Positions 1 to 64,000 of a stretch of DNA of 64,000 nucleotides are shown piece after piece (positions within the stretch are counted from its first letter, which is position 1; each line of letters opens with the position of its first letter). A program made the translations under genes and the position numbers. This stretch comes from Halomicrobium urmianum. Lineage in GTDB: Archaea; Halobacteriota; Halobacteria; Halobacteriales; Haloarculaceae. Location of the stretch: contig NZ_CP084090.1 of assembly GCF_020217425.1 (NCBI RefSeq), forward strand, positions 2,604,001 through 2,668,000. The letters are read 5' to 3'. The notes under the pieces were generated by a model that searched no databases, was not told the origin of the DNA, and worked only from the letters and a program-made list of their open reading frames with translations.

Positions 1-1
1 C

Positions 2-409
2 CTCGCCCACACCGCCTTCGCGTTGCCGTTCGCGACGTGGTTGCTCAAGGGGTACTTCGACGACATCCCGGAGTCGCTCGCCGACGCTGGCAAGATGGAC
101 GGCTGCTCGGAGCTGCAGGTGTTGCGCTACGTGATGTTGCCTCTGGCGAAGCCCGGTCTTACCGTCGCCGGGTTCTACACGTTCGTGCTCTCCTGGAACG
201 ACTACCTCGCCGTATCAGTCCTCACGCAAACGGCAGCCGTCCGAACGCTCCCCTTCGGACTCCAGCTGTTCCAGTCGCAGAACCAGGTGAACTGGGGACT
301 CACTCTCACGGCCGCGACGCTGACGATGCTCCCGGTGATCGTCCTCTTCGCGCTGGTCCAGGAGAAGGTCATCGAAGGACTGGCAAGCGGCGGTATGAAA
401 GGGTCCTGA
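2..409 (+). CDS. Sugar ABC transporter permease, MalG type (5' truncated by window edge)
   Basis: The reading frame is open from base 2, so the N-terminus lies outside the window and only about 135 residues remain. The sequence carries the inner-membrane permease EAA-type loop (LADAGKMDGCSELQVLRY followed by LPLAKPG), which docks onto the ATPase. The last transmembrane segments follow and the protein ends GLASGGMKGS, as is usual for MalG/CUT1 permeases. It would form half of the membrane channel of a carbohydrate importer whose other parts lie to the left. Its closest partner in view is the alpha-galactosidase on the opposite strand, suggesting a galactoside importer, but that is inference from position only. 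Confidence 0.9.
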   Translation, partial: LAHTAFALPFATWLLKGYFDDIPESLADAGKMDGCSELQVLRYVMLPLAKPGLTVAGFYTFVLSWNDYLAVSVLTQTAAVRTLPFGLQLFQSQNQVNWGLTLTAATLTMLPVIVLFALVQEKVIEGLASGGMKGS

Positions 410-594
410 CTGCGATCCCTCGTCCGTCTCTCTCTCCCGTCGGCGCGCCCTCATACGAAACGCTGTCCTGCTGATACCACCGACCGAGCAGTTGCGTCCC
501 CGTGTCTGACCCAGCCTGTCCCGACCACTGTCACCTCCGTCACGGGTAACGCCTTCCTTGCGGGCTCCACTGAGAGAAGCAGTGGGACAGTCAG

Positions 595-1773
595 CTACTC
601 GGGGCTGACACGGAACATCGCGACGTCGTGCGGGCCGACGGTCGCGGTGATCGACCCGCTGGTCGTCCACTCGTCGTCACTCCAGACGTCCGAGACGCGA
701 TACCGTTCCGCGTCGACCGGGACGTCGACGGTTTCGACGGTCGTTGCGATCTCAGCCGTGTGCTCTCCGCGATTGAACAGTATCAGCGCACACTCGTCAC
801 CGGCGAGTCGCTTGCTCCAGACCTCCTTGTTCTCGACGGCGCCGTCGCGCGTCCCCTGAATCCCGAGCGGATCCTGATTGATCGCGATCGCCGCCTCGTT
901 GGTCAGGATCTCCCTGGTGGCGTCGTCCATCTCGGCGAGGTCGTTACCGGCCATCAGCGGCGCGGAGAACAGACACCAGAAGCTGAAGTGCGTCCGCTCC
1001 TCGGCCTCGGTCAGCTCGCGGTCGACGTCCGCCTCCTCGTGCTGGGCCTGACCCGATTCCGGCCCGTTACCGACCTGTAGCATGTCCGGATCGTTCCAGC
1101 CGCCTGGACCGTTCTGGTGTGCGATATCTCGATCGTTCATCTGGTCGATAATGTCGACGATTCCGAGGCCGAACTCGTCGGAGTCAGTACTCCATCGAAC
1201 GACGATGTCACCCGTCGTCCGCCAGAGGTGAGCGCCGACGTTGCGACCCCACTGCCACGGCTGGTTCTGTCCCCACTCGCAGACGCTGTAGACGATGTCC
1301 CGATCGACGGCCACCAGCGCCTGTCCCATCGCAGCGTACCGGCTGATGGCGTCCCGTCCGCGATGGTCGCCGCAGTTGTCGTATTTCAGGTAGTCGACGC
1401 CCCAGTCCGCGAACTGTTCTGCGTGAGCCCGTTCGTGGCCGAGACTCGCGGCATACCCCTGGCAGGTGACGTCACCTGCCGAGGAGTAGATGCCAAATTT
1501 GAGGCCCTTCTCGTGGACGTAGTCCGCGAGCGCTTCGATTCCGCTCGGAAAGTCCTCGGAGTTCGGTTCGAGCCGACCGTCTTCGTCCAGTTCCGCTTCC
1601 ATCCAACAATCGTCGACGACGAGGTACTCGTAGCCGATATCGCGCAGTCCGGTGTCCACAAGCAGGTCCGCTGCGTCGCGAACGTCGTCCTCAGTGACGC
1701 CACAGCTGAAGGCGTTCCACGAGTTCCACCCCATGGGTGGTGTCGTCGCTAATCTACTAGCCGGGTTCGTCAT
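595..1773 (-). CDS. Alpha-galactosidase, glycoside hydrolase family 27
   Basis: This 392-residue enzyme should hydrolyse terminal alpha-D-galactosyl residues with retention. The N-terminal TPPMGWNSW motif, the nucleophile Asp in YLKYDNC (about residue 130), the acid/base Asp in RTTGD (about residue 187) and the GGWNDPDM loop are all present, followed by a beta-sandwich C-terminus, so the catalytic set looks complete. No signal peptide is visible, implying cytoplasmic action on imported oligosaccharides. The ATG at 1773 is preferred over the GTG two codons upstream because a TATA-like element lies 26 bases before it. It is convergent with the truncated sugar permease at the window start. Confidence 0.93.
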   Translation of the reverse strand: MTNPASRLATTPPMGWNSWNAFSCGVTEDDVRDAADLLVDTGLRDIGYEYLVVDDCWMEAELDEDGRLEPNSEDFPSGIEALADYVHEKGLKFGIYSSAGDVTCQGYAASLGHERAHAEQFADWGVDYLKYDNCGDHRGRDAISRYAAMGQALVAVDRDIVYSVCEWGQNQPWQWGRNVGAHLWRTTGDIVVRWSTDSDEFGLGIVDIIDQMNDRDIAHQNGPGGWNDPDMLQVGNGPESGQAQHEEADVDRELTEAEERTHFSFWCLFSAPLMAGNDLAEMDDATREILTNEAAIAINQDPLGIQGTRDGAVENKEVWSKRLAGDECALILFNRGEHTAEIATTVETVDVPVDAERYRVSDVWSDDEWTTSGSITATVGPHDVAMFRVSPE

Positions 1774-1795
1774 ACTCACACACGCTTTCGCCGGT

Positions 1796-1804
1796 GCATA
1801 TAGG
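1796..1804 (-). promoter_or_regulatory. TATA-like element for alpha-galactosidase gene
   Basis: On the minus strand the sequence reads CCTATATGC, centred about 26 bases before the ATG at 1773. This spacing is what is expected of a haloarchaeal leaderless transcript. Assigned from sequence spacing only. Confidence 0.5.
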
Positions 1805-1889
1805 TTTGGGTGCGAAGTGAGACGATGTCGTCGCGGACATCGAGTGGACGTGGACGGCGTCGGCGGTCATCGTCCGGAGTTACTCGCAG

Positions 1890-2345
1890 AGCGTTCTCAC
1901 CCCCCTCGCGCTCTTCGGGTGGTCGGTGATGTACATCGCCGCGGTCGCTGGTTTCCAGCATCTCACGGGCTTTCGCGTCCAGGGCAAAGGCCGGGTGCAA
2001 TCCGCGATCGAGCGCCAGCGGCTTCTCGCCCAGGAAGCGCTCGAAGAAGTCCATGAGCTCGTCGCCCTCGACGAGCTCCTCCAGGTTCGGGTAGTGCGTC
2101 CACGACGCAGTGCTCACGTCGAACGCCTCGCCGAAGTACTCCGGGTGAACGACGCCGTCCTCGACGGGTTCGTCAGGATCGAACAGCCCCTCGTCGGCCG
2201 GGCGCTCGAGCACGTCTCGCCGCGCGTCCCGCACGAGGTCGGATCGCGGACTCGCGGATAAAGAAGTAGCCGACTTCACGCAACCGATCCCGCAGTGCGG
2301 CCTCGTCGTCCAGCACGTCGTTGTTCTTCGGGGGCTATTCGGTCC
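1890..2345 (-). pseudogene. Degenerate PhyH (phytanoyl-CoA dioxygenase)-like gene, tentative
   Basis: Coding-like sequence continues through at least two frames. One frame reads EAALRDRLREVGYFFIRE (about 2325-2265), and after a frame change near 2265 another reads DLVRDARRDVLERPADEGL, then a stretch with WTHYPNLEELV, FFERFLGEKPLALDRG and ETSDRGDVHH. No start-to-stop frame joins these pieces, and the sequence downstream of about 1890 loses coding character. The GYFFIRE start and the LGE/HPAF pattern resemble PhyH-type 2-oxoglutarate/iron dioxygenases, but the metal-binding HxD is not convincingly visible. Frameshift and truncation are seen directly; the family name is a guess. Confidence 0.4.
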
Positions 2346-3094
2346 GGGGCGACGACACGGTGAGCCGTCCGGATCCCGATCCGAACGTGCCGAATCTGAC
2401 TGATCACCCAGATCGTTCACAGTACGAGTACGGTTTCTCATCCCGATCGCGAAAATAACAACGTTACTGATGTTATATCACTACCCAAAGCACCTCATAT
2501 ACTCACTTGCTGTACACGTTATACGAACGGATGTGGCCCGTTCGCTTCGTCGGGACCGCATGTCATCCTCGACTGGCAGGGCGGTGTCACCGGTACCTCT
2601 TCTGCCCGCGGCGTTCTACGGCTCCATTCGAAATCACGGAGGTACCTCTGTTATTTATTTCGGGTCTGCCGACCCAGTAGCAGTCCGCGCTGTCGATGTC
2701 GTCTGGACTGCTTCAGGGCGATGCCCGTTTTTCCAGTCATACTGGACGCCGTTTCCTATTAGACTGCTAGCCGGTCCCGCGCGAACGACGTTTCTGCCGC
2801 GGCGTCCAGGTCTGTCGTGTCCGGAGAGAACAGGTTCTCCCGAATGCTACGACCAGCATTCCCTGCGTCGGAGATCGTTTTGTATTACTACGAAAGATCC
2901 CACAGTAGCGAACGGCAGGAGGCACGAGCGACGCGTGAACCGGCTGTTATCTGAATCAACGAGTGATTTCGCCGATCCGATCCAGCATTACAGGATTGCC
3001 GCGATACGGCGAGGAGAGCACTCGGCCCTCGTCACCACTCTCGAAGAATCCTCGTGAAGGGCCGCTGCTGGCTGGTACCGCTCTGCGTTCGCAT
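2346..3094. other. Intergenic stretch without a recognisable gene
   Basis: About 750 bases lie between the broken gene and the IclR gene. One 195-codon open frame on the plus strand (2470-3057) has poor third-position G/C preference, mixed hydrophobicity and no family resemblance, so it is not called as a gene. The stretch is more AT-rich than its neighbours, with short palindromes such as TCCAGTcatACTGGA near 2731. No RNA gene was recognised. Confidence 0.5.
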
Positions 3095-3862
3095 CTAGGT
3101 GTAGTTGATGTTTAGCTCGATCACGTTCGCCGCGCTCTCGAGCTTCTCCGGCAGTTCCGAGCGGTACCGTTCGTCCTGGAATCGGCTGGTCGGACCAGAA
3201 ATGCTGATCGCCCCCTTCACCTCGCCGTCCTTGTCGACGATCGGCGTGGCGACGCACCGGAGCCCGACGAGACGGGCCTCGTCGTCGAAGGCGATCTCCT
3301 CCTCGCGCACGCGGTCCAGTTCTGCGAAGAGCTCTTCCCGATCCGTGATCGTGTTCTCCGTCGTCTTCGGGAGCCCGTGTCTGTCGATTATCTCTTCGAC
3401 CCGTTCGCGCGGGAGGTGAGCGAGTATCGCCTGACCGAGTGCGGTGTTGTGAAGGTGGACCCTGTGGCCGATGTAGGAGTCCGACGTGACTGCCTGTTCC
3501 CCGTTGGCCCGATGGAGGTAGATCCCCCGCCCGTGTTCCTCGACGAGCAAGTTCGTCATCTCGCCGGTCTCCTCGGCGAGTTTCGTTACCTCCTCCTTTG
3601 CTGCTTGGTAGATCTGTTGCTGGTGTCGCGCGTAACCGGCGAGATCCAGCAGTCGCAGTCCGACGCGGTACGCGTCCCCCTCCTTGACGACGTATCCGTC
3701 GTGTTCGAGGGTCTTCAGGTAGTTGTGGATGCTGCTCTTCGAGAGGGGGAACTCGTCAGTCAGTTCGTTTACGGTGACTTCGTCCCGGGCTTTGATCTCC
3801 TCGAGTATCCGGAACGTCGTCCGCGTCGTCTTCACCATCGCGGTGTCGGATTCCGATCCCAT
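3095..3862 (-). CDS. IclR-family transcriptional regulator
   Basis: This 255-residue protein has an N-terminal winged helix (KTTRTTFRILEEI, then FPLSKSSIHNYLKTLEHDGYV) and a C-terminal effector-binding domain of about 180 residues (HLHNTALGQAILAHL, CVATPIVDKDGEVKGAISIS). IclR proteins bind operator DNA as dimers or tetramers and respond to sugar or aromatic catabolites. Its place beside the sugar-catabolic genes makes it the probable local regulator; the inducer is unknown. The start at 3862 is chosen because a TATA-like box lies 23-31 bases upstream; longer versions from 3886 or 3991 would begin inside or before that promoter. Confidence 0.9.
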   Translation of the reverse strand: MGSESDTAMVKTTRTTFRILEEIKARDEVTVNELTDEFPLSKSSIHNYLKTLEHDGYVVKEGDAYRVGLRLLDLAGYARHQQQIYQAAKEEVTKLAEETGEMTNLLVEEHGRGIYLHRANGEQAVTSDSYIGHRVHLHNTALGQAILAHLPRERVEEIIDRHGLPKTTENTITDREELFAELDRVREEEIAFDDEARLVGLRCVATPIVDKDGEVKGAISISGPTSRFQDERYRSELPEKLESAANVIELNINYT

Positions 3863-3884
3863 AGCATCCCGGAGGAGCTTAGTC

Positions 3885-3893
3885 ATAATAAAT
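3885..3893 (-). promoter_or_regulatory. TATA-like element of the IclR gene
   Basis: The minus strand reads ATTTATTAT, centred about 26 bases before the ATG at 3862. It supports a leaderless mRNA and rules against the longer alternative starts. Confidence 0.55.
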
Positions 3894-4012
3894 CCCCGTC
3901 CAGTAATTCTGACTAGTGGCGCGTTTCGAGACCCCGGCTTCAGCATCGTACGAGGAATCACCAAGCACAATCTTGATAACACTACCTGCAAAATTCACCG
4001 CCCGAGTCAACC

Positions 4013-5110
4013 ATGAGCTATCGAGCGGGCATCATCGGAACTGGTGGTATCGCGGGAATGGGCATCCTCGGGATGCACGACGAGGAGGCAATCGGTAACG
4101 AGAAGATCGAGGCCAGCCACGCCGGCGGCTACGCCGCCACCGACGACGTCGAACTGGTCGCGGTCGCCGACGTCGACGAGGAGAAACTGGCCACGTTCGG
4201 CGAGGCCTGGGACGTTCCGTCCGAGCGCCGCTACGTCGGCCACGAGGCCATGATGGAGGCGGAGGACCTGGACGTCGTCTCGGTCTGTACGCCCTCGTTC
4301 TTGCATCACCGTCACGTCGTCGATGCGGCGGAGTCGGCCGCCGATCCGGACGTGATCTGGTGCGAGAAACCCATCGCTTCCTCCGTGTCCGACGCCGAGG
4401 AGATGATCGACGCCTGTGACGGGACCGACACCGAACTGGTCGTCAATCACTCGTTCCGGTTCACGGACAAGCTTCGACAGCTCAGAAGGCTGGTCGTCGA
4501 GGAGGACCTGCTGGGCGAAGTCCACTCCGTCGCCACCCAGTTCCGGATGGAACTGCTGCGCAACTCGACGCACCTGCTGGACACGCTCGTCTACCTGCTC
4601 GACGCCCGTGCCGAGACCGTCAGCGGCCACATCACCGGCGAGAACGAGGCCGTCGACTCGCTGGACGCCGAGGCGGACGTCGACGACGCCGGCGGTGGCG
4701 GGTTCGTCGTCATGGATGACGGTACCTTCACCACCGTCGACTGCACCATCCCGCGCGACGACTCCTCGATGACGCTGAACTTCGTCGGCAGCGAGGGCAA
4801 ACTCTACATGAACAACGACGACGGCGAGTGGCGCTACTGGTCGCTCGAGGCCGGCGACCACGTCGAACAGTCGCTGCCGGGCATCGACGGTTCGTGGACC
4901 TGGGACGACGACTACCAGGGCTCGTTCGCCAACGCCGCCGAACACGTCGAAGCGCTGCTCGAGGGCGACGCCGAGAACCGCTCGACCGGCGAGGAGGCCA
5001 AACGCTCTCTCGAGATCATCGTCGCCTTCTACGTCTCCCACTACACCGGCTCGCAGGTCTCGATCCCGCTCGACCGCCCGCTCCGGGACGTAGAGATCAC
5101 CTCCTGGTGA
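4013..5110 (+). CDS. Gfo/Idh/MocA-family NAD(P)-dependent oxidoreductase
   Basis: This is a 365-residue cytoplasmic oxidoreductase. The N-terminal Rossmann fold has the nucleotide loop GIIGTGGIAGMG, and the family's EKP motif (CEKPIASS, about residue 117) supplies the catalytic lysine. The C-terminal half forms the substrate-binding sheet (VNHSFRFTDKLRQLRRLV onward). Members oxidise or reduce sugars, inositols or sugar acids at a secondary alcohol. It is divergent from the IclR gene and faces the sugar-acid dehydratase, so a step in the local sugar pathway, possibly sugar C1 oxidation, is likely. The exact substrate cannot be read from the sequence. Confidence 0.88.
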   Translation: MSYRAGIIGTGGIAGMGILGMHDEEAIGNEKIEASHAGGYAATDDVELVAVADVDEEKLATFGEAWDVPSERRYVGHEAMMEAEDLDVVSVCTPSFLHHRHVVDAAESAADPDVIWCEKPIASSVSDAEEMIDACDGTDTELVVNHSFRFTDKLRQLRRLVVEEDLLGEVHSVATQFRMELLRNSTHLLDTLVYLLDARAETVSGHITGENEAVDSLDAEADVDDAGGGGFVVMDDGTFTTVDCTIPRDDSSMTLNFVGSEGKLYMNNDDGEWRYWSLEAGDHVEQSLPGIDGSWTWDDDYQGSFANAAEHVEALLEGDAENRSTGEEAKRSLEIIVAFYVSHYTGSQVSIPLDRPLRDVEITSW

Positions 5111-5285
5111 GTGTCGACTCGTCGCGGTGGGACGCACCGGCCTCGACTGCCCGTCGGTAGTCCGTCGAGTGGCGCGGGTCGGGGCGAGTCGTCCCGCCGT
5201 CGACGCGGCTGCTCGGGCGGATCGCGGTCTGGGACAAAACCGAAACCGCGTAGGAGAACGGTATTCGCAGGTGCCGTGAGGCCCG

Positions 5286-6461
5286 TTACTCGTATGTGTG
5301 GACGCTCCCGGTGGCGTTGTCCTCGATGTAGTCCCAGTCGTAGTCGACGCCGAGGCCGGGTTCGTCGGGGACCTCGACCTGCCCGTCGTCGTCGATCGCG
5401 TCGATCTCGTCGCGGTAGTCGCCGGCGTAGACCGGCGGCGTGGTGTTGGGCGCGTCGGGGTGGACCAGCGCCATCTCGTAGTAGTTCGCGTTTCGGATCG
5501 CGGCGATGCAGTGCCGCTGGGCGGGGCCGGGGGCGTGGAACTCCACGTCGAGGCCGAACCCTTCGGCGACCTTCGCGCGCTTCATCGCGCCGGTGATGCC
5601 GGCGTCGTACTCGGGATCGGCGCGCAGGAAGTCGGTCGCCTCGTTCGCGACGAAGTCTGTCGCCGGCTCCACCCCCCTGACGTGCTCGGTCTGGAGGATC
5701 GGGGTGTCGAGCTGCTGGCGGAGTTTCCGGTGGGCGTGCTGGCTGATGCCGCCGTCGCGGTAGGGGTCCTCGTACCAGAAGAAGCCCTCCTCGTCGAGAG
5801 CCCTGCCGAGCTTGAGCGCGTCGGCGAACGTCTCCAGTTCGCAGGCGGGGTCGTGCATCAGATCCATCTCGTCGCCGACGCGCTCGCCGACGGCGTGGAC
5901 GGCTTCGACCTCCCGGTCGAGGTCACGCGACCCCTCGCTCCCGCCCCAGCCGTGGACTTTGAACGCTTGGTACCCCATGTCGAGACACTCCTCGGCGAAG
6001 TCGGCGAACGCTTCGGGGGTGTCGAGCCCGCCGTTCTCGTCGCCGTGGTATGTCGAGGCGTACGCCGGGAACTTCGTGCGGTAGGTACCAAGCAACTCGT
6101 GGATGGGAGCGTCGTAGTACTTGCCGGCGAAGTCCCACAGGGCGATGTCGATCGGGCCCATCCCCATGCGGTCGTACTTGCGCAACGCGCGCTTGATCTC
6201 AGACCAGTGTTTCTCGCGTTCAAGCGGGTTCTTCCCGACCAGGTAGTCGGCGAACATGTTGATCTGCGCCGCGCCCGGCGAGTTGCCGCCGACGTACTCG
6301 CCCGTGATCCCCTCGTCGGTGTGGATCTTCAGTCCGAACAGCTTGCGCTCCGTGACTTCACCGGGTTCGTAAACCAGGTTGAAGCCGTGCTGGTCGGTAC
6401 CGACGTCGGGGATCTCGTAGCTGAACTCCGTGCTCTCGATCCGGGTGATCTCCGGTACCAT
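5286..6461 (-). CDS. Enolase-superfamily (mandelate racemase/muconate lactonizing) sugar-acid dehydratase, L-fuconate dehydratase-like
   Basis: This 391-residue protein has the N-terminal capping domain and a C-terminal barrel of COG4948 enzymes. Candidate active-site groups are KVHGWGG, the metal ligands in MHDPACEL, WYEDPYRDGG and LQTEHVRG, and the EFHAPGPAQ loop. These enzymes abstract the alpha proton of an aldonate and eliminate water to give a 2-keto-3-deoxy acid. With the lactonase, SDR and FAH hydrolase nearby, L-fuconate (or a related 6-deoxyaldonate) is the likely substrate; related families act on galactonate, rhamnonate or gluconate. The ATG at 6461 is chosen because a TATA-like box lies 24-32 bases upstream. 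Confidence 0.85.
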   Translation of the reverse strand: MVPEITRIESTEFSYEIPDVGTDQHGFNLVYEPGEVTERKLFGLKIHTDEGITGEYVGGNSPGAAQINMFADYLVGKNPLEREKHWSEIKRALRKYDRMGMGPIDIALWDFAGKYYDAPIHELLGTYRTKFPAYASTYHGDENGGLDTPEAFADFAEECLDMGYQAFKVHGWGGSEGSRDLDREVEAVHAVGERVGDEMDLMHDPACELETFADALKLGRALDEEGFFWYEDPYRDGGISQHAHRKLRQQLDTPILQTEHVRGVEPATDFVANEATDFLRADPEYDAGITGAMKRAKVAEGFGLDVEFHAPGPAQRHCIAAIRNANYYEMALVHPDAPNTTPPVYAGDYRDEIDAIDDDGQVEVPDEPGLGVDYDWDYIEDNATGSVHTYE

Positions 6462-6622
6462 ATCAGTGGCGACTGATAGCATTGTATTAAAACTCCCTGT
6501 ATCAACGGCAGCAGTTGATTGCCGACCGTGCATTGTTCCGGTCCCTGACCAGAGGGTTAATTTCTACGTCACATGTGCGACTTTCTAGGGAACATTAATT
6601 ATCCTCTCTGGCTAAACGTCGC
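6462..6622. promoter_or_regulatory. Divergent promoter region between dehydratase and importer operon
   Basis: Two TATA-like boxes face outward. The minus-strand GTTTTAATA (6485-6493) lies about 26 bases before the dehydratase ATG, and the plus-strand ATTAATTAT (about 6594-6602) lies about 26 bases before the binding-protein ATG. Both genes are therefore probably leaderless. The short palindrome CACATGTG near 6570 lies between them and is a possible operator half, but nothing ties it to the IclR protein. Confidence 0.5.
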
Positions 6623-8086
6623 ATGGATATGATTGACGAGGAGCGGCGACGAGCACTCAGAACCATCGGTGCAGCAGGTATGATCGGTCTCGCCGGGTGT
6701 TCCGGTGACGGCGGCGACGGCGATGGGGGATCCGACGGCGGGTCCAACGGATCGACGGAAGGCGGTAGCGACGGCGGTGACGGCGGCAGCGGCGACGCGG
6801 TGTCGTTCTGGAACCTCCACGTCCAGGGCGCACCCAAGGAGGCCGGCGCTGACATCGTCTCCACGTTCGAGGAGGACACCGGTATCACCGTCGAGCAGAC
6901 GAAGTACGAGAACACGCCGTACAAGTCGGCGATTACGAACGCACTCGGGACCAGCAACGCCCCCGACGTGTTCTACGTCTGGACTGGACCGAACCGGCTC
7001 GGCCGGTACGTCGAGAACGGGAGCGTGATGCCACTCGACGACCACTTCTCCGACGACGAGCTCAGCGCGTTCGTCCCCGACGCGATCCGGGGTGCCAGGT
7101 ACGAACAGGGCGACATCCTCTCGTGGCGGTCCGAGGACGGGAGCCTGTTCGCGATGCCGCACAACCTCTCCGGAATCGTAATCTGGTACAACAAGAAGGT
7201 CCTCCAGGACGCAGGCGTCGATCCGAGCACGCTGCAACACTCGACGGACACGACCTGGCAGGAGTTCCTCGACGTCTGCCAGACGGTCAAGGACGCCGGG
7301 TACACGCCGATCCAATGTGGTAACCGGAACCGGTGGACAATCGGCCACTGGATGTCCGCGTTCATGATCAAGTCCGCCGGCGTCGACGGCTACCTCGACG
7401 CGGCGTTCGGACTCAACGACCGGTCGCTGGACGACGACGCCATCGTCGAGGGGATTTCGCGGCTGAGTACGCTCTACGACGAGGAGTACTTCAACCGCGA
7501 CATCAACTCGCTGAACAACAACGAGGCGGCCTCGCTGTTCTTCAACGACCAGGCCGCGTTCTGGCATCAGGGGACCTGGGCGCAGGAGCAGATCAGCGCC
7601 CAGGCCCCGGAGGGATTCGGCGGGATCCCCGATCACATGGACTACATGTGGTTCCCGTACTTCCCGGAACTGTACGAGAACGGGAACAACGAACGCGTCA
7701 GCGTTGTTCCGAACGCCTCCTACGCCGTGAGCGCACGGACCGAACAGCGCGGCGAGCAACACCTGGAGAATGCCATCGAGTTCCTGAAATACTGGAACAG
7801 CAAGGAGGCCCAGACGACCTGGTTCGAACAGACCGGTCAGCTCGTCACGCGCCCGAGTGTGTACGACGATATCGAGCTGGACGCCGCTCAGGAGACGATC
7901 ACGAGCACGCTCGACGCCATCGACGCCGCGGACGCCGTCGCGACCGTGTTCGACGTGGCCTTCCTGCCCGAGACCAGCGAGACGCTACTCTCCGGAAGCC
8001 AACAGCTGTTCACCGACCGATCCGCTCAGTCGCTTCTGGAGGACGCACAGGAGACCAACGAGGAAGCGCTCTCGGAATTTCAGTGA
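6623..8086 (+). CDS. Sugar ABC transporter substrate-binding lipoprotein (family 1, CUT1 type)
   Basis: This 487-residue exported lipoprotein starts with a Tat-type signal (RRRALRTIGAAGMIG) ending in the lipobox LAGC. A Gly/Asp/Ser-rich linker of about 35 residues follows, as is common in haloarchaeal surface lipoproteins. The rest is a periplasmic-binding fold with typical family-1 features (NAPDVFYVWTG, IVIWYNKKVLQDAG, FFNDQAAFWHQGTW). It captures sugars or oligosaccharides outside the cell and hands them to the two permeases that follow directly. The adjoining alpha-L-fucosidase suggests fucose-containing oligosaccharides as ligand; that is inference. Confidence 0.93.
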   Translation: MDMIDEERRRALRTIGAAGMIGLAGCSGDGGDGDGGSDGGSNGSTEGGSDGGDGGSGDAVSFWNLHVQGAPKEAGADIVSTFEEDTGITVEQTKYENTPYKSAITNALGTSNAPDVFYVWTGPNRLGRYVENGSVMPLDDHFSDDELSAFVPDAIRGARYEQGDILSWRSEDGSLFAMPHNLSGIVIWYNKKVLQDAGVDPSTLQHSTDTTWQEFLDVCQTVKDAGYTPIQCGNRNRWTIGHWMSAFMIKSAGVDGYLDAAFGLNDRSLDDDAIVEGISRLSTLYDEEYFNRDINSLNNNEAASLFFNDQAAFWHQGTWAQEQISAQAPEGFGGIPDHMDYMWFPYFPELYENGNNERVSVVPNASYAVSARTEQRGEQHLENAIEFLKYWNSKEAQTTWFEQTGQLVTRPSVYDDIELDAAQETITSTLDAIDAADAVATVFDVAFLPETSETLLSGSQQLFTDRSAQSLLEDAQETNEEALSEFQ

Positions 8087-8089
8087 GGA

Positions 8090-9034
8090 ATGAGCACGAA
8101 AACGTCGCTAGAAGGCGTCCGAAATAGTGCCTCTTCAGCGTGGGGGACGATGAGAGACGTCGCCGAGGAGCGCCCGCACTGGCTGTTCCTGCTTCCGGCG
8201 ATGTTGATCTACATCCCCTTCCTCGTGGTTCCGGCGCTGGGCATCTTCGGGCTCAGCGGCTTCCAGTGGTCCGGTATCGGCGACATGACGTTCGTCGGCG
8301 GCGAGAACTTCGCGAGCGCAGCCGGCGACAGCGTCGTGTGGACCGCGCTGATCAACAACTTCGAGGTCGGCTTCTGGAGCATCGTTCTGCAGGCAGGCAT
8401 CGGCCTCCTGCTTGCGCTTGCGATCAACCGGTACTCTGATCGCCTCCGTCAGTTCTTCCAGGTGTCGTTCCTGCTGCCGATGACGCTGATGTCCGTCGCC
8501 GTCTCGCTGGTCTGGTCATACATGTACAATCCCTCCTACGGGGTGCTGTCGTCGCTGCTGCAGGCGGTCGGGAGCGACTGGAACCCGCTGTGGCTCGGCG
8601 ATCCGGGCATCGCGTTGCTGGCGGTCATCTTCGTCGCGACCTGGCAGTGGACCGGTTTCCGGACCATCCTCTGGCTCGCCGGACTGGACAGCATCGACGA
8701 GAGCGTGCTGGAGGCGGCACGGATGGACGGGGCCGGCCCTGTCCAGCGATTCGTGTACATCACGCTCCCGCTGCTCAAGCCGGTCGCTATCTTCATCATG
8801 ATCTACACCATCATCGGCTCGATGAACTCCTTCGTCTACTTCTGGGTGATGACCCAGGGCGGTCCCGGACACGCGACCGAGGTGATGGTGACCTGGATCT
8901 ACAAGAACGCTTTCCTGCAGTCGAACTTCGGACAGGCCGCCGCGATCAGTGTCCTCCTCTTCGTGATCGTGCTCGTCCTCTCGCTACTCAACCTCCGGCT
9001 CGGTGACCGCGAGGCGGGAGGTGCCGGCCAATGA
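8090..9034 (+). CDS. Sugar ABC transporter permease, MalF type
   Basis: This 314-residue inner-membrane protein has six predicted transmembrane segments, beginning WLFLLPAMLIYIPFLVVPAL. The cytoplasmic EAA loop is clear (LEAARMDGAGPVQRFVYITL followed by PLLKPVAIF). It pairs with the next permease to form the importer channel. It starts three bases after the stop of the binding-protein gene and overlaps the next gene by four bases, so the three are one transcription unit. Confidence 0.93.
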   Translation: MSTKTSLEGVRNSASSAWGTMRDVAEERPHWLFLLPAMLIYIPFLVVPALGIFGLSGFQWSGIGDMTFVGGENFASAAGDSVVWTALINNFEVGFWSIVLQAGIGLLLALAINRYSDRLRQFFQVSFLLPMTLMSVAVSLVWSYMYNPSYGVLSSLLQAVGSDWNPLWLGDPGIALLAVIFVATWQWTGFRTILWLAGLDSIDESVLEAARMDGAGPVQRFVYITLPLLKPVAIFIMIYTIIGSMNSFVYFWVMTQGGPGHATEVMVTWIYKNAFLQSNFGQAAAISVLLFVIVLVLSLLNLRLGDREAGGAGQ

Positions 9035-9888
9035 GTACGAAGGCCTCCGAGCCGCTGCGGGAGACTCTCGCGGAGCTCGGGGATAAGCTCACGCTGTTAG
9101 TGCTGTTCGTCGCCGCCGGCGTGTTCCTGTTCCCGATGCTTCTGATCGGCCTGACGAGCTTCAAGTCCCGCAGCGAGATCTTCACCAATCCGCTCTCGCT
9201 GCCCGAGCAGATTCGGTTCGAGAACTACCTCAACGCGTGGACGACCGGCGGGTTCGAGCACTACTTCGTGAACAGCGTCATCGTCGTCGGGATCAGCCTC
9301 GTGTTGATCCTGATACTGTCGAGTCTGGCGGCCTACGCGCTGGTGCAGTTCGACTTCCCGGCCGACGACCTGACGTTCGTCTTCTTCCTGGCCGGGTTCA
9401 TGATCCCACCGCAAGTCCTGCTGGTGCCGCTGTACACGGTGATGAACGCGCTGGGGCTTCTCAACACCTACTTCAGCCTCATCTTCGCGTACGTGGCCTT
9501 CGGACTGCCGTTCTCGATCTTCCTGCTCCGGCAGTTCTTCGTGACGATTCCCGACACGTACGCCGAGGCCGCTCGGATGGACGGCTGCACGGAGTTCCAG
9601 GTGTTCCTCCGGGTGTACCTCCCGCTGTCGGCCCCGGCGCTGGCGGCGGTCGCCATCTACCAGTTCGTCTTCCTCTGGAACGAATTCCTCTACGCCATCA
9701 TCTTCATCACCGACGACGGCCTCCGGACGCTCCCGGCGGGCCTGATGGCTTTCCAGGGGCAGTACTCGGGCGACTGGGCGCAGTTGTTCGCCGGAATCGT
9801 CATCGCGGTCGCGCCGACCGTGATCTTTTTCCTGCTGTTCCAGCGACAGTTCCTCCGTGGCATCTCGATGGGGGCCACGAAGGGATAG
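9031..9888 (+). CDS. Sugar ABC transporter permease, MalG type
   Basis: This 285-residue membrane protein has about six transmembrane helices and the EAA loop YAEAARMDGCTEFQVFLRVY followed by LPLSAPALAA. The C-terminus RGISMGATKG resembles that of the truncated permease at the window start, so the two belong to the same subfamily. Its start codon overlaps the stop of the MalF-type gene (ATGA). It completes the channel served by the ATPase encoded downstream at 13273. Confidence 0.93.
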   Translation: MSTKASEPLRETLAELGDKLTLLVLFVAAGVFLFPMLLIGLTSFKSRSEIFTNPLSLPEQIRFENYLNAWTTGGFEHYFVNSVIVVGISLVLILILSSLAAYALVQFDFPADDLTFVFFLAGFMIPPQVLLVPLYTVMNALGLLNTYFSLIFAYVAFGLPFSIFLLRQFFVTIPDTYAEAARMDGCTEFQVFLRVYLPLSAPALAAVAIYQFVFLWNEFLYAIIFITDDGLRTLPAGLMAFQGQYSGDWAQLFAGIVIAVAPTVIFFLLFQRQFLRGISMGATKG

Positions 9889-9966
9889 CCCTCGTCGGCT
9901 CGATTCCGCTCCCTGCAGTCCCGGCCGACCGCAACGGCTATTGGTACCTCACCACATACTCTGGCC

Positions 9967-11073
9967 GTGACTATCACGGTTCCAGATTACCTCGACGGAT
10001 ACGAACAGCAGTACGACGAGCACCCACGGCAGGCCGCACGTGAGTGGTTCGCCGACGCGAACTACGGCCTGTTCCTCCACTACGGCCTGTACTCTCTCCT
10101 GGGTAACCACGAGTGGGTCCAGTACCACGAGCGAATCGAACCCGCCGACTACGCCCGGCTCCAGCACCACTTCACCGCCGAGGGCTTCGACGCCGAGGCG
10201 ATCGTCGAATTCGCCAGCGACTGCGGAATGAACTACGTCAACCTCACGGCGCGCCACCACGAGGGTTTCTGTCTCTTCGACAGCGACTACACGACGTACA
10301 AATCGACGGAAGCGCCGGCCGGTCGGGACCTGGTGGCTGAACTGGCCGAGGCCTGTCAGGACGCGGGGCTTGGCCTCTTCCTGTACTACTCGCACGGGTA
10401 CGACTGGCACCATCCCCACGCCCCCAACCGGGACGAGTGGGGCGATCCAGTACGGCCGGCCTACGACGAACAGCCCGGCTGTTACGCAGATTCGGGACAC
10501 GATCTGGACGTCTACCTCGACTACGTCGAATCACAGATCGAGGAACTGCTCACCGGCTACGGTCCGATCGCCGGAATCTGGCTCGATCCGTCGTATCTCC
10601 CGCAGCGAGATCCAGCGGCCTTCGCCGACGCCTTCCGGCTTGAAGCGCTCTACGAGGTCATCCGCGACTGTCAACCACAGACTCTGATCAGCTACAAGGA
10701 GGGCGTCACCGGTACGGAGGACTTCGTCACGCCCGAACACGAGACCGCCGAGTCCGACGTGCTCGGCGAGGTCTGTACGACGATGATCCCCGGAGAACAG
10801 TATCGGGACGAGATGGCGGGGCAGTGGGGCTACGGCGGCGACGGTGACGAGAGCCAGCAGCAGGTCTCTACGTCGTGGGGATACGCGAAAGCGGCCGAGG
10901 GGATGCACCGCGACGCCGACGAGGTGTGGCGGAAGCTCGAAGCGACCCTCTCTGACGACTACAACCTCCTCCTCAACGTCGGCCCGCTCCCGGACGGGCG
11001 ACTGGAGCCGGAGGATGTCGAGACGCTCCGCTCGGTCGGTGACCGGATCGAACGCGAGGGGTTCCCCGCCTGA
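9967..11073 (+). CDS. Alpha-L-fucosidase, glycoside hydrolase family 29 (copy 1, divergent)
   Basis: This 368-residue enzyme should release alpha-L-fucose with retention. Family landmarks are FADANYGLFLHYGLYSLLG, the YVNLTARHHEGFCLFDS substrate loop, and the nucleophile Asp in IAGIWLDPSY (about residue 206). LLLNVGPLPDGRLEPE marks the end of the barrel, and the usual C-terminal beta-sandwich is missing or very short. No signal peptide is seen, so it probably acts on imported oligosaccharides. The start codon is GTG. It follows the permease genes by 78 bases on the same strand. It is clearly distinct from the two paralogues at 14.8-19.5 kb, suggesting a different linkage preference. Confidence 0.88.
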   Translation: MTITVPDYLDGYEQQYDEHPRQAAREWFADANYGLFLHYGLYSLLGNHEWVQYHERIEPADYARLQHHFTAEGFDAEAIVEFASDCGMNYVNLTARHHEGFCLFDSDYTTYKSTEAPAGRDLVAELAEACQDAGLGLFLYYSHGYDWHHPHAPNRDEWGDPVRPAYDEQPGCYADSGHDLDVYLDYVESQIEELLTGYGPIAGIWLDPSYLPQRDPAAFADAFRLEALYEVIRDCQPQTLISYKEGVTGTEDFVTPEHETAESDVLGEVCTTMIPGEQYRDEMAGQWGYGGDGDESQQQVSTSWGYAKAAEGMHRDADEVWRKLEATLSDDYNLLLNVGPLPDGRLEPEDVETLRSVGDRIEREGFPA

Positions 11074-11127
11074 CGAGACGGCGCTCTCACCGGTGCATTC
11101 TTGGGAACGCCCGCTGTGGGTCACGGT

Positions 11128-11934
11128 ATGGTCGGCCACACCGCTTACGACTATAGCGGCGAATCGGCAATCGTAACGGGTTCGACGAAAGGGATCGGTC
11201 GCGGCATCGCCGAAGGACTCGCCGACGCGGGCGCGAACGTGATCGTCAACTCCCGGACCGAGGAGGACGTGACGGCGGTCGCCGCGGACCTCGACGAGCG
11301 CAGCGAGGGCGACGTGATCGGCATCACCGCCGACATGGCCAACCCCGAGGAGATCGATCACCTCGTCGAGTCCGCGATCGACGCGTTCGGCGAGATCGAC
11401 CTGCTCGTGAACAATGCGGCCGTCTGGCCCCGCGAGGCGTCGCTGGTCGAGTCCTCGATCGAGGACTGGGACTTCGCGATGAACGTGAACGTCCGTGCCC
11501 AGTACTACGCCTCGAAACTCGTCGCAGTCCACATGATCGAGGAGGGGATCGAGGGAGCCATCGTCAACCACACGAGCCAGACTGGTGACCGCCGGACCGG
11601 TCGACGCGGCCTCTACGGCGTCTCGAAGACGTCGATCAACGGCCTCACCTGGCGGATGGCCCACGAACTCGCCGAACACGGCATCCGGATGAACGCCATC
11701 TCGACGGACCTCACCGAGACCTATCAGGTGCGGCGCGAGGCGGAGATGGCCGCAGAGGACGACCCCGACAGGACGGTCGGGGACGTGCTCGACGAGTGGG
11801 GTGCGGCCCGCCCGCTCGGTCGAATGGGCCAGCCCGAAGACCTCGCGAACGCAGTCATGTACCTCGCCAGCGACAAGGCGTCCTACGTCGTCGGGACGAT
11901 ACTGCGAGTCAGCGGCGGCGGCAACCTGGAGTGA
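11128..11934 (+). CDS. Short-chain dehydrogenase/reductase; candidate 2-keto-3-deoxy-L-fuconate or L-fucose dehydrogenase
   Basis: This 268-residue protein has the classical SDR cofactor motif TGSTKGIGRGIA, the NNA motif (LLVNNAAVWP), and the catalytic Ser/Tyr/Lys set (HTSQTGDRR and YGVSK). The C-terminal VGTILRVSGGG is typical of FabG-like SDRs. In the non-phosphorylating fucose or rhamnose route an SDR oxidises the 4-hydroxyl of the 2-keto-3-deoxy acid; SDRs can also oxidise L-fucose itself. The lactonase gene starts four bases after the stop, so they are co-transcribed. The ATG at 11128 is preferred over an in-frame TTG at 11101. Confidence 0.85.
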   Translation: MVGHTAYDYSGESAIVTGSTKGIGRGIAEGLADAGANVIVNSRTEEDVTAVAADLDERSEGDVIGITADMANPEEIDHLVESAIDAFGEIDLLVNNAAVWPREASLVESSIEDWDFAMNVNVRAQYYASKLVAVHMIEEGIEGAIVNHTSQTGDRRTGRRGLYGVSKTSINGLTWRMAHELAEHGIRMNAISTDLTETYQVRREAEMAAEDDPDRTVGDVLDEWGAARPLGRMGQPEDLANAVMYLASDKASYVVGTILRVSGGGNLE

Positions 11935-11938
11935 TTCG

Positions 11939-12811
11939 ATGCGATTCGTCGACACGCACACCCACGCGTGGGGCACCGATACCGACGAACTCCCCTGGCA
12001 GGCCGAGGTGCTGCCGCCCGGCTGGGACGGGCCGTACACGGCCAGAGACCTGATCGCCGACATGGACGCGGCCGGCGTCGACGAGAGCGTCATCGTGACC
12101 ACCCCGCTGTACGGGCGGGGCGTGCGCGCCAACGAGTACACGATGCGGGCCATCGAGGCGTTCCCCGACCGGCTGTGGGGCGTCGGCCTGATGGACTTCT
12201 TTCGGGACGACCCCGAGCAGGTGCGGACCGACCTCGAGCGCGTCGTCGGCCACGAGCGGATGCTGGGCGTCCGGATGCACGCCTGTCTGGAGTACGCCGA
12301 GTATCCGACGGAACTGAACCGGACGGGAGACTGGATCCTCGACGACGAACTCGATCCGGTCTGGGAAGCGGCCGCCGACCTCGACACGAGCGTCTTCGTC
12401 TTCCCCAAGGCCGAGCAGCTGTCGATGATCGCCGAGATCGCCGACGCCCACCCCGACGTCCAGCTCGTCGTCGACCACATGGCGTTCCCCGACGAGACGA
12501 CCGATCCGAACGAGTCCCCCTGGACGGACTTCGAGGCCGTGGCAGAGCGCGACAACGTCGCCGTCAAGGTGAGCTCGCTCCCGCGGTCGGCCGAAACGGC
12601 GTGGCCCTACGAGGACCTGCACGGCTACGTCCGGAATCTGATCGAGTGGTTCGGTCCCGAACGGCTCATGCTCGGCTCCGACTACCCCTGGATGGACGAC
12701 TGGGCGGGCTACGAGGACTGTCTCTCGTGGGTCGAGGAAGCGCCGTTCCTCTCGGCACGCGACCTCTCGTACCTGTCTCACCGGGCGTTCGAACGCGTCC
12801 ACGAGCCGTAG
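11939..12811 (+). CDS. Amidohydrolase (COG3618-like), probable L-fuconolactonase or related sugar lactonase
   Basis: This 290-residue metal-dependent hydrolase of the amidohydrolase-2 type begins MRFVDTHTHAW, where the DTHTH motif supplies the first metal ligands. Later ligands are in LVVDHMAFPD and MLGSDYPWMDD. This subgroup includes L-fuconolactonase and 2-pyrone-4,6-dicarboxylate lactonase. Beside fucosidases, a mutarotase and a sugar-acid dehydratase, hydrolysis of L-fucono-1,4/1,5-lactone to L-fuconate is the best reading. The start lies four bases after the SDR stop; a longer in-frame version from 11801 would overlap the SDR gene and is not supported. Confidence 0.82.
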   Translation: MRFVDTHTHAWGTDTDELPWQAEVLPPGWDGPYTARDLIADMDAAGVDESVIVTTPLYGRGVRANEYTMRAIEAFPDRLWGVGLMDFFRDDPEQVRTDLERVVGHERMLGVRMHACLEYAEYPTELNRTGDWILDDELDPVWEAAADLDTSVFVFPKAEQLSMIAEIADAHPDVQLVVDHMAFPDETTDPNESPWTDFEAVAERDNVAVKVSSLPRSAETAWPYEDLHGYVRNLIEWFGPERLMLGSDYPWMDDWAGYEDCLSWVEEAPFLSARDLSYLSHRAFERVHEP

Positions 12812-12851
12812 GCGCGTGGACCGGGGGTGGTTCGATGACCACGGACGCAAC

Positions 12852-12860
12852 CTTCTTTAG
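12852..12860 (+). promoter_or_regulatory. TATA-like element before mutarotase gene
   Basis: The sequence CTTCTTTAG is centred about 26 bases before the ATG at 12883. This favours the shorter mutarotase start and suggests an internal promoter within the operon. Confidence 0.4.
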
Positions 12861-12882
12861 CGATTCACCCCTTGCCGTTCGT

Positions 12883-13230
12883 ATGTCACCCGATACCGAG
12901 CGAGCGGTGTACGTCCAGCGTATCGATCCCGAGTACAAAGAGGAGTACCTCGAAGCCCACGAAGATGTCCCCGAAGGCGTCTCCGACGCGATGCATCGCG
13001 GCGGCGTCACCGAGTTCGAACTATATGTTCGTGACGACCTCGCGGTCTGTATCCTCGAAGCCGAAGACATCGAGGCCTACCTCGATGAGGTCGACGGCGA
13101 CGAGGCCGTCGAGGAGTGGGAGCGCCACGTCGCCCGGTTCAAGCGCGAGGGCGTCGACGTCGACGACGAGGACGAACCGATCCCGTTCATGGAGCGCATT
13201 TGGACGCTCGAAGAGGATGCGGGCGAGTAA
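12883..13230 (+). CDS. L-rhamnose/L-fucose mutarotase family protein (RhaM/FucU-like)
   Basis: This is a 115-residue alpha/beta-barrel-type small protein. It has the family pattern of a sheet strand (YVQRIDPEYKEEYLEAH), a helix (DVPEGVSDAMHRGGVTEF) and a second half ending PIPFMERIWTLEED; MERIW is reminiscent of the RhaM C-terminal MeeVFhL. Mutarotases interconvert sugar anomers so that a dehydrogenase receives the correct one. Its place between the lactonase and the importer ATPase matches a 6-deoxyhexose pathway. An upstream in-frame ATG at 12835 would add 16 residues but overlaps the promoter-like sequence. Confidence 0.7.
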   Translation: MSPDTERAVYVQRIDPEYKEEYLEAHEDVPEGVSDAMHRGGVTEFELYVRDDLAVCILEAEDIEAYLDEVDGDEAVEEWERHVARFKREGVDVDDEDEPIPFMERIWTLEEDAGE

Positions 13231-13240
13231 CGCGTGACAA

Positions 13241-13248
13241 GATTTATC
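13241..13248 (+). promoter_or_regulatory. TATA-like element of the importer ATPase gene
   Basis: The sequence GATTTATC is centred about 27 bases before the ATG at 13273, implying a separate leaderless transcript for the ATPase although it follows the mutarotase by only 42 bases. Confidence 0.5.
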
Positions 13249-13272
13249 ACCAAAAGTAGCGAGTGATTCCCT

Positions 13273-14454
13273 ATGGGCGACCTCGAGATTCAGAACCTGA
13301 CGAAGCGGTTCAACGACGGCTCCGAAGGGGAAATCGTCGCTGTCGACGACGTGTCGATCTCCGTCGAAGACGGCGAGTTCCTCGTCCTCGTCGGCCCGTC
13401 CGGTTGCGGCAAGTCGACCACCCTCCGCTGTGTCGCCGGTCTCGAATCCGTGACCGAGGGGACGATCACCCTTGACGGGGTGGATATCACCCACCAGCGC
13501 TCGCGCAACCGCGACATCGCGATGGTGTTCCAGAACTACGCGCTGTATCCTCACATGACCGCCCGGAAGAACATGGGGTTCGGTCTCAAGATGGGGACAG
13601 ACATGGACAGCGACGAGATCGAAGAGCGCATCGAACGGACCGCGGAAATGATGGGCATCGAGGAGCTGTTGGACAAGAAACCGGGAGATCTGTCCGGCGG
13701 GCAGCAACAGCGCGTCTCACTGGGCCGTGCGATCGTTCGCAACCCTGAGCTATTCCTCATGGACGAGCCGCTGTCGAACCTGGACGCGAAACTGCGCACC
13801 CAGATGCGAACCGAATTGCAGAACCTGCAGTCCGACCTCGACGTGACGACGGTCTACGTCACCCACGACCAGACCGAGGCGATGACGATGGGCGACCGGA
13901 TCGCCGTCCTCAACGACGGGGAACTCCAGCAGATCGGGACGCCGCTGGAGTGCTATCACCTCCCGGCCAATCGCTTCGTCGCGGGCTTCATCGGTTCGCC
14001 CTCGATGAACTTCTTCGAGGTCACGCAGGATCGAGACGCCGGGACGCTGGTCCACGAAGAGTTCGAGTACGCACTCGACAGCACGACTGCCGAGGAGATA
14101 GCGAGCGGTGCGGACAATCTAACACTGGGGATTCGTCCGGAAGACATTCAGCTGGCTGCCGACGAGGACGAAAACGCTCTTTCGGTCGAGGTCGACGTGG
14201 TCGAACCACTCGGTGACCAGTCGTTCGTCTACTTTACAGTCGGCGGCCAGACGTTCACCGCAAGCGTAGACGGTGAAGAGTACATCCGGGAAGGGACGAC
14301 GATGGACGTCGTTTTCCCCGAGGATCGCATCCACGTCTTCGACGGGGCCTCCGGCGAGGCGATCATGAACCGCGATCCACCCGAAGCAGCCGAGGCCGAA
14401 GCCGCCGAGTTCCAGGACTCGACGTCGTTCGCGGCCGGCCAGAGCGACGACTGA
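13273..14454 (+). CDS. Sugar ABC transporter ATP-binding protein (UgpC/MsmK type)
   Basis: This 393-residue cytoplasmic ATPase energises sugar uptake. It has Walker A GPSGCGKSTT, the Q-loop region MVFQNYALYPHMTARKN, the signature LSGGQQQR, Walker B LFLMDEPLSNLD and the switch His in YVTHDQTEAMTM. The C-terminal 130 residues form the TOBE/OB regulatory domain (GIRPEDIQL). Such ATPases often serve several CUT1 permease pairs, so it could energise both permease sets in this window. An Ala/Glu-rich tail follows the TOBE domain. Confidence 0.93.
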   Translation: MGDLEIQNLTKRFNDGSEGEIVAVDDVSISVEDGEFLVLVGPSGCGKSTTLRCVAGLESVTEGTITLDGVDITHQRSRNRDIAMVFQNYALYPHMTARKNMGFGLKMGTDMDSDEIEERIERTAEMMGIEELLDKKPGDLSGGQQQRVSLGRAIVRNPELFLMDEPLSNLDAKLRTQMRTELQNLQSDLDVTTVYVTHDQTEAMTMGDRIAVLNDGELQQIGTPLECYHLPANRFVAGFIGSPSMNFFEVTQDRDAGTLVHEEFEYALDSTTAEEIASGADNLTLGIRPEDIQLAADEDENALSVEVDVVEPLGDQSFVYFTVGGQTFTASVDGEEYIREGTTMDVVFPEDRIHVFDGASGEAIMNRDPPEAAEAEAAEFQDSTSFAAGQSDD

Positions 14455-14764
14455 TCGCGATCACCGCTGCGGCCGTGGAATCGACGGTCGGCGTGACCTG
14501 CCCGTCTGCTCCGTAGACGGGGTTCTCCTGCCGGACCGGCAATGGCGCGGCGGAGGGACTCGAAGAACCACTCTGGGCCGTGCGCGTCCGAACAGGACAG
14601 CATCGACGTCTGTCGTGAGACGTCGCGCCCGGCGACGAGACACGTCGCCGGCGTAGCGAGCGTCGAAGGGGCGACGCTGCTGTGCTCCGAAAGTGGATCG
14701 GCCCCGCCCCCTCACTGTTCGAGTGGGGCGACGCCCGTACCTCGGGCGCGTGGGTCTCCCGTCG
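14455..14764. other. Intergenic stretch between convergent genes
   Basis: About 310 bases separate the ATPase and the second fucosidase. Open frames here lack family resemblance and codon preference. I see no RNA gene, repeat or clear T-rich terminator. Confidence 0.5.
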
Positions 14765-16177
14765 TTATCGGGGGTTGTCGACGCCGGTGAGCCGGATCGC
14801 GTATCCGTGGTCGTGATCCGGTTCGGCCGGGAGCGACACGGTCAGCATGTCGCCGTCGAGGCTGTTCTCGCAGGCCTGCGCACCCTCGTCGGTCAGTAGC
14901 TCGGCGTCGGGTGCCGCGGCGAGTTCGACGTGGGCTGGCACGGACAGTTCGAGCTCGTCGCCGGGCCAGTCGAGGGCGGTGGCGTAGAGGTCGCCGTCGC
15001 AGTGCGTGTAGCGGACTTCGACAGCACTGCTCTCATCTTCGGCGACGGCCCACGGTCGCGAGCCGAAGATCGCCTCGCCGTTGACGTCGATCCAGTCGCC
15101 GAGCGCCCGGAGTCGGTCTTTCTGTATCTCCGGGATGGTGCCGTCGGCCTTCGGCCCGACGTTGATGAGGAGGTTGCCGTTCTTCGAGACAATGTCGACG
15201 AACGAGTGGACCAGTTCCTCGGCCGAGAGGTGGTCGTCCTCGTCCTCAGCGGCGTTGTAGCCGAAGGAGTGACCGATCCCGCGATTCCCTTCCCAGGGCT
15301 CTGCGCGAATATCGTCGAAGGTGGCGTACTCCGGCGTGACGAAGTCGCCGTGGTACTCCTCGGTCCCCCGGTTCTCCGGATCGATGGTCGGGCCGATGGC
15401 GTCGGTGGAGGCGCGGTCGTTGACGGCGACGTCCTTGCCGCGCTCGTCGGCGCGGTTGTAGTAGTCTGCGATCAACTCCTTGGCGTTCAAGTGATCGCCC
15501 TCGGCCTTGGGCACGTCGAACCAGAGCAGGTCGGGGTCGTACTTGCGGATCAGTTCCCTGTGCTTGGCGTTCATGAAGTCGACGTACTCCGGTCCCGGGC
15601 CGCCCGCGTCTTCGATTGGTCCGCCCTTCTCGAAGTCGGGGTGGCCGAACTGGCCCTCGAAGCCGGGCTGGTAGTAGTTGTAGTTGGCGTGGTAGGAGGC
15701 GGCGAACTTGAGACCGTACTCGCGCACCGCGTCGGCGAGGTCGCCGACGAGGTCGCGTTCGGGTCCCATCTCGGCGGCGTTGTACTTCGCGTAGTGGCTG
15801 TCCCACAGCGGGAACCCGTCGTGATGCTCGCCGGTGAGGACGACGTAGCCCGCGCCCACGTCCTCGAAGAAGGACGCCCACTCGTCGGGGTCAAACTCCT
15901 CGGCGTCCCACTCGTCGACGAAGTCGGCGTACTCGACGTCCTCGCCGTAGGTCTCCTCGTGGTACTCCCTGGTGGGCGACTCCTCTTCGTACATGTAGTA
16001 GGGGTACCACTCGGCGTACGGCGAGGCCGTTTCCCCACCGATGTCGGCGTCGGTCGGTGCCCACGCCGGCACGGAGTAGACGCCCCAGTGGATGAAGATA
16101 CCTAACTTCGCATCGCGGAACCACTCAGGTAGTGCATGCGAGTCTAGCGACTCCCACGTCGGATCGTATCCCGGCAT
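14765..16177 (-). CDS. Alpha-L-fucosidase, GH29 (copy 2)
   Basis: This 470-residue enzyme has the GH29 barrel beginning AKLGIFIHWGVYSVPAWAP, the HHDGFPLWDSHY substrate loop, the catalytic nucleophile Asp in DLLWFDVPKAEGD (about residue 220), and LLINVGPKADGTIPE near the barrel end. A C-terminal beta-sandwich of about 110 residues follows. No signal peptide is visible. The start at 16177 is favoured by a TATA-like box 22-34 bases upstream; the longer frame from 16243 would start before that promoter. The middle of the gene is nearly identical to copy 3 at 18117-19541. Confidence 0.92.
   Translation of the reverse strand: MPGYDPTWESLDSHALPEWFRDAKLGIFIHWGVYSVPAWAPTDADIGGETASPYAEWYPYYMYEEESPTREYHEETYGEDVEYADFVDEWDAEEFDPDEWASFFEDVGAGYVVLTGEHHDGFPLWDSHYAKYNAAEMGPERDLVGDLADAVREYGLKFAASYHANYNYYQPGFEGQFGHPDFEKGGPIEDAGGPGPEYVDFMNAKHRELIRKYDPDLLWFDVPKAEGDHLNAKELIADYYNRADERGKDVAVNDRASTDAIGPTIDPENRGTEEYHGDFVTPEYATFDDIRAEPWEGNRGIGHSFGYNAAEDEDDHLSAEELVHSFVDIVSKNGNLLINVGPKADGTIPEIQKDRLRALGDWIDVNGEAIFGSRPWAVAEDESSAVEVRYTHCDGDLYATALDWPGDELELSVPAHVELAAAPDAELLTDEGAQACENSLDGDMLTVSLPAEPDHDHGYAIRLTGVDNPR
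15421..16100 (-). repeat. Near-identical direct repeat, copy A (GH29 copy 2)
   Basis: This segment matches 18785-19464 at a constant offset of 3364 bases with only scattered differences. The 5' and 3' ends of the two genes diverge much more. The two copies are in the same orientation and flank the 16276-18116 gene pair, so recombination between them could delete or duplicate that pair. Confidence 0.85.
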
Positions 16178-16198
16178 GTGCGAATCGTCACCACGGTC

Positions 16199-16211
16199 GA
16201 TAAAGTAGCTT
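16199..16211 (-). promoter_or_regulatory. TATA-like element of GH29 copy 2
   Basis: The minus strand reads AGCTACTTTATCG, centred about 27 bases before the ATG at 16177, as expected for a leaderless transcript. Confidence 0.5.
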
Positions 16212-16275
16212 TTGCCCGGGTGTCGAATCGCTGGCGAGCCCAACGGTCAAGTCACGGGGGACAGAACTCGTGCGC

Positions 16276-17070
16276 ATGTTCGACGTTCACGTGACAAAGT
16301 GGGCAGTGTTTCCCGACGAGGATCCCGATACGTTCCCCGAGTTGGTGGCGAAGGCGAACGCTGACGGAATCGGTTATCTCCCCTGGCGCGAGACTGCGGT
16401 CGACGAGCTCGTCGCAGCCTGTGACGAGCACGACGTGCAGTGGGTGAGCACCGCGGCGGGGGGTGCCGCCGGCAACACCGGACGCGAGGGACCGGCGATG
16501 ACCGATCCGGACTGTCGCGAGGCGGCCGTCGACGCGATCACCGAGACCTGCGATCGAGTCGGCGAGTACGTCGACAACGTCGTCGTCACCGTCGGACCGG
16601 AGCAGGACTGCGTCGACGAAGCGGTCCAGCAACGCGCGGTCGTCGAGGCGCTGCGCGAGGCCGCGCCAGCGGCGGCCGAGGCAGACGTGACTCTCGTCGT
16701 CGAACCGCTGAACGTCCGCGTCGACCACCCGGGGTATTTTCTGACGACGACCGATCGTGGAATCGAGGTCGTCGACGCCGTCGACCACGAGCACGTGCGA
16801 CTCCTGTACGACGTCTACCACCAGCAGATCACCGAGGGCGACGTGGTCGCTCGCATCCGCGAACATCACGACCGGATCGGGATGTACCACGCGGCAGGCG
16901 TCCCGGGGCGGACCGAACTCGGACCCGACGAGCTCGACTGGGCGACGGTCTTCGCAGCCATCGCCGACACTGGCTACGAGGGGACGGTCGGACTGGAGTA
17001 CGTTCCGCAGGGTGACGCCGTGCAGACCGTGTGCGACGCCGTCGCGATCCGCGATCGCGTGGAGGGGTGA
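16276..17070 (+). CDS. Hydroxypyruvate isomerase-like TIM-barrel sugar isomerase/epimerase
   Basis: This protein of about 264 residues belongs to the xylose-isomerase-like TIM barrels. The metal and catalytic residues of hydroxypyruvate isomerases are recognisable: VVEPLNVR with the first Glu, LLYDVYHQQITEGD with Asp and His, MYHAAGVPGR, and GLEYVP with the last Glu. Members isomerise hydroxypyruvate/tartronate semialdehyde or epimerise ketoses. In this island it could process a side product or a ketose form of the released sugar; the step is not clear. A GTG two codons upstream (16270) is an equally possible start. It is divergent from GH29 copy 2 and followed by an aldo/keto reductase. Confidence 0.8.
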   Translation: MFDVHVTKWAVFPDEDPDTFPELVAKANADGIGYLPWRETAVDELVAACDEHDVQWVSTAAGGAAGNTGREGPAMTDPDCREAAVDAITETCDRVGEYVDNVVVTVGPEQDCVDEAVQQRAVVEALREAAPAAAEADVTLVVEPLNVRVDHPGYFLTTTDRGIEVVDAVDHEHVRLLYDVYHQQITEGDVVARIREHHDRIGMYHAAGVPGRTELGPDELDWATVFAAIADTGYEGTVGLEYVPQGDAVQTVCDAVAIRDRVEG

Positions 17071-17123
17071 CCTACTGTTTTATATCCGCTTCCGCCGAAT
17101 TCGGAGTCGTGCCCGATACTGAC

Positions 17124-18116
17124 ATGGAGTACACGACGCTCGGAGAGACTGGACTGGAAGTATCGAGACTCTGTCTCGGGACGATGAACTTCGGTAGCGG
17201 CTGGCGACCGACCTACCAAGACGACTGGACGATCGACGAGGAGGCCAGTCGTACGGTGATCGACCGCGCCATCGAGCACGGAATCAACTTCATCGACACG
17301 GCCAACATCTACTCGACGGGTGACAGCGAGCGCATCGTCGGCAACGCTATCGAGGACTACGACCGCGACGAACTCGTCGTCGCGACGAAGGTGTACGGCC
17401 AGATGCACACCGGTCCGAACGGACAGGGACTCTCGCGCAAGCACGTCCTCGATCAGGCGCAGGCGAGCCTCGACCGACTCGGGACCGACTACATCGACCT
17501 CTACCAGATCCACCGCTGGGACGACCAGACGCCCATCGAGGAGACGCTGTCGGCGCTGGATCACCTCGTCGACGAGGGCGTAGTCCGATACGTCGGCGCG
17601 AGTTCGATGGCCGGCTGGCAGTTCATGAAGGCGCTGAAGACGAGTGACGTGGAACACTACGAACGGTTCGTCTCGATGCAGCCGGAGTACAGCCTCGTCC
17701 GCCGCCACGAGGAGGAGAACGTCCTGCCAGTCTGTGCCGAGGAGGGAATCGGCGTCGTGCCGTGGTCGCCGCTGTACCGCGGCTTCCTGACGGGGAAGTA
17801 CGAGCGAGACGACGAACCGCCGGAGGGGTCGCGGATGGCCGAGGAGGACGTCACTCCCGCCGAGGAGTTCGACGAGGACCAGTGGGCGGTGCTAGACGCG
17901 GTGCGCGACATCGCCGACGAGCACGACGCCTCACCGGTCCAGATCAGCATCTCGTGGCTGCTCCACAAGGACGTGGTCACCGCGCCCATCGTCGGCCCGA
18001 AGACGGTCGACCAGCTCGACGAGAACGTCGGCGCGCTGGACGTCGAACTTTCGGACGACGAGATCGAACGGCTGGAAGCACCGATCGATCCCGCGTGGTC
18101 GGCCGACCTGCTGTAG
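17124..18116 (+). CDS. Aldo/keto reductase, candidate L-fucose dehydrogenase
   Basis: This 330-residue cytoplasmic oxidoreductase has the catalytic tetrad context of the family: FIDTANIYS with Asp and Tyr, VVATKVYG with Lys, and IDLYQIHRWD with His. The NADP-binding C-terminal motif (APIVGPKTVDQLDENV) is also present. L-fucose dehydrogenases of some bacteria belong to this superfamily, so oxidation of L-fucose or L-galactose to a lactone is plausible. A TATA-like box TTTATATA at about 17078-17085 lies 25-30 bases before an in-frame GTG at 17109, which could be the real leaderless start, adding five residues. Its stop abuts the stop of GH29 copy 3. Confidence 0.85.
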   Translation: MEYTTLGETGLEVSRLCLGTMNFGSGWRPTYQDDWTIDEEASRTVIDRAIEHGINFIDTANIYSTGDSERIVGNAIEDYDRDELVVATKVYGQMHTGPNGQGLSRKHVLDQAQASLDRLGTDYIDLYQIHRWDDQTPIEETLSALDHLVDEGVVRYVGASSMAGWQFMKALKTSDVEHYERFVSMQPEYSLVRRHEEENVLPVCAEEGIGVVPWSPLYRGFLTGKYERDDEPPEGSRMAEEDVTPAEEFDEDQWAVLDAVRDIADEHDASPVQISISWLLHKDVVTAPIVGPKTVDQLDENVGALDVELSDDEIERLEAPIDPAWSADLL

Positions 18117-19541
18117 CTACTGCTCGCGCGGATTGTCGACGTCGGCCAGCCGAAGCGTGTAGGCGTGGTCGTGGTCCGGCTCCGCAGACAGCGAGACGGT
18201 CAAGGTCCCGCCGTCGAGGGTGCTCTCGCAGACTTGCGCTCCCTCGGCAGTCAGCAGTTCGACGTCGGGAGCCGCGTCGAGGTCGACGTGAGTCGGGACC
18301 GACAGTTCGAGCTCGCCGCCGGGCCAGTCGAGGGCGGTGGCGTAGAGATCACCGTCGCGGTGGGTGTATCGCACGTCGACCGCGCTGGCCTCGTCCTCGG
18401 CGACGGCCCACGGTCGCGAGCCGAAGATCGCCTCGCCGTTCGTGTCGAGCCACTCGCCCAGCCCGGCGAGCGGCGTCCGCTGGAGGTCCGGGATGGTGCC
18501 GTCGGCCTTCGGCCCGACGTTGATGAGGAGGTTGCCGTTCTTCGAGACGATGTCGACGAACGAGTGGACCAGTTCCTCGGCCGAGAGGTGGTCGTCCTCG
18601 TCCTCGACGGCGTTGTAGCCGAAGGAGTGACCGATCCCGCGGCAACTCTCCCACTTGCGGTCCTGAATCTCGTCGAAGGAGGTGTACTCCGGCGTGACGA
18701 AGTCGCCGTGGTACTCCTCGTTGTCCCGGCGGTTCCCCTCGATGTCGATGGTCGGGCCGATGGCGTCGGTGGAGGCGCGGTCGTTGACGGCGACGTCCTT
18801 GCCGCGCTCGTCGGCGCGGTTGTAGTAGTCCGCGATCAGTTCCTGGGCGTGGACGTGATCGCCCTCGGCCTTGGGCACGTCGAACCAGAGCAGGTCGGGG
18901 TCGTACTTGCGGATCAGTTCCCTGTGCTTGGCGTTCATGAAGTCGACGTACTCCGATCCCGGGCCGCCCTGCTCCTCGGCCGGTCCGCCCTTCTCGAAGT
19001 CGGGGTGGCCGAACTGGCCCTCGAAGCCGGGCTGGTAGTAGTTGTAGTTGGCGTGGTAGGAGGCGGCGAACTTGAGACCGTACTCGCGCACCGCGTCGGC
19101 GAGGTCGCCGACGAGGTCGCGTTCGGGTCCCATCTCGGCGGCGTTGTACTTCGCGTAGTGGCTGTCCCACAGCGGGAACCCGTCGTGGTGCTCGCCGGTG
19201 AGGACGACGTAGCCCGCACCCACGTCCTCGAAGAAGGACGCCCACTCGTCGGGGTCGAACTCCTCGGCGTCCCACTCGTCGACGAAGTCGGCGTACTCGA
19301 CGTCCTCGCCGTAGGTCTCCTCGTGGTACTCCCTGGTGGGCGACTCCTCTTCGTACATGTAGTAGGGGTACCACTCGGCGTACGGCGAGGCCGTTTCCCC
19401 ACCGATGTCGGCGTCGGTCGGTGCCCACGCCGGCACGGAGTAGACGCCCCAGTGGATGAAGATGCCCAGTTTCGCGTCGTGGTACCACTCCGGAACCGGA
19501 TGCTGGTCTAACGACTCCCACGATGGCTCGTACTCTGCCAT
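18117..19541 (-). CDS. Alpha-L-fucosidase, GH29 (copy 3)
   Basis: This 474-residue paralogue of copy 2 has the same landmarks: LGIFIHWGVYSVPAWAP, GEHHDGFPLWDS, the nucleophile Asp in LLWFDVPKAEGDH at about residue 220, and LLINVGPKADGTIP. From about residue 30 to 260 the two proteins are almost the same residue by residue, while the first 25 residues and the C-terminal sandwich differ. This suggests a recent duplication kept alike by gene conversion in the catalytic part. No signal peptide is visible. A TATA-like GTTATTAG (19566-19573) lies about 27 bases upstream of the ATG. Confidence 0.92.
   Translation of the reverse strand: MAEYEPSWESLDQHPVPEWYHDAKLGIFIHWGVYSVPAWAPTDADIGGETASPYAEWYPYYMYEEESPTREYHEETYGEDVEYADFVDEWDAEEFDPDEWASFFEDVGAGYVVLTGEHHDGFPLWDSHYAKYNAAEMGPERDLVGDLADAVREYGLKFAASYHANYNYYQPGFEGQFGHPDFEKGGPAEEQGGPGSEYVDFMNAKHRELIRKYDPDLLWFDVPKAEGDHVHAQELIADYYNRADERGKDVAVNDRASTDAIGPTIDIEGNRRDNEEYHGDFVTPEYTSFDEIQDRKWESCRGIGHSFGYNAVEDEDDHLSAEELVHSFVDIVSKNGNLLINVGPKADGTIPDLQRTPLAGLGEWLDTNGEAIFGSRPWAVAEDEASAVDVRYTHRDGDLYATALDWPGGELELSVPTHVDLDAAPDVELLTAEGAQVCESTLDGGTLTVSLSAEPDHDHAYTLRLADVDNPREQ
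18785..19464 (-). repeat. Near-identical direct repeat, copy B (GH29 copy 3)
   Basis: This is the partner of 15421-16100 at an offset of 3364 bases. Long runs are identical, for example through the part encoding the SPYAEWYPYYMYEEE region, with only single-base differences elsewhere. Confidence 0.85.
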
Positions 19542-19649
19542 GGAGTGGCAGTCACACCCACACCACTAATAACTTGAGTATCCGAGGACACTGGCCGTGA
19601 ACCGGTCTCCAAGAGAAACAGTAAAGGGTCCCGTTTGCGACTTCCACCT

Positions 19650-20492
19650 ATGCGCATTGGCCGCTTCGAAGCCGAGGACGAAACGCGTATCGGCGTGTTC
19701 ACGGACGATCAGGTTCGCGACGTGACGAGCGAGTTCGAGGACTTCCAGGACGCGCTGTCGCGACCGCACGACGCCGACGGGGTCGACGGCGAGACGTTCG
19801 ACCGCGACGAGATCACGTTCAAGCCGCCGACGACCGACCGGAACACCGTCTTCTGCGCGGCGCTCAACTACGAGGCCCACGCCGAGGAGTCGAACATCGA
19901 CGTTCCGGAACGGCCGCTGGTGTTCATGAAGCTCGCGCGAACGCTCGTCGGTCACGGCGAGCCGATCTCTTATCACACCCGCGTGACCCAGGAGATCGAC
20001 TACGAGGCCGAACTCGCCGCGGTGATCGGAGAGCCCGCTCGGCACGTCGACCCCGAGGAGGCCCTGGACCACGTCGCCGGGTACACCATCCTCAACGACA
20101 CCTCGGCGCGCGACCTCCAGCTCTCGCTACAGGTCGGCGACGACGAGATGCTCGACTGGTTCTCGGGCAAGACGATGCAGCGGACGACGCCCGTCGGACC
20201 GTCGGTCGTCGTCGACGAGATCGACGATCCACAGGACCTGGCCATCGCCTCTCGGGTCGACGGCGAAACGATGCAGAGCGACAACACGGGCATGATGATC
20301 CGGAGCGTCGCCGACCTCGTCTCGTTCGTCTCCTCGCGCGTCCGCCTCGAACCCGGCGACGTCGTGGCGACGGGAACGCCCGAGGGCGTCGGTGCCTTCC
20401 AGGACATCAAGCTCGAACCGGGCGAGACTGTCGAGGTCGAAATCGAAGACGTCGGGACGCTCGTCAACACCGTCGAGGAAGCCGACGACTGA
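19650..20492 (+). CDS. Fumarylacetoacetate hydrolase family protein; candidate 2,4-diketo-3-deoxy-L-fuconate/rhamnonate hydrolase
   Basis: This 280-residue enzyme has the FAH-fold metal site: the Glu residues in DYEAELAAVIGE, Asp in LNDTSARDLQ, and the end motif GDVVATGTPEGVG. FAH-family hydrolases cleave a C-C bond in 1,3-diketo acids. In the known diketo-hydrolase route for L-rhamnose and L-fucose the products are pyruvate and L-lactate. Together with the dehydratase and SDR of this island, that role is the best reading; 5-oxopent-3-ene-dioate-type or acylpyruvate hydrolase activity is the alternative. The start at 19650 fits the MRIGRF... opening; a longer TTG-initiated form is not needed. 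Confidence 0.82.
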   Translation: MRIGRFEAEDETRIGVFTDDQVRDVTSEFEDFQDALSRPHDADGVDGETFDRDEITFKPPTTDRNTVFCAALNYEAHAEESNIDVPERPLVFMKLARTLVGHGEPISYHTRVTQEIDYEAELAAVIGEPARHVDPEEALDHVAGYTILNDTSARDLQLSLQVGDDEMLDWFSGKTMQRTTPVGPSVVVDEIDDPQDLAIASRVDGETMQSDNTGMMIRSVADLVSFVSSRVRLEPGDVVATGTPEGVGAFQDIKLEPGETVEVEIEDVGTLVNTVEEADD

Positions 20493-20540
20493 GAGGCCAC
20501 CGCCGGGCGGACCACTGGGGATCTGTCGGGAGGGACTGTT

Positions 20541-20550
20541 AACCATTATA
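20541..20550 (+). promoter_or_regulatory. TATA-like element of aldo/keto reductase gene
   Basis: The sequence AACCATTATA is centred about 28 bases before the ATG at 20575, consistent with a leaderless transcript and with the chosen start. Confidence 0.45.
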
Positions 20551-20574
20551 GTCGTTCCCGACAAACAGGGCGAT

Positions 20575-21456
20575 ATGGAGACCCGCCCGCTCGGCGAGAC
20601 CGGTCACGAAAGCACCGTCATGACGTTCGGCGCGATCGCGCTCAACTGGCTCGAACAGGAGGGCGCGAACCAGATGGTCGAACACGTCCTCGACTACGGC
20701 GTCAACCACTTCGACGTCGCGCCGACGTACGGCGACGCCGAACTCAAACTGGGACCGAAGCTCCGCCAGCACCGCGAGGACATCTTCCTCGGATGCAAGA
20801 CCCAGGAACGGAGCTACGAGGGCGCGTGGCGGAAGCTCGAACGGTCGCTGGACCGGCTCGGCGTCGAGAAGATCGACCTCTATCAGGTCCACGGCCTCGA
20901 ATACGACGAGGAGCTCGACCAGATCACCAGCGACGACGGCGCACTGGAGGCGTTCCGTGAGGCCAGAGACGAGGGCCTGATCGACCACGTCGGGCTCACC
21001 AGCCACGGCGAGCCGGCCCTCATCCTCGACGCGATCGACCGGATCGACGACCTGGAGACGCTGATGTTCCCGCTCAACCCGGTCGTCGCGGGAGCGGACG
21101 ACGAGCAGAATTACGAGACGGTGCTGCAGCGGGCCGAGGAAGAGGACATCGGTACCCTCGGTATCAAGGCGTTCGCCGACGGCTCGTGGCCCGACACCGA
21201 CGAACTGCCGGAGGCGGATCGCCCGTTCGCGAACTGGTACCGCCCGGTCTGCTCGCCCGACGAGATCAGCGAACGCTTCGACTTTGCCGCCTCACGGGGC
21301 CTGACCAGCGTCGTCAGCGCCGGCGATCCGAAGCTCGTCACGATGATCCTCGAGGCCGCGGCCGGCTACGAGGGAATGGACGAGGCCGCCCAGCGGTCGC
21401 TGATCGAACGGTCGCGCCACGAGGACAGCCCGGTCCCCGAACAGCTCCACCACTGA
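20575..21456 (+). CDS. Aldo/keto reductase
   Basis: This 293-residue oxidoreductase shows FDVAPTYGDAEL with the catalytic Asp and Tyr, FLGCKTQ with Lys, and DLYQVHGLEYDEE with His. The C-terminal cofactor region (SAGDPKLVTMILEAA) is present. It is of the short subgroup common in haloarchaea. Being the third dehydrogenase-type gene in the sugar island, it may act on an aldehyde such as lactaldehyde or on a free sugar, but the substrate cannot be read. The frame is open 61 codons further upstream, but the promoter-like TATA and the METRPLG start favour 20575. Confidence 0.85.
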   Translation: METRPLGETGHESTVMTFGAIALNWLEQEGANQMVEHVLDYGVNHFDVAPTYGDAELKLGPKLRQHREDIFLGCKTQERSYEGAWRKLERSLDRLGVEKIDLYQVHGLEYDEELDQITSDDGALEAFREARDEGLIDHVGLTSHGEPALILDAIDRIDDLETLMFPLNPVVAGADDEQNYETVLQRAEEEDIGTLGIKAFADGSWPDTDELPEADRPFANWYRPVCSPDEISERFDFAASRGLTSVVSAGDPKLVTMILEAAAGYEGMDEAAQRSLIERSRHEDSPVPEQLHH

Positions 21457-21467
21457 TCGGCAGGGGC

Positions 21468-22205
21468 ATGGAGGTCCCGCGAACGGTCACGGCCGCGCTG
21501 GAAGACCGCCCGGTCCCCGGTGCCCGCTGCCTCGAGGCCGGTGCGGGCGTCGGGAACACGACCGCCGGGCTGCTCGACGCCGGTGCGAGCGCCGTCTACG
21601 CCGTGACGAACGACCGCGAGCACGCTGCCACGACGCGGGAGCGCGTCAGTGCTGACGGACGACGGGAGACCGACGTCGCGGACCGGCTGGCCGCCGTCGA
21701 GGCCGACCTCCGTGCGATTCCGCTATCGGACGCGTCCGTCGACCTTATCACCGCTCACGGCCTCTGTAACGTCCTCGATCCGGCAGCGCTGTCGGCAGTC
21801 GCCGACGAGTTCCGACGCGTGGCGGCCCCGGGCTGCCACCTCGTGGTCGACGACTACGATCCGCTACCCGAGGATGCCGGCGTTCGGGAGCTGTTCGCGA
21901 TGGAGAACGCCGCTTCGGAAATGGCGTCCGGCGGTCCGGCGCTGACCTTCTATCCGGCGTCGTTCCTCCGGCGGTTCTTCGCGGGCGACGGGTGGCAGTT
22001 CGATCGGGAACGAACGCTTCTCGAGCCCGTACCCTGGACGACCAGTCACCTGTCCGCCCATGCTCAGGAGGTGACGTCGTTCGCCGCGGAGTGTGCGGAC
22101 GACGTCGGGAGGTCGCTGACGACGAGAGCGGACCAGCTCGCGACCGAAATCGGCACCGAGTCAGCGGGACGGATGTACAGCCTCGCATTCCGATTGCCCG
22201 AGTGA
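21468..22205 (+). CDS. Class I SAM-dependent methyltransferase
   Basis: This 245-residue protein has the SAM-binding motif I CLEAGAGVGNTTAGLLDAGA, an acidic end of strand 2 (VYAVTNDREHAAT), motif IV SVDLITAHGLCNVLD and the post-motif LVVDDYDPLPEDAG. The acceptor substrate is unknown. The gene begins 11 bases after the aldo/keto reductase and is probably co-transcribed, but it has no obvious role in sugar breakdown. It could alternatively be read as a small-molecule or quinone-type methyltransferase. Confidence 0.8.
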   Translation: MEVPRTVTAALEDRPVPGARCLEAGAGVGNTTAGLLDAGASAVYAVTNDREHAATTRERVSADGRRETDVADRLAAVEADLRAIPLSDASVDLITAHGLCNVLDPAALSAVADEFRRVAAPGCHLVVDDYDPLPEDAGVRELFAMENAASEMASGGPALTFYPASFLRRFFAGDGWQFDRERTLLEPVPWTTSHLSAHAQEVTSFAAECADDVGRSLTTRADQLATEIGTESAGRMYSLAFRLPE

Positions 22206-22212
22206 CCGCGTG

Positions 22213-22395
22213 TCTGGACCGACAGCTCCCGCGCTCCTCTCGACGACGTAGCCGTTCCGCACTAGCGTCTCGACGCGGTAGCAGGCGGTCGCTTTCGGTC
22301 GGCCCGCGAGGCGAGGTCCGTCACGCTGCGCCGACCGTGGCGCTCGGTCTGTTCGAGGTCCGGAGAGCGGTTTCCACGGCGTCGACAGGCACCTT
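22213..22395 (-). pseudogene. Remnant of an IclR-type HTH domain
   Basis: On the minus strand three frames together spell an IclR-like winged helix: VPVDAVETALRTS, then VTDLASRA, then GRPKATACYRVETLVRNGYV. No single frame is open across them, and the effector domain is absent because the methyltransferase gene ends immediately beside it. The HTH resemblance is by eye (compare PKST..YL.TL...GYVV in the intact IclR at 3.1-3.9 kb). It is probably a relic of a second local regulator. Confidence 0.4.
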
Positions 22396-23210
22396 GCACT
22401 CGTCCAGCCGTCAGTCCGAGGGCTGATTAGTCCGTCAACCGCGTTCGAACAGATCGCTGTTCATCCGGTCGATTCGGCCCCGGCTCGACACTTGCGCAGT
22501 CCGTATCGCCCGCCGTCCGCCGGTGCGGATCCGCTCAGCTCGCTGTTTCCTCGTTTCGACCGGGCTGCTCGCACTCTACAAAATCCAGACCAGTCCAGTT
22601 TCTACCACCGCTGAGGAGGCTGATCTCTGACAGAGACCCACGAAATCCGTCCGCCTCCCCCTTCATCCGTACCTGAACGCGACCGCTGTCGCCGGTCGCA
22701 GTCGTACACAATGGTCACACGGGCGAGCAGGATTGGGGGAATCAACACTTCATATAGTATTATATATTTCTTTCATATTTCTCTTCTATCGCTGACCCGG
22801 ACCAGGGATACACCGAGGGCGCCGATGTTCCGAAGCCGGTGATCTAATCGATCGAAATCGATATCTGCCTTCAGTCCGGACGCTGGACGATGGAATCTAC
22901 GGTATTCTCTGTCGAGAGAGCAATAGAGAACTGGGAGATAGAGTCGCTGCTACGAGGAGTATCAGCACATTCGATCTGAAGCTCGGGGCACCGAGTCGCG
23001 ATAGATCTCTGCCACCGACATACTTCGATACCTATACTTCTCGTTGTATTAATACACTCTGATACTTACTACCGAGAAACCTACGTTCCGATGCACCGGA
23101 ACTCGGGGCGGATTCGCGCGGTCGGAGAGCACGTCGTCGGGGACCGCGAACCGAAATCGGTGATCGGTACCGATCCGAAACGGCTGCGTCGACCCTTCGT
23201 CGGAATTGCG
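22396..23210. other. Intergenic stretch, partly AT-rich, no gene seen
   Basis: About 815 bases lie between the regulator remnant and the stop of the binding-protein gene. A markedly AT-rich patch (about 22745-22795, with TATAGTATTATATATTTC) stands out from the GC-rich surroundings. No open frame with coding character, tRNA or transposon end was recognised. Confidence 0.5.
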
Positions 23211-25076
23211 TCAATCTCCCGCGTACGACAGTTCGCCGTGACGCGGGAGCCAGACGGAGGGCCACCTCGCCTGTGCGACGGGCGCATCGGCGTCGGGAAC
23301 GTCCCAGTTCTCACCGCCGAGGAACGACTGTTCGAGCTTCTCGATCACGGGGATGATCGGCAGTTCGACGTTGGTCACCCACGCCTGCTCGGTGACGATC
23401 TCCTGAATCAGCTCTTCGTCCGTGGTCTGAGAGAGTTCCTCGAGGCGATCGCTCGGATTGACCGTCATCTCGTTACCGTCCATGTCAGGGACGGTCACGT
23501 CCGCGTTCTCCCCGCCCTGCGTCGAGTTCGCCGGCGGATAATTGATCGTGAGGCCGTCGACGTTCTCGACGAGCTGGTGGTACAGGGAGAAGTACGCGAA
23601 CGCCGCCTGCCCGCCGCCGGGCAGCCAGCTGCCGGCGGCCAGAACGAAGTCGCCGTTCGGCCAGACCGAGCCGAGGATCGAGTCGAAGCTCCGGCTGTCC
23701 GTTCTGGCCTGGAAACCGAACTCACTGAGCTGGTCTACGGCAGTCTCTGCGGCCGTGACCCAGTCGGTCCAGCCGGTCGGAACGGTGACCGGCAGTTCGA
23801 CGGCGTTGCCGTTCTCGTCGACCCACGTGTTACCGTCCTGTTCGTAGCCCGCCTCCTCGAGGACCGCGGCGGCCTCGTCGTGCATGGACTCGTCGACGCC
23901 GTAGGACTCGAACTCGTCCATCGCGTCGCCGAGCCAGCGTTCCTGATCGTCCGTGGGGATGCCGACCGAAACCGCCGGCGCCGTCTTGAGCGTGTCACCG
24001 ACGTTGTCCACGATGGCCTGGCGGTTGATGACGTAAGAGATCGCCTGTCGGACCGCGCGGTCGCCGGCGTGTTCGTGGGCGTGATTCGGCGCGAGGCCGA
24101 AGCCCCACTTCGCCGCCATCGTGACGTGTTCTATCACGTCGGGGATCTGCTCGACGACTTCCGGCGGCGTGAACATCGAGTACGCGGCGTCGATGTCCAG
24201 ATTGATCAGCGCTTGGTGGGTCTGCTGGTTGCCGTCGATGTACTGGAAGACGTAGTTGCTGAAGTTGATGTTCTCCGCGTCGGGGTGGTCCTCCCGGCGA
24301 GACAGCTGGAACTGCTGCTGACCGGCGCTGTCGAGCGTCCACGGCCCGCTGGCGACGACGTCCTGGTAGGCGAAGTCCTGGAACTGGCGCGTGGCCTCGT
24401 CCTCGTCGCCGCTCTCGTAGGCCTCGAGGTGCTCGCCGAAGATGTCCGCCTTCTGGTGGACGAAGCTCTGTTCGAGGACGTCGAACTCGACGATCGTCGG
24501 ATTCACGCTCTCCGGGATGTTCAGCACGACCGTCCGTTCGTCCGGGGTGTCGATGCTCTCCGTGTACCCCCACATGGACTCGTTCGTGAGCTGGTTGAGC
24601 CTGAGCTGGACGGCGATGTCCTCTGACGTGACCGGGTCGCCGTTCTCCCAGGTCAGCCCCTCCCTGATGGTCATCTCGAACGTGTCGCCGGCGTACTCCC
24701 AGTCCGTGATCGCGTAGGGGACGAGCTCGCCCTCCGCGTAATTGAACTTCGCGAAGGCGTCGAACAGGTTGTAGTGAGTGATCGACGAGACGCTGTTCGG
24801 GTTCTGCAGGTTGAACTGGACGTTCGTGGGAACCTGATTCGTGATATTACGGTACGTCGCGTCGTAGACTTCAGCGGAGCCTCCGTCACCCCCGCCTTCG
24901 CCGTCCGACCCGTCGGAACCGTCCGACCCGCTACTGCCGTCACTACCGTCGCTGCTATCCCCGCCGTCTTCGTCACCGCCGCACCCTGCGAGCGCGGCGA
25001 CGCCTGATACGCCAGTCAACTCGACGAAGCGACGACGACTGAGTACGTCGCCGTAACTGCTGGAATCCTTTGCCAT
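23211..25076 (-). CDS. ABC transporter substrate-binding lipoprotein, family 5 (peptide/oligosaccharide type), orphan copy 1
   Basis: This 621-residue Tat-exported lipoprotein has the signal SRRRFVELTGVSGVAAL, the lipobox LAGC, and a Gly/Ser/Asp linker of about 35 residues. A family-5 binding fold follows (YAITDWEYAGDTFEMTIREG, VRQAISYVINRQAIVDNVGD). Family-5 proteins bind di- or oligopeptides, nickel or oligosaccharides. No permease or ATPase is adjacent, so it must use a transporter encoded elsewhere. It is clearly paralogous to the protein at 28296-30149. A TATA-like box at about 25106-25112 supports a short 5' leader and the ATG at 25076. Confidence 0.92.
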   Translation of the reverse strand: MAKDSSSYGDVLSRRRFVELTGVSGVAALAGCGGDEDGGDSSDGSDGSSGSDGSDGSDGEGGGDGGSAEVYDATYRNITNQVPTNVQFNLQNPNSVSSITHYNLFDAFAKFNYAEGELVPYAITDWEYAGDTFEMTIREGLTWENGDPVTSEDIAVQLRLNQLTNESMWGYTESIDTPDERTVVLNIPESVNPTIVEFDVLEQSFVHQKADIFGEHLEAYESGDEDEATRQFQDFAYQDVVASGPWTLDSAGQQQFQLSRREDHPDAENINFSNYVFQYIDGNQQTHQALINLDIDAAYSMFTPPEVVEQIPDVIEHVTMAAKWGFGLAPNHAHEHAGDRAVRQAISYVINRQAIVDNVGDTLKTAPAVSVGIPTDDQERWLGDAMDEFESYGVDESMHDEAAAVLEEAGYEQDGNTWVDENGNAVELPVTVPTGWTDWVTAAETAVDQLSEFGFQARTDSRSFDSILGSVWPNGDFVLAAGSWLPGGGQAAFAYFSLYHQLVENVDGLTINYPPANSTQGGENADVTVPDMDGNEMTVNPSDRLEELSQTTDEELIQEIVTEQAWVTNVELPIIPVIEKLEQSFLGGENWDVPDADAPVAQARWPSVWLPRHGELSYAGD

Positions 25077-25226
25077 GTTCCAACGAACCACACTAAGTCT
25101 TCCATCATAAATCTTTGCAGTTTTTCCAGCTTAATCGGCGCGTACCATAATCTCTCTCCACCTGTGGTGCATATATTTGCAAATATTCTCCCGGTGGCTA
25201 GCTACACTCCGTGGAGTCGTGGACCG

Positions 25227-25308
25227 TATAGTAGAAATTGAAACTACACACATCGAGGGGTACCCCGGGTGCCGCTCGAGTGTGTCATCGCGTTCAATTT
25301 CTACTATA
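25227..25308. repeat. Perfect 16-bp inverted repeat with 50-base centre
   Basis: TATAGTAGAAATTGAA at 25227-25242 is matched exactly by its reverse complement TTCAATTTCTACTATA at 25293-25308. The 50-base centre contains the palindrome GGGGTACCCC (25257-25266) flanked by near-complementary ACACACatCGAG and CTCGAGTGTGT. It lies 150 bases before the binding-protein gene and 260 before the M81 gene, facing both. It could be a miniature mobile element with terminal inverted repeats, or a long-range operator or cruciform; no target duplication is obvious. Confidence 0.85.
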
Positions 25309-25539
25309 GCTATGTGGTCAGACAGACGAATGCATCAGCGCTATCGGACACCCCTCATTGTGGCTTGTTAATGATTATAGTAGCACTATAAGTAATTTGG
25401 CACATGTAACCCTAACTACTGTTGTGGGATCGTGGAGATGTTTGGCCCGAATTCGTCTGTGATACCGAATCACCGATCGAGTGAGTCTAGGACGTGAGCG
25501 ATCGCACGAGTCGAGTGGACCCCCGATCGACGGAACATA

Positions 25540-25550
25540 AACTTATCATA
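25540..25550 (+). promoter_or_regulatory. TATA-like element of the M81 gene
   Basis: AACTTATCATA is centred about 26 bases before the ATG at 25571, indicating a leaderless transcript. Confidence 0.5.
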
Positions 25551-25570
25551 ACACCATCCAATGTGGGGAC

Positions 25571-26998
25571 ATGCGAGTCGCTACTGCAACAGTAAGCCAC
25601 GAAACAAATACGTTTTCGAACACAGCCACGACACTCGACGACTTCGAGATAGCGACGGGCGAGGAACTCCTGTCTTCCTTCGATGGAGCGCGGTCGCTGG
25701 CCGGCATCGTGGAAACGCTACGTACCGAGGGCGTCGAGGTAGTGCCGACGGTAGGGGCTGCTACGATCCCGTCTGGAACGATCACGGCAGACGCGTTCGA
25801 CAGGATCCAGACCGAACTGATCGGCCGACTCGACTCCGACGTAGACGGCGTCTGTCTGGATCTCCACGGGTCGATGTACGTCGACGGCGAACCCGATCCG
25901 GAAGGTCAGTTGCTCGCGTCCGTTCGCGAAATAGTGGGGCCCGACGTGCCAGTCGTGGCCGCGCTGGACATGCACGCCACCATCACCCGGCGGATGGTCG
26001 ACGCGCTCGACGGCGTCGCGGGCTATCGGACCGCTCCCCACACGGACGTCGTCGAGACGGGCGAGCGGGCGGCGGACCTGCTGCTCGCCGCTCTTGACGG
26101 AGACGCGACCCTCGTCCTCGGGTGGGAGCGGCTCCCGATGCTTCTGGCCGGCGAGCGATCGGAGACCGAGGCCGAGCCGATGACGACCCTGATCGACCGG
26201 CTCCGGACGACCGACGAGCGCGACGGGATCTACGACGCCAACTACTTCCTCGGGTTCCCGTGGGCCGACTCGCCGCACGGCGGCTGCCACGCCCTCGTCA
26301 CGGGCGACGCCGACGCCGGGGACGCCGTCGACGAGGTGACGACCAACCTCGCCGCGGCCTTCTGGGAGCGACGCGAGGCGTTCGACTTCACGACGGAGGC
26401 CCATCGGCCCGAGCAGGCACTGGACGCGGCTGCGGGCGAGTCCGACCGACCGGTCGTGATCGCCGAGACGGGGGACATCCCCGGCGCCGGGGGGAGCGAG
26501 GACCTGACCGACTTCCTCTCGCTCGTGCTGGCCCGGGACGACCTCGGCACGCCGGTGCTGGCCGTCGTCGCCGACGCGGACAGTACCGACGCGTGCGTTC
26601 GCGCCGGCGAGGGCGAACCGGTCGACCTCTCGCTGGGCCGCCGCTACGATGACGGGGCGCCCCTCGAAGCGTCCGGCACCGTCCGCGCTCTCCACGAGCG
26701 CGACGGCACGCACACCGCGCGCGTCGAACTCGACGGCGGCGAGGTGATCGTCGCGGACGAACGGACCAACCTCCACCGCGACCCCTCGTTCTTCGATGCG
26801 CTCGGGATCGATCCGCACGACCGCGAGGTGATCGCCCTCAAGAGCGGCTACCTCAGCCCGGCCTGGAAGGAGGTCGCCGCCCGTCGGCTGTTCGCCCTCA
26901 CCGCCGGCGACACCAACCAGTTGCTGGAGGACCTGCCGTACGAGCGGGTCCCCCGGCCGATCTATCCCGTCGATCAGGACACGGAGTGGTCGGCGTGA
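25571..26998 (+). CDS. M81-family metallopeptidase (MlrC-like)
   Basis: This 475-residue protein resembles MlrC/microcystin-degradation-type proteins. It has the N-terminal SHETNTFSNTATTLDDF, the metal-site candidates DLHGSMYVDGEPDPEG and ALDMHATITRRMVDALDG, YRTAPHTDVVETGERAA, and the second domain with VVIAETGDIPGAGGSEDLT. Family members bind zinc and are thought to cleave small peptides or amide compounds; most have no known substrate. It overlaps the next gene by four bases, so the two proteins are produced together. The two peptide-type binding proteins on either side suggest handling of an imported amide or peptide-like compound. Confidence 0.85.
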   Translation: MRVATATVSHETNTFSNTATTLDDFEIATGEELLSSFDGARSLAGIVETLRTEGVEVVPTVGAATIPSGTITADAFDRIQTELIGRLDSDVDGVCLDLHGSMYVDGEPDPEGQLLASVREIVGPDVPVVAALDMHATITRRMVDALDGVAGYRTAPHTDVVETGERAADLLLAALDGDATLVLGWERLPMLLAGERSETEAEPMTTLIDRLRTTDERDGIYDANYFLGFPWADSPHGGCHALVTGDADAGDAVDEVTTNLAAAFWERREAFDFTTEAHRPEQALDAAAGESDRPVVIAETGDIPGAGGSEDLTDFLSLVLARDDLGTPVLAVVADADSTDACVRAGEGEPVDLSLGRRYDDGAPLEASGTVRALHERDGTHTARVELDGGEVIVADERTNLHRDPSFFDALGIDPHDREVIALKSGYLSPAWKEVAARRLFALTAGDTNQLLEDLPYERVPRPIYPVDQDTEWSA

Positions 26999-28173
26999 AC
27001 GCCGCGATCTGGGCGCACCCGTGGGACGTCGTCGACGAGGGACCCGAACGGGTTGCGCAGCGACTGACTGACCTGGGGATCGACGAGGTCAACCTCGCGA
27101 CGGCGATGCACTCCGTCCAGACGCTGAACCCGCACAACCCCGATCGAAAGACGTTCTTCGCCGACGCGAGCGTCTACTTCCAGCCAGAAGAGGGACGCTA
27201 CGGGGAGATCACGCCAGACGTCAACTCGACGATGGGCGATCGGGACTGGCTGGCCGAAATCGCCGACGGCTTCGACGACACGCCGATCGCGCTCAACTCC
27301 TGGTCGGCCACGTTCCACAGCAGTTCGCTCGGTCGGCAGCATCCCGACGCGACGATCGAATCGCCGTTCGGCGACTCGCTGATCTGGGGGCTCTGTCCGT
27401 CGAGCCCGGCGGTACAGGAGTACGGCCGCGCGCTGACGGGCGACCTGACCGACCGGGGCGTCTTCGACGCCGTCGAGATGGAACTCGCGGACTACCAGTA
27501 CGGCACCGGGTACGGCTGGCACCACCAGGAGTGGTTCACCCGGATGGGGCCGCTGGGCGAGTTCCTCTTCGGGCTGTGTTTCTGCGAGCACTGTCGGAGC
27601 CGCGCAACTGACGCCGGCGTCGACGTCGAGCGCGCTCGGGAAAGCGCACGCGACGGGCTCACCGACCGCTTCGAGGGCAGGGTCGCCCACGACACTGACG
27701 TGGGGGGCTGGCTGAAAGCTCATCCCGCCGTCGACGCTTACGCCGACGTCCGCTGCGACACGCTCGCCGCCCTCTACGACGACCTCTCCGACGTCGTCTC
27801 CCCGTCGGACTTCGGCTACTACTTCAAGATGGGCGGGCTGGGCGACGACCGGATGGGCGTCGAGCACTCGTGGAAACACGGGATCGATCTCTCGTCGCTG
27901 GGCGACCTGATCGACGAAGCGACGGTGCTGGCCTATCACCGGGATCCCACCGTCGTGCGCGACGACGTCAACGCCACTCGGACGCTCCTGGACGCGCCGG
28001 TCCGCGCCGGCATCCTCGCAGGTCACCCGATCGTCCACGACCGCGAGACGCTCCTCGCACAGACCCGGGCGGCCGTCGACGCCGGTGCGGACGCGCTCTC
28101 CTTCTACGGCTACGGCGTCGTCCCCGAGCGGAACCTCGACTGGATCGGCGACGCGCTGGCCGCGATCGAGTGA
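26995..28173 (+). CDS. Uncharacterised TIM-barrel-like protein with CEHC motif
   Basis: This 392-residue protein has alternating strand-helix periodicity that looks like a TIM barrel of the glycoside-hydrolase-like kind: NAAIWAHPWDVVDEGPE at the start, VEMELADYQYGTGYGWHH midway, FGLCFCEHCRSRA carrying a CxxC, and ILAGHPIVHD late. I recognise the pattern from bacterial proteins of unknown function but know no activity. The GTG start overlaps the M81 stop (GTGA), an upstream GTG at 26986 being less likely. Co-translation with the M81 protein suggests a shared pathway. Confidence 0.6.
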   Translation: MNAAIWAHPWDVVDEGPERVAQRLTDLGIDEVNLATAMHSVQTLNPHNPDRKTFFADASVYFQPEEGRYGEITPDVNSTMGDRDWLAEIADGFDDTPIALNSWSATFHSSSLGRQHPDATIESPFGDSLIWGLCPSSPAVQEYGRALTGDLTDRGVFDAVEMELADYQYGTGYGWHHQEWFTRMGPLGEFLFGLCFCEHCRSRATDAGVDVERARESARDGLTDRFEGRVAHDTDVGGWLKAHPAVDAYADVRCDTLAALYDDLSDVVSPSDFGYYFKMGGLGDDRMGVEHSWKHGIDLSSLGDLIDEATVLAYHRDPTVVRDDVNATRTLLDAPVRAGILAGHPIVHDRETLLAQTRAAVDAGADALSFYGYGVVPERNLDWIGDALAAIE

Positions 28174-28295
28174 CGCGGTGAACCGCCCCGGAGTCAAGCG
28201 GTTCGAGAGACCGGATGTCTCTCCTCGTCCCGGACGACCTCGAGGCACTCGGTCCGCTCCGCCCGCGGACTACGACGGGAGCGCGGCCGGCGCCG

Positions 28296-30149
28296 TCACT
28301 CCCCGGAGTACCGGAGTTCGCCGGTCCGCGGGAGCCAGACGGAGGGCCACTTGATCTTGTTGACCTCTGCGTCGGGATCGGGCGTCTCCCAGTTCTCGCC
28401 GCCGACGAACGACTGCTCCAGCTTCTCGACGACCGGGATCTGCGGCAGGTCGACGTTGGTGAGCCACGCGAGTTCGGTCACGATCTCCTGGGACCGCTCC
28501 ACGTCGGTCGACTGCGACAGCTCCTCGAGGAGGGCGTTCGGATTGACCGTCGTCTCCCCGCCGTCCACGTCCGGGACGGTCACGCTCGCGTTCGAACCGC
28601 CGGCCCCCTGGCCGGCCGGCGCGTAGTTGAAGCTGATCCCGCTGTTGTGCTGGTTGAGCTGGTGAGAGAGCGAGAAGTAGGCGAAGGCTGCGCGGCCGCC
28701 ACCGGGGAGCCAGCTCGCCCCGGTCAGCGTGAAGTTCCCGTTCGGCCAGACCGAACTGGCGATCGCGTCGTAGCTCCGGCTGTCGACGGACGCCTCGAAG
28801 CCGAACTCGGTGAGCTGGTCGACGATGGTCTCCGCCATGGTGACGAAGTCGCTCCAGCCGGACGGGACGGTGACGGGCAGCTGGACGGCGTTGCCGTCCG
28901 AGTCGACCCACGTCCCGCCGTCCTTCGCGTAGCCGGCCGCCTCCAGAACCGCGGCCGCCTCGTCGTGCATCGACTCGTCGACGCCGTAGGTGTTGAAGTC
29001 GTCCACAGCGTCGCCGAGCCAGCGCTCCTGGTCGTCGACGGGGATGCCGACCGGGACCGGCGGCACCTTCTTCAGCGCCTCGCCGACGTTCCTGACGACG
29101 GCCTTGCGGTCGACGACGTACTGGATGGCCTGCCGGACCGCGCGGTCGCCGGTGTGCTCGTGGTCGTGGTTCGGGATCAGCCCGAAGCCCCACTTGCCCG
29201 GGACGGTGACGTGCTCGATGTCGTCGGGCACGTGCTCGATGTCGTCGGGCACCTGCTCGACGACGCTGGGCGGCGTGAAGACGCTCCACGCGGAGTCGAG
29301 GTCCTGGTTGATCAGGGCCTGGTGGACCTGCTGATTGCCGTCGATGTTCCGGAAGACGTACTCGCTGAAGTTGACGTTCTCCGCGTCGGGGTGATCCTCG
29401 CGTCGCGACATGCGGAACCGTTGCTGGTTGGCCTCCTCCAGCGACCAGGGACCGCTCGCGACGACGTCCTGGTAGGCGAAGTTCTGGTAGTCGCTTGCGG
29501 GCTGCTCCTGTGCGTCGTCGTCGAGAAAGCCCTCGAAGACGTCCGCCTTCGTGTGAACGTACGTGTCCTCGAGGACGTCGAACTCGACGATGGTCGGATT
29601 GACGTCCCCGGCGAGGTTGACGACCACGGTCCGGTCGTCCGGCGTCTCGACGCTCTCGGCGTAGTCCCACAGCGGCGTGCTGACGATCTCTCCGAGCCGG
29701 AGCTGGGTGGCGACGTCCTCGGCCGTGACGGGGTCGCCGTCGTCCCAGGTGAGCCCCTCGTGGACGGCCATCTCGAAGGTGTCGCCCGTGAACTCCCAGT
29801 CGGCGATCGCGTAGGGTTCGAGGGTCCCCCGCGCGTAGTTGAACTTCGCGAAGGCGTCGAACAGGTTGTAGTGCGCGACGGACGACCGGTTGGTCGGGTT
29901 CCGTCGGTTGAACTGGACGTTCGACGGGACCTGGTCGGTGAAGTTCACGTGGGTCGCGTCGTGGACCTCCATCGGGCCCTCGTCGCCGGCGTCGGTGTCG
30001 GTATCGCTCTCGGTGCTCTCGGACCCGCTCTCGGTGTCCGTCGCGTCGGCGTCGCCGCTCCCCTCGCCGCCGTCCTCGCTACAGCCTGCGAGCGCTGCTG
30101 CACCCGACGCGCCCGTCAGCTCCACGAACCGACGGCGACTGATTGACAT
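28296..30149 (-). CDS. ABC transporter substrate-binding lipoprotein, family 5, orphan copy 2
   Basis: This 617-residue paralogue of 23211-25076 begins MSISRRRFVELTGASGAAAL with lipobox LAGC, then a Ser/Thr/Asp/Glu linker and the same binding fold (YAIADWEFTGDTFEMAVHEG, VRQAIQYVVDRKAVVRNVGE). It carries a small internal duplication (PDDIEHVPDDIEHV, from a 21-base tandem repeat). The start codon lies inside the TTGACATCC end of an IS-like remnant, so the native promoter and possibly the first residues were replaced, although the Tat signal is intact. Whether it is still expressed is uncertain. No permease is adjacent. Confidence 0.9.
   Translation of the reverse strand: MSISRRRFVELTGASGAAALAGCSEDGGEGSGDADATDTESGSESTESDTDTDAGDEGPMEVHDATHVNFTDQVPSNVQFNRRNPTNRSSVAHYNLFDAFAKFNYARGTLEPYAIADWEFTGDTFEMAVHEGLTWDDGDPVTAEDVATQLRLGEIVSTPLWDYAESVETPDDRTVVVNLAGDVNPTIVEFDVLEDTYVHTKADVFEGFLDDDAQEQPASDYQNFAYQDVVASGPWSLEEANQQRFRMSRREDHPDAENVNFSEYVFRNIDGNQQVHQALINQDLDSAWSVFTPPSVVEQVPDDIEHVPDDIEHVTVPGKWGFGLIPNHDHEHTGDRAVRQAIQYVVDRKAVVRNVGEALKKVPPVPVGIPVDDQERWLGDAVDDFNTYGVDESMHDEAAAVLEAAGYAKDGGTWVDSDGNAVQLPVTVPSGWSDFVTMAETIVDQLTEFGFEASVDSRSYDAIASSVWPNGNFTLTGASWLPGGGRAAFAYFSLSHQLNQHNSGISFNYAPAGQGAGGSNASVTVPDVDGGETTVNPNALLEELSQSTDVERSQEIVTELAWLTNVDLPQIPVVEKLEQSFVGGENWETPDPDAEVNKIKWPSVWLPRTGELRYSGE
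29211..29252 (-). repeat. Exact 21-bp tandem duplication inside binding-protein gene
   Basis: GTGCTCGATGTCGTCGGGCAC on the plus strand occurs twice in tandem, keeping the frame and adding seven residues (VPDDIEH). The paralogue at 23.2-25.1 kb has only one unit, so this copy gained one. Confidence 0.9.
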
Positions 30150-30755
30150 CCTCCCCGCCCTGAAGGGCGAGGATTCCCGCGTGGGGCATCGGGCCGTTCC
30201 CAAGCCCCCGAGGGCAACTTCCTCCCACGAAGGGAGTACCGGGTTCGTGCGACTCCACGTCAGGACGGTGAGCGCGTGGTGACACCGACTCGTAGCGAGT
30301 CGCCCTGCTTGTGGCGCTCCCCACGCCCAGTCCACGCGGACTGTGCGAACGCGGGGATTCACGTCCCTCGTTTCGAGGGGCGCGACACGGGCCGTGCCAT
30401 CGACCGTACTCCGCCACGCCGAATCGTGGCGAAGTGCAACCGCGAACGGAGCGTGTTTTGGTTAAGCCGTCACCCCCTCCCGTACACGAGCGTTACCGCC
30501 CGATTCCAGCGGGGCTACGGGTTCTGTGAGGACGGCGAACGAGTCTCAACCACGTACTCCCCACCTCGTCGTGAACCGAAGTGGTGGGCGTGGAACCGTC
30601 CGTGTCGGCGGGAAGCGACCCCGAGTCTTCCAATTGATACTTTACGCGATTGGCTTGGACTACGGCACGATGCCGGGTTACTTGATAATGTCGGTTGTAG
30701 AGGGTTTGTCGGATTCATCCCCGCGCTGAAGCACGGGGCTTTCTCCTTGCACTCC
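30144..30755. mobile_element. IS200/IS605-like (IS1341-type) remnant or PATE-like element, no intact transposase
   Basis: The left end reads TTGACATCCTCCCCGCCCTG and continues as an imperfect hairpin into GAGGATTC. The right end has the hairpin CCCCGCGCTGAAGCACGGGG (30719-30738) followed by CTTTCTCCTT. Both are typical of the palindromic ends beyond tnpB genes in haloarchaea. A minus-strand frame ends with GILALQGGEDVN, a usual TnpB-tail-like read-through. No full tnpA or tnpB frame remains in the 0.6 kb between. The size and paired palindromes resemble palindrome-associated transposable elements described from Haloquadratum; that match is from memory. Confidence 0.55.
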
Positions 30756-31008
30756 CGTAACTCCCCATATACCTCGGATTTATCTACCATAATCCACCGT
30801 AGCGAAGAAGTCCGCCAGGAACACTTAGATATACCGGGAGATTCGCGTCTGGTTACGCGACCCCCGCCGCACGTCGACGCGAGGCGGCCTGACGGCGGTC
30901 GCACAGCGTCGACGCACCTGATCGAAAGGAGATCGAAGCGCAGCGGCAGTGACGCAGGAGCAGCGGTAGTCGCGGCGAACGCGTGTCCGCGTCGAGAACG
31001 CAGGTTGA

Positions 31009-32007
31009 TCAGGCGGTCTGCTCGGAGGCGTCGAGCAGTTCCTTGTATCGCTTGCGGATGGTGACCTCGGAGATGTCGGTCACCTCGCTGACCTCGGCCT
31101 GGGTGACCTCGTCGTTGCACAGCAGCGGGGCCGCGTAGACGGCCGCCGCGGCGAGGCCGACCGGGCTCTTGCCGACGTGGATCTGCTCCGCCTTGCCGGC
31201 GCGGAGCAGGTCGCGAGCGCGGCGCTCGGCCTCGTCCGAGAGGTCGAGGTCCGAGGCGAACCGGGCGACGTAGCTCTCGGGGTCGGCCGGCTCGATCTCC
31301 AGACCGAGTTCGCGGACCACGTAGCGGTAGGTTCGCTTGAACTCCATCTCGTCGATCCGGCTGACGGTCACGACCTTGTCGATGCTGCGCGGGGTCTCGG
31401 CCTGGCGGGCCGCGGCGTAGACCGCCGCCGACGCGACGCCCTCGATCGATCGGCCGGGCAGCAGCCCCTCCTCGAGGGCGCGGCGGTAGATGACCGACGC
31501 GGTCTCGCGGACGCTCTCCGAGAGGCCCAGCGCCGATCCCATCCGCTCGATTTCGCCCAGCGCCTGCTTGAGGTTGCGCTCCTGGTGGTCGCGGGTACGG
31601 AACCGCTCGTCCCAGGTGCGCAGGCGCTGCATCTTCTTGCGCTGCTGGCTCGACAGCGAGTTGCCGTAGGCGTCCTTGTTCTGCCAGCCGATGTTGGTCG
31701 ACAGCCCCTTGTCGTGCATCAGGTTGGTCGTCGGCGACCCGACGCGGCTCTTCTCGTCGCGCTCCGAGGAGTCGAACGCGCGCCACTCCGGCCCGCGGTC
31801 GATGTCGTCCTCCTCGACGACCAGGCCACACTCCTCGCAGACTGTCTCGCCGTGGGCCTCGTCGGTGGCGAGCGAACCGCCACACTCGGGGCAGACGTCC
31901 TGGGACTCGTCGCGCTCCCGCTGCTGGTCCGTCTCGCTTTCCCCCTGCGCCCTCGGGGTGGTTACGCGGGTCTGTTCGTCCGTGGTGTGGATACGTGTTT
32001 CTGTCAT
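31009..32007 (-). CDS. tfb: Transcription initiation factor IIB (TFB)
   Basis: This 332-residue general transcription factor bridges TBP and RNA polymerase at archaeal promoters. The N-terminal zinc ribbon (CPECGGSL and CEECGLVV) is followed by the B-finger/linker (RGPEWRAFDSSERDEKSRVG, TNIGWQNKDAYG) and two cyclin-like repeats (RTRDHQERNLKQALGEIERM onward, and the second with SPVGLAAAAVYAA). The recognition helix VTEISEVT-like VTDISEVTIRKRYKELLD closes the BRE-binding domain. Haloarchaea have several TFBs with different promoter preferences, and which paralogue this is cannot be told. Upstream, GTTTAAGTG near 32125 may be its TATA element, giving a leader of about 95 bases. Confidence 0.95.
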   Translation of the reverse strand: MTETRIHTTDEQTRVTTPRAQGESETDQQRERDESQDVCPECGGSLATDEAHGETVCEECGLVVEEDDIDRGPEWRAFDSSERDEKSRVGSPTTNLMHDKGLSTNIGWQNKDAYGNSLSSQQRKKMQRLRTWDERFRTRDHQERNLKQALGEIERMGSALGLSESVRETASVIYRRALEEGLLPGRSIEGVASAAVYAAARQAETPRSIDKVVTVSRIDEMEFKRTYRYVVRELGLEIEPADPESYVARFASDLDLSDEAERRARDLLRAGKAEQIHVGKSPVGLAAAAVYAAPLLCNDEVTQAEVSEVTDISEVTIRKRYKELLDASEQTA

Positions 32008-32289
32008 GGTGATGGTCCTGCGATGGAGGGCAGGTTCGCGAGCGGACCGCCGGCCGAGGGTAACTCGGAAGAAGGCCGGCAGTCACTCTTCCTAACCACA
32101 CGTAAGGCCGAAAGGCACTTAAACATTTCGTGTGCAGTGATGCCACGAATCGACAGACGGCGTCCGGATTCGGGCGCATCCAGTCGCGATGCCGGCGACT
32201 CCGAGGGCCGTTCAGGTACCATCAATCGATCGGTCGCGGCGGGACGACAAACAAACGCTTATCGGACTCAGGGCGGTGAGTCTAATCAA

Positions 32290-32814
32290 ATGAGTCACGC
32301 AGAGCTGTCCGAGAGTCAACGCCGGATACTCACCGCCCTCGTGAACGACTTCCAGCAGACCGACGAGCCCGTCAAGGCCCAGCGCATCGCGGAGACGATC
32401 GACCGCGACGCCGGTTCGATCCGCAACCAGATGCAGAGCCTGAAGACCCTGCAACTGGTCGAGGGAGTTCCGGGCCCGGCCGGTGGCTACCGCCCCACCG
32501 AGAACGCCTTCGCCGTCCTCGACCGCGACCGCCTCGACGACCGCGCGACCGTCACGCTCTCGGGGAGCTACGACCGGATCGACGTCACCGTCGACGAGAT
32601 CGACTTCACGAACGTTCAGCACCCCGAGACGTGTACCGCTCACGTCCACCTCCAGCAGTCCGCCGAGGGCCTCGAGGTCGGCGACCCGGTCGCGATCGGT
32701 CCCACGCCGAACTCGAACCTCGTCATCGCCGGCGAACTCGAAGTGATCAACGAGACCGCCGACGAACTCGTCGTCGACGTCGCCGTCGCGGAAGCGCCCC
32801 TCGTCGAGGAGTAG
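32290..32814 (+). CDS. HTH-domain transcriptional regulator
   Basis: This 174-residue protein has an N-terminal winged helix (SESQRRILTALVNDFQQ, AQRIAETIDRDAGSIRNQM, GVPGPAGGYRPT). A C-terminal domain of about 95 residues rich in beta structure follows (VTVDEIDFTNVQHPETCTAH, GLEVGDPVAIGPTPNSNLVI). This arrangement is conserved in haloarchaea, and the C-terminus may sense a small ligand or redox state. A TATA-like GCTTATCGG (32258-32266) sits about 28 bases before the ATG. It is divergent from the TFB gene. The target genes are unknown. Confidence 0.75.
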   Translation: MSHAELSESQRRILTALVNDFQQTDEPVKAQRIAETIDRDAGSIRNQMQSLKTLQLVEGVPGPAGGYRPTENAFAVLDRDRLDDRATVTLSGSYDRIDVTVDEIDFTNVQHPETCTAHVHLQQSAEGLEVGDPVAIGPTPNSNLVIAGELEVINETADELVVDVAVAEAPLVEE

Positions 32815-32882
32815 CCGGTCGTCGTCGCCACTCACCTTACGTTCCCAACACTAATTGGTCGGCCCCGTCTCTGACGAGACAG

Positions 32883-33674
32883 ATGTCGAGAAGCGAGACC
32901 GTCCTGGAGGCGGCACAGGCGGGCGCCGCCGTCGCGATGGACCACTACCGGTCGGCGCTGACCGTCGAGACGAAGGACTCGAAGACGGACTACGTCTCCG
33001 AGGGCGACGTCGAGGCCCAGCGGGAAGTCGTCGAGGTGATCCGCTCGTCGTACCCGGACGCGACGATCGTCGGCGAAGAGGAGGACGAACTGAAGACCGT
33101 CCCGGAGGACGGGAACGCCTGGATAATCGACCCGATCGACGGCACGACCAACTTCGTCCACGAGATTCCCCTGTGGACCACCTCCGTCGGACTCGTGCGA
33201 GACGGGACCCTCACGGCCGGCGTCTCGGTCGCCCCCGCGCTGGATCACGTCTTCTACGCGGACGAGTCCACCGTCAGGCGGGACGACGAAGCGATCTCGA
33301 CCAGCGACACGACCGACCTCGAGGCGTTCTCCGTCGCGCCGATCCTCCGGTACGGGCCCGGCCGCGAGGAGGCGTTCGGCTCGCTGCTCACCTCGGTGCT
33401 CGTCGAGTTCGGCGACCTCCGGCGGCTGGGCTGCGCCCAGATCACGCTGGCGTTCGTCGCCGCCGGATCGCTCGACGCCGCGGTCTCCGCCCTATCGAAC
33501 CCGAGCGCGTGGGACACCGTCGCCGGCGTCCACATGATCGAACGGGCCGGCGGTACGGTGACGGACATCCACGGCGATCCCTGGGAGCCCGGCTGCGAGG
33601 GCATCGTCGCGACGAACGGCGAAGTCCACGACGAGGTCCTCGACTGCATCGGCCCGGCGCTGGAGGCGTACTGA
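32883..33674 (+). CDS. Inositol monophosphatase-family phosphatase
   Basis: This 263-residue Mg-dependent, lithium-sensitive-type phosphatase has IVGEEEDE with the first metal Glu, the diagnostic IIDPIDGTTNFVHEIP with the Asp residues, and SAWDTVAGVHMIERAGG as the second motif. Substrates in archaea include inositol-1-phosphate and fructose-1,6-bisphosphate. Without inositol-lipid genes nearby, a sugar bisphosphatase role is equally likely. The ATG at 32883 is chosen because the longer frame from 32631 overlaps the preceding regulator gene. Confidence 0.88.
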   Translation: MSRSETVLEAAQAGAAVAMDHYRSALTVETKDSKTDYVSEGDVEAQREVVEVIRSSYPDATIVGEEEDELKTVPEDGNAWIIDPIDGTTNFVHEIPLWTTSVGLVRDGTLTAGVSVAPALDHVFYADESTVRRDDEAISTSDTTDLEAFSVAPILRYGPGREEAFGSLLTSVLVEFGDLRRLGCAQITLAFVAAGSLDAAVSALSNPSAWDTVAGVHMIERAGGTVTDIHGDPWEPGCEGIVATNGEVHDEVLDCIGPALEAY

Positions 33675-33711
33675 CGCGACCGGAGCGGTGGACCGGGCCG
33701 CGATCCGACAG

Positions 33712-34356
33712 TCAGGCCCGCCCGCGCCGGACGCCGTCGAGGTACGTCATCGCCTCGGCGTCGCTGACCTGGCCGAACTCCCGGTAGAACTGCCCGACGG
33801 CCCTGAAGTGCGGCGGCGTCTCGACGGCGATCACCTCCTGGCCCTCTGCCTGGAGTTCCTCGACCGTCGTCGGCGATCCGACCGGCACCGCGAGCACGAC
33901 GCGCGCCGCGCCGGCCGCGCGGACCTGTCGGAGACACGCTCGCGCCGTCGCGCCCGTGGCGATCCCGTCGTCGACGACGACCACGTGCTGCCCCGCGAGC
34001 GCGGGCGGCGCTCGTTCGCCCCGGTAGTGCTGTGCTTTCCCAGCGGCCGCCCGCGTCTCCCGCCGGCGCTGGCGCTCGACGTAGTTCCGAGCGACCCCGA
34101 GGCGCTCGATCAGGTCGTGGTTGAGCCAGGCGCTGCCGTCGGCGGCCGCCGCGCCGATGGCCAGTTCCGGGTTCCGCGGCGCACCGATCTTGGACGCGAC
34201 GACGATGTCCAGCGGCGCGTCGAGCCTGTCCGCGACCGGCCGCGCGACCGGGAGCCCGCCGCGCGGGATTCCGAGGACCACGTCCGCGTGCACGTCCTCC
34301 CGGTCGAGCAGCGCCGCGAGTTGCCGGCCCGCGTCCGTTCGGTTGCTAAATGGCAT
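33712..34356 (-). CDS. Phosphoribosyltransferase-fold protein
   Basis: This 214-residue protein has the PRPP-binding signature VVVVDDGIATGAT and, earlier, VVLGIPRGGLPVARPVAD. It matches a group of stand-alone PRTase-like proteins often found near phosphatases or dienelactone-hydrolase domains, whose base acceptor is unknown. It is convergent with the inositol-monophosphatase-family gene. The ATG at 34356 (MPFSNRTDAGRQLA) is preferred to 34386 because MPFxxRxDAG is the usual family start. Confidence 0.85.
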   Translation of the reverse strand: MPFSNRTDAGRQLAALLDREDVHADVVLGIPRGGLPVARPVADRLDAPLDIVVASKIGAPRNPELAIGAAAADGSAWLNHDLIERLGVARNYVERQRRRETRAAAGKAQHYRGERAPPALAGQHVVVVDDGIATGATARACLRQVRAAGAARVVLAVPVGSPTTVEELQAEGQEVIAVETPPHFRAVGQFYREFGQVSDAEAMTYLDGVRRGRA

Positions 34357-34394
34357 CGTCTCAGTCCGTACGTCCCGGACGTACAACGGCGTAG

Positions 34395-34748
34395 TTACCA
34401 GATTCTCGCGAGATTCCTGAAGGCGGCCGGACCGCTACGTCGGCGGGCGGAGCCGGTAGTATCGGCAGTTGAGAGCGAACACGTGTCCCTCCCGCACGTC
34501 CCCAGGCCGGCGTAGGTGATCATCCCGGAGACCAGCGGGAGCAGGAACGTCAGGTCCAGCAGCAGGCTGGTCTCCATCGAGATCTGGGCCCGGTCCGAGG
34601 AGATGGCGATGGTGAGGCAGGAGACCACCCCGCCCGTCCCGACGGACGCCCAGAACGGGTTCTCGAACGGCCGTCGCCGCCGTCGTCTCCGGACGGGGTC
34701 CGACGGCTCGGCCGTCTTCCCGTCGGGTGACGCGTCCCTTTTCCTCCT
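34395..34748 (-). CDS. Possible small two-helix membrane protein, start unclear
   Basis: The minus-strand frame has strong G/C third-position preference from about 34710 to 34450. It encodes an Arg-rich stretch (DPVRRRRRRRPFENPF) followed by two hydrophobic segments (VGTGGVVSCLTIAISS and LLLDLTFLLPLVSGMITYAG). No ATG, GTG or TTG lies in frame where a start is expected, although the purine run GAGGAGGAAAAGG at about 34737-34749 looks like a ribosome-binding site. It may be a real gene with a non-standard start, or a 5'-broken one. The product is unrecognised. Confidence 0.3.
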   Translation of the reverse strand, partial: RRKRDASPDGKTAEPSDPVRRRRRRRPFENPFWASVGTGGVVSCLTIAISSDRAQISMETSLLLDLTFLLPLVSGMITYAGLGTCGRDTCSLSTADTTGSARRRSGPAAFRNLARIW

Positions 34749-34766
34749 CGACAGCGTACGCCCGCC

Positions 34767-34964
34767 GTGGTAGCGAAGCTGTTCCTCGCGACGGTGACCG
34801 GCCTGTTCGCCGGTTCGCTGTTCCGGTTTCTCGAAGTACCCATTCCGGCGCCGCCCAACCTCCCCGGCGTGCTCGGCATCGTCGGCATTTACCTCGGGTA
34901 CAAGCTCGTCGAGTGGGCCGACGTCAGCGTCAGCCTGCTGGACGCGCTGAACCGGCTCGTGTGA
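34767..34964 (+). CDS. XapX-domain small membrane protein
   Basis: This 65-residue protein has two hydrophobic segments and the conserved LEVPIPAPPNLPGVLGIVGI core of XapX domain proteins, named from a gene of the E. coli xanthosine locus. Function is unknown; it is presumably an inner-membrane protein. The start codon is GTG. It is divergent from the possible two-helix membrane protein. Confidence 0.8.
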   Translation: MVAKLFLATVTGLFAGSLFRFLEVPIPAPPNLPGVLGIVGIYLGYKLVEWADVSVSLLDALNRLV

Positions 34965-35148
34965 TGAGAGCCGCTCTCGCACCAACGACGGGACTGGGAG
35001 CAAGAGGTACCTGCGAGGAGTGCGTGCTGATACACACGGACGACTGCGGTCCGGCCCGGACTGCCACCGAGCCGACCCCGATTATTTCCGTTATCGCCAT
35101 CTGATTTCCAGTTAAGATTATTTAGCGACGGGTGTCCAGCATCATACC

Positions 35149-35814
35149 ATGCGAACGGCCCTAGCAGTCTGCGTCGCTACGATGTTGCTTTTGAGTGGGT
35201 GCAGTGGAATTTTCGGTAGCCAGAGCGGTCCGTCCGGAGCGGAAACGCCCACGGCCAGTCCGATAGAAGCCGAGACAGAGACCACCGTGCAGGACGGTGG
35301 AACGGCCGAGACTGCAACGGCCACCGCGACCGGGGCAGGAGAAACGCCGGAGCGAGACGTCGCGGCGGTGTTGCTCGATCGGGGCGACATCTCCGCCGGC
35401 TACGTCCTCATGGGGGAACTCCACCGGACGGGAGAGAACCGCTCCGATGACGTGGTCGACCGATCCGTGAGTGAGTGGCACCGGCGGACGTTCCAGCAGA
35501 ACGAGTCAGTGGACGGCCCGCTCCTCGTGACGTCCAGTGCCCGGCGCTACGAGACGGTGGACGATGCGCAGGCGGGGCTGCAGCGGAGGGCTAACCCGTC
35601 CGCCGAGCTGAACGCGTCTGTCCGTCGCACGACGCCGTCGTCGGGGACGGAGATTACGGTCGTGACGTTCCGCTCCGACAGCGGCACCTACGGCGTCACC
35701 GCGCTGTACCGCACGGACGAGGTGCTGCTGACCGTCCAGACGTTCGGGACGGACCGATACCACGAGGCGATGACCGAGGAGCTGCTGTTGAAGATGATCG
35801 GGTACGCGTCCTGA
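35149..35814 (+). CDS. Secreted lipoprotein of unknown function
   Basis: This 221-residue protein has a Sec-type signal MRTALAVCVATMLLLSGC with the lipobox LSGC. A Thr/Glu/Ala-rich spacer of about 45 residues follows, then a globular domain (DRGDISAGYVLMGELHRTG ... TEITVVTFRSDSGTYGVTAL) without a family I recognise. A TATA-like ATTATTTAG (35117-35125) lies about 27 bases upstream. It is convergent with the giant CARDB protein, ending 24 bases from its stop, which makes it a positional but weak candidate for an accessory or protective partner. Confidence 0.75.
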   Translation: MRTALAVCVATMLLLSGCSGIFGSQSGPSGAETPTASPIEAETETTVQDGGTAETATATATGAGETPERDVAAVLLDRGDISAGYVLMGELHRTGENRSDDVVDRSVSEWHRRTFQQNESVDGPLLVTSSARRYETVDDAQAGLQRRANPSAELNASVRRTTPSSGTEITVVTFRSDSGTYGVTALYRTDEVLLTVQTFGTDRYHEAMTEELLLKMIGYAS

Positions 35815-35838
35815 ACGGGGGCCCCGCGACGGTCGGCG

Positions 35839-38800
35839 TCACCCGTTCGAGACGGCGTCGAAGTCCTGCTTGAACTGGTCGCTCGTCCGGTCGAAGGTCT
35901 CGACGTCGTAGCCCTTCCGCTGGATGGCTTCGCGGGCCGAGTCGCCCTCGTTGGCCGCGCGCTCGTAGGTCTTCGTCGCCGTCGCATCGGGCACGTACAT
36001 CGACCCCGTGACGTCGTCGCTCGCTTCGACCGTGAGGTCCGTCCCCTCGGCGAACTCGTCGGTCCGGCCCGTCACGTCGCCCAGCCGCTGGCTGAGCTGG
36101 GACGTCTTGGAGACGGCCGTCCCCGGGTTCCCGCCGCTGTAGACCTCGTAGATCCGTTCGACGGTCACGGTGTCGCCCTGCTTGGCGACGACCATCGCGT
36201 CGACGTCGCCCGACTGCACGGCGCTGGACTCGAATCCCTGCAGGACGTACGTACCGTCTTCCAGGTCTTCTAACTGGTTGAAGCTCTTCGCGACGCGCGC
36301 GTTCTCTGCCTTCGCGAGCCGCTTGCTGGCGGTCACCTCCGCCAGGTCGCCGGCGTTCTCGACGTCGTCCAGCTTTGCGCCGTCGACACGCCGGGAGACG
36401 TCGGCGGACTCGTCGGCGTATCTGAGCGACTCCGCCGCGTCCTGGAGGTCCTCGGGGTCGCGCCCGGATTTGACGTACTGGCGGACCGTCTCACGGGAGA
36501 GGCCGTATTCGTCGAGCAGGGTCCGCGCCGAGTCCGCGATCCGCCCGACGTTGCGCTCGTTTTTCATGAGCCGCTCGATCGCCTCCGTGCTGAGTCCGAG
36601 CGTCTCGTCGAGGTACGTACCCGGCGTCCCGTCGTAGAGCCGGTTGACAGCCCGGACGCGGTTGCCCCGGAACTGGTCGATCCGACCCAGGATCCGCTGC
36701 AACTGGAGGCGCTCGCCGAGGCTCCCGGCGCGTCGCAGCTTCGATATCTTGGGCATCGCGGAGCCGACGTCGCCGGCCAGGGGGATGATGCCGAACGCGG
36801 CCAGGGCCGCCTCGCCGCCCTGGCCGGTGTCGAGCGCGACGAGGAAGTCGCGGACGTCGCCGGCCGCGACGAATCCGGAGGCGATCCAGCCGGCGGTGTA
36901 CTCGGACTTGTCGTCGACGCCCTCGGGCCAGCACCCGAGGCCGCAGAGCGCGCCCAGGGCGAACGACGAGGGGTCCTGCACGGGCTCGTCGTTCTCGATC
37001 CGGACGTGGTAGCTGTCGACGCCCTCCTCGACGATGATCGGGTAGCGGCCGAGCGTGTCGCCGCTGGCGCGGACGACCGCCGTCGTCGAGCCGGTCGCCA
37101 GCTCCTCGTCGAAGGCGAACTCGCCGTCGTCGTCGGTCCGGGCCGTGTGGCCGTCGATCTCGACGGTGACGTCCCGGAGGACCGTCCCGTCGAACAGCGT
37201 CACTTTCCCTGAGACGGAGGCGGCGTCACCGACCGTGATCGAGACCTCCTCGGTCGCTGCGGCGTCGTATTCGACGACGCGCGAGACGCGGGCCTCGGTC
37301 CCCGGATAGACCGTCACGGAGTAGGTTCCGCTGGAGAGGCCCGCAAACCGCACGGTACCGTCCTGCCCGGCGACCTTCGACCGCCCGCCGTCGGCGTTGA
37401 TGCCGACGACGGTCCCCGGGACTGGTTCTCCGCTGGCGTCGGTGGCCTCGACGACCAGCGCGTCGCCGGTCTCGACGGTCAGCGCGTCCTCGATGACCGA
37501 GCGGGCGTAGAGGTACTTCTCGGTGTCGGCCCCCCGGACAGTGACCCGCAGGTCGTAGCTGCCGGCGTTCAGGTACTCGGGGACGGGCAGGTCACGCTCG
37601 ACGGTGGTCGTCGCCTCCGCGAGTACGTCCGTGGTCTGCTCGTCCAGGGTCTGCCACCCGTCCTCGGTCCGGACCTCGTAGACGAGCCGCACGTACCGCT
37701 TCTCGTCGTCGCGGGAGGTGACCCGCGTCGTCGCCGGGAGGTCGTCGAGGGGTTCGTGGGCCCCGTCCGCGACGTCGAAGTGACGGACGCCGATCTGCTC
37801 CTCGGGCTCCCTGACCTCGAAGAGTCCGCTCCGCCGGGCGGTCGCGACGCTCTCCCCGACGTCCGAGTCGACGACCTCGACTGCGACGTCGTACGCGCCC
37901 GGCTCGACCGGGTTCGGATCGCGTGCCTCGGTCGTCCAGGAGACCTCGGCCGTGCCGCTCTCGCCCGGTGCCAGCGTGAGTCGATCGCCGCGCGTGACCG
38001 TCGTTCCGGGGCCGTCCCCGTGCTCGATCCGGTAGCGTACCTCGTAGGTCTCCTCGGTCGCGCCGCGGTTCTCGACGGTCGCCTCGAGGAGCACCTGGTC
38101 ACCGGGCTCGTACTCGGGATTCGAACTCGCTACCCCGGTCAGCTCGGCCCCGCCGTCGCCGACGCGGAAGATCGGCTCGGCGCGTTCAGCGTCGAGCGCC
38201 CGGTCACTGGTCCGGTTCGCGAAGACGATCGCCTCGTGAGCGTAGGCGCCCACTGGAGCGTCCACGGGCAAGTCGGTCTCGAACCGAAGGACGTCAGTTT
38301 CACCCGGGCCGACGGTGACGGTCCGCTCCGTCTCGTCCAGAGGACCGCCGTCCGGTCCGTCGAACGCACTCCGGACGAGGAACGTGTGTTCGATCGGGCC
38401 GTCGTTGTCGACCCTGACGTCCACGACTGCGGTATCGCCCGCGGCGTAGGTCTCCGACCGGCTCTCGACGGCGGCGATCCGGGCGTCCACGTCACCGGGA
38501 CCCAGCACCTCGAAAGCTCCCCGTCGGCGTTCGTCGTCCAACCGCGTCCGGAGGTCGTCGCGATCGCTCTCTTTCCAGACCGCCGCGTACCCGTCGTACT
38601 CCCCGCCCGGCGCGTCGTCCTCGACCCGCCACGACAGGGAGACGGTCCGCCGCTCGCCCGGTGCCAGCGTCACTGTCCGACCCGTCGAGGCGTCGCCGTC
38701 GTACTCCTCACCGTCCGGTCCGATCGCCGAGTAGCCCACGAAGAAGGTGTGGTGGGACGCCCCGGTGTTCTCGACGACGGCCCTGGCGTCGACCGATTCG

Positions 38801-40461
38801 CCCGCGGCGAACTCGCCGCGTTCGACATCGAAGTCGACGATCCGGGCGCCCGCGTCGTCGACGACCTCGAACACGTCGCTGCCGCTGACGTCGTCCAGCC
38901 GCGTCCGGAGGTCGTCGCGGTCGCTCTCCTGCCACGCGCTCAGCCTGACGCCGTACGATCCCGTCGGCGCGCCGTCCTCGACCGTCAACTCGAGGTCCAC
39001 AACGCGCTGCTCGCCCGGCGCCAGCGTCACCGTCTTCCCGGTCGTCTCGTCGTTGTCGTACAGCTCGCCGTCCGGCCCGACCACGGAGTAGCCCACGAAG
39101 TACGTGTGGTCGACGTTGCCCGTGTTCTCGACCGTCGCCGTCGCGTCGACCGTCTCGCCGGGCGTGAACTCCCCGCCCCCCACGCTCGCGTCGACGATCT
39201 CGGCGTCGACCTCCGGCGGCTCCGCGACGCCGAAGGCGTCGGACCGGCGCGCGGCGTCCAGTCGCGTCCGCAAGTTGTCACGGTCGCTCTCCTTCCAGAC
39301 CGCCGCGTACCCGTCATACTCGCCCGCAGGCGCGTCGCTCTCGACGTCCCACTCAAGCGACACCGTGTGCCGCTCGCCCGGCGCCAGCGTCACGGTCCGA
39401 CCCGTCGAGGCGTCGTTGTCGTACAGCTCGCCGTCCGGCCCGACCACGGAGTAGCCCACGAAGTACGTGTGGTCGACGTTGCCCGTGTTCTCGACCGTCG
39501 CCGTCGCGTCGACCGTCTCGCCGGCTCGATGCTCTCCGGAATCGACGTCGAATCCGACGAGCCGCGCGTCGACCTCCGTCGGCTCCGCGACGCCGAAGGC
39601 GTCGGACCGTCGCGCACTGTCGAGGCGCGTCCGGAGGTCGTCGCGGTCGCTCTCCTCCCACACCGCGACGAACCCGTCGTACTCGCCCGCCGGCGCGTCG
39701 CTCTCGACAGTCCACGAGAGCGACACCGTGCGCCGCTCGCCCGGCGCCAGCGTCACCGTCTTCCCGGTCGTCTCGTCGTTGTCGTACAGCTCGCCGTCCG
39801 GCCCGACCACGGAGTAGCCCACGAAGTACGTGTGGTCGACGTTGCCCGTGTTCTCGACCGTCGCCGTCGCGTCGACCGTCTCGCCGTCGTCGAACTCCCC
39901 GGCGTCGACGTCGACTCCGCCGATCTGCGCGTCGATCGTCTCCTCTGCCACGCGGAATCCGTCGGATCGGCGCGCGTCGTCGAGGCGGGTCCGCAGGTCG
40001 TCGCGGTCGCTCTCTTTCCACAGCGCCGCGTACCCGTCGTAGTAGCCCGCAGGCGCGTCGCTCTCGACCGCCCACTCCAGCGAAACGGTCGTCCGCTCGC
40101 CGGGCGCCAGCGTCACTGTCCGCCCGGTCGTCCCGTCGTTCTCGCGGTAGGTCCCGTCTGGGTCCACGGCCGCGTAGCCGACGAAGAACGTGTGAGTCGT
40201 CGTGCCCGTGTTCTCGACCGTCGCCGTCGCCGCGACCGATTCTCCCGCAGTGAACTCGCCCGATTGCTGTCGGAAGTCGACGATGCGCCCGTCGACCGAC
40301 GCCGCACTGACGCTCGGTGCTGTCCCACCGGTCTGTTCGGCGTCGGCGACCGTCGCTCCACCCGCTACCTGACCCGCCGAAACCGCGCCCGCGACCGGGG
40401 CGGTGGCCAGTAACACCGCCATCGCGACCGCGAGGCCGGCCCGAGTAACCTCTCCGTTCAT
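35839..40461 (-). CDS. Giant CARDB-repeat exported protein with pretoxin-like and nuclease-like C-terminus
   Basis: This 1540-residue protein begins with a Sec signal (RAGLAVAMAVLLATAPVAGA). Residues about 58-840 hold seven CARDB-type beta-sandwich repeats, the first five very alike (ATVENTGNVDHTYFVGYS, TVTLAPGERRTVSL, WKESDRDDLRTRLD). Two carboxypeptidase-regulatory-like domains follow (about 1010-1155). A hydrophobic segment comes next (GWIASGFVAAGDVRDF, LAAFGIIPLAGDVGSAM) resembling the pretoxin linkers of polymorphic toxins. The last 135 residues (SGDVDAMVV, then RIYEVYSGG and SKTSQLSQRL) recall the D...ExK order of restriction-endonuclease folds, but the lysine position is Tyr. No cell-wall anchor (PGF-CTERM) is present. 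The toxin reading is inference. Confidence 0.8.
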   Translation of the reverse strand: MNGEVTRAGLAVAMAVLLATAPVAGAVSAGQVAGGATVADAEQTGGTAPSVSAASVDGRIVDFRQQSGEFTAGESVAATATVENTGTTTHTFFVGYAAVDPDGTYRENDGTTGRTVTLAPGERTTVSLEWAVESDAPAGYYDGYAALWKESDRDDLRTRLDDARRSDGFRVAEETIDAQIGGVDVDAGEFDDGETVDATATVENTGNVDHTYFVGYSVVGPDGELYDNDETTGKTVTLAPGERRTVSLSWTVESDAPAGEYDGFVAVWEESDRDDLRTRLDSARRSDAFGVAEPTEVDARLVGFDVDSGEHRAGETVDATATVENTGNVDHTYFVGYSVVGPDGELYDNDASTGRTVTLAPGERHTVSLEWDVESDAPAGEYDGYAAVWKESDRDNLRTRLDAARRSDAFGVAEPPEVDAEIVDASVGGGEFTPGETVDATATVENTGNVDHTYFVGYSVVGPDGELYDNDETTGKTVTLAPGEQRVVDLELTVEDGAPTGSYGVRLSAWQESDRDDLRTRLDDVSGSDVFEVVDDAGARIVDFDVERGEFAAGESVDARAVVENTGASHHTFFVGYSAIGPDGEEYDGDASTGRTVTLAPGERRTVSLSWRVEDDAPGGEYDGYAAVWKESDRDDLRTRLDDERRRGAFEVLGPGDVDARIAAVESRSETYAAGDTAVVDVRVDNDGPIEHTFLVRSAFDGPDGGPLDETERTVTVGPGETDVLRFETDLPVDAPVGAYAHEAIVFANRTSDRALDAERAEPIFRVGDGGAELTGVASSNPEYEPGDQVLLEATVENRGATEETYEVRYRIEHGDGPGTTVTRGDRLTLAPGESGTAEVSWTTEARDPNPVEPGAYDVAVEVVDSDVGESVATARRSGLFEVREPEEQIGVRHFDVADGAHEPLDDLPATTRVTSRDDEKRYVRLVYEVRTEDGWQTLDEQTTDVLAEATTTVERDLPVPEYLNAGSYDLRVTVRGADTEKYLYARSVIEDALTVETGDALVVEATDASGEPVPGTVVGINADGGRSKVAGQDGTVRFAGLSSGTYSVTVYPGTEARVSRVVEYDAAATEEVSITVGDAASVSGKVTLFDGTVLRDVTVEIDGHTARTDDDGEFAFDEELATGSTTAVVRASGDTLGRYPIIVEEGVDSYHVRIENDEPVQDPSSFALGALCGLGCWPEGVDDKSEYTAGWIASGFVAAGDVRDFLVALDTGQGGEAALAAFGIIPLAGDVGSAMPKISKLRRAGSLGERLQLQRILGRIDQFRGNRVRAVNRLYDGTPGTYLDETLGLSTEAIERLMKNERNVGRIADSARTLLDEYGLSRETVRQYVKSGRDPEDLQDAAESLRYADESADVSRRVDGAKLDDVENAGDLAEVTASKRLAKAENARVAKSFNQLEDLEDGTYVLQGFESSAVQSGDVDAMVVAKQGDTVTVERIYEVYSGGNPGTAVSKTSQLSQRLGDVTGRTDEFAEGTDLTVEASDDVTGSMYVPDATATKTYERAANEGDSAREAIQRKGYDVETFDRTSDQFKQDFDAVSNG
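38460..40310 (-). repeat. Tandem 363-bp CARDB-coding repeats
   Basis: Consecutive units are spaced by 363 bases (121 residues). In three neighbouring units (starting at about 39051, 39414 and 39777) a run of about 110 bases is identical, covering the part that encodes FVGYSVVGPDGELYDND. Such near-identity at DNA level points to recent unequal exchange and makes copy-number variation likely. Confidence 0.85.
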
Positions 40462-40773
40462 ACCCATCTAGACTGTTGCATTTGCAATAGCTCCTGTGAT
40501 TAAATGGTAAGTATTCGCAAACATAGCTGGGAGTATCAGCCACTCTCCTTTGAGGATGGGATCCTGCGCCGTATCACTGTGGTACGATTCGCACCGGGCG
40601 TCGCTACCGGCGCGCGCCGGAAGAGATAGAGCAGCTACCCACGACGGAGCGTCTCGGTCGATGTCCAGTCACTCGACACAACCGGCAGGGATACGTGTCG
40701 ATCTACCTCCGGTATCCTCCCCACTACTCTGGTGATCCAGTGCCTTGACTACGTGTCAATTCGGTATCTTGCC
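40462..40773. other. Divergent intergenic region of giant protein and cupredoxin genes
   Basis: This region of about 312 bases holds promoters for both genes. The minus-strand CCATTTAATC near 40500 is a likely TATA element for the giant protein. The inverted repeat TTGCA-TT-TGCAA (40476-40487) lies between it and the start and could be an operator. No gene is seen. Confidence 0.4.
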
Positions 40774-42147
40774 ATGGGAGATGATACCGTAAGCCGTCGT
40801 CGGATCCTGCAGTCCAGTGTCGTGGCAGGACTGGCAGGCCTCACTGGCCGTCAGGCGACCCGAACAGCGAGCGCCGCTGCTACACAGGCTGGACAGACGT
40901 CGCAGGGAGAGGAGTGCCCTCGTTCCGATTGTATCCACTCGACGCTCGGCTACACCGGCATCTCGACCGGCGAGGCAATCGAGATACCGGACGGCCTGCG
41001 GCCGGATCACGAGGTCGAGTTGGTGACGCGACCGCGCGAACGGGGCGGCGGTGAGGCCGCCACTGTCCCCGAGTCCTTCTTCGAACCGGTCGGGTTGGCA
41101 ATCGAGTCGGGGGATATCGTGCAGTTCACGCCGACGTCACCCGGCCACACGGTGACGGCGTATCACCCGCAGCGCGGACGACAGCGTCGGATCCCGGAAA
41201 ACGCATCGCCGTTTTCCTCGTCAGTGCTCGGGACTGATGCGGTCTGGCTGTATCGCTTCGACGAACCGGGCGTGTACGACCTTCGGTGCACGGCGCACGA
41301 ACTGTTCGGCATGGCGATGCGAATCGTCGTCGGTGGAGGGGAACCGGACCTCGGTGAGACGGGAGACGGCAATCGCCGACCGCCCGCCCTGACCGCTGGG
41401 CTGGTGCTGGACGACGACGCGGTCGCTCCCGAACGGATCGTCGAGGAGGGGACGGTCAGCTGGAACGCCCTCGACGACGCGAGCAAACAGCTCCTGGTCG
41501 AGTTCCAGCAGCCGGCGGAACCGGACGCGGCCTCCGAGGACGGCGAGAGATCAGCGTCGGGGGCGGACGGTGACGCAGTCGTGGAGATCGTCGACCACGA
41601 GCTGGTCGTCGAGGAAGGCGAGTTCGGCGACGAGGTCTACGTCGCGGCGACCGTCGAGAACACGGGCGCCGCACCGTCGGGGACGATCGAGCTCACCGCC
41701 GACTGGTACGACGCCAGCGGCGACTACATGGACAACGACAGCGCGTTTCTCCAGTCGCTCGGAGCCGGAGAAGCGTGGGCCGCGCGCGTACCCTACCTCG
41801 GCACGAACCCCGGCGACGTCGATAGCTACCAGTTCGACGGCGAGTACGACGCCGAGACGCCGCCGATGAACCCCGACGGACTGACCCTCCGGGGGAGCGA
41901 GATGAACGTCGGCGACGGCGAGGTCGTGATACGTGGCGAGGTCGTGAACGAGCGCGGAGCGGACGTGTCGTACATCGAAGCGACCGGCAAGGTTTACGAC
42001 GCCGACGGCGTCCTTCTCGGGGACGAATACACGAACGTCACTGACGTACCCGCCGGGGAAACGTGGACCTTCGAGACGACGTGGCTCACCGATCGAGCGG
42101 GGGAAGCCGTCGACTTCGACGTCTGGGTGACTGATACAGCCGTCTGA
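40774..42147 (+). CDS. Tat-exported cupredoxin (halocyanin-like) with C-terminal FxLYD-like domains
   Basis: This 457-residue protein starts with a twin-arginine signal (SRRRILQSSVVAGLAGL). A cupredoxin domain at about residues 50-200 has the type-1 copper ligands His in SPGHTVTAYH and Cys, His and Met in DLRCTAHELFGMAM. The second half carries two beta-rich modules (VYVAATVENTGAAPSGTIEL and VVIRGEVVNERGADVSYIEA) of the FxLYD/CARDB type. It may carry electrons at the cell surface or bind copper. No lipobox is seen. The ATG at 40774 is chosen so that the Tat motif lies near the N-terminus; an upstream start at 40732 is not needed. Confidence 0.82.
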   Translation: MGDDTVSRRRILQSSVVAGLAGLTGRQATRTASAAATQAGQTSQGEECPRSDCIHSTLGYTGISTGEAIEIPDGLRPDHEVELVTRPRERGGGEAATVPESFFEPVGLAIESGDIVQFTPTSPGHTVTAYHPQRGRQRRIPENASPFSSSVLGTDAVWLYRFDEPGVYDLRCTAHELFGMAMRIVVGGGEPDLGETGDGNRRPPALTAGLVLDDDAVAPERIVEEGTVSWNALDDASKQLLVEFQQPAEPDAASEDGERSASGADGDAVVEIVDHELVVEEGEFGDEVYVAATVENTGAAPSGTIELTADWYDASGDYMDNDSAFLQSLGAGEAWAARVPYLGTNPGDVDSYQFDGEYDAETPPMNPDGLTLRGSEMNVGDGEVVIRGEVVNERGADVSYIEATGKVYDADGVLLGDEYTNVTDVPAGETWTFETTWLTDRAGEAVDFDVWVTDTAV

Positions 42148-42428
42148 GCAGCGGGCCGTCGAGACACTTCACCTCGACATTACTGTTTCTCCGCGGTTAC
42201 TCGAATCCGTACGGGAACTCACCCCCCGCGTCGATCCCAGGCAGTGCCGCAGAGCACGTGTCGCCGTTCGCAACTGATGGTCCACCTCAGTCGATTACGG
42301 CCGACGTAGACGGTATCGTCGGTGATCTATTCGATCCGTTGACTGGTCTGGTTCTCCACCACGCCCGGGTTCTGGACCCCGTGTTCACGCTCTAATCGAC
42401 GGGGCCCGAGGGGCGTGGGGTGCGAGGT

Positions 42429-43520
42429 TCACGCGCGGTACTCCAGTGCCTCGTTCGATCGTTCGAGGATCGCTTCCGGATCGAGGTCGCAGTCCCGCCA
42501 GGCGGGGAGCCAGTCGTCGTCTCCGGGCCGGCGGACGGACCCGGCGTACTCGTCGACCTGCGCGCGCTCGTCGCCGCGGTCGTAGTCGAGCCCGTTGAAA
42601 CCGGCGTCGACGGCGTAGCGGTCGATGGCCCGCTCGGCCTCGCGGCGGTAGCGCTCGCCGAGGGCGTCGTAGTCGACGGCGACGTCGCGATCTTCGAGGA
42701 CGCGGACGAGCGCCTGTCCGACCTCGTCGCACATGTCGCCCAGCCCCGACGGCCCCGCGACGGCGCGGTGGTCGTGCTCGTGGGTGCCGAGGTCGACCTG
42801 AGCGCTGCCGTCGAAGCCGACGGCGTCGTACGCGTCGCCGAGCGTGCCGACCTCCAGACCCCACCCCGGCTGGGCGCGCAGGGACCGGACGACGTCGCTC
42901 GTCGCCGCGAACTCCCCCGACAGCGCGTAGCGGAAGGCGAGCAGGTAGTCGACCACGGGGTCGTCGACCAGCCCGTCCAGCGCGCGCAGCAGCGGTCGGA
43001 CGAAGAGTCGGAACAGGCGGCCGTAGAGGCGGTCGTTCTCGACGCGGGCGTAGTAGCCCTTGGCGAACCCGTACCCCTCGGAGAGTGGGTACAGCAGCCG
43101 CGGGACGTGGCTGGCCGAGTACGTTGTCGCGTCGGCGTCGTGGACGGCGACGAACTCCCGGCGCGCGGCCAGCCCCAGCGCGAGCCACACGTCCCGGCCC
43201 TTGCCGGCCGCGCCGTCCAGCCCGGCCTCCGCGAGGTGGTCCTCCACGGCGGGGGCGTTACACCACAGGAGGGTCGCGTCGACGTCGAAGTCGTCGATCC
43301 ACGCGGCGACGTCGCCGACGCGGTCCTCGCCGGCCCGCAGCGCCACGTACACGTCAGCCGGGTCGACCGCCGCCAGCGTCGAGAGGACCCGCTCGGCGGC
43401 CAGGGTCGCGTGGTCCCGCGCGGTCATCGGGACGACCACCGCCGCGCGATCGGTCGGTGCCGGCGGGTCGGCTCCGCCGTAGTCGTGGAGCGTCGCGATC
43501 CGCTCCTGGACGTACTCCAT
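42429..43520 (-). CDS. Glycosyltransferase related to glucosyl-3-phosphoglycerate synthases (GT81-like)
   Basis: This 363-residue cytoplasmic protein has a GT-A fold. AAVVVPMTARDHATL marks the nucleotide-sugar site, EFVAVHDADATTY holds the DxD-type metal motif, and GYGFAKGYYARVENDRLYGR and QPGWGLEVGTLGDAYD match the GpgS/MpgS family. These enzymes make glucosyl- or mannosyl-3-phosphoglycerate for compatible solutes or lipopolysaccharides; the acceptor in haloarchaea is uncertain. The ATG at 43520 gives MEYVQERIATLHDYG, which aligns with the family; the longer frame is a shadow. Confidence 0.75.
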   Translation of the reverse strand: MEYVQERIATLHDYGGADPPAPTDRAAVVVPMTARDHATLAAERVLSTLAAVDPADVYVALRAGEDRVGDVAAWIDDFDVDATLLWCNAPAVEDHLAEAGLDGAAGKGRDVWLALGLAARREFVAVHDADATTYSASHVPRLLYPLSEGYGFAKGYYARVENDRLYGRLFRLFVRPLLRALDGLVDDPVVDYLLAFRYALSGEFAATSDVVRSLRAQPGWGLEVGTLGDAYDAVGFDGSAQVDLGTHEHDHRAVAGPSGLGDMCDEVGQALVRVLEDRDVAVDYDALGERYRREAERAIDRYAVDAGFNGLDYDRGDERAQVDEYAGSVRRPGDDDWLPAWRDCDLDPEAILERSNEALEYRA

Positions 43521-43659
43521 CTGGCTCCGAGTTGGCGTCGACCGGGAAAACGCTGCCGTCTGCGCTCGGCGGCGGTCCGTCGGCAGGTGCCGGTCGCCGT
43601 CTCCGGGTCGTCGGTCCGCGGCCGCGAGCTTTTTTCCGTTCGGGCACGGACCACCGTCC

Positions 43660-43827
43660 ATGGAGTCTGTACGCAAGGGGCTACGATCGGGGGACCTGGA
43701 GAAGGACAACTACGGCCGACTGACATGCGTCGACTGCGGCGAGGAACTGGCGACCCAGAACGACCCCGACGAGGTGGGGAAGGTCCGGGCCTGTCCGGAG
43801 TGCGACAGCGAGTGGCAGGAGATCTAG
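43660..43827 (+). CDS. 55-residue zinc-finger protein, HVO_0758-like
   Basis: This short gene encodes MESVRKGLRSGDLEKDNY followed by two CxxC knuckles, CVDCGEEL and CPECDSEW, ending QEI. The four Cys should bind one zinc. The length and both ends match the haloarchaeal one-domain zinc-finger micro-proteins typified in memory by HVO_0758 of Haloferax, which has been tied to biofilm and motility phenotypes; that link is recalled, not tested here. A T-rich TATA-like CTTTTTTCC lies about 25-30 bases upstream. It is divergent from the glycosyltransferase. Confidence 0.85.
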   Translation: MESVRKGLRSGDLEKDNYGRLTCVDCGEELATQNDPDEVGKVRACPECDSEWQEI

Positions 43828-43854
43828 CTCGCCGCGGTCCCGCAGGCGGCCCGA

Positions 43855-44940
43855 TTATTCGAAGACCGCGTCGAAGGCGCTGGCGCCCAGCGGCTCGTAC
43901 GTCCCGGCAGCGACGTTTTCCGCGACGTGCTCCGGCGAGCCCATGCCGACGAGCGAGGACGTCACGCCCGGTGCCGACCGCGCGAAGTTGATCGCCCGCT
44001 GGGCGCTGGTCTCCCCGTCCAGCCGGGCCGCCACTTCGTCTGGGAGGCCCTCTGCGAGCCGACCCTGGAGCATCGAGGCGCTCGTGAACACGTCCAGTCC
44101 GGCCTCGTGGGCGAACCACAGCGCCGACTGCGGACCGTCGGGCCCCTCGTGGGCCTCGACGGTGAAGGCGTCGGCCATCTGCACGTTGAACGGGAGCTGG
44201 ACGGCCCGGAAGCTCGTAGCCTCCGTGTCGGCCCGATCCGAGGCGGCGCGCGCCCGGCTGACCACCTCGGGCAGCGAGAGGTAGCTGTCGTGGCCCTTCG
44301 GTACGCGGAAGGCCTCCCACGTCGCGACGCCGTAGTGGCGCAGGTCGCCCGCCGCCACGCGCTCCTCTAGCCTGACGAACGCGTCCTCCAGCCGGTCGTA
44401 CACCGCCTCGCGGGAGCGGTCCGCGAGTTGCGTCTCCGGGTTGTGGACGTAGTACAGGTCGATCGCGTCGAGTCCGAGGTTCTCCAGCGACCGGTCGAGT
44501 TGGTCGTCGAGGAAGTCCGGCGCGATGCAGTGCTGCCCGCGCGCCAGGTCCTCGCGGTCGACGATTCCGGGTTCGACGTACTCCTCCAGCACGTACTGTC
44601 CCGGATCGTCCGGTCGCTCGCCGTCGAAGGGGACGAACCCGCCCTTCGTGGCGACGAGGACGGCCTCGCGGTCCACGTCGGCGGCCTCGACGGCGTCGCC
44701 GACGACCCGCTCGGAGCGCTGGTGGCGGTAGTTGATCGCCGTGTCGACGACGTTGCTCCCCGACTCCAGCGCCTCGACGATCGCCTCGTGATATCGGTCG
44801 TCCTGTTCGTCGGTCGGGTCGCCGAGGTACGTGCCGACGCCGACGCTGGAGACGACGCAGTCCGCGAACCGCCGGAAGTAGGTGCGGGCGAACTCCTCGT
44901 GGTCGTCGCGGTACGCCCACGTCGCCGACTGGGTTGCCAT
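43855..44940 (-). CDS. Aldo/keto reductase, long haloarchaeal type
   Basis: This 361-residue oxidoreductase has NVVDTAINYRHQRSERVVGD with the catalytic Asp and Tyr, AVLVATKGGFVPFDGE with Lys, and IDLYYVHNPETQLADR with His. C-terminal SAQRAINFARSAPGVTSSLV is the cofactor region. It has an insertion of about 40 residues after the Lys strand (EEYVEPGIVDREDLARGQH) compared with standard members. It is not closely similar to the two aldo/keto reductases of the sugar island and is probably a core-genome enzyme with unknown aldehyde or sugar substrate. Confidence 0.85.
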   Translation of the reverse strand: MATQSATWAYRDDHEEFARTYFRRFADCVVSSVGVGTYLGDPTDEQDDRYHEAIVEALESGSNVVDTAINYRHQRSERVVGDAVEAADVDREAVLVATKGGFVPFDGERPDDPGQYVLEEYVEPGIVDREDLARGQHCIAPDFLDDQLDRSLENLGLDAIDLYYVHNPETQLADRSREAVYDRLEDAFVRLEERVAAGDLRHYGVATWEAFRVPKGHDSYLSLPEVVSRARAASDRADTEATSFRAVQLPFNVQMADAFTVEAHEGPDGPQSALWFAHEAGLDVFTSASMLQGRLAEGLPDEVAARLDGETSAQRAINFARSAPGVTSSLVGMGSPEHVAENVAAGTYEPLGASAFDAVFE

Positions 44941-45000
44941 GGGTCCGGCTACGCGGCGCGGGTCAAAAAAGGCGTCAGATCGCGCGTCTCCGTCGTCGGG

Positions 45001-46185
45001 TCACACGTCGCCCGTCATCGCGTCGAACAGGCGGCGCTTGAACTCCTCGCGCGGGACGCCCTCGCTGGGGCCGATTCCCTCCATGTGTTCGATGGACACC
45101 TGCCCGCCGCCCATCCGGGCGTGGCCGCCGGCCGAGGCCATCGGGATGTCCTCGACGGCCGCCTCCAGCGCCTTGCCCATGTGGACACGGTCGTCCCGGG
45201 ACCGGCCGGAGAGGTGGAGCTGCCCCTCGCGCTCGCCGAGGACGACGACCGCCGTCACGCCCTCCAGGCGCGTCAGCTCGTCGGCGGCCTGCGGGATGGC
45301 GTCCGCGTTCGACACCTCGCCGACGTCGCTGACGGCGAACGCGTTGCGGACCTCGCGGCGAGTGATCGCGCGGGCCTTGACGTCTAAGACCTCCTCGTCG
45401 ACCTGCGGGTTGGCGATCCGGTCGAGCGTGTCCTCGTCGATGCCGTCGTAGAGGTACTCCGCGGCGCGGAACTCCGCGGCCGTGCAGCCCTTGGTGAGCT
45501 GTTTGGTGTCCGACTGGATCCCGTACAGCAGTCCGGTGGCGACGCTGGGAGCGACCGATTCGCCCGCTCCCTCGCCGCCGTCCGTCTCGACGTCGGGATC
45601 GGCGAACTCCCAGCCCAGCGAGTCGAAGTACTCCGCGAAGATGGTCGCGCAGGCCCCGTAGTCGGTACGGACGTCGGTGAAATCGTCGCCCTCGCCGCTG
45701 CCGGGGTGGTGGTCGACGACGGCGACGGGGTCGATTCCCTCCGCGCCGGGGAACCCGCGGGGCTCGTTGTGATCGACGAGCACGACGTCATCGCTCGCGA
45801 GTTCCTCCACGGATTCGATCCGGTCGAAGTCCAGATCGAGCACCGTCTGGAAGGCGCGGTTCTCCTGATGGCGGATCTGCCCGGGGTACTGGAGGGTCGC
45901 GTCGGTACCGGCCCGCTGGGCCATTTCGCCGACGGCCAGCGCCGACGACATCGCGTCCGGGTCCGGGTTCGGGTGCATCAGCACCGCGACCGCGTCCCTG
46001 GACTGCAGCACCTGTTCCAGCCGTCTGGCGGGTGGCGTCCGCAGCCGATCGACCGTCCACCACAGCCCGAGCAGGAGGACGATCGCACCGACGACGACGG
46101 CCGCGACGAGCAGCGGGGACTCCTCGAGCACGGCTGTCACCGCGTCGGGGACGCCCTCGACGCCACCCTGGGCCCAAAGCGGCAT
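45001..46185 (-). CDS. DHH-family phosphoesterase with N-terminal membrane anchor
   Basis: This 394-residue protein has one transmembrane helix (about residues 24-44, LLVAAVVVGAIVLLLGLWW). DHH-domain motifs follow: VAVLMHPNPDPDAMSSAL, VVLVDHNE, the name-giving VAVVDHHPGSG and TDYGACATIF. The DHHA1 domain ends with SAGGHARMGGGQVSIE. Such proteins are related to RecJ, nano-RNase and cyclic-dinucleotide phosphodiesterases. The membrane anchor and lack of a RecJ-type OB domain favour degradation of short nucleotides or cyclic di-AMP over DNA repair, but this is inference. It is transcribed toward the aldo/keto reductase. Confidence 0.88.
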   Translation of the reverse strand: MPLWAQGGVEGVPDAVTAVLEESPLLVAAVVVGAIVLLLGLWWTVDRLRTPPARRLEQVLQSRDAVAVLMHPNPDPDAMSSALAVGEMAQRAGTDATLQYPGQIRHQENRAFQTVLDLDFDRIESVEELASDDVVLVDHNEPRGFPGAEGIDPVAVVDHHPGSGEGDDFTDVRTDYGACATIFAEYFDSLGWEFADPDVETDGGEGAGESVAPSVATGLLYGIQSDTKQLTKGCTAAEFRAAEYLYDGIDEDTLDRIANPQVDEEVLDVKARAITRREVRNAFAVSDVGEVSNADAIPQAADELTRLEGVTAVVVLGEREGQLHLSGRSRDDRVHMGKALEAAVEDIPMASAGGHARMGGGQVSIEHMEGIGPSEGVPREEFKRRLFDAMTGDV

Positions 46186-46284
46186 ACGCGGGGCCTTTCA
46201 CCGCCATCGGATAAGAAGGTTCCCCACGAATCGCGCGGTAACACGCCGATGGAGGGCGAAAAATAACGGTACGCGGGATGAGAA

Positions 46285-47175
46285 CTACGTTCTATCCAGA
46301 TGCGCCTCGATCGCTTCCAGATAGCCTTCGCGATACGTCGGATAGCGGAACTCGTAGCCCAGTTCGCGCAGGTAGTCGTTCGAGCAGCGCTTGCTCGTCC
46401 GTATCCGGCGCTTCGCCGTCTCGGAGAGGTCGTCGTCCGCCAGCCGCTCGGCCGTCGTCCGCTTCGGTGGTGCCGGCTCGCCGCACTGTGCGGCCAGCCA
46501 GTCGGCGAAGGCCCACTTGTCGACCGGCTCGTCGTCGACGACGAGGACGGCCTCACCGCGCGCCAGGTCCCCCTCCAGGAGGTGGGCCACGGTCCCGGCC
46601 GCGTCGTCGCGGTGGACCATGTTCAGGTAGCCCTCCGTCACCGGCCCGCCGAGGTACCGCTCTAGCCGATATCGGTCCGGGCCGTACAGGCCCGCGAATC
46701 GCGCGACCGTCCCGTCGATACCCCGGTCGTCGGCCGTCAGCGCCGTCGCCTCCGCTTCGGCGAGGACGCGCGTCTTCGCCGTCGTGGGATCGAGCGACGT
46801 CGACTCGTCGACCCAGTCGCCGCCGTGATCGCCGTAGACGCCCGTACTCGACGTGTAGACGAGCCGGTCCGGTGGCGACTCGCGGCGGGCGAAGTGATCG
46901 ATTACCGTCTCCAGCCCGTCGACGTACACCCCACGGGCCGCCTCGGCGCCGCGGCCGCCGGAGCTGGCCGCGAACACGAGGGCGTCCGCGTCCGGGACCG
47001 CCGACAGCGAGTCCGGTTCGGTCACGTCCGCCTGCACGGCATCGCCGCCGGCGCCCTCGACGGCGGCGAGCCCCTCGTCGGAGCGACGGACGCCGACGAC
47101 GTCGTGTCCGGTCGCGGTCAGCTGCCGGCACAGCTCCAGGCCGACGTAGCCACAGCCCAGGATGGCGACGCGCAT
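46285..47175 (-). CDS. NAD(P)-dependent epimerase/dehydratase-family protein (extended SDR)
   Basis: This 296-residue protein has the Rossmann start MRVAILGCGYVGLELCRQL, an NADP-like loop (GVRRSDEGL), and YTSSTGVYGDHGGDWVDE with the Ser/Tyr region. A downstream Lys is less clear than in active sugar epimerases (a YxxxK motif is not obvious), so it belongs to the atypical SDR group related to YeeZ-type proteins. Substrate and reaction are unknown. It starts one base after the stop of the small conserved protein upstream. Confidence 0.8.
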   Translation of the reverse strand: MRVAILGCGYVGLELCRQLTATGHDVVGVRRSDEGLAAVEGAGGDAVQADVTEPDSLSAVPDADALVFAASSGGRGAEAARGVYVDGLETVIDHFARRESPPDRLVYTSSTGVYGDHGGDWVDESTSLDPTTAKTRVLAEAEATALTADDRGIDGTVARFAGLYGPDRYRLERYLGGPVTEGYLNMVHRDDAAGTVAHLLEGDLARGEAVLVVDDEPVDKWAFADWLAAQCGEPAPPKRTTAERLADDDLSETAKRRIRTSKRCSNDYLRELGYEFRYPTYREGYLEAIEAHLDRT

Positions 47176-47176
47176 C

Positions 47177-47602
47177 CTACTTGCGCTCCTCGATGGCCTG
47201 GTGGAGCCGCGCGTACTCCGCGAGGGTGATCGGGTGCCGGCCCTCGATCTTCTGCTGGATCGCCTTGGGGTTCATCTCCCCGTCGATGGCCGACCCGAGC
47301 GTCTCGACGTCCAGAACGGCGGTCGTCATCCCCATCAGCAGGACGTCGCGCGCCTCCGCCGCGACGGCGTCGGCCGGCGGCCGGTCCTCGTCCAGCGCGA
47401 GGACCGCCGCCGCCTCCTCAAGGGTCACCTCCGGCGACTCGCCCGCCGCCAGCGCCTCGACGGTCTCCCGGTCGAGGTCCGTCTCGGCGACGACCGCGTC
47501 GACGCCGACGGCCTCGACGGTGGACGACAGCTCCGACTCGTAGGCCTTCCGCAGGGACTCGGGCGTTCGCTCGCCCGCGTCCGGGAACTCGCCTCGTAGC
47601 AT
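47177..47602 (-). CDS. Conserved haloarchaeal protein (DUF5791-like)
   Basis: This 141-residue, mainly helical acidic protein has MLRGEFPDAGERTPESL at the start and GEMNPKAIQQKIEGRHPI near the end. I recall this as a haloarchaea-specific domain of unknown function. No catalytic motif or membrane segment is visible. It lies between the pilus-type operon and the SDR gene on the same strand, with 21 bases to the preceding stop, so it may be read from the same transcript. Confidence 0.7.
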   Translation of the reverse strand: MLRGEFPDAGERTPESLRKAYESELSSTVEAVGVDAVVAETDLDRETVEALAAGESPEVTLEEAAAVLALDEDRPPADAVAAEARDVLLMGMTTAVLDVETLGSAIDGEMNPKAIQQKIEGRHPITLAEYARLHQAIEERK

Positions 47603-47623
47603 GGCCGGCCATAGCGGGGCCGG

Positions 47624-50600
47624 CTATAAGTCTCCGTCTCTCCGTGCCGATTTCGCCGACCGGTTCGACGCCCCGCCGCCCGCGTCCGGCCACCCCGCGG
47701 ACCGCTCGTCGCGGACGCCGTCGACGTCGCCGACGCCGGTGCGGCCGGGCGGCACCACGACCGCGACGGCCGTCGACGCCTCGAAGCGGACACGAGTCGA
47801 CCGGCCCAGCCGCTCGCGATCGCCGTCGTCGTCGACGTCCAGACGGACCGAGTCGCCGTCGCGAGCGTAGACCGTGTCGGCACCCGGCGTCGTCGGACGG
47901 CCGCGGTCCGCGCGGATCCCGAAGCGCGCGTACTCGCCCCGCACCTGGACGTGCCAGAGGTTCGTCGTCGCCACCCACGGGTACGCGGGCGGAGCGAGGG
48001 GCAGGCCCGCCGGGAGCCTGTCCACCGACTCGTTGGCCAGCCGCCCGGTGACGCGGTCGACCGTCTCGTTGGCGACCCGCTCCGCGGCCCCGTCGGCCGC
48101 CGACTGGACCGCGCGACGCGTCTCGTTGATCGCTGCCGTCTGCGGTCTGGCCGCGCTCTCGCGGAGCGCCTCGCGGCGCGTCTCCTCCAGCCGCAGGCGG
48201 AGTCGGTCGGCCGCGGCGTCGCTCAGCCCGCCCTCGGCGGCGGCCGTCGTAGCTATCGCCGCGGACGCGGACCCGTTCGACAGCGCCAGCGCTCGCGCCG
48301 GAAGGGAGTCACACTCGGCCGTCGCGCCGGCGACGATGGCCCGGCGTTCCGCAGGGCCGGCCCCCACTCCGCTGGCGGCCAGTCGACCTCGAAGGCGGCG
48401 CTCGACGTGGGCGTTCGCGTCCGCGACCGCCGTCGCCAGATCGGTTCTGGGACCGCCGCCGTTCTCACCGAGCGTCGCGTTCGCCGCTCGCAGCGTCCGC
48501 GCCGCGGTCGAGAGCCGCACACCTTCACTCCCGCCGAAGACCGCGTCGACGACCGCTCCCGATGCCTCGCCGTACGGGAGCGCGAAGGCGTTGCGGTTGC
48601 GCGCCACCAGCGGATGTCCCTTTCCCTCGATCGCCGACACCTGCTCGTGGTTCAGTTCGGCCAGCGTCAGGTACGACGGCGCCGCGTCCACCCCGAGGCG
48701 AACGTCGTCTCCTGGCCCGTCGACGGCAGGCTGGCGCGTCGCGGGCGGCCGCCGCGTCGCCCGCATCCCGGCCGCCAGCGCCCGCGCCGAGACGTCCCGC
48801 ATCCCGGTGAGCGTCGAGGCGAATCCATCGGCCCGGTCGTCCCGCGCCGCTGCACGTTCTTCGAGGCGCTCCACGACGCGGTCGAGGTAGCGCGCCCGTG
48901 CTGCAGCGCGGGCCTTCGCCGCCGCGCTGTCGTAGCGTTCCGGCGCGTCGACGAGCGCCGAACGCCGCTCTCGCACCCGCTCGGCGAGTTCGCGTGCAGG
49001 CTCGGCCTCGAACGTCCCCAGGCGACCCCGCTCGACCGTCACCGAGACGTTCCGGATCGCCTCGCGGAGGCCGATCAGGTCCTCGTAGATCCAGTCACTG
49101 ATCCCCGCGGGTCGCTCGACGTCGATCCGGACGGGCTCCCCGTCGAGCGATCCGCGGGCCGCCCGTCGCGCGACGGCGTCGCGGCCGCCCCGCGTCTGGA
49201 CGAGCCTGTCGACTGCCCGTCTGCGGACGTCCGCGAGGTTCGGCCCCTCTAGCGGCCCGGCGCCGCGCTCGTGGGCCGTCGTGATCGGTCCCGGCGGCGC
49301 GCCGTCCGCGGTCGCGTGCCGGCCGACGACTGCGACCGACACGGTGTGCCGCCCGCTCGCGCTCGTCGCCGTCGTCCGCGTCTCGTTGCCGCGCTGCCAG
49401 GTCCGTGTCCGCGTCCGCTCGACCGCCACCGTCCGCCCGAACGCGTCGAGGCGATGCCAGCCGTCTGGCGCCGCGGGCGGGCCGGGGCTCGCGTCGGTGG
49501 CCGACCGACTCACTTCCCGGCCAACGTCGACCAGGGTCCAGTTCTCCCCCGGCCGCTGGGGTCGCGCCGGCCGCGGTGCGCTGTCGCCGTCAACCCGGGC
49601 GACGAGGCGCGCGTCGGCCGCGTACACCGACGCGACCGCCGATTCGATGCCGCCGCCGTCCAGCAGGTCGAGCGTCGCGCGCTCGGCTGTCGTCCCGACG
49701 GTGACCGTTTTCGCCGTCTCCGGTCCCGGCCCGGACGGCGGATCGAGGCCGCTGATCCGCTCTGGCGGCGGTTCGGTGGGCGGGTCGAGCATCGCATCGG
49801 TGACCTGCGTACCGGTCCCCGTCGCGGCGAGCGCGTCGCGGGCGCCCGTCCGGGCCACTGCCATCGCCAGCGTCCGCCGACCGTTCGCGTCGCTGGTCCC
49901 GATCGTCCGGCGCTGGAGGTCCAGCAGCGCGGCGTTGGTGGCGACCGAGACGTGCCGGTTCGAGACGACGTTCTCCACGTCGAGGCCGCCGTACTGGGCG
50001 TACCCGCGCGCCCAGGCGACGGCGTACAGCTGTGCGGTCATCTGCCGTGAGAGGCCCGACTCCGTCACCGGCGCCGCCAGCCGCCGCTGGTAGGCGGCGA
50101 CCCGATCGTGCAGCGCCAGCGCGGGCGTCGCGACGACCATCTCCGGGGACACGTCTCGCCGGGCGACCGCGCGACCGTGGCGTCTGGCGGTCAGCGTGAC
50201 GTTCTCGACGCGGACCCGCATCGCCGTCCCGTTCTCGCCGGCCCGCTCGATCTGCACTCGGCGCTTCGCGGCCCGCAGCGCGGAGGCGTTCGGCGTCGCC
50301 GGCAGCGACGCGGTCACGCCCACTCCGTCCCGCCGGTAGCCGACCCGCGAGAGCCGCTCGCGCGCCGCGAGGTAGACACGCAGCCTGAGTGCGTCCCGGA
50401 ACGTTCCGCTCTCGCTGAGCACGCGCCCGGCGGAGGTGTTCGCGGGGTCGATCACCGGATTCCGGGCCGCCGCCTCGCCCGCCGCCAGCGCGCCGGCCCG
50501 AACTGCGGTCTGCGTCTCCGCCGCCGCCCGTTCGAGTCCCGTCGCGACGGCGGGTTCGGTGGGCGGTTCCCGCGGGCCCATCGAAGTCGCGAGCGTAGCG

Positions 50601-50665
50601 CTGGACACGAGCAGGAGGGCCGCCACGAGCGAGAACGGCACCCGCGCCCGCTCGTCGTCGATCAC
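47624..50665 (-). CDS. Large exported membrane-anchored protein of the Tad-like pilus locus
   Basis: This 1013-residue protein has an N-terminal hydrophobic anchor (VPFSLVAALLLVSSATLATS) and a long Arg/Ala-rich body without known domains. It starts at a GTG that overlaps the stop of the preceding gene (GTGA). Another hydrophobic region near residues 895-910 (LPAGLPLAPPAYPWVATTN) precedes a beta-rich tail. It belongs to a family I recall as always linked to haloarchaeal TadA/TadC genes, with no function known. A pseudopilus or surface-assembly role is inferred from the locus. The frame stays open to 52351, but that upstream part is a shadow of neighbours. Confidence 0.75.
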   Translation of the reverse strand: MIDDERARVPFSLVAALLLVSSATLATSMGPREPPTEPAVATGLERAAAETQTAVRAGALAAGEAAARNPVIDPANTSAGRVLSESGTFRDALRLRVYLAARERLSRVGYRRDGVGVTASLPATPNASALRAAKRRVQIERAGENGTAMRVRVENVTLTARRHGRAVARRDVSPEMVVATPALALHDRVAAYQRRLAAPVTESGLSRQMTAQLYAVAWARGYAQYGGLDVENVVSNRHVSVATNAALLDLQRRTIGTSDANGRRTLAMAVARTGARDALAATGTGTQVTDAMLDPPTEPPPERISGLDPPSGPGPETAKTVTVGTTAERATLDLLDGGGIESAVASVYAADARLVARVDGDSAPRPARPQRPGENWTLVDVGREVSRSATDASPGPPAAPDGWHRLDAFGRTVAVERTRTRTWQRGNETRTTATSASGRHTVSVAVVGRHATADGAPPGPITTAHERGAGPLEGPNLADVRRRAVDRLVQTRGGRDAVARRAARGSLDGEPVRIDVERPAGISDWIYEDLIGLREAIRNVSVTVERGRLGTFEAEPARELAERVRERRSALVDAPERYDSAAAKARAAARARYLDRVVERLEERAAARDDRADGFASTLTGMRDVSARALAAGMRATRRPPATRQPAVDGPGDDVRLGVDAAPSYLTLAELNHEQVSAIEGKGHPLVARNRNAFALPYGEASGAVVDAVFGGSEGVRLSTAARTLRAANATLGENGGGPRTDLATAVADANAHVERRLRGRLAASGVGAGPAERRAIVAGATAECDSLPARALALSNGSASAAIATTAAAEGGLSDAAADRLRLRLEETRREALRESAARPQTAAINETRRAVQSAADGAAERVANETVDRVTGRLANESVDRLPAGLPLAPPAYPWVATTNLWHVQVRGEYARFGIRADRGRPTTPGADTVYARDGDSVRLDVDDDGDRERLGRSTRVRFEASTAVAVVVPPGRTGVGDVDGVRDERSAGWPDAGGGASNRSAKSARRDGDL

Positions 50666-51537
50666 GCTGACCACGTCCTGACGACGATGCGGACCCGCCC
50701 CGTCGAGGCGTCCCGGGCGGCCGCCTCCGGTGAATCGTAGCGCGCCCGCAGGTCCCGCTCGAACCGGTCGGTCAGCCCCGCAGCGAGGCGGTCGTTCATC
50801 TCCTCGACGCTCCGCTCTCTCACGCCCGGCGGTTCGGCGTCGAGCAGTCGGGCCGTTCGCCGGTAGCGGCGCGCCGTCAGCGCGTCGGCGGGGGCGTCGC
50901 CCCGGAGCGCCAGCCGCGTCTCGTCCGGCGAGAAGAGCCCGCTGACGACGGCGTCCGCCACGGCGCGGGCGACGCCGCGGAATCCGTCGGCGTCCGCTGC
51001 TCGCCCGTTCCCGGTCTCGACCGACGGCACGCCGCTCGGAGCCGTCAGCGCGGCCGCCGCGACGTCCGCGTCCGCCGGCGGTCGCGGACCGGTCCGGACG
51101 GTCCCCGACAGCGGCGCGCCGGGATAGGGCTCCCAGGCGGCTCGGACCGCCGCGCGCGCGTCGCGGTCCCCCGTCCGGTTCCGGACGAGGCCGGTCGCGG
51201 CACGCACGTAGCCCCGGCGCGCCGGGAGGAGTCGCTCTCCGTCGACCGTCGCGTTCGCGACGGCGGCCCGCGCGAGCAGCGACGCGAGAGTCCCGCGTGC
51301 CGTGCGTCGGAGCGCCGCGTCGTCGACCTCGACGGCCACGCCCTCGGCGGACTGCTCGGGAGTGAGCGCGTAGTCGGCCCCGGCCGTGTTCGTCACGACG
51401 ACGCGCGCCTGCTCGTCGGCGTGGTTCCTCGGGGATGGCTCCGCGACCGCACCCGTCCCCGCCGTCAGCGTCGCGACGGCGCCGCCGATCAGCAGCAGCG
51501 CGACCGTCGCGTCGACGACGGTACTGATCGCCCTCAT
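50662..51537 (-). CDS. Prepilin-like exported protein of the Tad-like locus
   Basis: This 291-residue protein begins MRAISTVVDATVALLLIG, a short charged head followed by a hydrophobic helix, the layout of type IV pilin-like proteins. No canonical archaeal (G/A)xx(Q/A) cleavage site is clear. The body is Ala/Arg-rich with no known domain. The ATG at 51537 overlaps the TGA of the upstream gene (ATGA), which decides the start over an ATG two codons earlier. Its own stop overlaps the start of the 1013-residue protein. Confidence 0.72.
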   Translation of the reverse strand: MRAISTVVDATVALLLIGGAVATLTAGTGAVAEPSPRNHADEQARVVVTNTAGADYALTPEQSAEGVAVEVDDAALRRTARGTLASLLARAAVANATVDGERLLPARRGYVRAATGLVRNRTGDRDARAAVRAAWEPYPGAPLSGTVRTGPRPPADADVAAAALTAPSGVPSVETGNGRAADADGFRGVARAVADAVVSGLFSPDETRLALRGDAPADALTARRYRRTARLLDAEPPGVRERSVEEMNDRLAAGLTDRFERDLRARYDSPEAAARDASTGRVRIVVRTWSA

Positions 51538-51923
51538 CGCCACACCGCCACGCGGAGCCGTCCCGGTTCGACCGTCGCCGGCGAGACGCGGACGCCGAGT
51601 CGCTCCTCGGTCTCGTCGGCGTCCGGTGGAACGGTCGGCCCGCTCGACCAGCGCCGGCCCCCGACGGCCAGCGTGACGTTCGTCCGATACCCGGCCGGGC
51701 CCGCCTCGTGGCTTCCCGGGACTCGTTCCGGGCGCGCCACGCCCGCGGGCGCGATTTCGTGGTCGACCCGTTCGAGGGCCGCGGGCGCCGTCGACCGGTC
51801 GCGCTCGCCCGGCAGCGTCGCGTCGAGGACGCCCGCGTATAGGGACAGTCCGACCCCGACGGTCGCCACGGCGACGATCGCAGCCAGCGGCTCCGTCTGC
51901 CCCCTACCCGACGAGCGTGACAT
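51534..51923 (-). CDS. Small pilin-like protein of the Tad-like locus
   Basis: This 129-residue protein, MSRSSGRGQTEPLAAIVAV, has a single N-terminal hydrophobic helix (EPLAAIVAVATVGVGLSLYAG) preceded by a GQTEPL motif. That motif resembles the type IV-pilin-like N-termini of haloarchaea, where cleavage occurs before the hydrophobic stretch. The C-terminal 80 residues look beta-rich (TNVTLAVGGRRWSSGPTVP). It overlaps the preceding gene by 20 bases and the next by four. A pseudopilin role is likely from the locus. Confidence 0.72.
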   Translation of the reverse strand: MSRSSGRGQTEPLAAIVAVATVGVGLSLYAGVLDATLPGERDRSTAPAALERVDHEIAPAGVARPERVPGSHEAGPAGYRTNVTLAVGGRRWSSGPTVPPDADETEERLGVRVSPATVEPGRLRVAVWR

Positions 51924-52374
51924 CGATCTCCCTCCACGAGACCCGTCGGATCGAGACGCGGTCGGGCGCCGGCCGCCAGTCCGGTTCGGCGTCGCGGGCG
52001 GTCCGCGTCGCGTCCCCGAAAGCGTCCCGGGATTCGAAGACCGCAGCCGGCCCCTCGCCCGCAAGCACCGCTGCGAGCCGGTCGTCTGAGCGGACGGGAG
52101 TGACTGGGCCGTAGGCGAACGCGGCCGCTGCCCGTCCGTCGTCGTCCCGCAGCTGTATCTGCTGGGGACCGACACGTCACTCGCTGGCGTCGGGGAGGGC
52201 GCGGACGCCGCTGCTCCCCGGCGGGCCGGCCGCCACTCGATCGATTGCGTCGGCCGCCGCGGCGGCGTCCGGCGGCGTCCCCGACGGCAGCGCAGCGACG
52301 GTTCCCAGGGCGGTGACGCTCGCTGCCGCGACGCCGAGCCACACGTACCACGCGTCGACTGGCACGTCGAACAT
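51904..52374 (-). pseudogene. Conserved Tad-locus membrane protein gene split by in-frame TGA (DUF7283-like)
   Basis: The first 65 codons (MFDVPVDAWYVWLGVAAASV, one hydrophobic helix) end in TGA at 52177-52179. The same frame then continues for 90 codons with full coding character (RVGPQQIQLRDDDGRAAAAF, YGPVTPVRSDDRLAAVL, VSIRRVSWREIDVTLVG) to TAG at 51904-51906, just overlapping the next gene as is usual in this operon. No start codon allows independent translation of the second part. As I recall the family, the intact protein runs through this point. A CGA-to-TGA or TGG-to-TGA change, a sequencing error or stop readthrough would explain it. Confidence 0.7.
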
Positions 52375-52422
52375 GGCGGACCTGGTCCCGTCATCGCACT
52401 TGAATCTCCGGGCGCCGCTGCC

Positions 52423-54138
52423 TCAGACGGCCAGCCCCGCACCGGCCAGCGCCGTCAGGTACGTCGCCGTAGCGGCGAGCAACGCCAGGCCGGCCCGGTA
52501 TCCCACCAGCGCGCGGTCGAACCCGAGCGTGAGCCCGGTGGCTAGCGCCGTCAACAGCGCGGCCAGCAGCAGGACGTAGGCGCCGACCGCCAGTCCGAGG
52601 CCGGCCGCGTTGGCGTCGGCGACCAGCGACCCGTCGTCCCCCAGCGCGCCGGCGAGGGCCACCGTCGCACCGCCGACCAGCGGTCCGAAGACGGCCGCCG
52701 TGTTCGACAGCGTGTCCGTCACCTGCGCGACTTCCCGATGGGCCTCCCGCTCGACCGCGGCGACCTCCTCGAGGTGCTCGCCGGTCGCGACGAGCGCGTC
52801 GCCGGCCGGTCGCCCCTCGTCGGCCGCCATCGCGAGCGTGGCCGCCGCTCCCTGAATCCGCCTGCTCGGGAGGTCAGCGACCGCCGCGTCGAGCGCCGCC
52901 CGGACGCCGACTCCGAGGCGCCGCTGCCGGGCCGCGGCGTCGGCGAGGACGGTGCCGGTCTCCTCGGGGAGTTCCTCGGCGACGGCGGGAAGCGCCCGCT
53001 CGACGGACTCACCGCGCCGGACGCGGCGACCGGTGAGCGCGAGCGCGTCCGCCAGCCCCGCCTCGACGGCGCTGGTCCGCTCCCGGACCGCGACGGTCGG
53101 CCGATAGGCCGCGACGAGCGCTAGCCCGGTTCCACAACCGACGGCCGCCAGCGGCGGCGTCCAGGCGGGCAACAGGCGGGCAGCCAGTATCCACGCTGCC
53201 GCGGTGCCGCCGATTCCCGCGACGGGGATCGGCCACCGACGCGAGCGGACGTCCGGGTGCGAGCGATCGACCGACGGAGGCGGGAAGGCTACGGGCCGGC
53301 GCGCGAGCAGCCACCCGCAGGCGGCCAGCATCCCGGCTGGTAGCAGAACGTCGTACGCGATCACGATGGCGGGAAGCGACGCCGGGAACCCGGCCGCCCG
53401 GACGGCGGGCAACAGCGACGCCAGCGCCAGCGGGAGCAAGACGCCGAACGCGTACAGCGCGGTCACCGGCCCGCGGATTCCGGCGGCGAACTCGGACAGG
53501 CGCTCCCGGGTCCCCTCCAGGACGGCCGACCGCGCGCGTTCCAGGGACCGCTCGCGGCGCTCGCCCGCGGCCCGGCCGGCACTCTCGACGAGCGAGCAGG
53601 CCCGCCGGAGTTCCGGGAACCACGGTTCCCACTCCCGCGCGAACGCGTCGAGCCCCGTCCCCGGTCCGCCCCTCGCCCGGCGGACGTGGCCGCGCAGGTT
53701 CCGGGCGAGCGGTCCCGTCGCGGTACCGGCCGCGAAGGCCGCGGCCCGCTCCGGCGAGGGAGTGATCCGCATCCGCAGCGTGGCCCGCGTGACGAGGGCG
53801 GGCGCCGCGCCCAGCGCGCGCGAGCGCTTCGCGCCAGCCAGCAGCCGCGGCAGCGCTGGCCCGCCGACGGCGACGAGCACTGCGAGGCCGAGTGAGACCG
53901 CTGCGGCGACGGGTGCCCCGAGGACCGGGAGGACAGTGCCGAGTACTGTGCCGGTCGCCGCGACGGCGAGCGAGGCGCCGTAGGCGGCGGACGCGAGGGT
54001 CGCGGCGTCGATCGACCAGTCGAGGAAGCCGAGCGACCGGGCCAGGTCCGGGTCGGGGTCGACCGTCGCCGGCCAGAGCCGGGCGGACGACTGGACGAGT
54101 CGGGAGCCCGCGTTCGCGTCGGACGTCGGTTCCCTCAT
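52423..54138 (-). CDS. Archaeal TadC-type membrane platform protein (type II secretion F domain)
   Basis: This 571-residue polytopic protein has two T2SF-type modules. Each has a cytoplasmic helical part (RITPSPERAAAFAAGTATGP ... GRAAGERRERSLERARSAVL; and SAVEAGLADALALTGRRVRR ... GEHLEEVAAVEREAHREVAQ) followed by hydrophobic helices. It would form the membrane platform that couples the TadA ATPase to pilus or pseudopilus assembly. It overlaps the TadA gene by four bases (ATGA), so the two are translationally coupled. Confidence 0.88.
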   Translation of the reverse strand: MREPTSDANAGSRLVQSSARLWPATVDPDPDLARSLGFLDWSIDAATLASAAYGASLAVAATGTVLGTVLPVLGAPVAAAVSLGLAVLVAVGGPALPRLLAGAKRSRALGAAPALVTRATLRMRITPSPERAAAFAAGTATGPLARNLRGHVRRARGGPGTGLDAFAREWEPWFPELRRACSLVESAGRAAGERRERSLERARSAVLEGTRERLSEFAAGIRGPVTALYAFGVLLPLALASLLPAVRAAGFPASLPAIVIAYDVLLPAGMLAACGWLLARRPVAFPPPSVDRSHPDVRSRRWPIPVAGIGGTAAAWILAARLLPAWTPPLAAVGCGTGLALVAAYRPTVAVRERTSAVEAGLADALALTGRRVRRGESVERALPAVAEELPEETGTVLADAAARQRRLGVGVRAALDAAVADLPSRRIQGAAATLAMAADEGRPAGDALVATGEHLEEVAAVEREAHREVAQVTDTLSNTAAVFGPLVGGATVALAGALGDDGSLVADANAAGLGLAVGAYVLLLAALLTALATGLTLGFDRALVGYRAGLALLAATATYLTALAGAGLAV

Positions 54139-55985
54139 CGCTCCGGTGCGGTCGCGACGCTCTGACCGCCACTGGCGCTCGCCCCGGCGCTGGTCCGGAA
54201 GCGGTCAGCTCGCACCTCGACGGCGTCGAGGACGTCGGCGTAGCGCTCGCCGCCCTCGCGCAGCGACGCGATCAGCCCGCTGTTGCCGCGCTCGACGCGT
54301 CCGGTCGGTGCCAGCCGCTCGTTCTCGCGCCTCAGGAGCGGCGCGAAGCGGACGCCGTCGTCGCCGTCGATCACCTCCTCGACCGCTGCGACGCGCCGGT
54401 CGTGGCCGTCGGGCGGGGCCATCGTCACCACGAGGTCGGTGGCCGCGAAGGCCGACTCGGCGACGCCGAGGTCGGCGACGACGCGCTCCCGGACGGCCTC
54501 GCCGCCGTCGCCGTGGACGGTCCCGAGGACCGCGCTGGCGTTCGCGCCCACGCGCATCGCCTCGTACAGGACGCTCGCCTCCTCGCCCCGGACCTCGCCG
54601 ACGACGAGCGCGCCCTCGCCCAACCTGAGTGCGGTCCGGAGCGCCTCCGCCGGATCGAGCCCGGGGCCGTCCCCGCTGGCGGTCAGCATCGACTGGACGT
54701 CCCGACCCTCTGCCTGTAGCGCCTCGACGGGTAGCTCCGGGGTGTCCTCGATGACGAGCGTCCGAACCGCTCTGGGAAGTTCTCGCAGGAGCGCGCCCAG
54801 GGTGGTCGTCTTGCCGGCGCCGCGGGGCCCGGCAATCAGCGTCGCGGTACCGCGCTCGACGGCGACCGAGAGCAGGGCGGCGCCCCGCGACGTGATCGTC
54901 CCGGTCTCGACGAGTCGCCGGAGCGTCCACGCCTCGCGGTCGTGCGCGCGGAAGGCGAAGGTCACGCCGTCGGTGACGGGGTCGGTCGTGCCGGCGACGC
55001 GGACGCGCCGGCCGTTCACGGTGATCTCCGCGTCCAGCGTCGGGTCGACCTGCGAGAAAGCGCGACCGCTCTCCAGGCGGAACTGCGAGGCCAGCGCGTC
55101 GGCGCCACGCTCGCTCAGCCTGACGTTCGTGGCCGCGAGTTCGCCGTCGACGCGGACCCGCAAGGGCGTCCCGGCGACGGGCGCCGTCGCGAACACGTCG
55201 CTGACGCGTTCGTCCGAGAACAGGTCCACCAGAACGCCGTAGTCGGCCGTGTGCTTCTCCAGCACGGCGCCGAGGCGGTCGACGGGGTCGTCCTCGCCGG
55301 CGACTGCACGGACCGCTCTCCGCGCCGCGCCGGTCCCGCTCTCGGTCCCGTCGGCCAGTCGCTCCCGCGCGCGTTCGAGCGCCCCGAGCGCCTCGTCTGA
55401 CAGCGTCGAGACGGAGGGTTCGACGTGGTAGACCGGGAGGTCGTCGGGGCGTTCGTAGCGGCGAACGGTGCCATCGGTCGAGAGGGTACTCCGATCGACG
55501 AGGCGTCCGTCAGGCGGCGGATCGACGGCGACGCGCGCGTGGCCGACGGTCGCTCCGACGTACGGCCGCAGGTCGGCGACGCTATCGAACCGCTCGACGG
55601 ACAGCGCCAGCCCGCTCTCGGCCGCCGCGTCGGCGACGGGGCCGGCCCGTCCGACGGCCTCCCGCGCCGCGGTGACCGGTTCGTGACGCGCCCGCTCGGC
55701 GAGTCGCTCGTCCAGCGGCGCGACGCGCTCGACGAACCGACCGGCGGCGGCGAGCAGACCGGCGTCGCCGTCGAGGTACGTCCGCTCCGCGCCGCCGCGA
55801 CGCACGAGGACCCGCTCGACGTCGGCGTCGGCCGCGTCGATCACCGTCGCCCGGCAGTCCGCGGCCTCGGCCAGGCGCCCCTCGCCGGGGCAGCCGTCGG
55901 CGTCGACGACGAGTCCGCTTCCCTCGCGGCGCAGCGAACAGCGACAGTCCGGATCGGCGCGGTCGGATCGGAACCAGTCTCGCAT
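54135..55985 (-). CDS. TadA/VirB11/PilB-type secretion ATPase
   Basis: This 616-residue ATPase powers pilus or pseudopilus assembly. The N-terminal region has four Cys (DPDCRCSL, DGCPGEG, ADCRA) that may bind a metal, a feature of haloarchaeal PilB-type proteins. The motor has an FSDERVSDVFA-type N-domain, Walker A GPRGAGKTTT (about residue 390), Asp box TLVIEDTPELPV, Walker B-like GALVVGEVRGEEA and the His box TVHGDGG. The ATG at 55985 is chosen, since the open frame further upstream overlaps two other genes. Confidence 0.92.
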   Translation of the reverse strand: MRDWFRSDRADPDCRCSLRREGSGLVVDADGCPGEGRLAEAADCRATVIDAADADVERVLVRRGGAERTYLDGDAGLLAAAGRFVERVAPLDERLAERARHEPVTAAREAVGRAGPVADAAAESGLALSVERFDSVADLRPYVGATVGHARVAVDPPPDGRLVDRSTLSTDGTVRRYERPDDLPVYHVEPSVSTLSDEALGALERARERLADGTESGTGAARRAVRAVAGEDDPVDRLGAVLEKHTADYGVLVDLFSDERVSDVFATAPVAGTPLRVRVDGELAATNVRLSERGADALASQFRLESGRAFSQVDPTLDAEITVNGRRVRVAGTTDPVTDGVTFAFRAHDREAWTLRRLVETGTITSRGAALLSVAVERGTATLIAGPRGAGKTTTLGALLRELPRAVRTLVIEDTPELPVEALQAEGRDVQSMLTASGDGPGLDPAEALRTALRLGEGALVVGEVRGEEASVLYEAMRVGANASAVLGTVHGDGGEAVRERVVADLGVAESAFAATDLVVTMAPPDGHDRRVAAVEEVIDGDDGVRFAPLLRRENERLAPTGRVERGNSGLIASLREGGERYADVLDAVEVRADRFRTSAGASASGGQSVATAPER

Positions 55986-56005
55986 GCGCGAGGATGGCCT
56001 CGTCT

Positions 56006-56524
56006 TCACTGGTAAAGGCCGGGACGTGCACGGACCGGGGCGGACCGCTCGCCCAGCGGTCGCGGCCGGGCTGGTTCGCCCTCGCCGCCGGTGCGGCTCA
56101 CGGTCACGACGGGGTCCGCCGGCGTCCCGTCGAGTCGGAGGACGACCTCGTGGCGCCCGGGTCCGAACGTCAGCGGGGCGTCGGCGGTGGGCCGCAGCGG
56201 GCCGGCGAGCGTCCGCCGCCGCGTCCCGTCCGGGCGGTCCCAGGTGGCGACGGTTCCCCGGTTCGGCCGCCACTGGAGGGTCAGTCGCCGGACGCCGGCG
56301 TCGGACCAGGTGCTTCGGGGAACCGTGATCGAGACGACGCGACGAGCGCCGGCGCCCGCGATCGGGTCGTCCGCGGCCGCGAGCCGGTCGGCCGCGGCCT
56401 CGACGGTCGACAGCTGGTCCGCGACAGTGGCGTCGGTCGCCGCCCTCCGGGCGTGATCGATCGCCGGCGACGCCGCACCGACGAGCGCAGCGGCGAGGAC
56501 GACGGCCAGCACCGCCCGGTACAT
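56006..56524 (-). CDS. Small exported membrane-anchored protein of the Tad-like locus
   Basis: This 172-residue protein has an N-terminal hydrophobic anchor (MYRAVLAVVLAAALVGAA) and a helical then beta-rich body (VADQLSTVEAAADRLAAADD, RRLTLQWRPNRGTVATWD, PGRHEVVLRLDG). I recall it as a haloarchaeal family of unknown function always beside TadA. The ATG shares a base with the TGA of the upstream coiled-coil gene (TGATG). It may be a pseudopilin or assembly factor. Confidence 0.72.
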   Translation of the reverse strand: MYRAVLAVVLAAALVGAASPAIDHARRAATDATVADQLSTVEAAADRLAAADDPIAGAGARRVVSITVPRSTWSDAGVRRLTLQWRPNRGTVATWDRPDGTRRRTLAGPLRPTADAPLTFGPGRHEVVLRLDGTPADPVVTVSRTGGEGEPARPRPLGERSAPVRARPGLYQ

Positions 56525-57111
56525 CAGACGTAGTCCCGGATGCGCGCGAGGAGGCCGCCGCTTGCCGCGTCGTCCGCGTCGGTGTCCGAACCCATCCTGT
56601 CGCCGGACACGGGATCGTCGCCGGCCTCGAACCGGCCGCCGTCGACGGCGACGGCGGTTCGCTCACCGCTGCAGGCGCTGTCGAATCCGTCCCCGTCCAC
56701 GGGCCAGTCCTGCGTCGCGTCCGCTCCGGAGCGCCGTGGCGACCGTGGGTTCCGCTCGCAATTGGCGGACGGCCCGTCGGTCCGATGTTCCCGTCCGCCG
56801 GACCCGCGCCCGCCCGCGTCTGCCTGCTCGATCCGATCCTCCAGGTCCTCGACGGCGGCCAGTGCGGCGTCGGCCCGCTCGGCCACGTCGTCGTTGACGG
56901 CCCGGACGTTGCCGACGTAGCCGCGTAGCGCCTGCGTGGCCGCCTCCAGTTCGGCGATACGGTCGTTCGAGTCGGCGAGGTCGCCTTCCAGTTCTGTGAT
57001 CCGCTGCTGCCGGTCGCCGGCCGCCCGGAGCGCGTCGAGGTCGTGTTCGCCATCGGCGAGCGTCCGTTCGACCGCGCTGAGCCGCCGATCGAGTGCGTCG
57101 AGGTCGGGCAT
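56524..57111 (-). CDS. Coiled-coil protein, first gene of the Tad-like operon
   Basis: This 195-residue protein has an N-terminal coiled coil of about 100 residues (LDALDRRLSAVERTLADGEH, ITELEGDLADSNDRIAELEA, VEDLEDRIEQADAG) and a disordered acidic tail ending SGGLLARIRDYV. It probably scaffolds or regulates the ATPase encoded downstream. The ATG at 57111 (MPDLDALDRRL) is preferred to 57132, as AAATAAAGT on the minus strand (about 57131-57139) gives a leaderless start near 57110. It is divergent from cetZ. Confidence 0.75.
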   Translation of the reverse strand: MPDLDALDRRLSAVERTLADGEHDLDALRAAGDRQQRITELEGDLADSNDRIAELEAATQALRGYVGNVRAVNDDVAERADAALAAVEDLEDRIEQADAGGRGSGGREHRTDGPSANCERNPRSPRRSGADATQDWPVDGDGFDSACSGERTAVAVDGGRFEAGDDPVSGDRMGSDTDADDAASGGLLARIRDYV

Positions 57112-57191
57112 ACGCCGGAGTGGTCCCCTCACTTTATTTGAATCCCCGGCCGGGGGAAACGCTGATTACCCGTCCTCTATAGCCAACTGGT

Positions 57192-58268
57192 ATGAAAGTC
57201 GTCCTGATCGGGGTCGGCCAGGCCGGGGGGAAGATTACCCAGGCCCTCGCCGAGTTCGATTACGACATGGGATTCGAGGCGGTGCAGGGCGCGCTGGCGG
57301 TCAACACCGCCCAGGCGGACCTCCGGGAGCTCGACATCGACACGCAACTCATCGGTCAGGACCGCGTGAAGGGCCACGGGGTCGGCGGCGACAACGAGCT
57401 CGCCGCCCAGATCATGGAGGAGAACGCCACCGAGGTGATGAACGAACTGGACGGGCGCATCTCGACCGGCGCCGAGGCCATCGTCGTCACGGCCGGGCTC
57501 GGCGGCGGCACCGGATCGGGCGGCGCACCGATGCTCGCCCGCGAGCTCAAGCGGATCTACGACGTTCCCGTCTACGTGCTGGGCGTCCTCCCCGGACGCG
57601 ACGAGGGCGGCATCTACCAGGCCAACGCGGGCCGCTCGCTGAAGACCTGCGTCCGCGAGGCCGATTCCCTGCTGCTGGTCGACAACGACGCCTGGAAGGC
57701 CAGCGAGGACAGCCTGTCGGCCGGCTTCGATCGCATCAACGACGCCATCGCCCAGCGGTTCGGCCTCCTCTTCGCCTCCGGCGAGGCGGTCGACGGCGTC
57801 GGCGAGAGCGTCGTCGACTCCTCGGAGATTATCAACACCCTCCGCTCCGGCGGCATCGCCTCCATCGGCTACGCCTCTGCCCCGGCCGCCGAAGACCCCG
57901 GCGAGAACGTCAACGTGATCACCAGCGTCACCCGTAACGCCCTCCTCACCAGCATGAGCCTCCCGGACGCCATCGACGCCGACTCTGGCCTGCTCGTCGT
58001 CGCCGGTCGGCCCGACCGTATCTCCCGCAAAGGTGTCGAGCGCGCCCGCAAGTGGCTCGAGGAGGAGACCGGCAGCCTCGAGGTCCGCGGCGGTGACTTC
58101 CCCATCGACAGCGGCAAGGTCGCCTCGCTGGTCCTGCTGGGCGGCGTCGAGCGCTCGAACCGCGTCGACGAGTTCATGGAGCGGGCCACCGCTGCCAGGG
58201 AGGGGATGGCCGAGACGACCGACCCCCTCGAGGGCTTCGAGTCCGACGATCTCGACGACCTGATGTGA
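57192..58268 (+). CDS. cetZ: CetZ-family tubulin-like cytoskeletal GTPase
   Basis: This 358-residue protein begins MKVVLIGVGQAGGKITQAL and has the tubulin/FtsZ signature GLGGGTGSGGAPML for GTP binding. KTCVREADSLLLVDNDAW and LRSGGIASIGYASAPA lie in the core. The C-terminus ends with an acidic tail (FESDDLDDLM). CetZ proteins polymerise with GTP and control cell shape, rod formation and motility in haloarchaea. Which CetZ paralogue this is cannot be told. It is divergent from the Tad-like pilus operon with only 80 bases between, suggesting shared control. Confidence 0.93.
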   Translation: MKVVLIGVGQAGGKITQALAEFDYDMGFEAVQGALAVNTAQADLRELDIDTQLIGQDRVKGHGVGGDNELAAQIMEENATEVMNELDGRISTGAEAIVVTAGLGGGTGSGGAPMLARELKRIYDVPVYVLGVLPGRDEGGIYQANAGRSLKTCVREADSLLLVDNDAWKASEDSLSAGFDRINDAIAQRFGLLFASGEAVDGVGESVVDSSEIINTLRSGGIASIGYASAPAAEDPGENVNVITSVTRNALLTSMSLPDAIDADSGLLVVAGRPDRISRKGVERARKWLEEETGSLEVRGGDFPIDSGKVASLVLLGGVERSNRVDEFMERATAAREGMAETTDPLEGFESDDLDDLM

Positions 58269-58371
58269 CCGCCGGGCCGGCACGCGAGTTCGCTGCCGGT
58301 CTCCCGCTCACAGCCGCGAACTGAGCCCGGTCGCCGCCCGGTTCGTTGCGCTCCGCTCGCTGGTTCTATCG

Positions 58372-59518
58372 TCACCTGTCGCCCCAGCCGTCGCTGTCGT
58401 TCCACTCGTCGTCGCCCCAGCCTCCGTCGTCCCAGTCCTCCCCGTCGCTGTCGTCGCCAGCGCCTGTCCCCCCGTCGTCGCTCCCGTCGGTCCAGCCGTC
58501 GCCATCGCCCCACTCGTCGTCGCCCGCGTCGCTTTCGCTCCGGTCGTCGCTGTTCTCGTCGTCGCCCCCAGTCGTCGCTGCTCGATTCCTCGTCGCCGTC
58601 CCAGCCGTCGCCCCAGTCCGGACCGTCTGATTCGTCGGTCGCGCCGTCGGCGGCTTCGGTCGCAGTCGCGGTGTCCGCCTCGGCCGTCGACTGATCGGCG
58701 CCCTCCGTCGCGACTGACTCGTCGCCGGACTCGGTTCCCCCGTCCGTTCCGTTCGCGTCCGTCTTCCCGTCGTCCGTCGGGCTGGCGGGAGTGACGGTAG
58801 CGGTCTCCTGATCGTCCGCCGGGGTGGGCGTCGCGTTGGCGTCGTTCGGTTCGGTGGCTCCGCCGTCCGTCCCCTCGCCGTCGGTTCCGTAGCCGTCGCT
58901 CCACTCGTCGCCCCACTCGCCGGTCTGGTCGTCCCCGTTGCCCCCGTTTCGGCTGTCCTCGTCCCAGCCGTCGTCGCCCCAGCCGTCCTCGTCGAACCCG
59001 TCGCCGCCTTCGTCGGCCGTCTCGTCGGTCGCGTCCCCGTCGGGTTCGGTCGCTCTCTGGTCGGACTCGGTCGCGTTCTCGGCAGAGTCGCCCCCGGATT
59101 CGGTCGCAGTCGGGACCCAGGCGTCGCCTCCGCTGCCGTCGTCGCTCCCGCCGTCCGCATCGCCGCCGCCCCACTCGTCGGCGTCACCCCACTCCTCGCC
59201 GTCGCCGTCTGCGTCGCCTCCCCAGTCCCAGTCACTGCCGTCGTCCTCACTCTCGATCTCCTCCGAGTCGTTTCAGCTCCAGTCCTCGTCGGTCTCCTTG
59301 GAGTCGTTCCAACTCCAGTCGCTCTCAGAGTCGTCAGACTCGTTCCAGTCGGACTCCCAGTCGCTGTCGGACTCGTTCCACTCGGTGTCGTCACCGGCGT
59401 CCCAGTCCTGGGCGCTCGCGACGCCCGCGCCCATGGAGAGGGACACGACCACGGCGAGGATCGCTGTCAGGCGAACTGTGCGACGCGTTGCGGATGCCAC
59501 AGTTGATTTCGCGGACAT
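58372..59518 (-). pseudogene. Secreted Asp/Trp/Gly/Ser-rich protein, broken by in-frame TGA and one-base insertion
   Basis: It begins MSAKSTVASATRRTVRLTAI with a Sec signal cleaved after VASA, then low-complexity acidic repeats (WDAGDDTEWNESDSDWESDW). The unit SDWSWNDSKE is followed by EDWS-stop-NDSEE, so the TGA at 59273-59275 stands exactly where the previous unit has TGG (Trp). The same frame then runs on (EWGDADEWGGGDADGGSDDG) to DDWG near 58570. There an extra base in a run of five C (58565-58569, plus strand) shifts the frame, and the shifted frame continues in the same style to DSDGWGDR and stop. The span is 382 codons plus one base. A TATA-like box lies at 59546. Confidence 0.7.
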
Positions 59519-59545
59519 TGCACCCGGACAAATCGGCGGAGGTGT

Positions 59546-59555
59546 GATATAAACC
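59546..59555 (-). promoter_or_regulatory. TATA-like element of the Asp/Trp-rich protein gene
   Basis: The minus strand reads GGTTTATATC, centred about 32 bases before the ATG at 59518. It is the clearest TATA-like match in this region. The remaining sequence to 59815 holds no gene that I can see. Confidence 0.5.
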
Positions 59556-59815
59556 GAATACGCTGGGGGTGAGTCCGCGTCGATTGCCGCCGTTTTCGCC
59601 GATTTGATCACCGCCACTGCCCGTGAACGGCCCCCTGTCTTTATTACTCCGTAGTTAGTTGGAATAAAATTCTGATCAGCCTGCCGTCGGGCGGATGTTC
59701 GATTCGGTGGTCCGTAGCCTCGGCGAATAGCTTCGAAGAGAGGGCCTGGTCCTGGACTGACCCGGCAGGACGCCGACGTCGATAGCGTCTCCGGGTCAGT
59801 TCGACGCGTCGCCGG

Positions 59816-61159
59816 TCAGACGAGGCTGCTGCCGTCGAACTCGGCGCGCTCGTAGTCGACGTCCATCAGGTCGAGAATCGTCGGCGCGATGTCGTAGAGG
59901 TCGACGTCGTCGATGCGAGCGCCGGGTTCGTCGACGAGCAGCGTGGCGTTGTCGAAGCTGTGCATGCCGTTGCGCGGCCCCATCCCGAAGACGTCCTCGG
60001 AATCCTTGAAGCCGGCCTTGAGGTCGAACCCGTGGTTCGGGACGACGACCAGGTCGGGCGCGATGTCGTCGTGGTCGCCGCGGAAGGCGTCCTCCTTGGT
60101 GACGACGCGGTCGGCCACCTTGTTGCCGTTCGGACCCTCCAGGGCCTCCAGTTCGGCCTTGAGCTCGTCACGGACCTGCTCGTACTCGTCCTGGGGGACG
60201 CTGCCGCGGGGCTCGCGGCCCTCGAGGTTGATGTAGAAGCGACCGGGGATCAGCGAGTAGGCGCGGGTGTCCTCAGCGATGTCGCCGAGGTTCTCGTGGT
60301 CGTCGTCCTCGTAGGAGAGCCACCCCTCCTGCTCGAGCCACTCGTTGAAGTGGACCTCGTATTCGAGCGTGGTGAAGCCGTGGTCGGAGGCGACCATCAT
60401 CGTGACGTCGTCCGGCAGCATTTCACGGAGTCGGCCGAGGTAGTCGTCGACCTTCTCGTAGAACTCCAGGAACGCCTCCCTGTTTTCCCCGTCTTGCTCG
60501 TAGTCCCTGAACAGGAAGTGGTTCACCCGGTCGGTGGTCATGAAGACGCCGAAGAAGAGGTCCCAGTCGTCCTCCTGGACGTACTTCTGGAACGCCTCGA
60601 ACCGCTTGTCGATCGTCTCGTGGGCGTCCTCGATGAACTCCGACTTGTCGTCCTGGTGGCCGAGTTTGGCGTTGACGTCGATGCGGTAGTCGATGCCGTC
60701 AAGGTAGTCGGCGAGCTCGTCGGGATAGGCGGCGTCGTCGACGCCAGGCGAGAGGAACCCGGAGACCATCCGCTGGACGTTGCGCTGCGGCGGGAAGGTG
60801 ACGGGGACGTTCAGCACGGTGGCGTCGCGCCCGTCGTCGACGACGCGGTCCCAGACGCGGGTCGCCTGGACGTCGCGACCCATCGGGACGTAGGTGTCGT
60901 AGGAGCCGACCTCCCGGTCCTGGAAGCCGTAGACGCCCGTCTCGCCGGGGTTGACGCCCGTCGTGAGCGACGGCCAGCAGGCGGACGACTCCGGGGGCAC
61001 GATGCTGTCGATCGGTCCGGCGCTGCCCTCGTCAGCCAGCGCGGTCAGGTTCGGGAACCGATCCGGATTGTCCTCGATCAGACTGTACGGTACCCCGTCG
61101 ATGCCGAAGAAGGCGACGCGGGGACCCTCGTCGCCGCGAAGACGGTCGAACAGACCCAT
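59816..61159 (-). CDS. Alkaline-phosphatase-superfamily hydrolase (nucleotide pyrophosphatase/phosphodiesterase type)
   Basis: This 447-residue enzyme has the metal-binding opening VAFFGIDGVPYSLIEDN, the nucleophile region SSACWPSLTTGVNPGETGVY with the catalytic Ser/Thr, and the later metal ligands TMMVASDHGFTTLE and HSFDNATLLVDEPG. It would hydrolyse phosphodiesters or phosphate monoesters, or act as a phosphoglycerate-mutase-like enzyme, with two divalent metals. No signal peptide is present, so it is cytoplasmic. It is a common stand-alone gene in haloarchaea with unknown substrate. Confidence 0.88.
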   Translation of the reverse strand: MGLFDRLRGDEGPRVAFFGIDGVPYSLIEDNPDRFPNLTALADEGSAGPIDSIVPPESSACWPSLTTGVNPGETGVYGFQDREVGSYDTYVPMGRDVQATRVWDRVVDDGRDATVLNVPVTFPPQRNVQRMVSGFLSPGVDDAAYPDELADYLDGIDYRIDVNAKLGHQDDKSEFIEDAHETIDKRFEAFQKYVQEDDWDLFFGVFMTTDRVNHFLFRDYEQDGENREAFLEFYEKVDDYLGRLREMLPDDVTMMVASDHGFTTLEYEVHFNEWLEQEGWLSYEDDDHENLGDIAEDTRAYSLIPGRFYINLEGREPRGSVPQDEYEQVRDELKAELEALEGPNGNKVADRVVTKEDAFRGDHDDIAPDLVVVPNHGFDLKAGFKDSEDVFGMGPRNGMHSFDNATLLVDEPGARIDDVDLYDIAPTILDLMDVDYERAEFDGSSLV

Positions 61160-61277
61160 ACGTTCACTTCAGCGTTCTGGGACAAGAAGCTTCTTTTCGC
61201 GGACGACCGCGGTGTTCGTCTGAGAAGCCGGCAATTATAGCGGCCCCGCTATCGCACAGCCGACAGGACGACGCGTA

Positions 61278-61385
61278 TCAGCCGTCGTCAGTCTCGGTTC
61301 TGTCCGCGTCCCCGTCGTCTCCCTCGAAGTTCGCCGGAACGACCGTCAGGTGGTCCACGCCGAGGGGCTGTCGTCTCGTAGCCAT
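61278..61385 (-). CDS. Possible 35-residue small protein
   Basis: The short frame MATRRQPLGVDHLTVVPANF ends in an acidic tail (DGDADRTETDDG). G/C third-position preference is good. A TATA-like ATTACTTTA on the minus strand (about 61411-61421) lies some 30 bases before the ATG, as expected for a leaderless gene. The frame is open further upstream but that part lies within the promoter. The protein resembles small acidic haloarchaeal proteins but I cannot name a family. Confidence 0.45.
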   Translation of the reverse strand: MATRRQPLGVDHLTVVPANFEGDDGDADRTETDDG

Positions 61386-61542
61386 CACGGGTGCACCTAG
61401 CCACTGCACAGTAAAGTAATTACCCATGCTCATAACTAATCGGAAATACTGGCCGCGATTACCAGGAGGTATAGGCACCGCTGTCGGCGAGAGCGACGTG
61501 AAAAAGTACTGCTCGTCGGGGGCCGTTCCGAGCAAGTAGTCG

Positions 61543-62076
61543 CTACTCGAACTCCTGCTCGTAGAGGTCCATCGCGTGCTCGATGGCGTCCTTGGCGGAC
61601 TGCTTGTCCTCCCAGCCCTGCGTCTCGACTTCCTTGCCCTCCTCGAGGTTCTTGTAGGTCGCGAAGAACTCGTCGATCTCGTCGAGTTGCTGCTGGGGGA
61701 TGTCCTCGAGGTCCTCGATGTGATCGTATCGGGGATCCTCGGTGGGGACGGCGATGACCTTGTCGTCCTGCTCGCCGTCGTCGTCCATCTTCATGAGCGC
61801 GACCGGGCGCGCCTCGATGATGCAACCGGGGAACGTCTGGTCCTCGACGAGAACGAGCACGTCGAAGGGGTCCTCGTCGTCGTAGTAGGACTGCGGGATG
61901 AACCCGTAGTCGCTGGGGTAGTGGACGTTGCTGTGGAGGACCCGGTCGAGGACGACGCCGGGCACGTCCTTGTCGTACTCGTACTTGTTGCGCTCGCCCT
62001 TCAGGCACTCGACGACCGCGTAGATCTCTTCGGGCGAGTTCGGACCGGTTTCGAGGTCTTCCCAGAGGTTCGTCAT
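61543..62076 (-). CDS. ppa: Inorganic pyrophosphatase (soluble, family I)
   Basis: This 177-residue enzyme hydrolyses pyrophosphate to two phosphates, pulling biosynthetic reactions forward. The family signature is present: HYPSDYGFIPQSYYDDEDPF with the metal-binding Asp residues (DxDPxD type), the early Glu/Lys pair (KGERNKYEYDKD), and later DKVIAVPTEDPRYDHI. It should act as a hexamer in the cytoplasm. The ATG at 62076 (MTNLWEDLETGPN) matches the family start, and a TATA-like TACTTTTTGG (about 62102-62111) lies some 30 bases upstream. Confidence 0.95.
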   Translation of the reverse strand: MTNLWEDLETGPNSPEEIYAVVECLKGERNKYEYDKDVPGVVLDRVLHSNVHYPSDYGFIPQSYYDDEDPFDVLVLVEDQTFPGCIIEARPVALMKMDDDGEQDDKVIAVPTEDPRYDHIEDLEDIPQQQLDEIDEFFATYKNLEEGKEVETQGWEDKQSAKDAIEHAMDLYEQEFE

Positions 62077-62273
62077 CAACGGCGAGTGGACGGGGCGGCC
62101 AAAAAGTACTTTCGTAATCACACCTGTAATCAGAATCGATTACGTACCGATTAACCCGGGCTGTAGTGGCGGAATAATTATTGACAACACCAGTGATTCC
62201 GAATTTTTCCGATATCACGAATCTCGGGCCGTCGCCGTCCCGTCTAGCGGATATTCGGCGACGTGCGTCGCAG

Positions 62274-62290
62274 TTAACAAGTGTTAAATA
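62274..62290 (+). promoter_or_regulatory. Candidate PadR operator overlapping the TATA element
   Basis: TTAACA-AG-TGTTAA (62274-62287) is a perfect 6-bp inverted repeat that overlaps the TATA-like GTTAAATAG (62282-62290). The latter is about 27 bases before the ATG at 62313. A dimeric regulator bound here would block TBP/TFB, so autoregulation of the PadR gene is plausible. Confidence 0.5.
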
Positions 62291-62312
62291 GCTTGGTGAC
62301 ATTCAACTAACC

Positions 62313-62672
62313 ATGTCAGAGGCGCAAGCCATCACAAGCAGTCCGGGCATCGCACGAGAACTCACGGCCTTCCAGCAGAACATCCTCGTTATCCTCTCCG
62401 AGGAACCCCGTTACGGTCTGGCTATCAAGCGCGAGCTCGAGGAGTACTACGACGACGAGGTCAACCACGGCCGGCTCTACCCCAACCTCGACGACCTCGT
62501 CGAGCTGGGCCTCGTCGAGAAGAGCGAGCTCGACAAGCGGACCAACCAGTACGCGCTGACGGAGGAGGGCAAGCAGGCGGTCCTCGATCAGCTCTCGTGG
62601 GTCTTCGGCAAGTTCGTCACCGACGAGAGCCGCGCCGAGGAGCTGCGCGACCTCGTCGCCGCGCACGAGTAA
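62313..62672 (+). CDS. PadR-family transcriptional regulator
   Basis: This 119-residue winged-helix protein has ELTAFQQNILVILSEEPRYG, LAIKRELEEYYDDEVNHGRL and YPNLDDLVELGLVEKSELDK, the PadR pattern. The wing has NQYALTEEGKQAV and a C-terminal dimerisation helix follows. PadR proteins usually repress genes for stress or drug responses. A candidate operator lies in its own promoter. Haloarchaeal genomes carry this short subtype near core genes; the targets are unknown. Confidence 0.88.
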   Translation: MSEAQAITSSPGIARELTAFQQNILVILSEEPRYGLAIKRELEEYYDDEVNHGRLYPNLDDLVELGLVEKSELDKRTNQYALTEEGKQAVLDQLSWVFGKFVTDESRAEELRDLVAAHE

Positions 62673-62679
62673 GGGACGG

Positions 62680-63228
62680 TTACTCCAGCGGACACGCGGT
62701 TTCACTTTTCTCGAAGGCCAGCCGGATAGAGTCGTCAACGCGCTCGCGCTGGCGGTCGGTCGGCCAGGCGTTCCGGACGAAGTACTCGTCGAGAAACTCC
62801 TCGAGTTCGTCGCGCGTCAGGTCGGGAATCGGCTTCGCGTAGTGGTTGTCCGCGAAGTCCGCGAGCGCGCGCACGTTCGCCTCGTGGACCGGCCCCTCTC
62901 GGGCCGCGGCGGCGACGATCTCGTCGTTGTGCTCCGCGACGGCCTCGTAGTCGCCCTCGCCCGGACCGGAGAGCGGCCGCTCGACGCCGCGGTCGACGTC
63001 GTCGATCCGCTCCGGCCGGACGGTGTCGCCCTCGACCCAGTCGTCGGGATAACAGACGAGCACCGCGCCGTCGTCGTCCTCGCGCTCGCGAGTCACGTAG
63101 TCGTACTCGGCTACCATCTCGTCGCGTTTCTCGCGGTAAGCCGTACTTTCGTCCTCGTCGACGGCGTCGCGGGCCAGTCGAGTCAGTCGCTCTACCTCGT
63201 CGATCACGTCCTCCGGGAGATCAGTCAT
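62680..63228 (-). CDS. rnhA-operon conserved haloarchaeal protein
   Basis: This 182-residue acidic protein has VERLTRLARDAVDEDESTAY, VLVCYPDDWVEGDTVRPERI and LTRDELEEFLDEYFVRNAWP. No catalytic motif is visible. The family is known to me as the partner gene of haloarchaeal rnhA, which it overlaps by eight bases here, so the two are translationally coupled. A role in nucleic-acid metabolism is inferred only from that linkage. Confidence 0.8.
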   Translation of the reverse strand: MTDLPEDVIDEVERLTRLARDAVDEDESTAYREKRDEMVAEYDYVTREREDDDGAVLVCYPDDWVEGDTVRPERIDDVDRGVERPLSGPGEGDYEAVAEHNDEIVAAAAREGPVHEANVRALADFADNHYAKPIPDLTRDELEEFLDEYFVRNAWPTDRQRERVDDSIRLAFEKSETACPLE

Positions 63229-63814
63229 GGTCCAGCGCCTCGTTCGCGAGTTCGTCGGCGCGGTCGTTTATCTCGCGCGGAACGTGCTCGATGGACCACT
63301 CGTCGAACTCGGTCAGCAGCTCCCGGACCCGGACGCGGCGCTCGCGCAGGTCGGGGTCGTTGGCGTTCCACTCGCCACGGACCTGCTTGACGATCAGCTC
63401 CGAGTCGCCGCGGAGTCGGACCTCGTCGAACCCGTAGTCGCTGGCCACCTCCAGGACCGTCACCAGCGCCTCGTACTCGGCGCGGTTGTTCGTCGCTCGC
63501 CCGATGCGTTCCCCGCCCTCGGCGACGATGCCCTCGTCCGTGACGAGGACGTATCCGACGGCGGCCGGCCCGGGATTTCCGCGGGACGCGCCGTCGAAGT
63601 AGGCGTGGACGCGACCGCCCCCCTCCCGCAGCAGCGCCTCCATGCGGCCGGTGTCGCCGCCCTGTACGACCACCTTGTCCTCGTAGGCCACGGCCGTGGC
63701 GCCGTCGTAGGACGCGCGCCACTGCTCGTGGTCGGTGTTGCCCGGCTCCACGTCGACGCCGGCGGCCGCCAGTCGCTCGCGGGCCCGCTCGGGGTCGCAC
63801 TCGATGACCGGCAT
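63221..63814 (-). CDS. rnhA: Ribonuclease HI
   Basis: This 197-residue enzyme cleaves RNA in RNA-DNA hybrids. The C-terminal RNase H domain (about residues 68-197) has the four acidic metal ligands: Asp in AYFDGASRGNPGPAA, Glu in NNRAEYEALVTVLE, Asp in LRGDSELIVKQV and Asp in INDRADELANEAL. The N-terminal 65 residues (MPVIECDPERARERLAAAG) are an extension typical of haloarchaeal rnhA proteins. The ATG at 63814 is chosen from this start. It is the upstream gene of the two-gene rnhA unit. Confidence 0.93.
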   Translation of the reverse strand: MPVIECDPERARERLAAAGVDVEPGNTDHEQWRASYDGATAVAYEDKVVVQGGDTGRMEALLREGGGRVHAYFDGASRGNPGPAAVGYVLVTDEGIVAEGGERIGRATNNRAEYEALVTVLEVASDYGFDEVRLRGDSELIVKQVRGEWNANDPDLRERRVRVRELLTEFDEWSIEHVPREINDRADELANEALDHD

Positions 63815-64000
63815 GAGTGCCTCTCGCCGACCTGATACCAAAGGCGTTCCGGTCGAGCCGGCGACCGCGAACCGGCGATAGAGACGCCACACCGGGCAGT
63901 TTTTCCGTCTGACGTGGATAGCTCCAAGCCACAAGGCTTTTCACCGAGGATTTAAGTGTCATCGAGCTACTACTATAAAAGTGCGATGACACGGTCCACC

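Follow-up and report, generated by a model that had tools for sequence, protein, structure and literature searches.

A Halomicrobium urmianum gene for a predicted secreted Asp/Trp-rich protein, broken by an in-frame TGA and a one-base frame change

A single gene for an acidic, Asp/Gly/Trp-rich (D/W-rich) low-complexity protein in Halomicrobium urmianum carries two lesions, an in-frame TGA at a repeated tryptophan position and a one-base frame change in a run of five G residues. In our judgment, the gene probably decayed recently, was dispensable and particular to this species, and encoded a disordered, strongly acidic exported protein rich in Trp. The mechanism is ordinary and the protein mildly odd. 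Coordinates without a prefix are those of the window, i.e., the whole stretch of 64,000 nucleotides that was analyzed; those with the prefix C1 are those of contig C1, of which 2.05 Mb were examined, including the window (~61% of the contig, 48% of the genome).

Layout of the gene and its coding signal

The gene, its elements, and the neighboring features discussed below are as follows.

58372..59518, minus strand: broken gene (81 codons, TGA, 234 codons, and 65 codons) whose predicted product is acidic, secreted, of low complexity, and rich in Asp, Gly, and Trp
59411..59518, minus strand: signal peptide of 36 residues ending in ASA (by eye)
59275-59273, minus strand: in-frame TGA, codon 82, with Trp at the matching position of the preceding unit (translation)
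58569-58565, minus strand: G5 run (C5 on the plus strand) with a one-base frame change; comparable units in other parts of the gene carry G4
59548..59553, minus strand: TTTATA, a TATA-box-like hexamer ~35 bases 5' of the ATG (by eye)
57192..58268, plus strand: CetZ (tubulin-like) gene, convergent neighbor, intact (Pfam CetZ_C, 8.1e-67)
59816..61159, minus strand: type I phosphodiesterase/nucleotide pyrophosphatase family gene, upstream neighbor, intact (Pfam PF01663, 4.8e-53)
52177..52179, minus strand: internal TGA in a DUF7283 gene (Pfam and relatives)

Reading the minus strand, the ATG at 59518 opens the signal peptide, and units rich in Asp, Trp, Glu, Gly, Ser, and Asn follow. The TTTATA hexamer lies ahead of this ATG at what we take to be the position expected for a haloarchaeal promoter. 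Within the repeats, EDWS[TGA]NDSEE comes after the unit SDWSWNDSKE and has its TGA at 59275-59273, beyond which the frame is free of stops past 58570 and into the G5 run. On the 3' side of that run, the D/W/G composition resumes in the neighboring frame and continues through ...DGWGDR to a stop TGA at 58374-58372, while translation of the unshifted frame would lead into an Arg-rich tail. An earlier note on this DNA had claimed that a TGA replaces a repeated Trp codon and that a one-base shift at the C5 run leaves the composition unchanged; both observations were borne out, and the coordinates given for the two lesions are correct. A third lesion was not seen across the 381 codons of the gene, which contains 18 G runs of four to six. 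As it now stands, the gene would yield only the signal peptide and ~45 acidic residues.

For the successive segments, each read in its D/W-rich frame, third-position GC is 0.84, 0.87, and 0.91. Likewise, a codon-usage model trained on the Halomicrobium urmianum genome breaks the gene by a stop at 59273 and by a frame change of one base at 58567, with log-odds of 96.6 for the codons from the stop at 59273 to the next possible start. Because the GC bias and the codon-usage model span both breaks, there is good support for one gene carrying both lesions, and the coding signal is not chance. In-frame stops by point mutation and small indels have been named among the usual causes of disrupted haloarchaeal genes (PMC4500146), and Haloquadratum has been credited with over 300 pseudogenes per strain (PMC3119063). 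The lesion types seen here are those of the disrupted genes curated in HaloLex (PMC4500146) and, as in such pseudogenes, they break the frame within a region of coding signature; the difference is that the D/W-rich gene comes without an intact ortholog to align.

The predicted protein and its distribution

The mature product would comprise ~344 residues, including Asp 89, Gly 63, Glu 40, Ser 33, Ala 29, Thr 29, and Trp 24 (26% Asp, 18% Gly, 7% Trp). The earlier note had described a Sec-exported, D/W-rich secreted protein. The signal peptide was recognized by eye, in keeping with that description, but Sec does not hold as the sole route, in that a twin arginine (TRRTVRL) lies within the signal peptide and makes export by Tat equally possible. 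AlphaFold2, run without relatives, returned a mean pLDDT of 45 and no fold, the sole helix being residues 7-28 in the signal peptide, and the part before the TGA had no match in Pfam. N-X-S/T sequons hold 8 of the 12 Asn residues, compared with 2.1 in shuffled sequences (0 of 2000 reached 8), a count that the internal repeats inflate. If exported intact, the protein would presumably have acted through its bulk properties (charge, hydration, and possible N-glycans) in a mucin-like manner, as proposed for halomucin. Halomucin of Haloquadratum walsbyi is secreted, is thought to hold water around the cells, and has a strain-dependent length (PMC4378361, PMC3119063). The likeness would be that of secreted haloarchaeal proteins, with secretion of the D/W-rich protein predicted from a signal peptide recognized by eye; halomucin has 7,836-9,159 residues and recognized domains, whereas the D/W-rich protein would have ~344 mature residues, made up of repeats, with no domain found. 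For a secreted chain, a composition of about one quarter Asp and 7% Trp is odd, and this may give the orphan protein some minor interest.

At E 0.001, the N-terminal 81 residues matched 4 of 146 genomes of the family, one match being the window itself and the other three (genomes G090, G121, and G154) being, on inspection, proteins unrelated to the query that resemble it in composition or carry one short acidic segment. In the G154 protein (L042:241-1761), a signal peptide and a short N-terminal part that is acidic and contains Trp are accompanied by what, by eye, look like winged-helix domains. With a longer piece as the query, the only match among 392 genomes of the order at E 1e-6 was to its own, with none in the 391 others, and scans of genome contigs, viral contigs, and plasmids returned no relative; homology searches handle low-complexity sequence poorly, and a fast-drifting relative could escape them. 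The search for relatives with an intact frame, which had been proposed as a check, therefore found none, with the same proviso. The CetZ and phosphodiesterase genes are both present in 19 of 28 related loci, corresponding to 18 genomes (L016 and L070 are the same place), and in those 18 genomes no D/W-rich gene lies between them. In this interval, a frame that is acidic and low in Trp is present at two of the loci (L019 and L027), and two from the same genus (L064 and L065) have other genes there. Since no relatives were matched and the gene is absent between CetZ and the phosphodiesterase elsewhere, it appears, as far as can be seen, to be confined to the species.

Internal stops elsewhere in the chromosome and the meaning of UGA

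Several other genes of the chromosome are interrupted by stop codons that can be assigned to a residue or a repeat position.

C1:~2554864-2556942 (L059:4864-6942), minus strand: secreted GH10 xylanase-like gene, with a TGA at C1:2555809 facing a conserved Trp after RGHYLL (PDB alignments)
C1:~748534-749505 (L160:8534-9505), minus strand: GH16 laminarinase-like gene, with a TGA at C1:748891 facing Trp (PDB alignments)
C1:30096: SRPBCC-like gene (named by eye), with a TAG facing Trp in 3/3 aligned relatives
C1:2110328: MATE transporter gene, with a TAG facing Gln in 19/19 relatives
C1 ~3316.9-3318.3 kb (L195), minus strand: gene for a secreted protein of low complexity and rich in Gln, interrupted by three TAGs and, close to its end, by an apparent frameshift

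The SRPBCC-like gene, which had no match in Pfam, has a second stop, a TGA, upstream in the same frame. Two of the three TAGs of the Gln-rich protein fall, by eye, at repeat positions that are elsewhere Gln; this protein (C1:3317-3318 kb) resembles the D/W-rich one in being secreted, low in complexity, and broken by several lesions, and it differs in having TAG stops and in being rich in Gln rather than in Asp and Trp, so that homology between the two is not claimed. Further stop candidates are found, for example, at C1:1020330, 1027339, 1036385, and 2468367. At C1 ~1020-1040 kb, stop and frame-change candidates crowd around ABC-transporter-like genes, in what may be a decaying region. An internal TGA in two MATE genes of a relative (G012) was dropped when re-alignment showed no stop within the aligned part.

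The internal TGA at 52177, which the earlier note had counted as a second case, is real. Specifically, it interrupts a DUF7283 gene whose part before the TGA matches positions 1-58 of 142 of the Pfam profile, and homology resumes in frame past 52177-52179 in all 6 relatives that aligned. The residue opposite the TGA is Ile in 4 of the 6 and Phe in 2, and not Trp. This gene clusters with DUF7285, DUF7310, and DUF7311 genes.

A genome-wide use of UGA for Trp, as raised by the TGAs in the GH10 and GH16 genes, was rejected on the grounds that TAG occurs at Trp and at Gln and that TGA ends most genes. Among 1750 predicted gene ends with a stop codon, 1080 are TGA, 468 TAG, and 202 TAA; UGA is thus not rare as a terminator, contrary to what reassignment would entail. 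Internal stops with an assignable residue are likewise not confined to UGA at Trp, since they include TAG at Trp, TAG at Gln, and TGA facing Ile or Phe. The sole tRNA-Trp found in a scan of 1.658 Mb and 32 tRNA loci has a CCA anticodon and an intron. As for selenocysteine, tRNA-Sec gave matches below the family cut-off only, which coincided with ordinary tRNA-Arg and tRNA-Thr, and the genome had no match to SepSecS, compared with one in the M. jannaschii (Methanocaldococcus) control. The present case therefore resembles archaeal selenocysteine recoding in having a UGA inside a gene and differs from it in that tRNA-Sec and its synthesis, which such recoding needs, were not found. A candidate stop-reading tRNA with a tta anticodon (C1:2734921-2735037) arose only if introns were allowed and was set aside, as moving the intron by one base changes the anticodon to TTG; we take it to be most likely an intron-bearing tRNA-Gln, judging by eye. 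In any case, a tta anticodon would not read UGA.

The placement of the stop on a Trp codon can be understood from codon usage. Under the usage of the genome, stop-making transitions are distributed as TGG->TGA 22%, TGG->TAG 22%, CAG->TAG 45%, CGA->TGA 9%, and CAA->TAA 2%. In the D/W-rich gene, the codons at risk are 24 TGG plus the present TGA, 5 CAG, 1 CGA, and 0 CAA, such that ~50 of 56 stop-making transitions (~89%) would strike Trp. A stop located exactly at a repeated Trp is thus the chance expectation, because the gene is full of Trp codons. Taken across the chromosome, the assignable stops fit a mixture of transitions that tracks the codons at risk rather than one meaning of UGA: TGA stands at Trp three times and TAG once, while TAG stands at Gln once and, judged by repeats, twice more; the DUF7283 stop is not among them. 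A striking coincidence of TGA with a repeated Trp can therefore come from composition alone, and the Gln-rich gene of the same genome has TAG stops; this is a useful warning against wrongly inferring codon recoding in GC-rich archaea.

Decay and competing readings

Recent decay is supported by two lesions in an otherwise intact frame, by a gene without relatives, and by a chromosome with similarly broken genes. Taking the DNA as assembled, one transition would have turned a Trp codon into the in-frame TGA, and one base would have been gained in the G run, probably by slippage; whichever lesion came first, the other would then have been nearly neutral, and loss of the protein would have been tolerated. 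Other considerations run counter to decay. With no more than two lesions and its codon bias kept, the gene might instead still be in use via some rescue. It is also an orphan, with no intact ortholog by which to date the decay or gauge constraint, so that evidence for the break comes from coding bias and internal repeats. Of the three readings offered in the earlier note, namely recent decay, natural UGA readthrough, and slippery-run switching, the first is the one that the evidence supports; the second finds no support, given TAG at Trp and Gln, TGA as the main stop, CCA as the anticodon of the only tRNA-Trp found in the parts scanned, and the lack of SepSecS matches, and neither does the third, given the upstream TGA, which stays.

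Natural readthrough, in which the tRNA-Trp with its CCA anticodon would misread UGA in the D/W-rich gene and in other secreted proteins to give full-length products, is very unlikely. In its favor, the internal TGAs of the D/W-rich, GH10, and GH16 genes, for which a residue can be assigned, all stand at Trp, the D/W-rich and GH10 proteins have an evident signal sequence, and low-level misreading of UGA as Trp has been described for E. coli and Salmonella (PMC7918605). Against this stand the TAGs at Trp and at Gln in other broken genes, the DUF7283 TGA opposite Ile or Phe, the role of TGA as the main stop, and the frameshift, which would still lead the D/W-rich product into the Arg-rich tail. 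In a broader form, near-cognate readthrough (of UGA by tRNA-Trp and perhaps of UAG by tRNA-Gln) would be tolerated, with the Trp-rich, Gln-rich, GH10, and GH16 proteins made at a low level. This too is highly improbable, since one TAG occupies a Trp position and the D/W-rich gene also has a frameshift, an argument that is weaker for genes with a single stop. In the literature text retrieved, no report of UGA read as Trp in haloarchaea was apparent, and a review of archaeal recoding, in the text retrieved, covers selenocysteine, pyrrolysine, and frameshifting, with the word tryptophan absent (PMC8211752). Bacterial in-frame stops have been argued to be often readable through, with the requirement that the stop be present in two or more genomes (PMC7918605); for an orphan such as the D/W-rich gene, that requirement is unattainable.

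Assembly or base-calling error, by which the living cell would have an intact frame and both the TGA and the extra G would be mistakes of a kind that long reads can give at modified bases and homopolymers, is also unlikely, albeit worthy of weighing. One of the two lesions is itself in a G5 run. Of 24 candidates in a wider set of frame breaks, 4 (that of the D/W-rich gene included) lie <=40 bases from a run of five or more. Low-complexity DNA could draw assembly errors as well as mutations, and frameshift candidates number 27 in 2.05 Mb, compared with 2 in 400 kb of control regions from relatives. In these same control regions, no clear internal stop was seen by eye and one is possible (L081:6381), a sample too small to call the genome unusual. 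Conversely, 20 of the 24 candidates are not near runs of five or more, and the lesions gather in the same genes far above random, including the SRPBCC-like gene, which is not low-complexity. An automatic event list for the 2.05 Mb of C1 holds 45 events (18 stops and 27 frame changes), with 9 adjacent pairs within 1 kb, compared with a random mean of 1.0 and a maximum of 6 in 2000 placements. From this noisy list, 7 stops and 11 frame changes were removed by eye (antisense, gene-boundary, duplicate, or weak), and the 27 chosen lesions form 5 adjacent pairs within 1.2 kb, compared with a mean of 0.41 (0 of 5000 random placements reached 5). Base errors that arise independently would have no tendency to collect in particular genes, and the clustering of lesions therefore favors true decay over random assembly error. 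Phase variation of a surface protein, with slippage in the G runs as the switch, would be in keeping with the 18 such runs and the signal peptide, but no change in run length can remove the TGA upstream of the G5 run, and runs of four to six are short for phase switching, all of which makes this reading extremely unlikely. It is just as hard to credit that the truncated form (the signal peptide and ~45 Asp/Trp-rich residues) is the working product; the frame is intact up to the TGA and a TATA-like element lies 5' of the ATG, but the coding bias runs 300 codons past the TGA, implying that a longer product existed until recently, and nothing points to the short form being made.

Elsewhere in the window, repeat words like those of the D/W-rich gene at 15877 and 19241 were found to belong to two alpha-L-fucosidase genes. 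These two genes (14765-16099 and 18117-19490) are closely similar and lie ~2 kb apart. Finally, a 1488-residue protein with Ig/CARDB/NEW3-type repeats is encoded at 35839-40305, where a 363-base tandem repeat is present in 4.9 copies (38525-40297).
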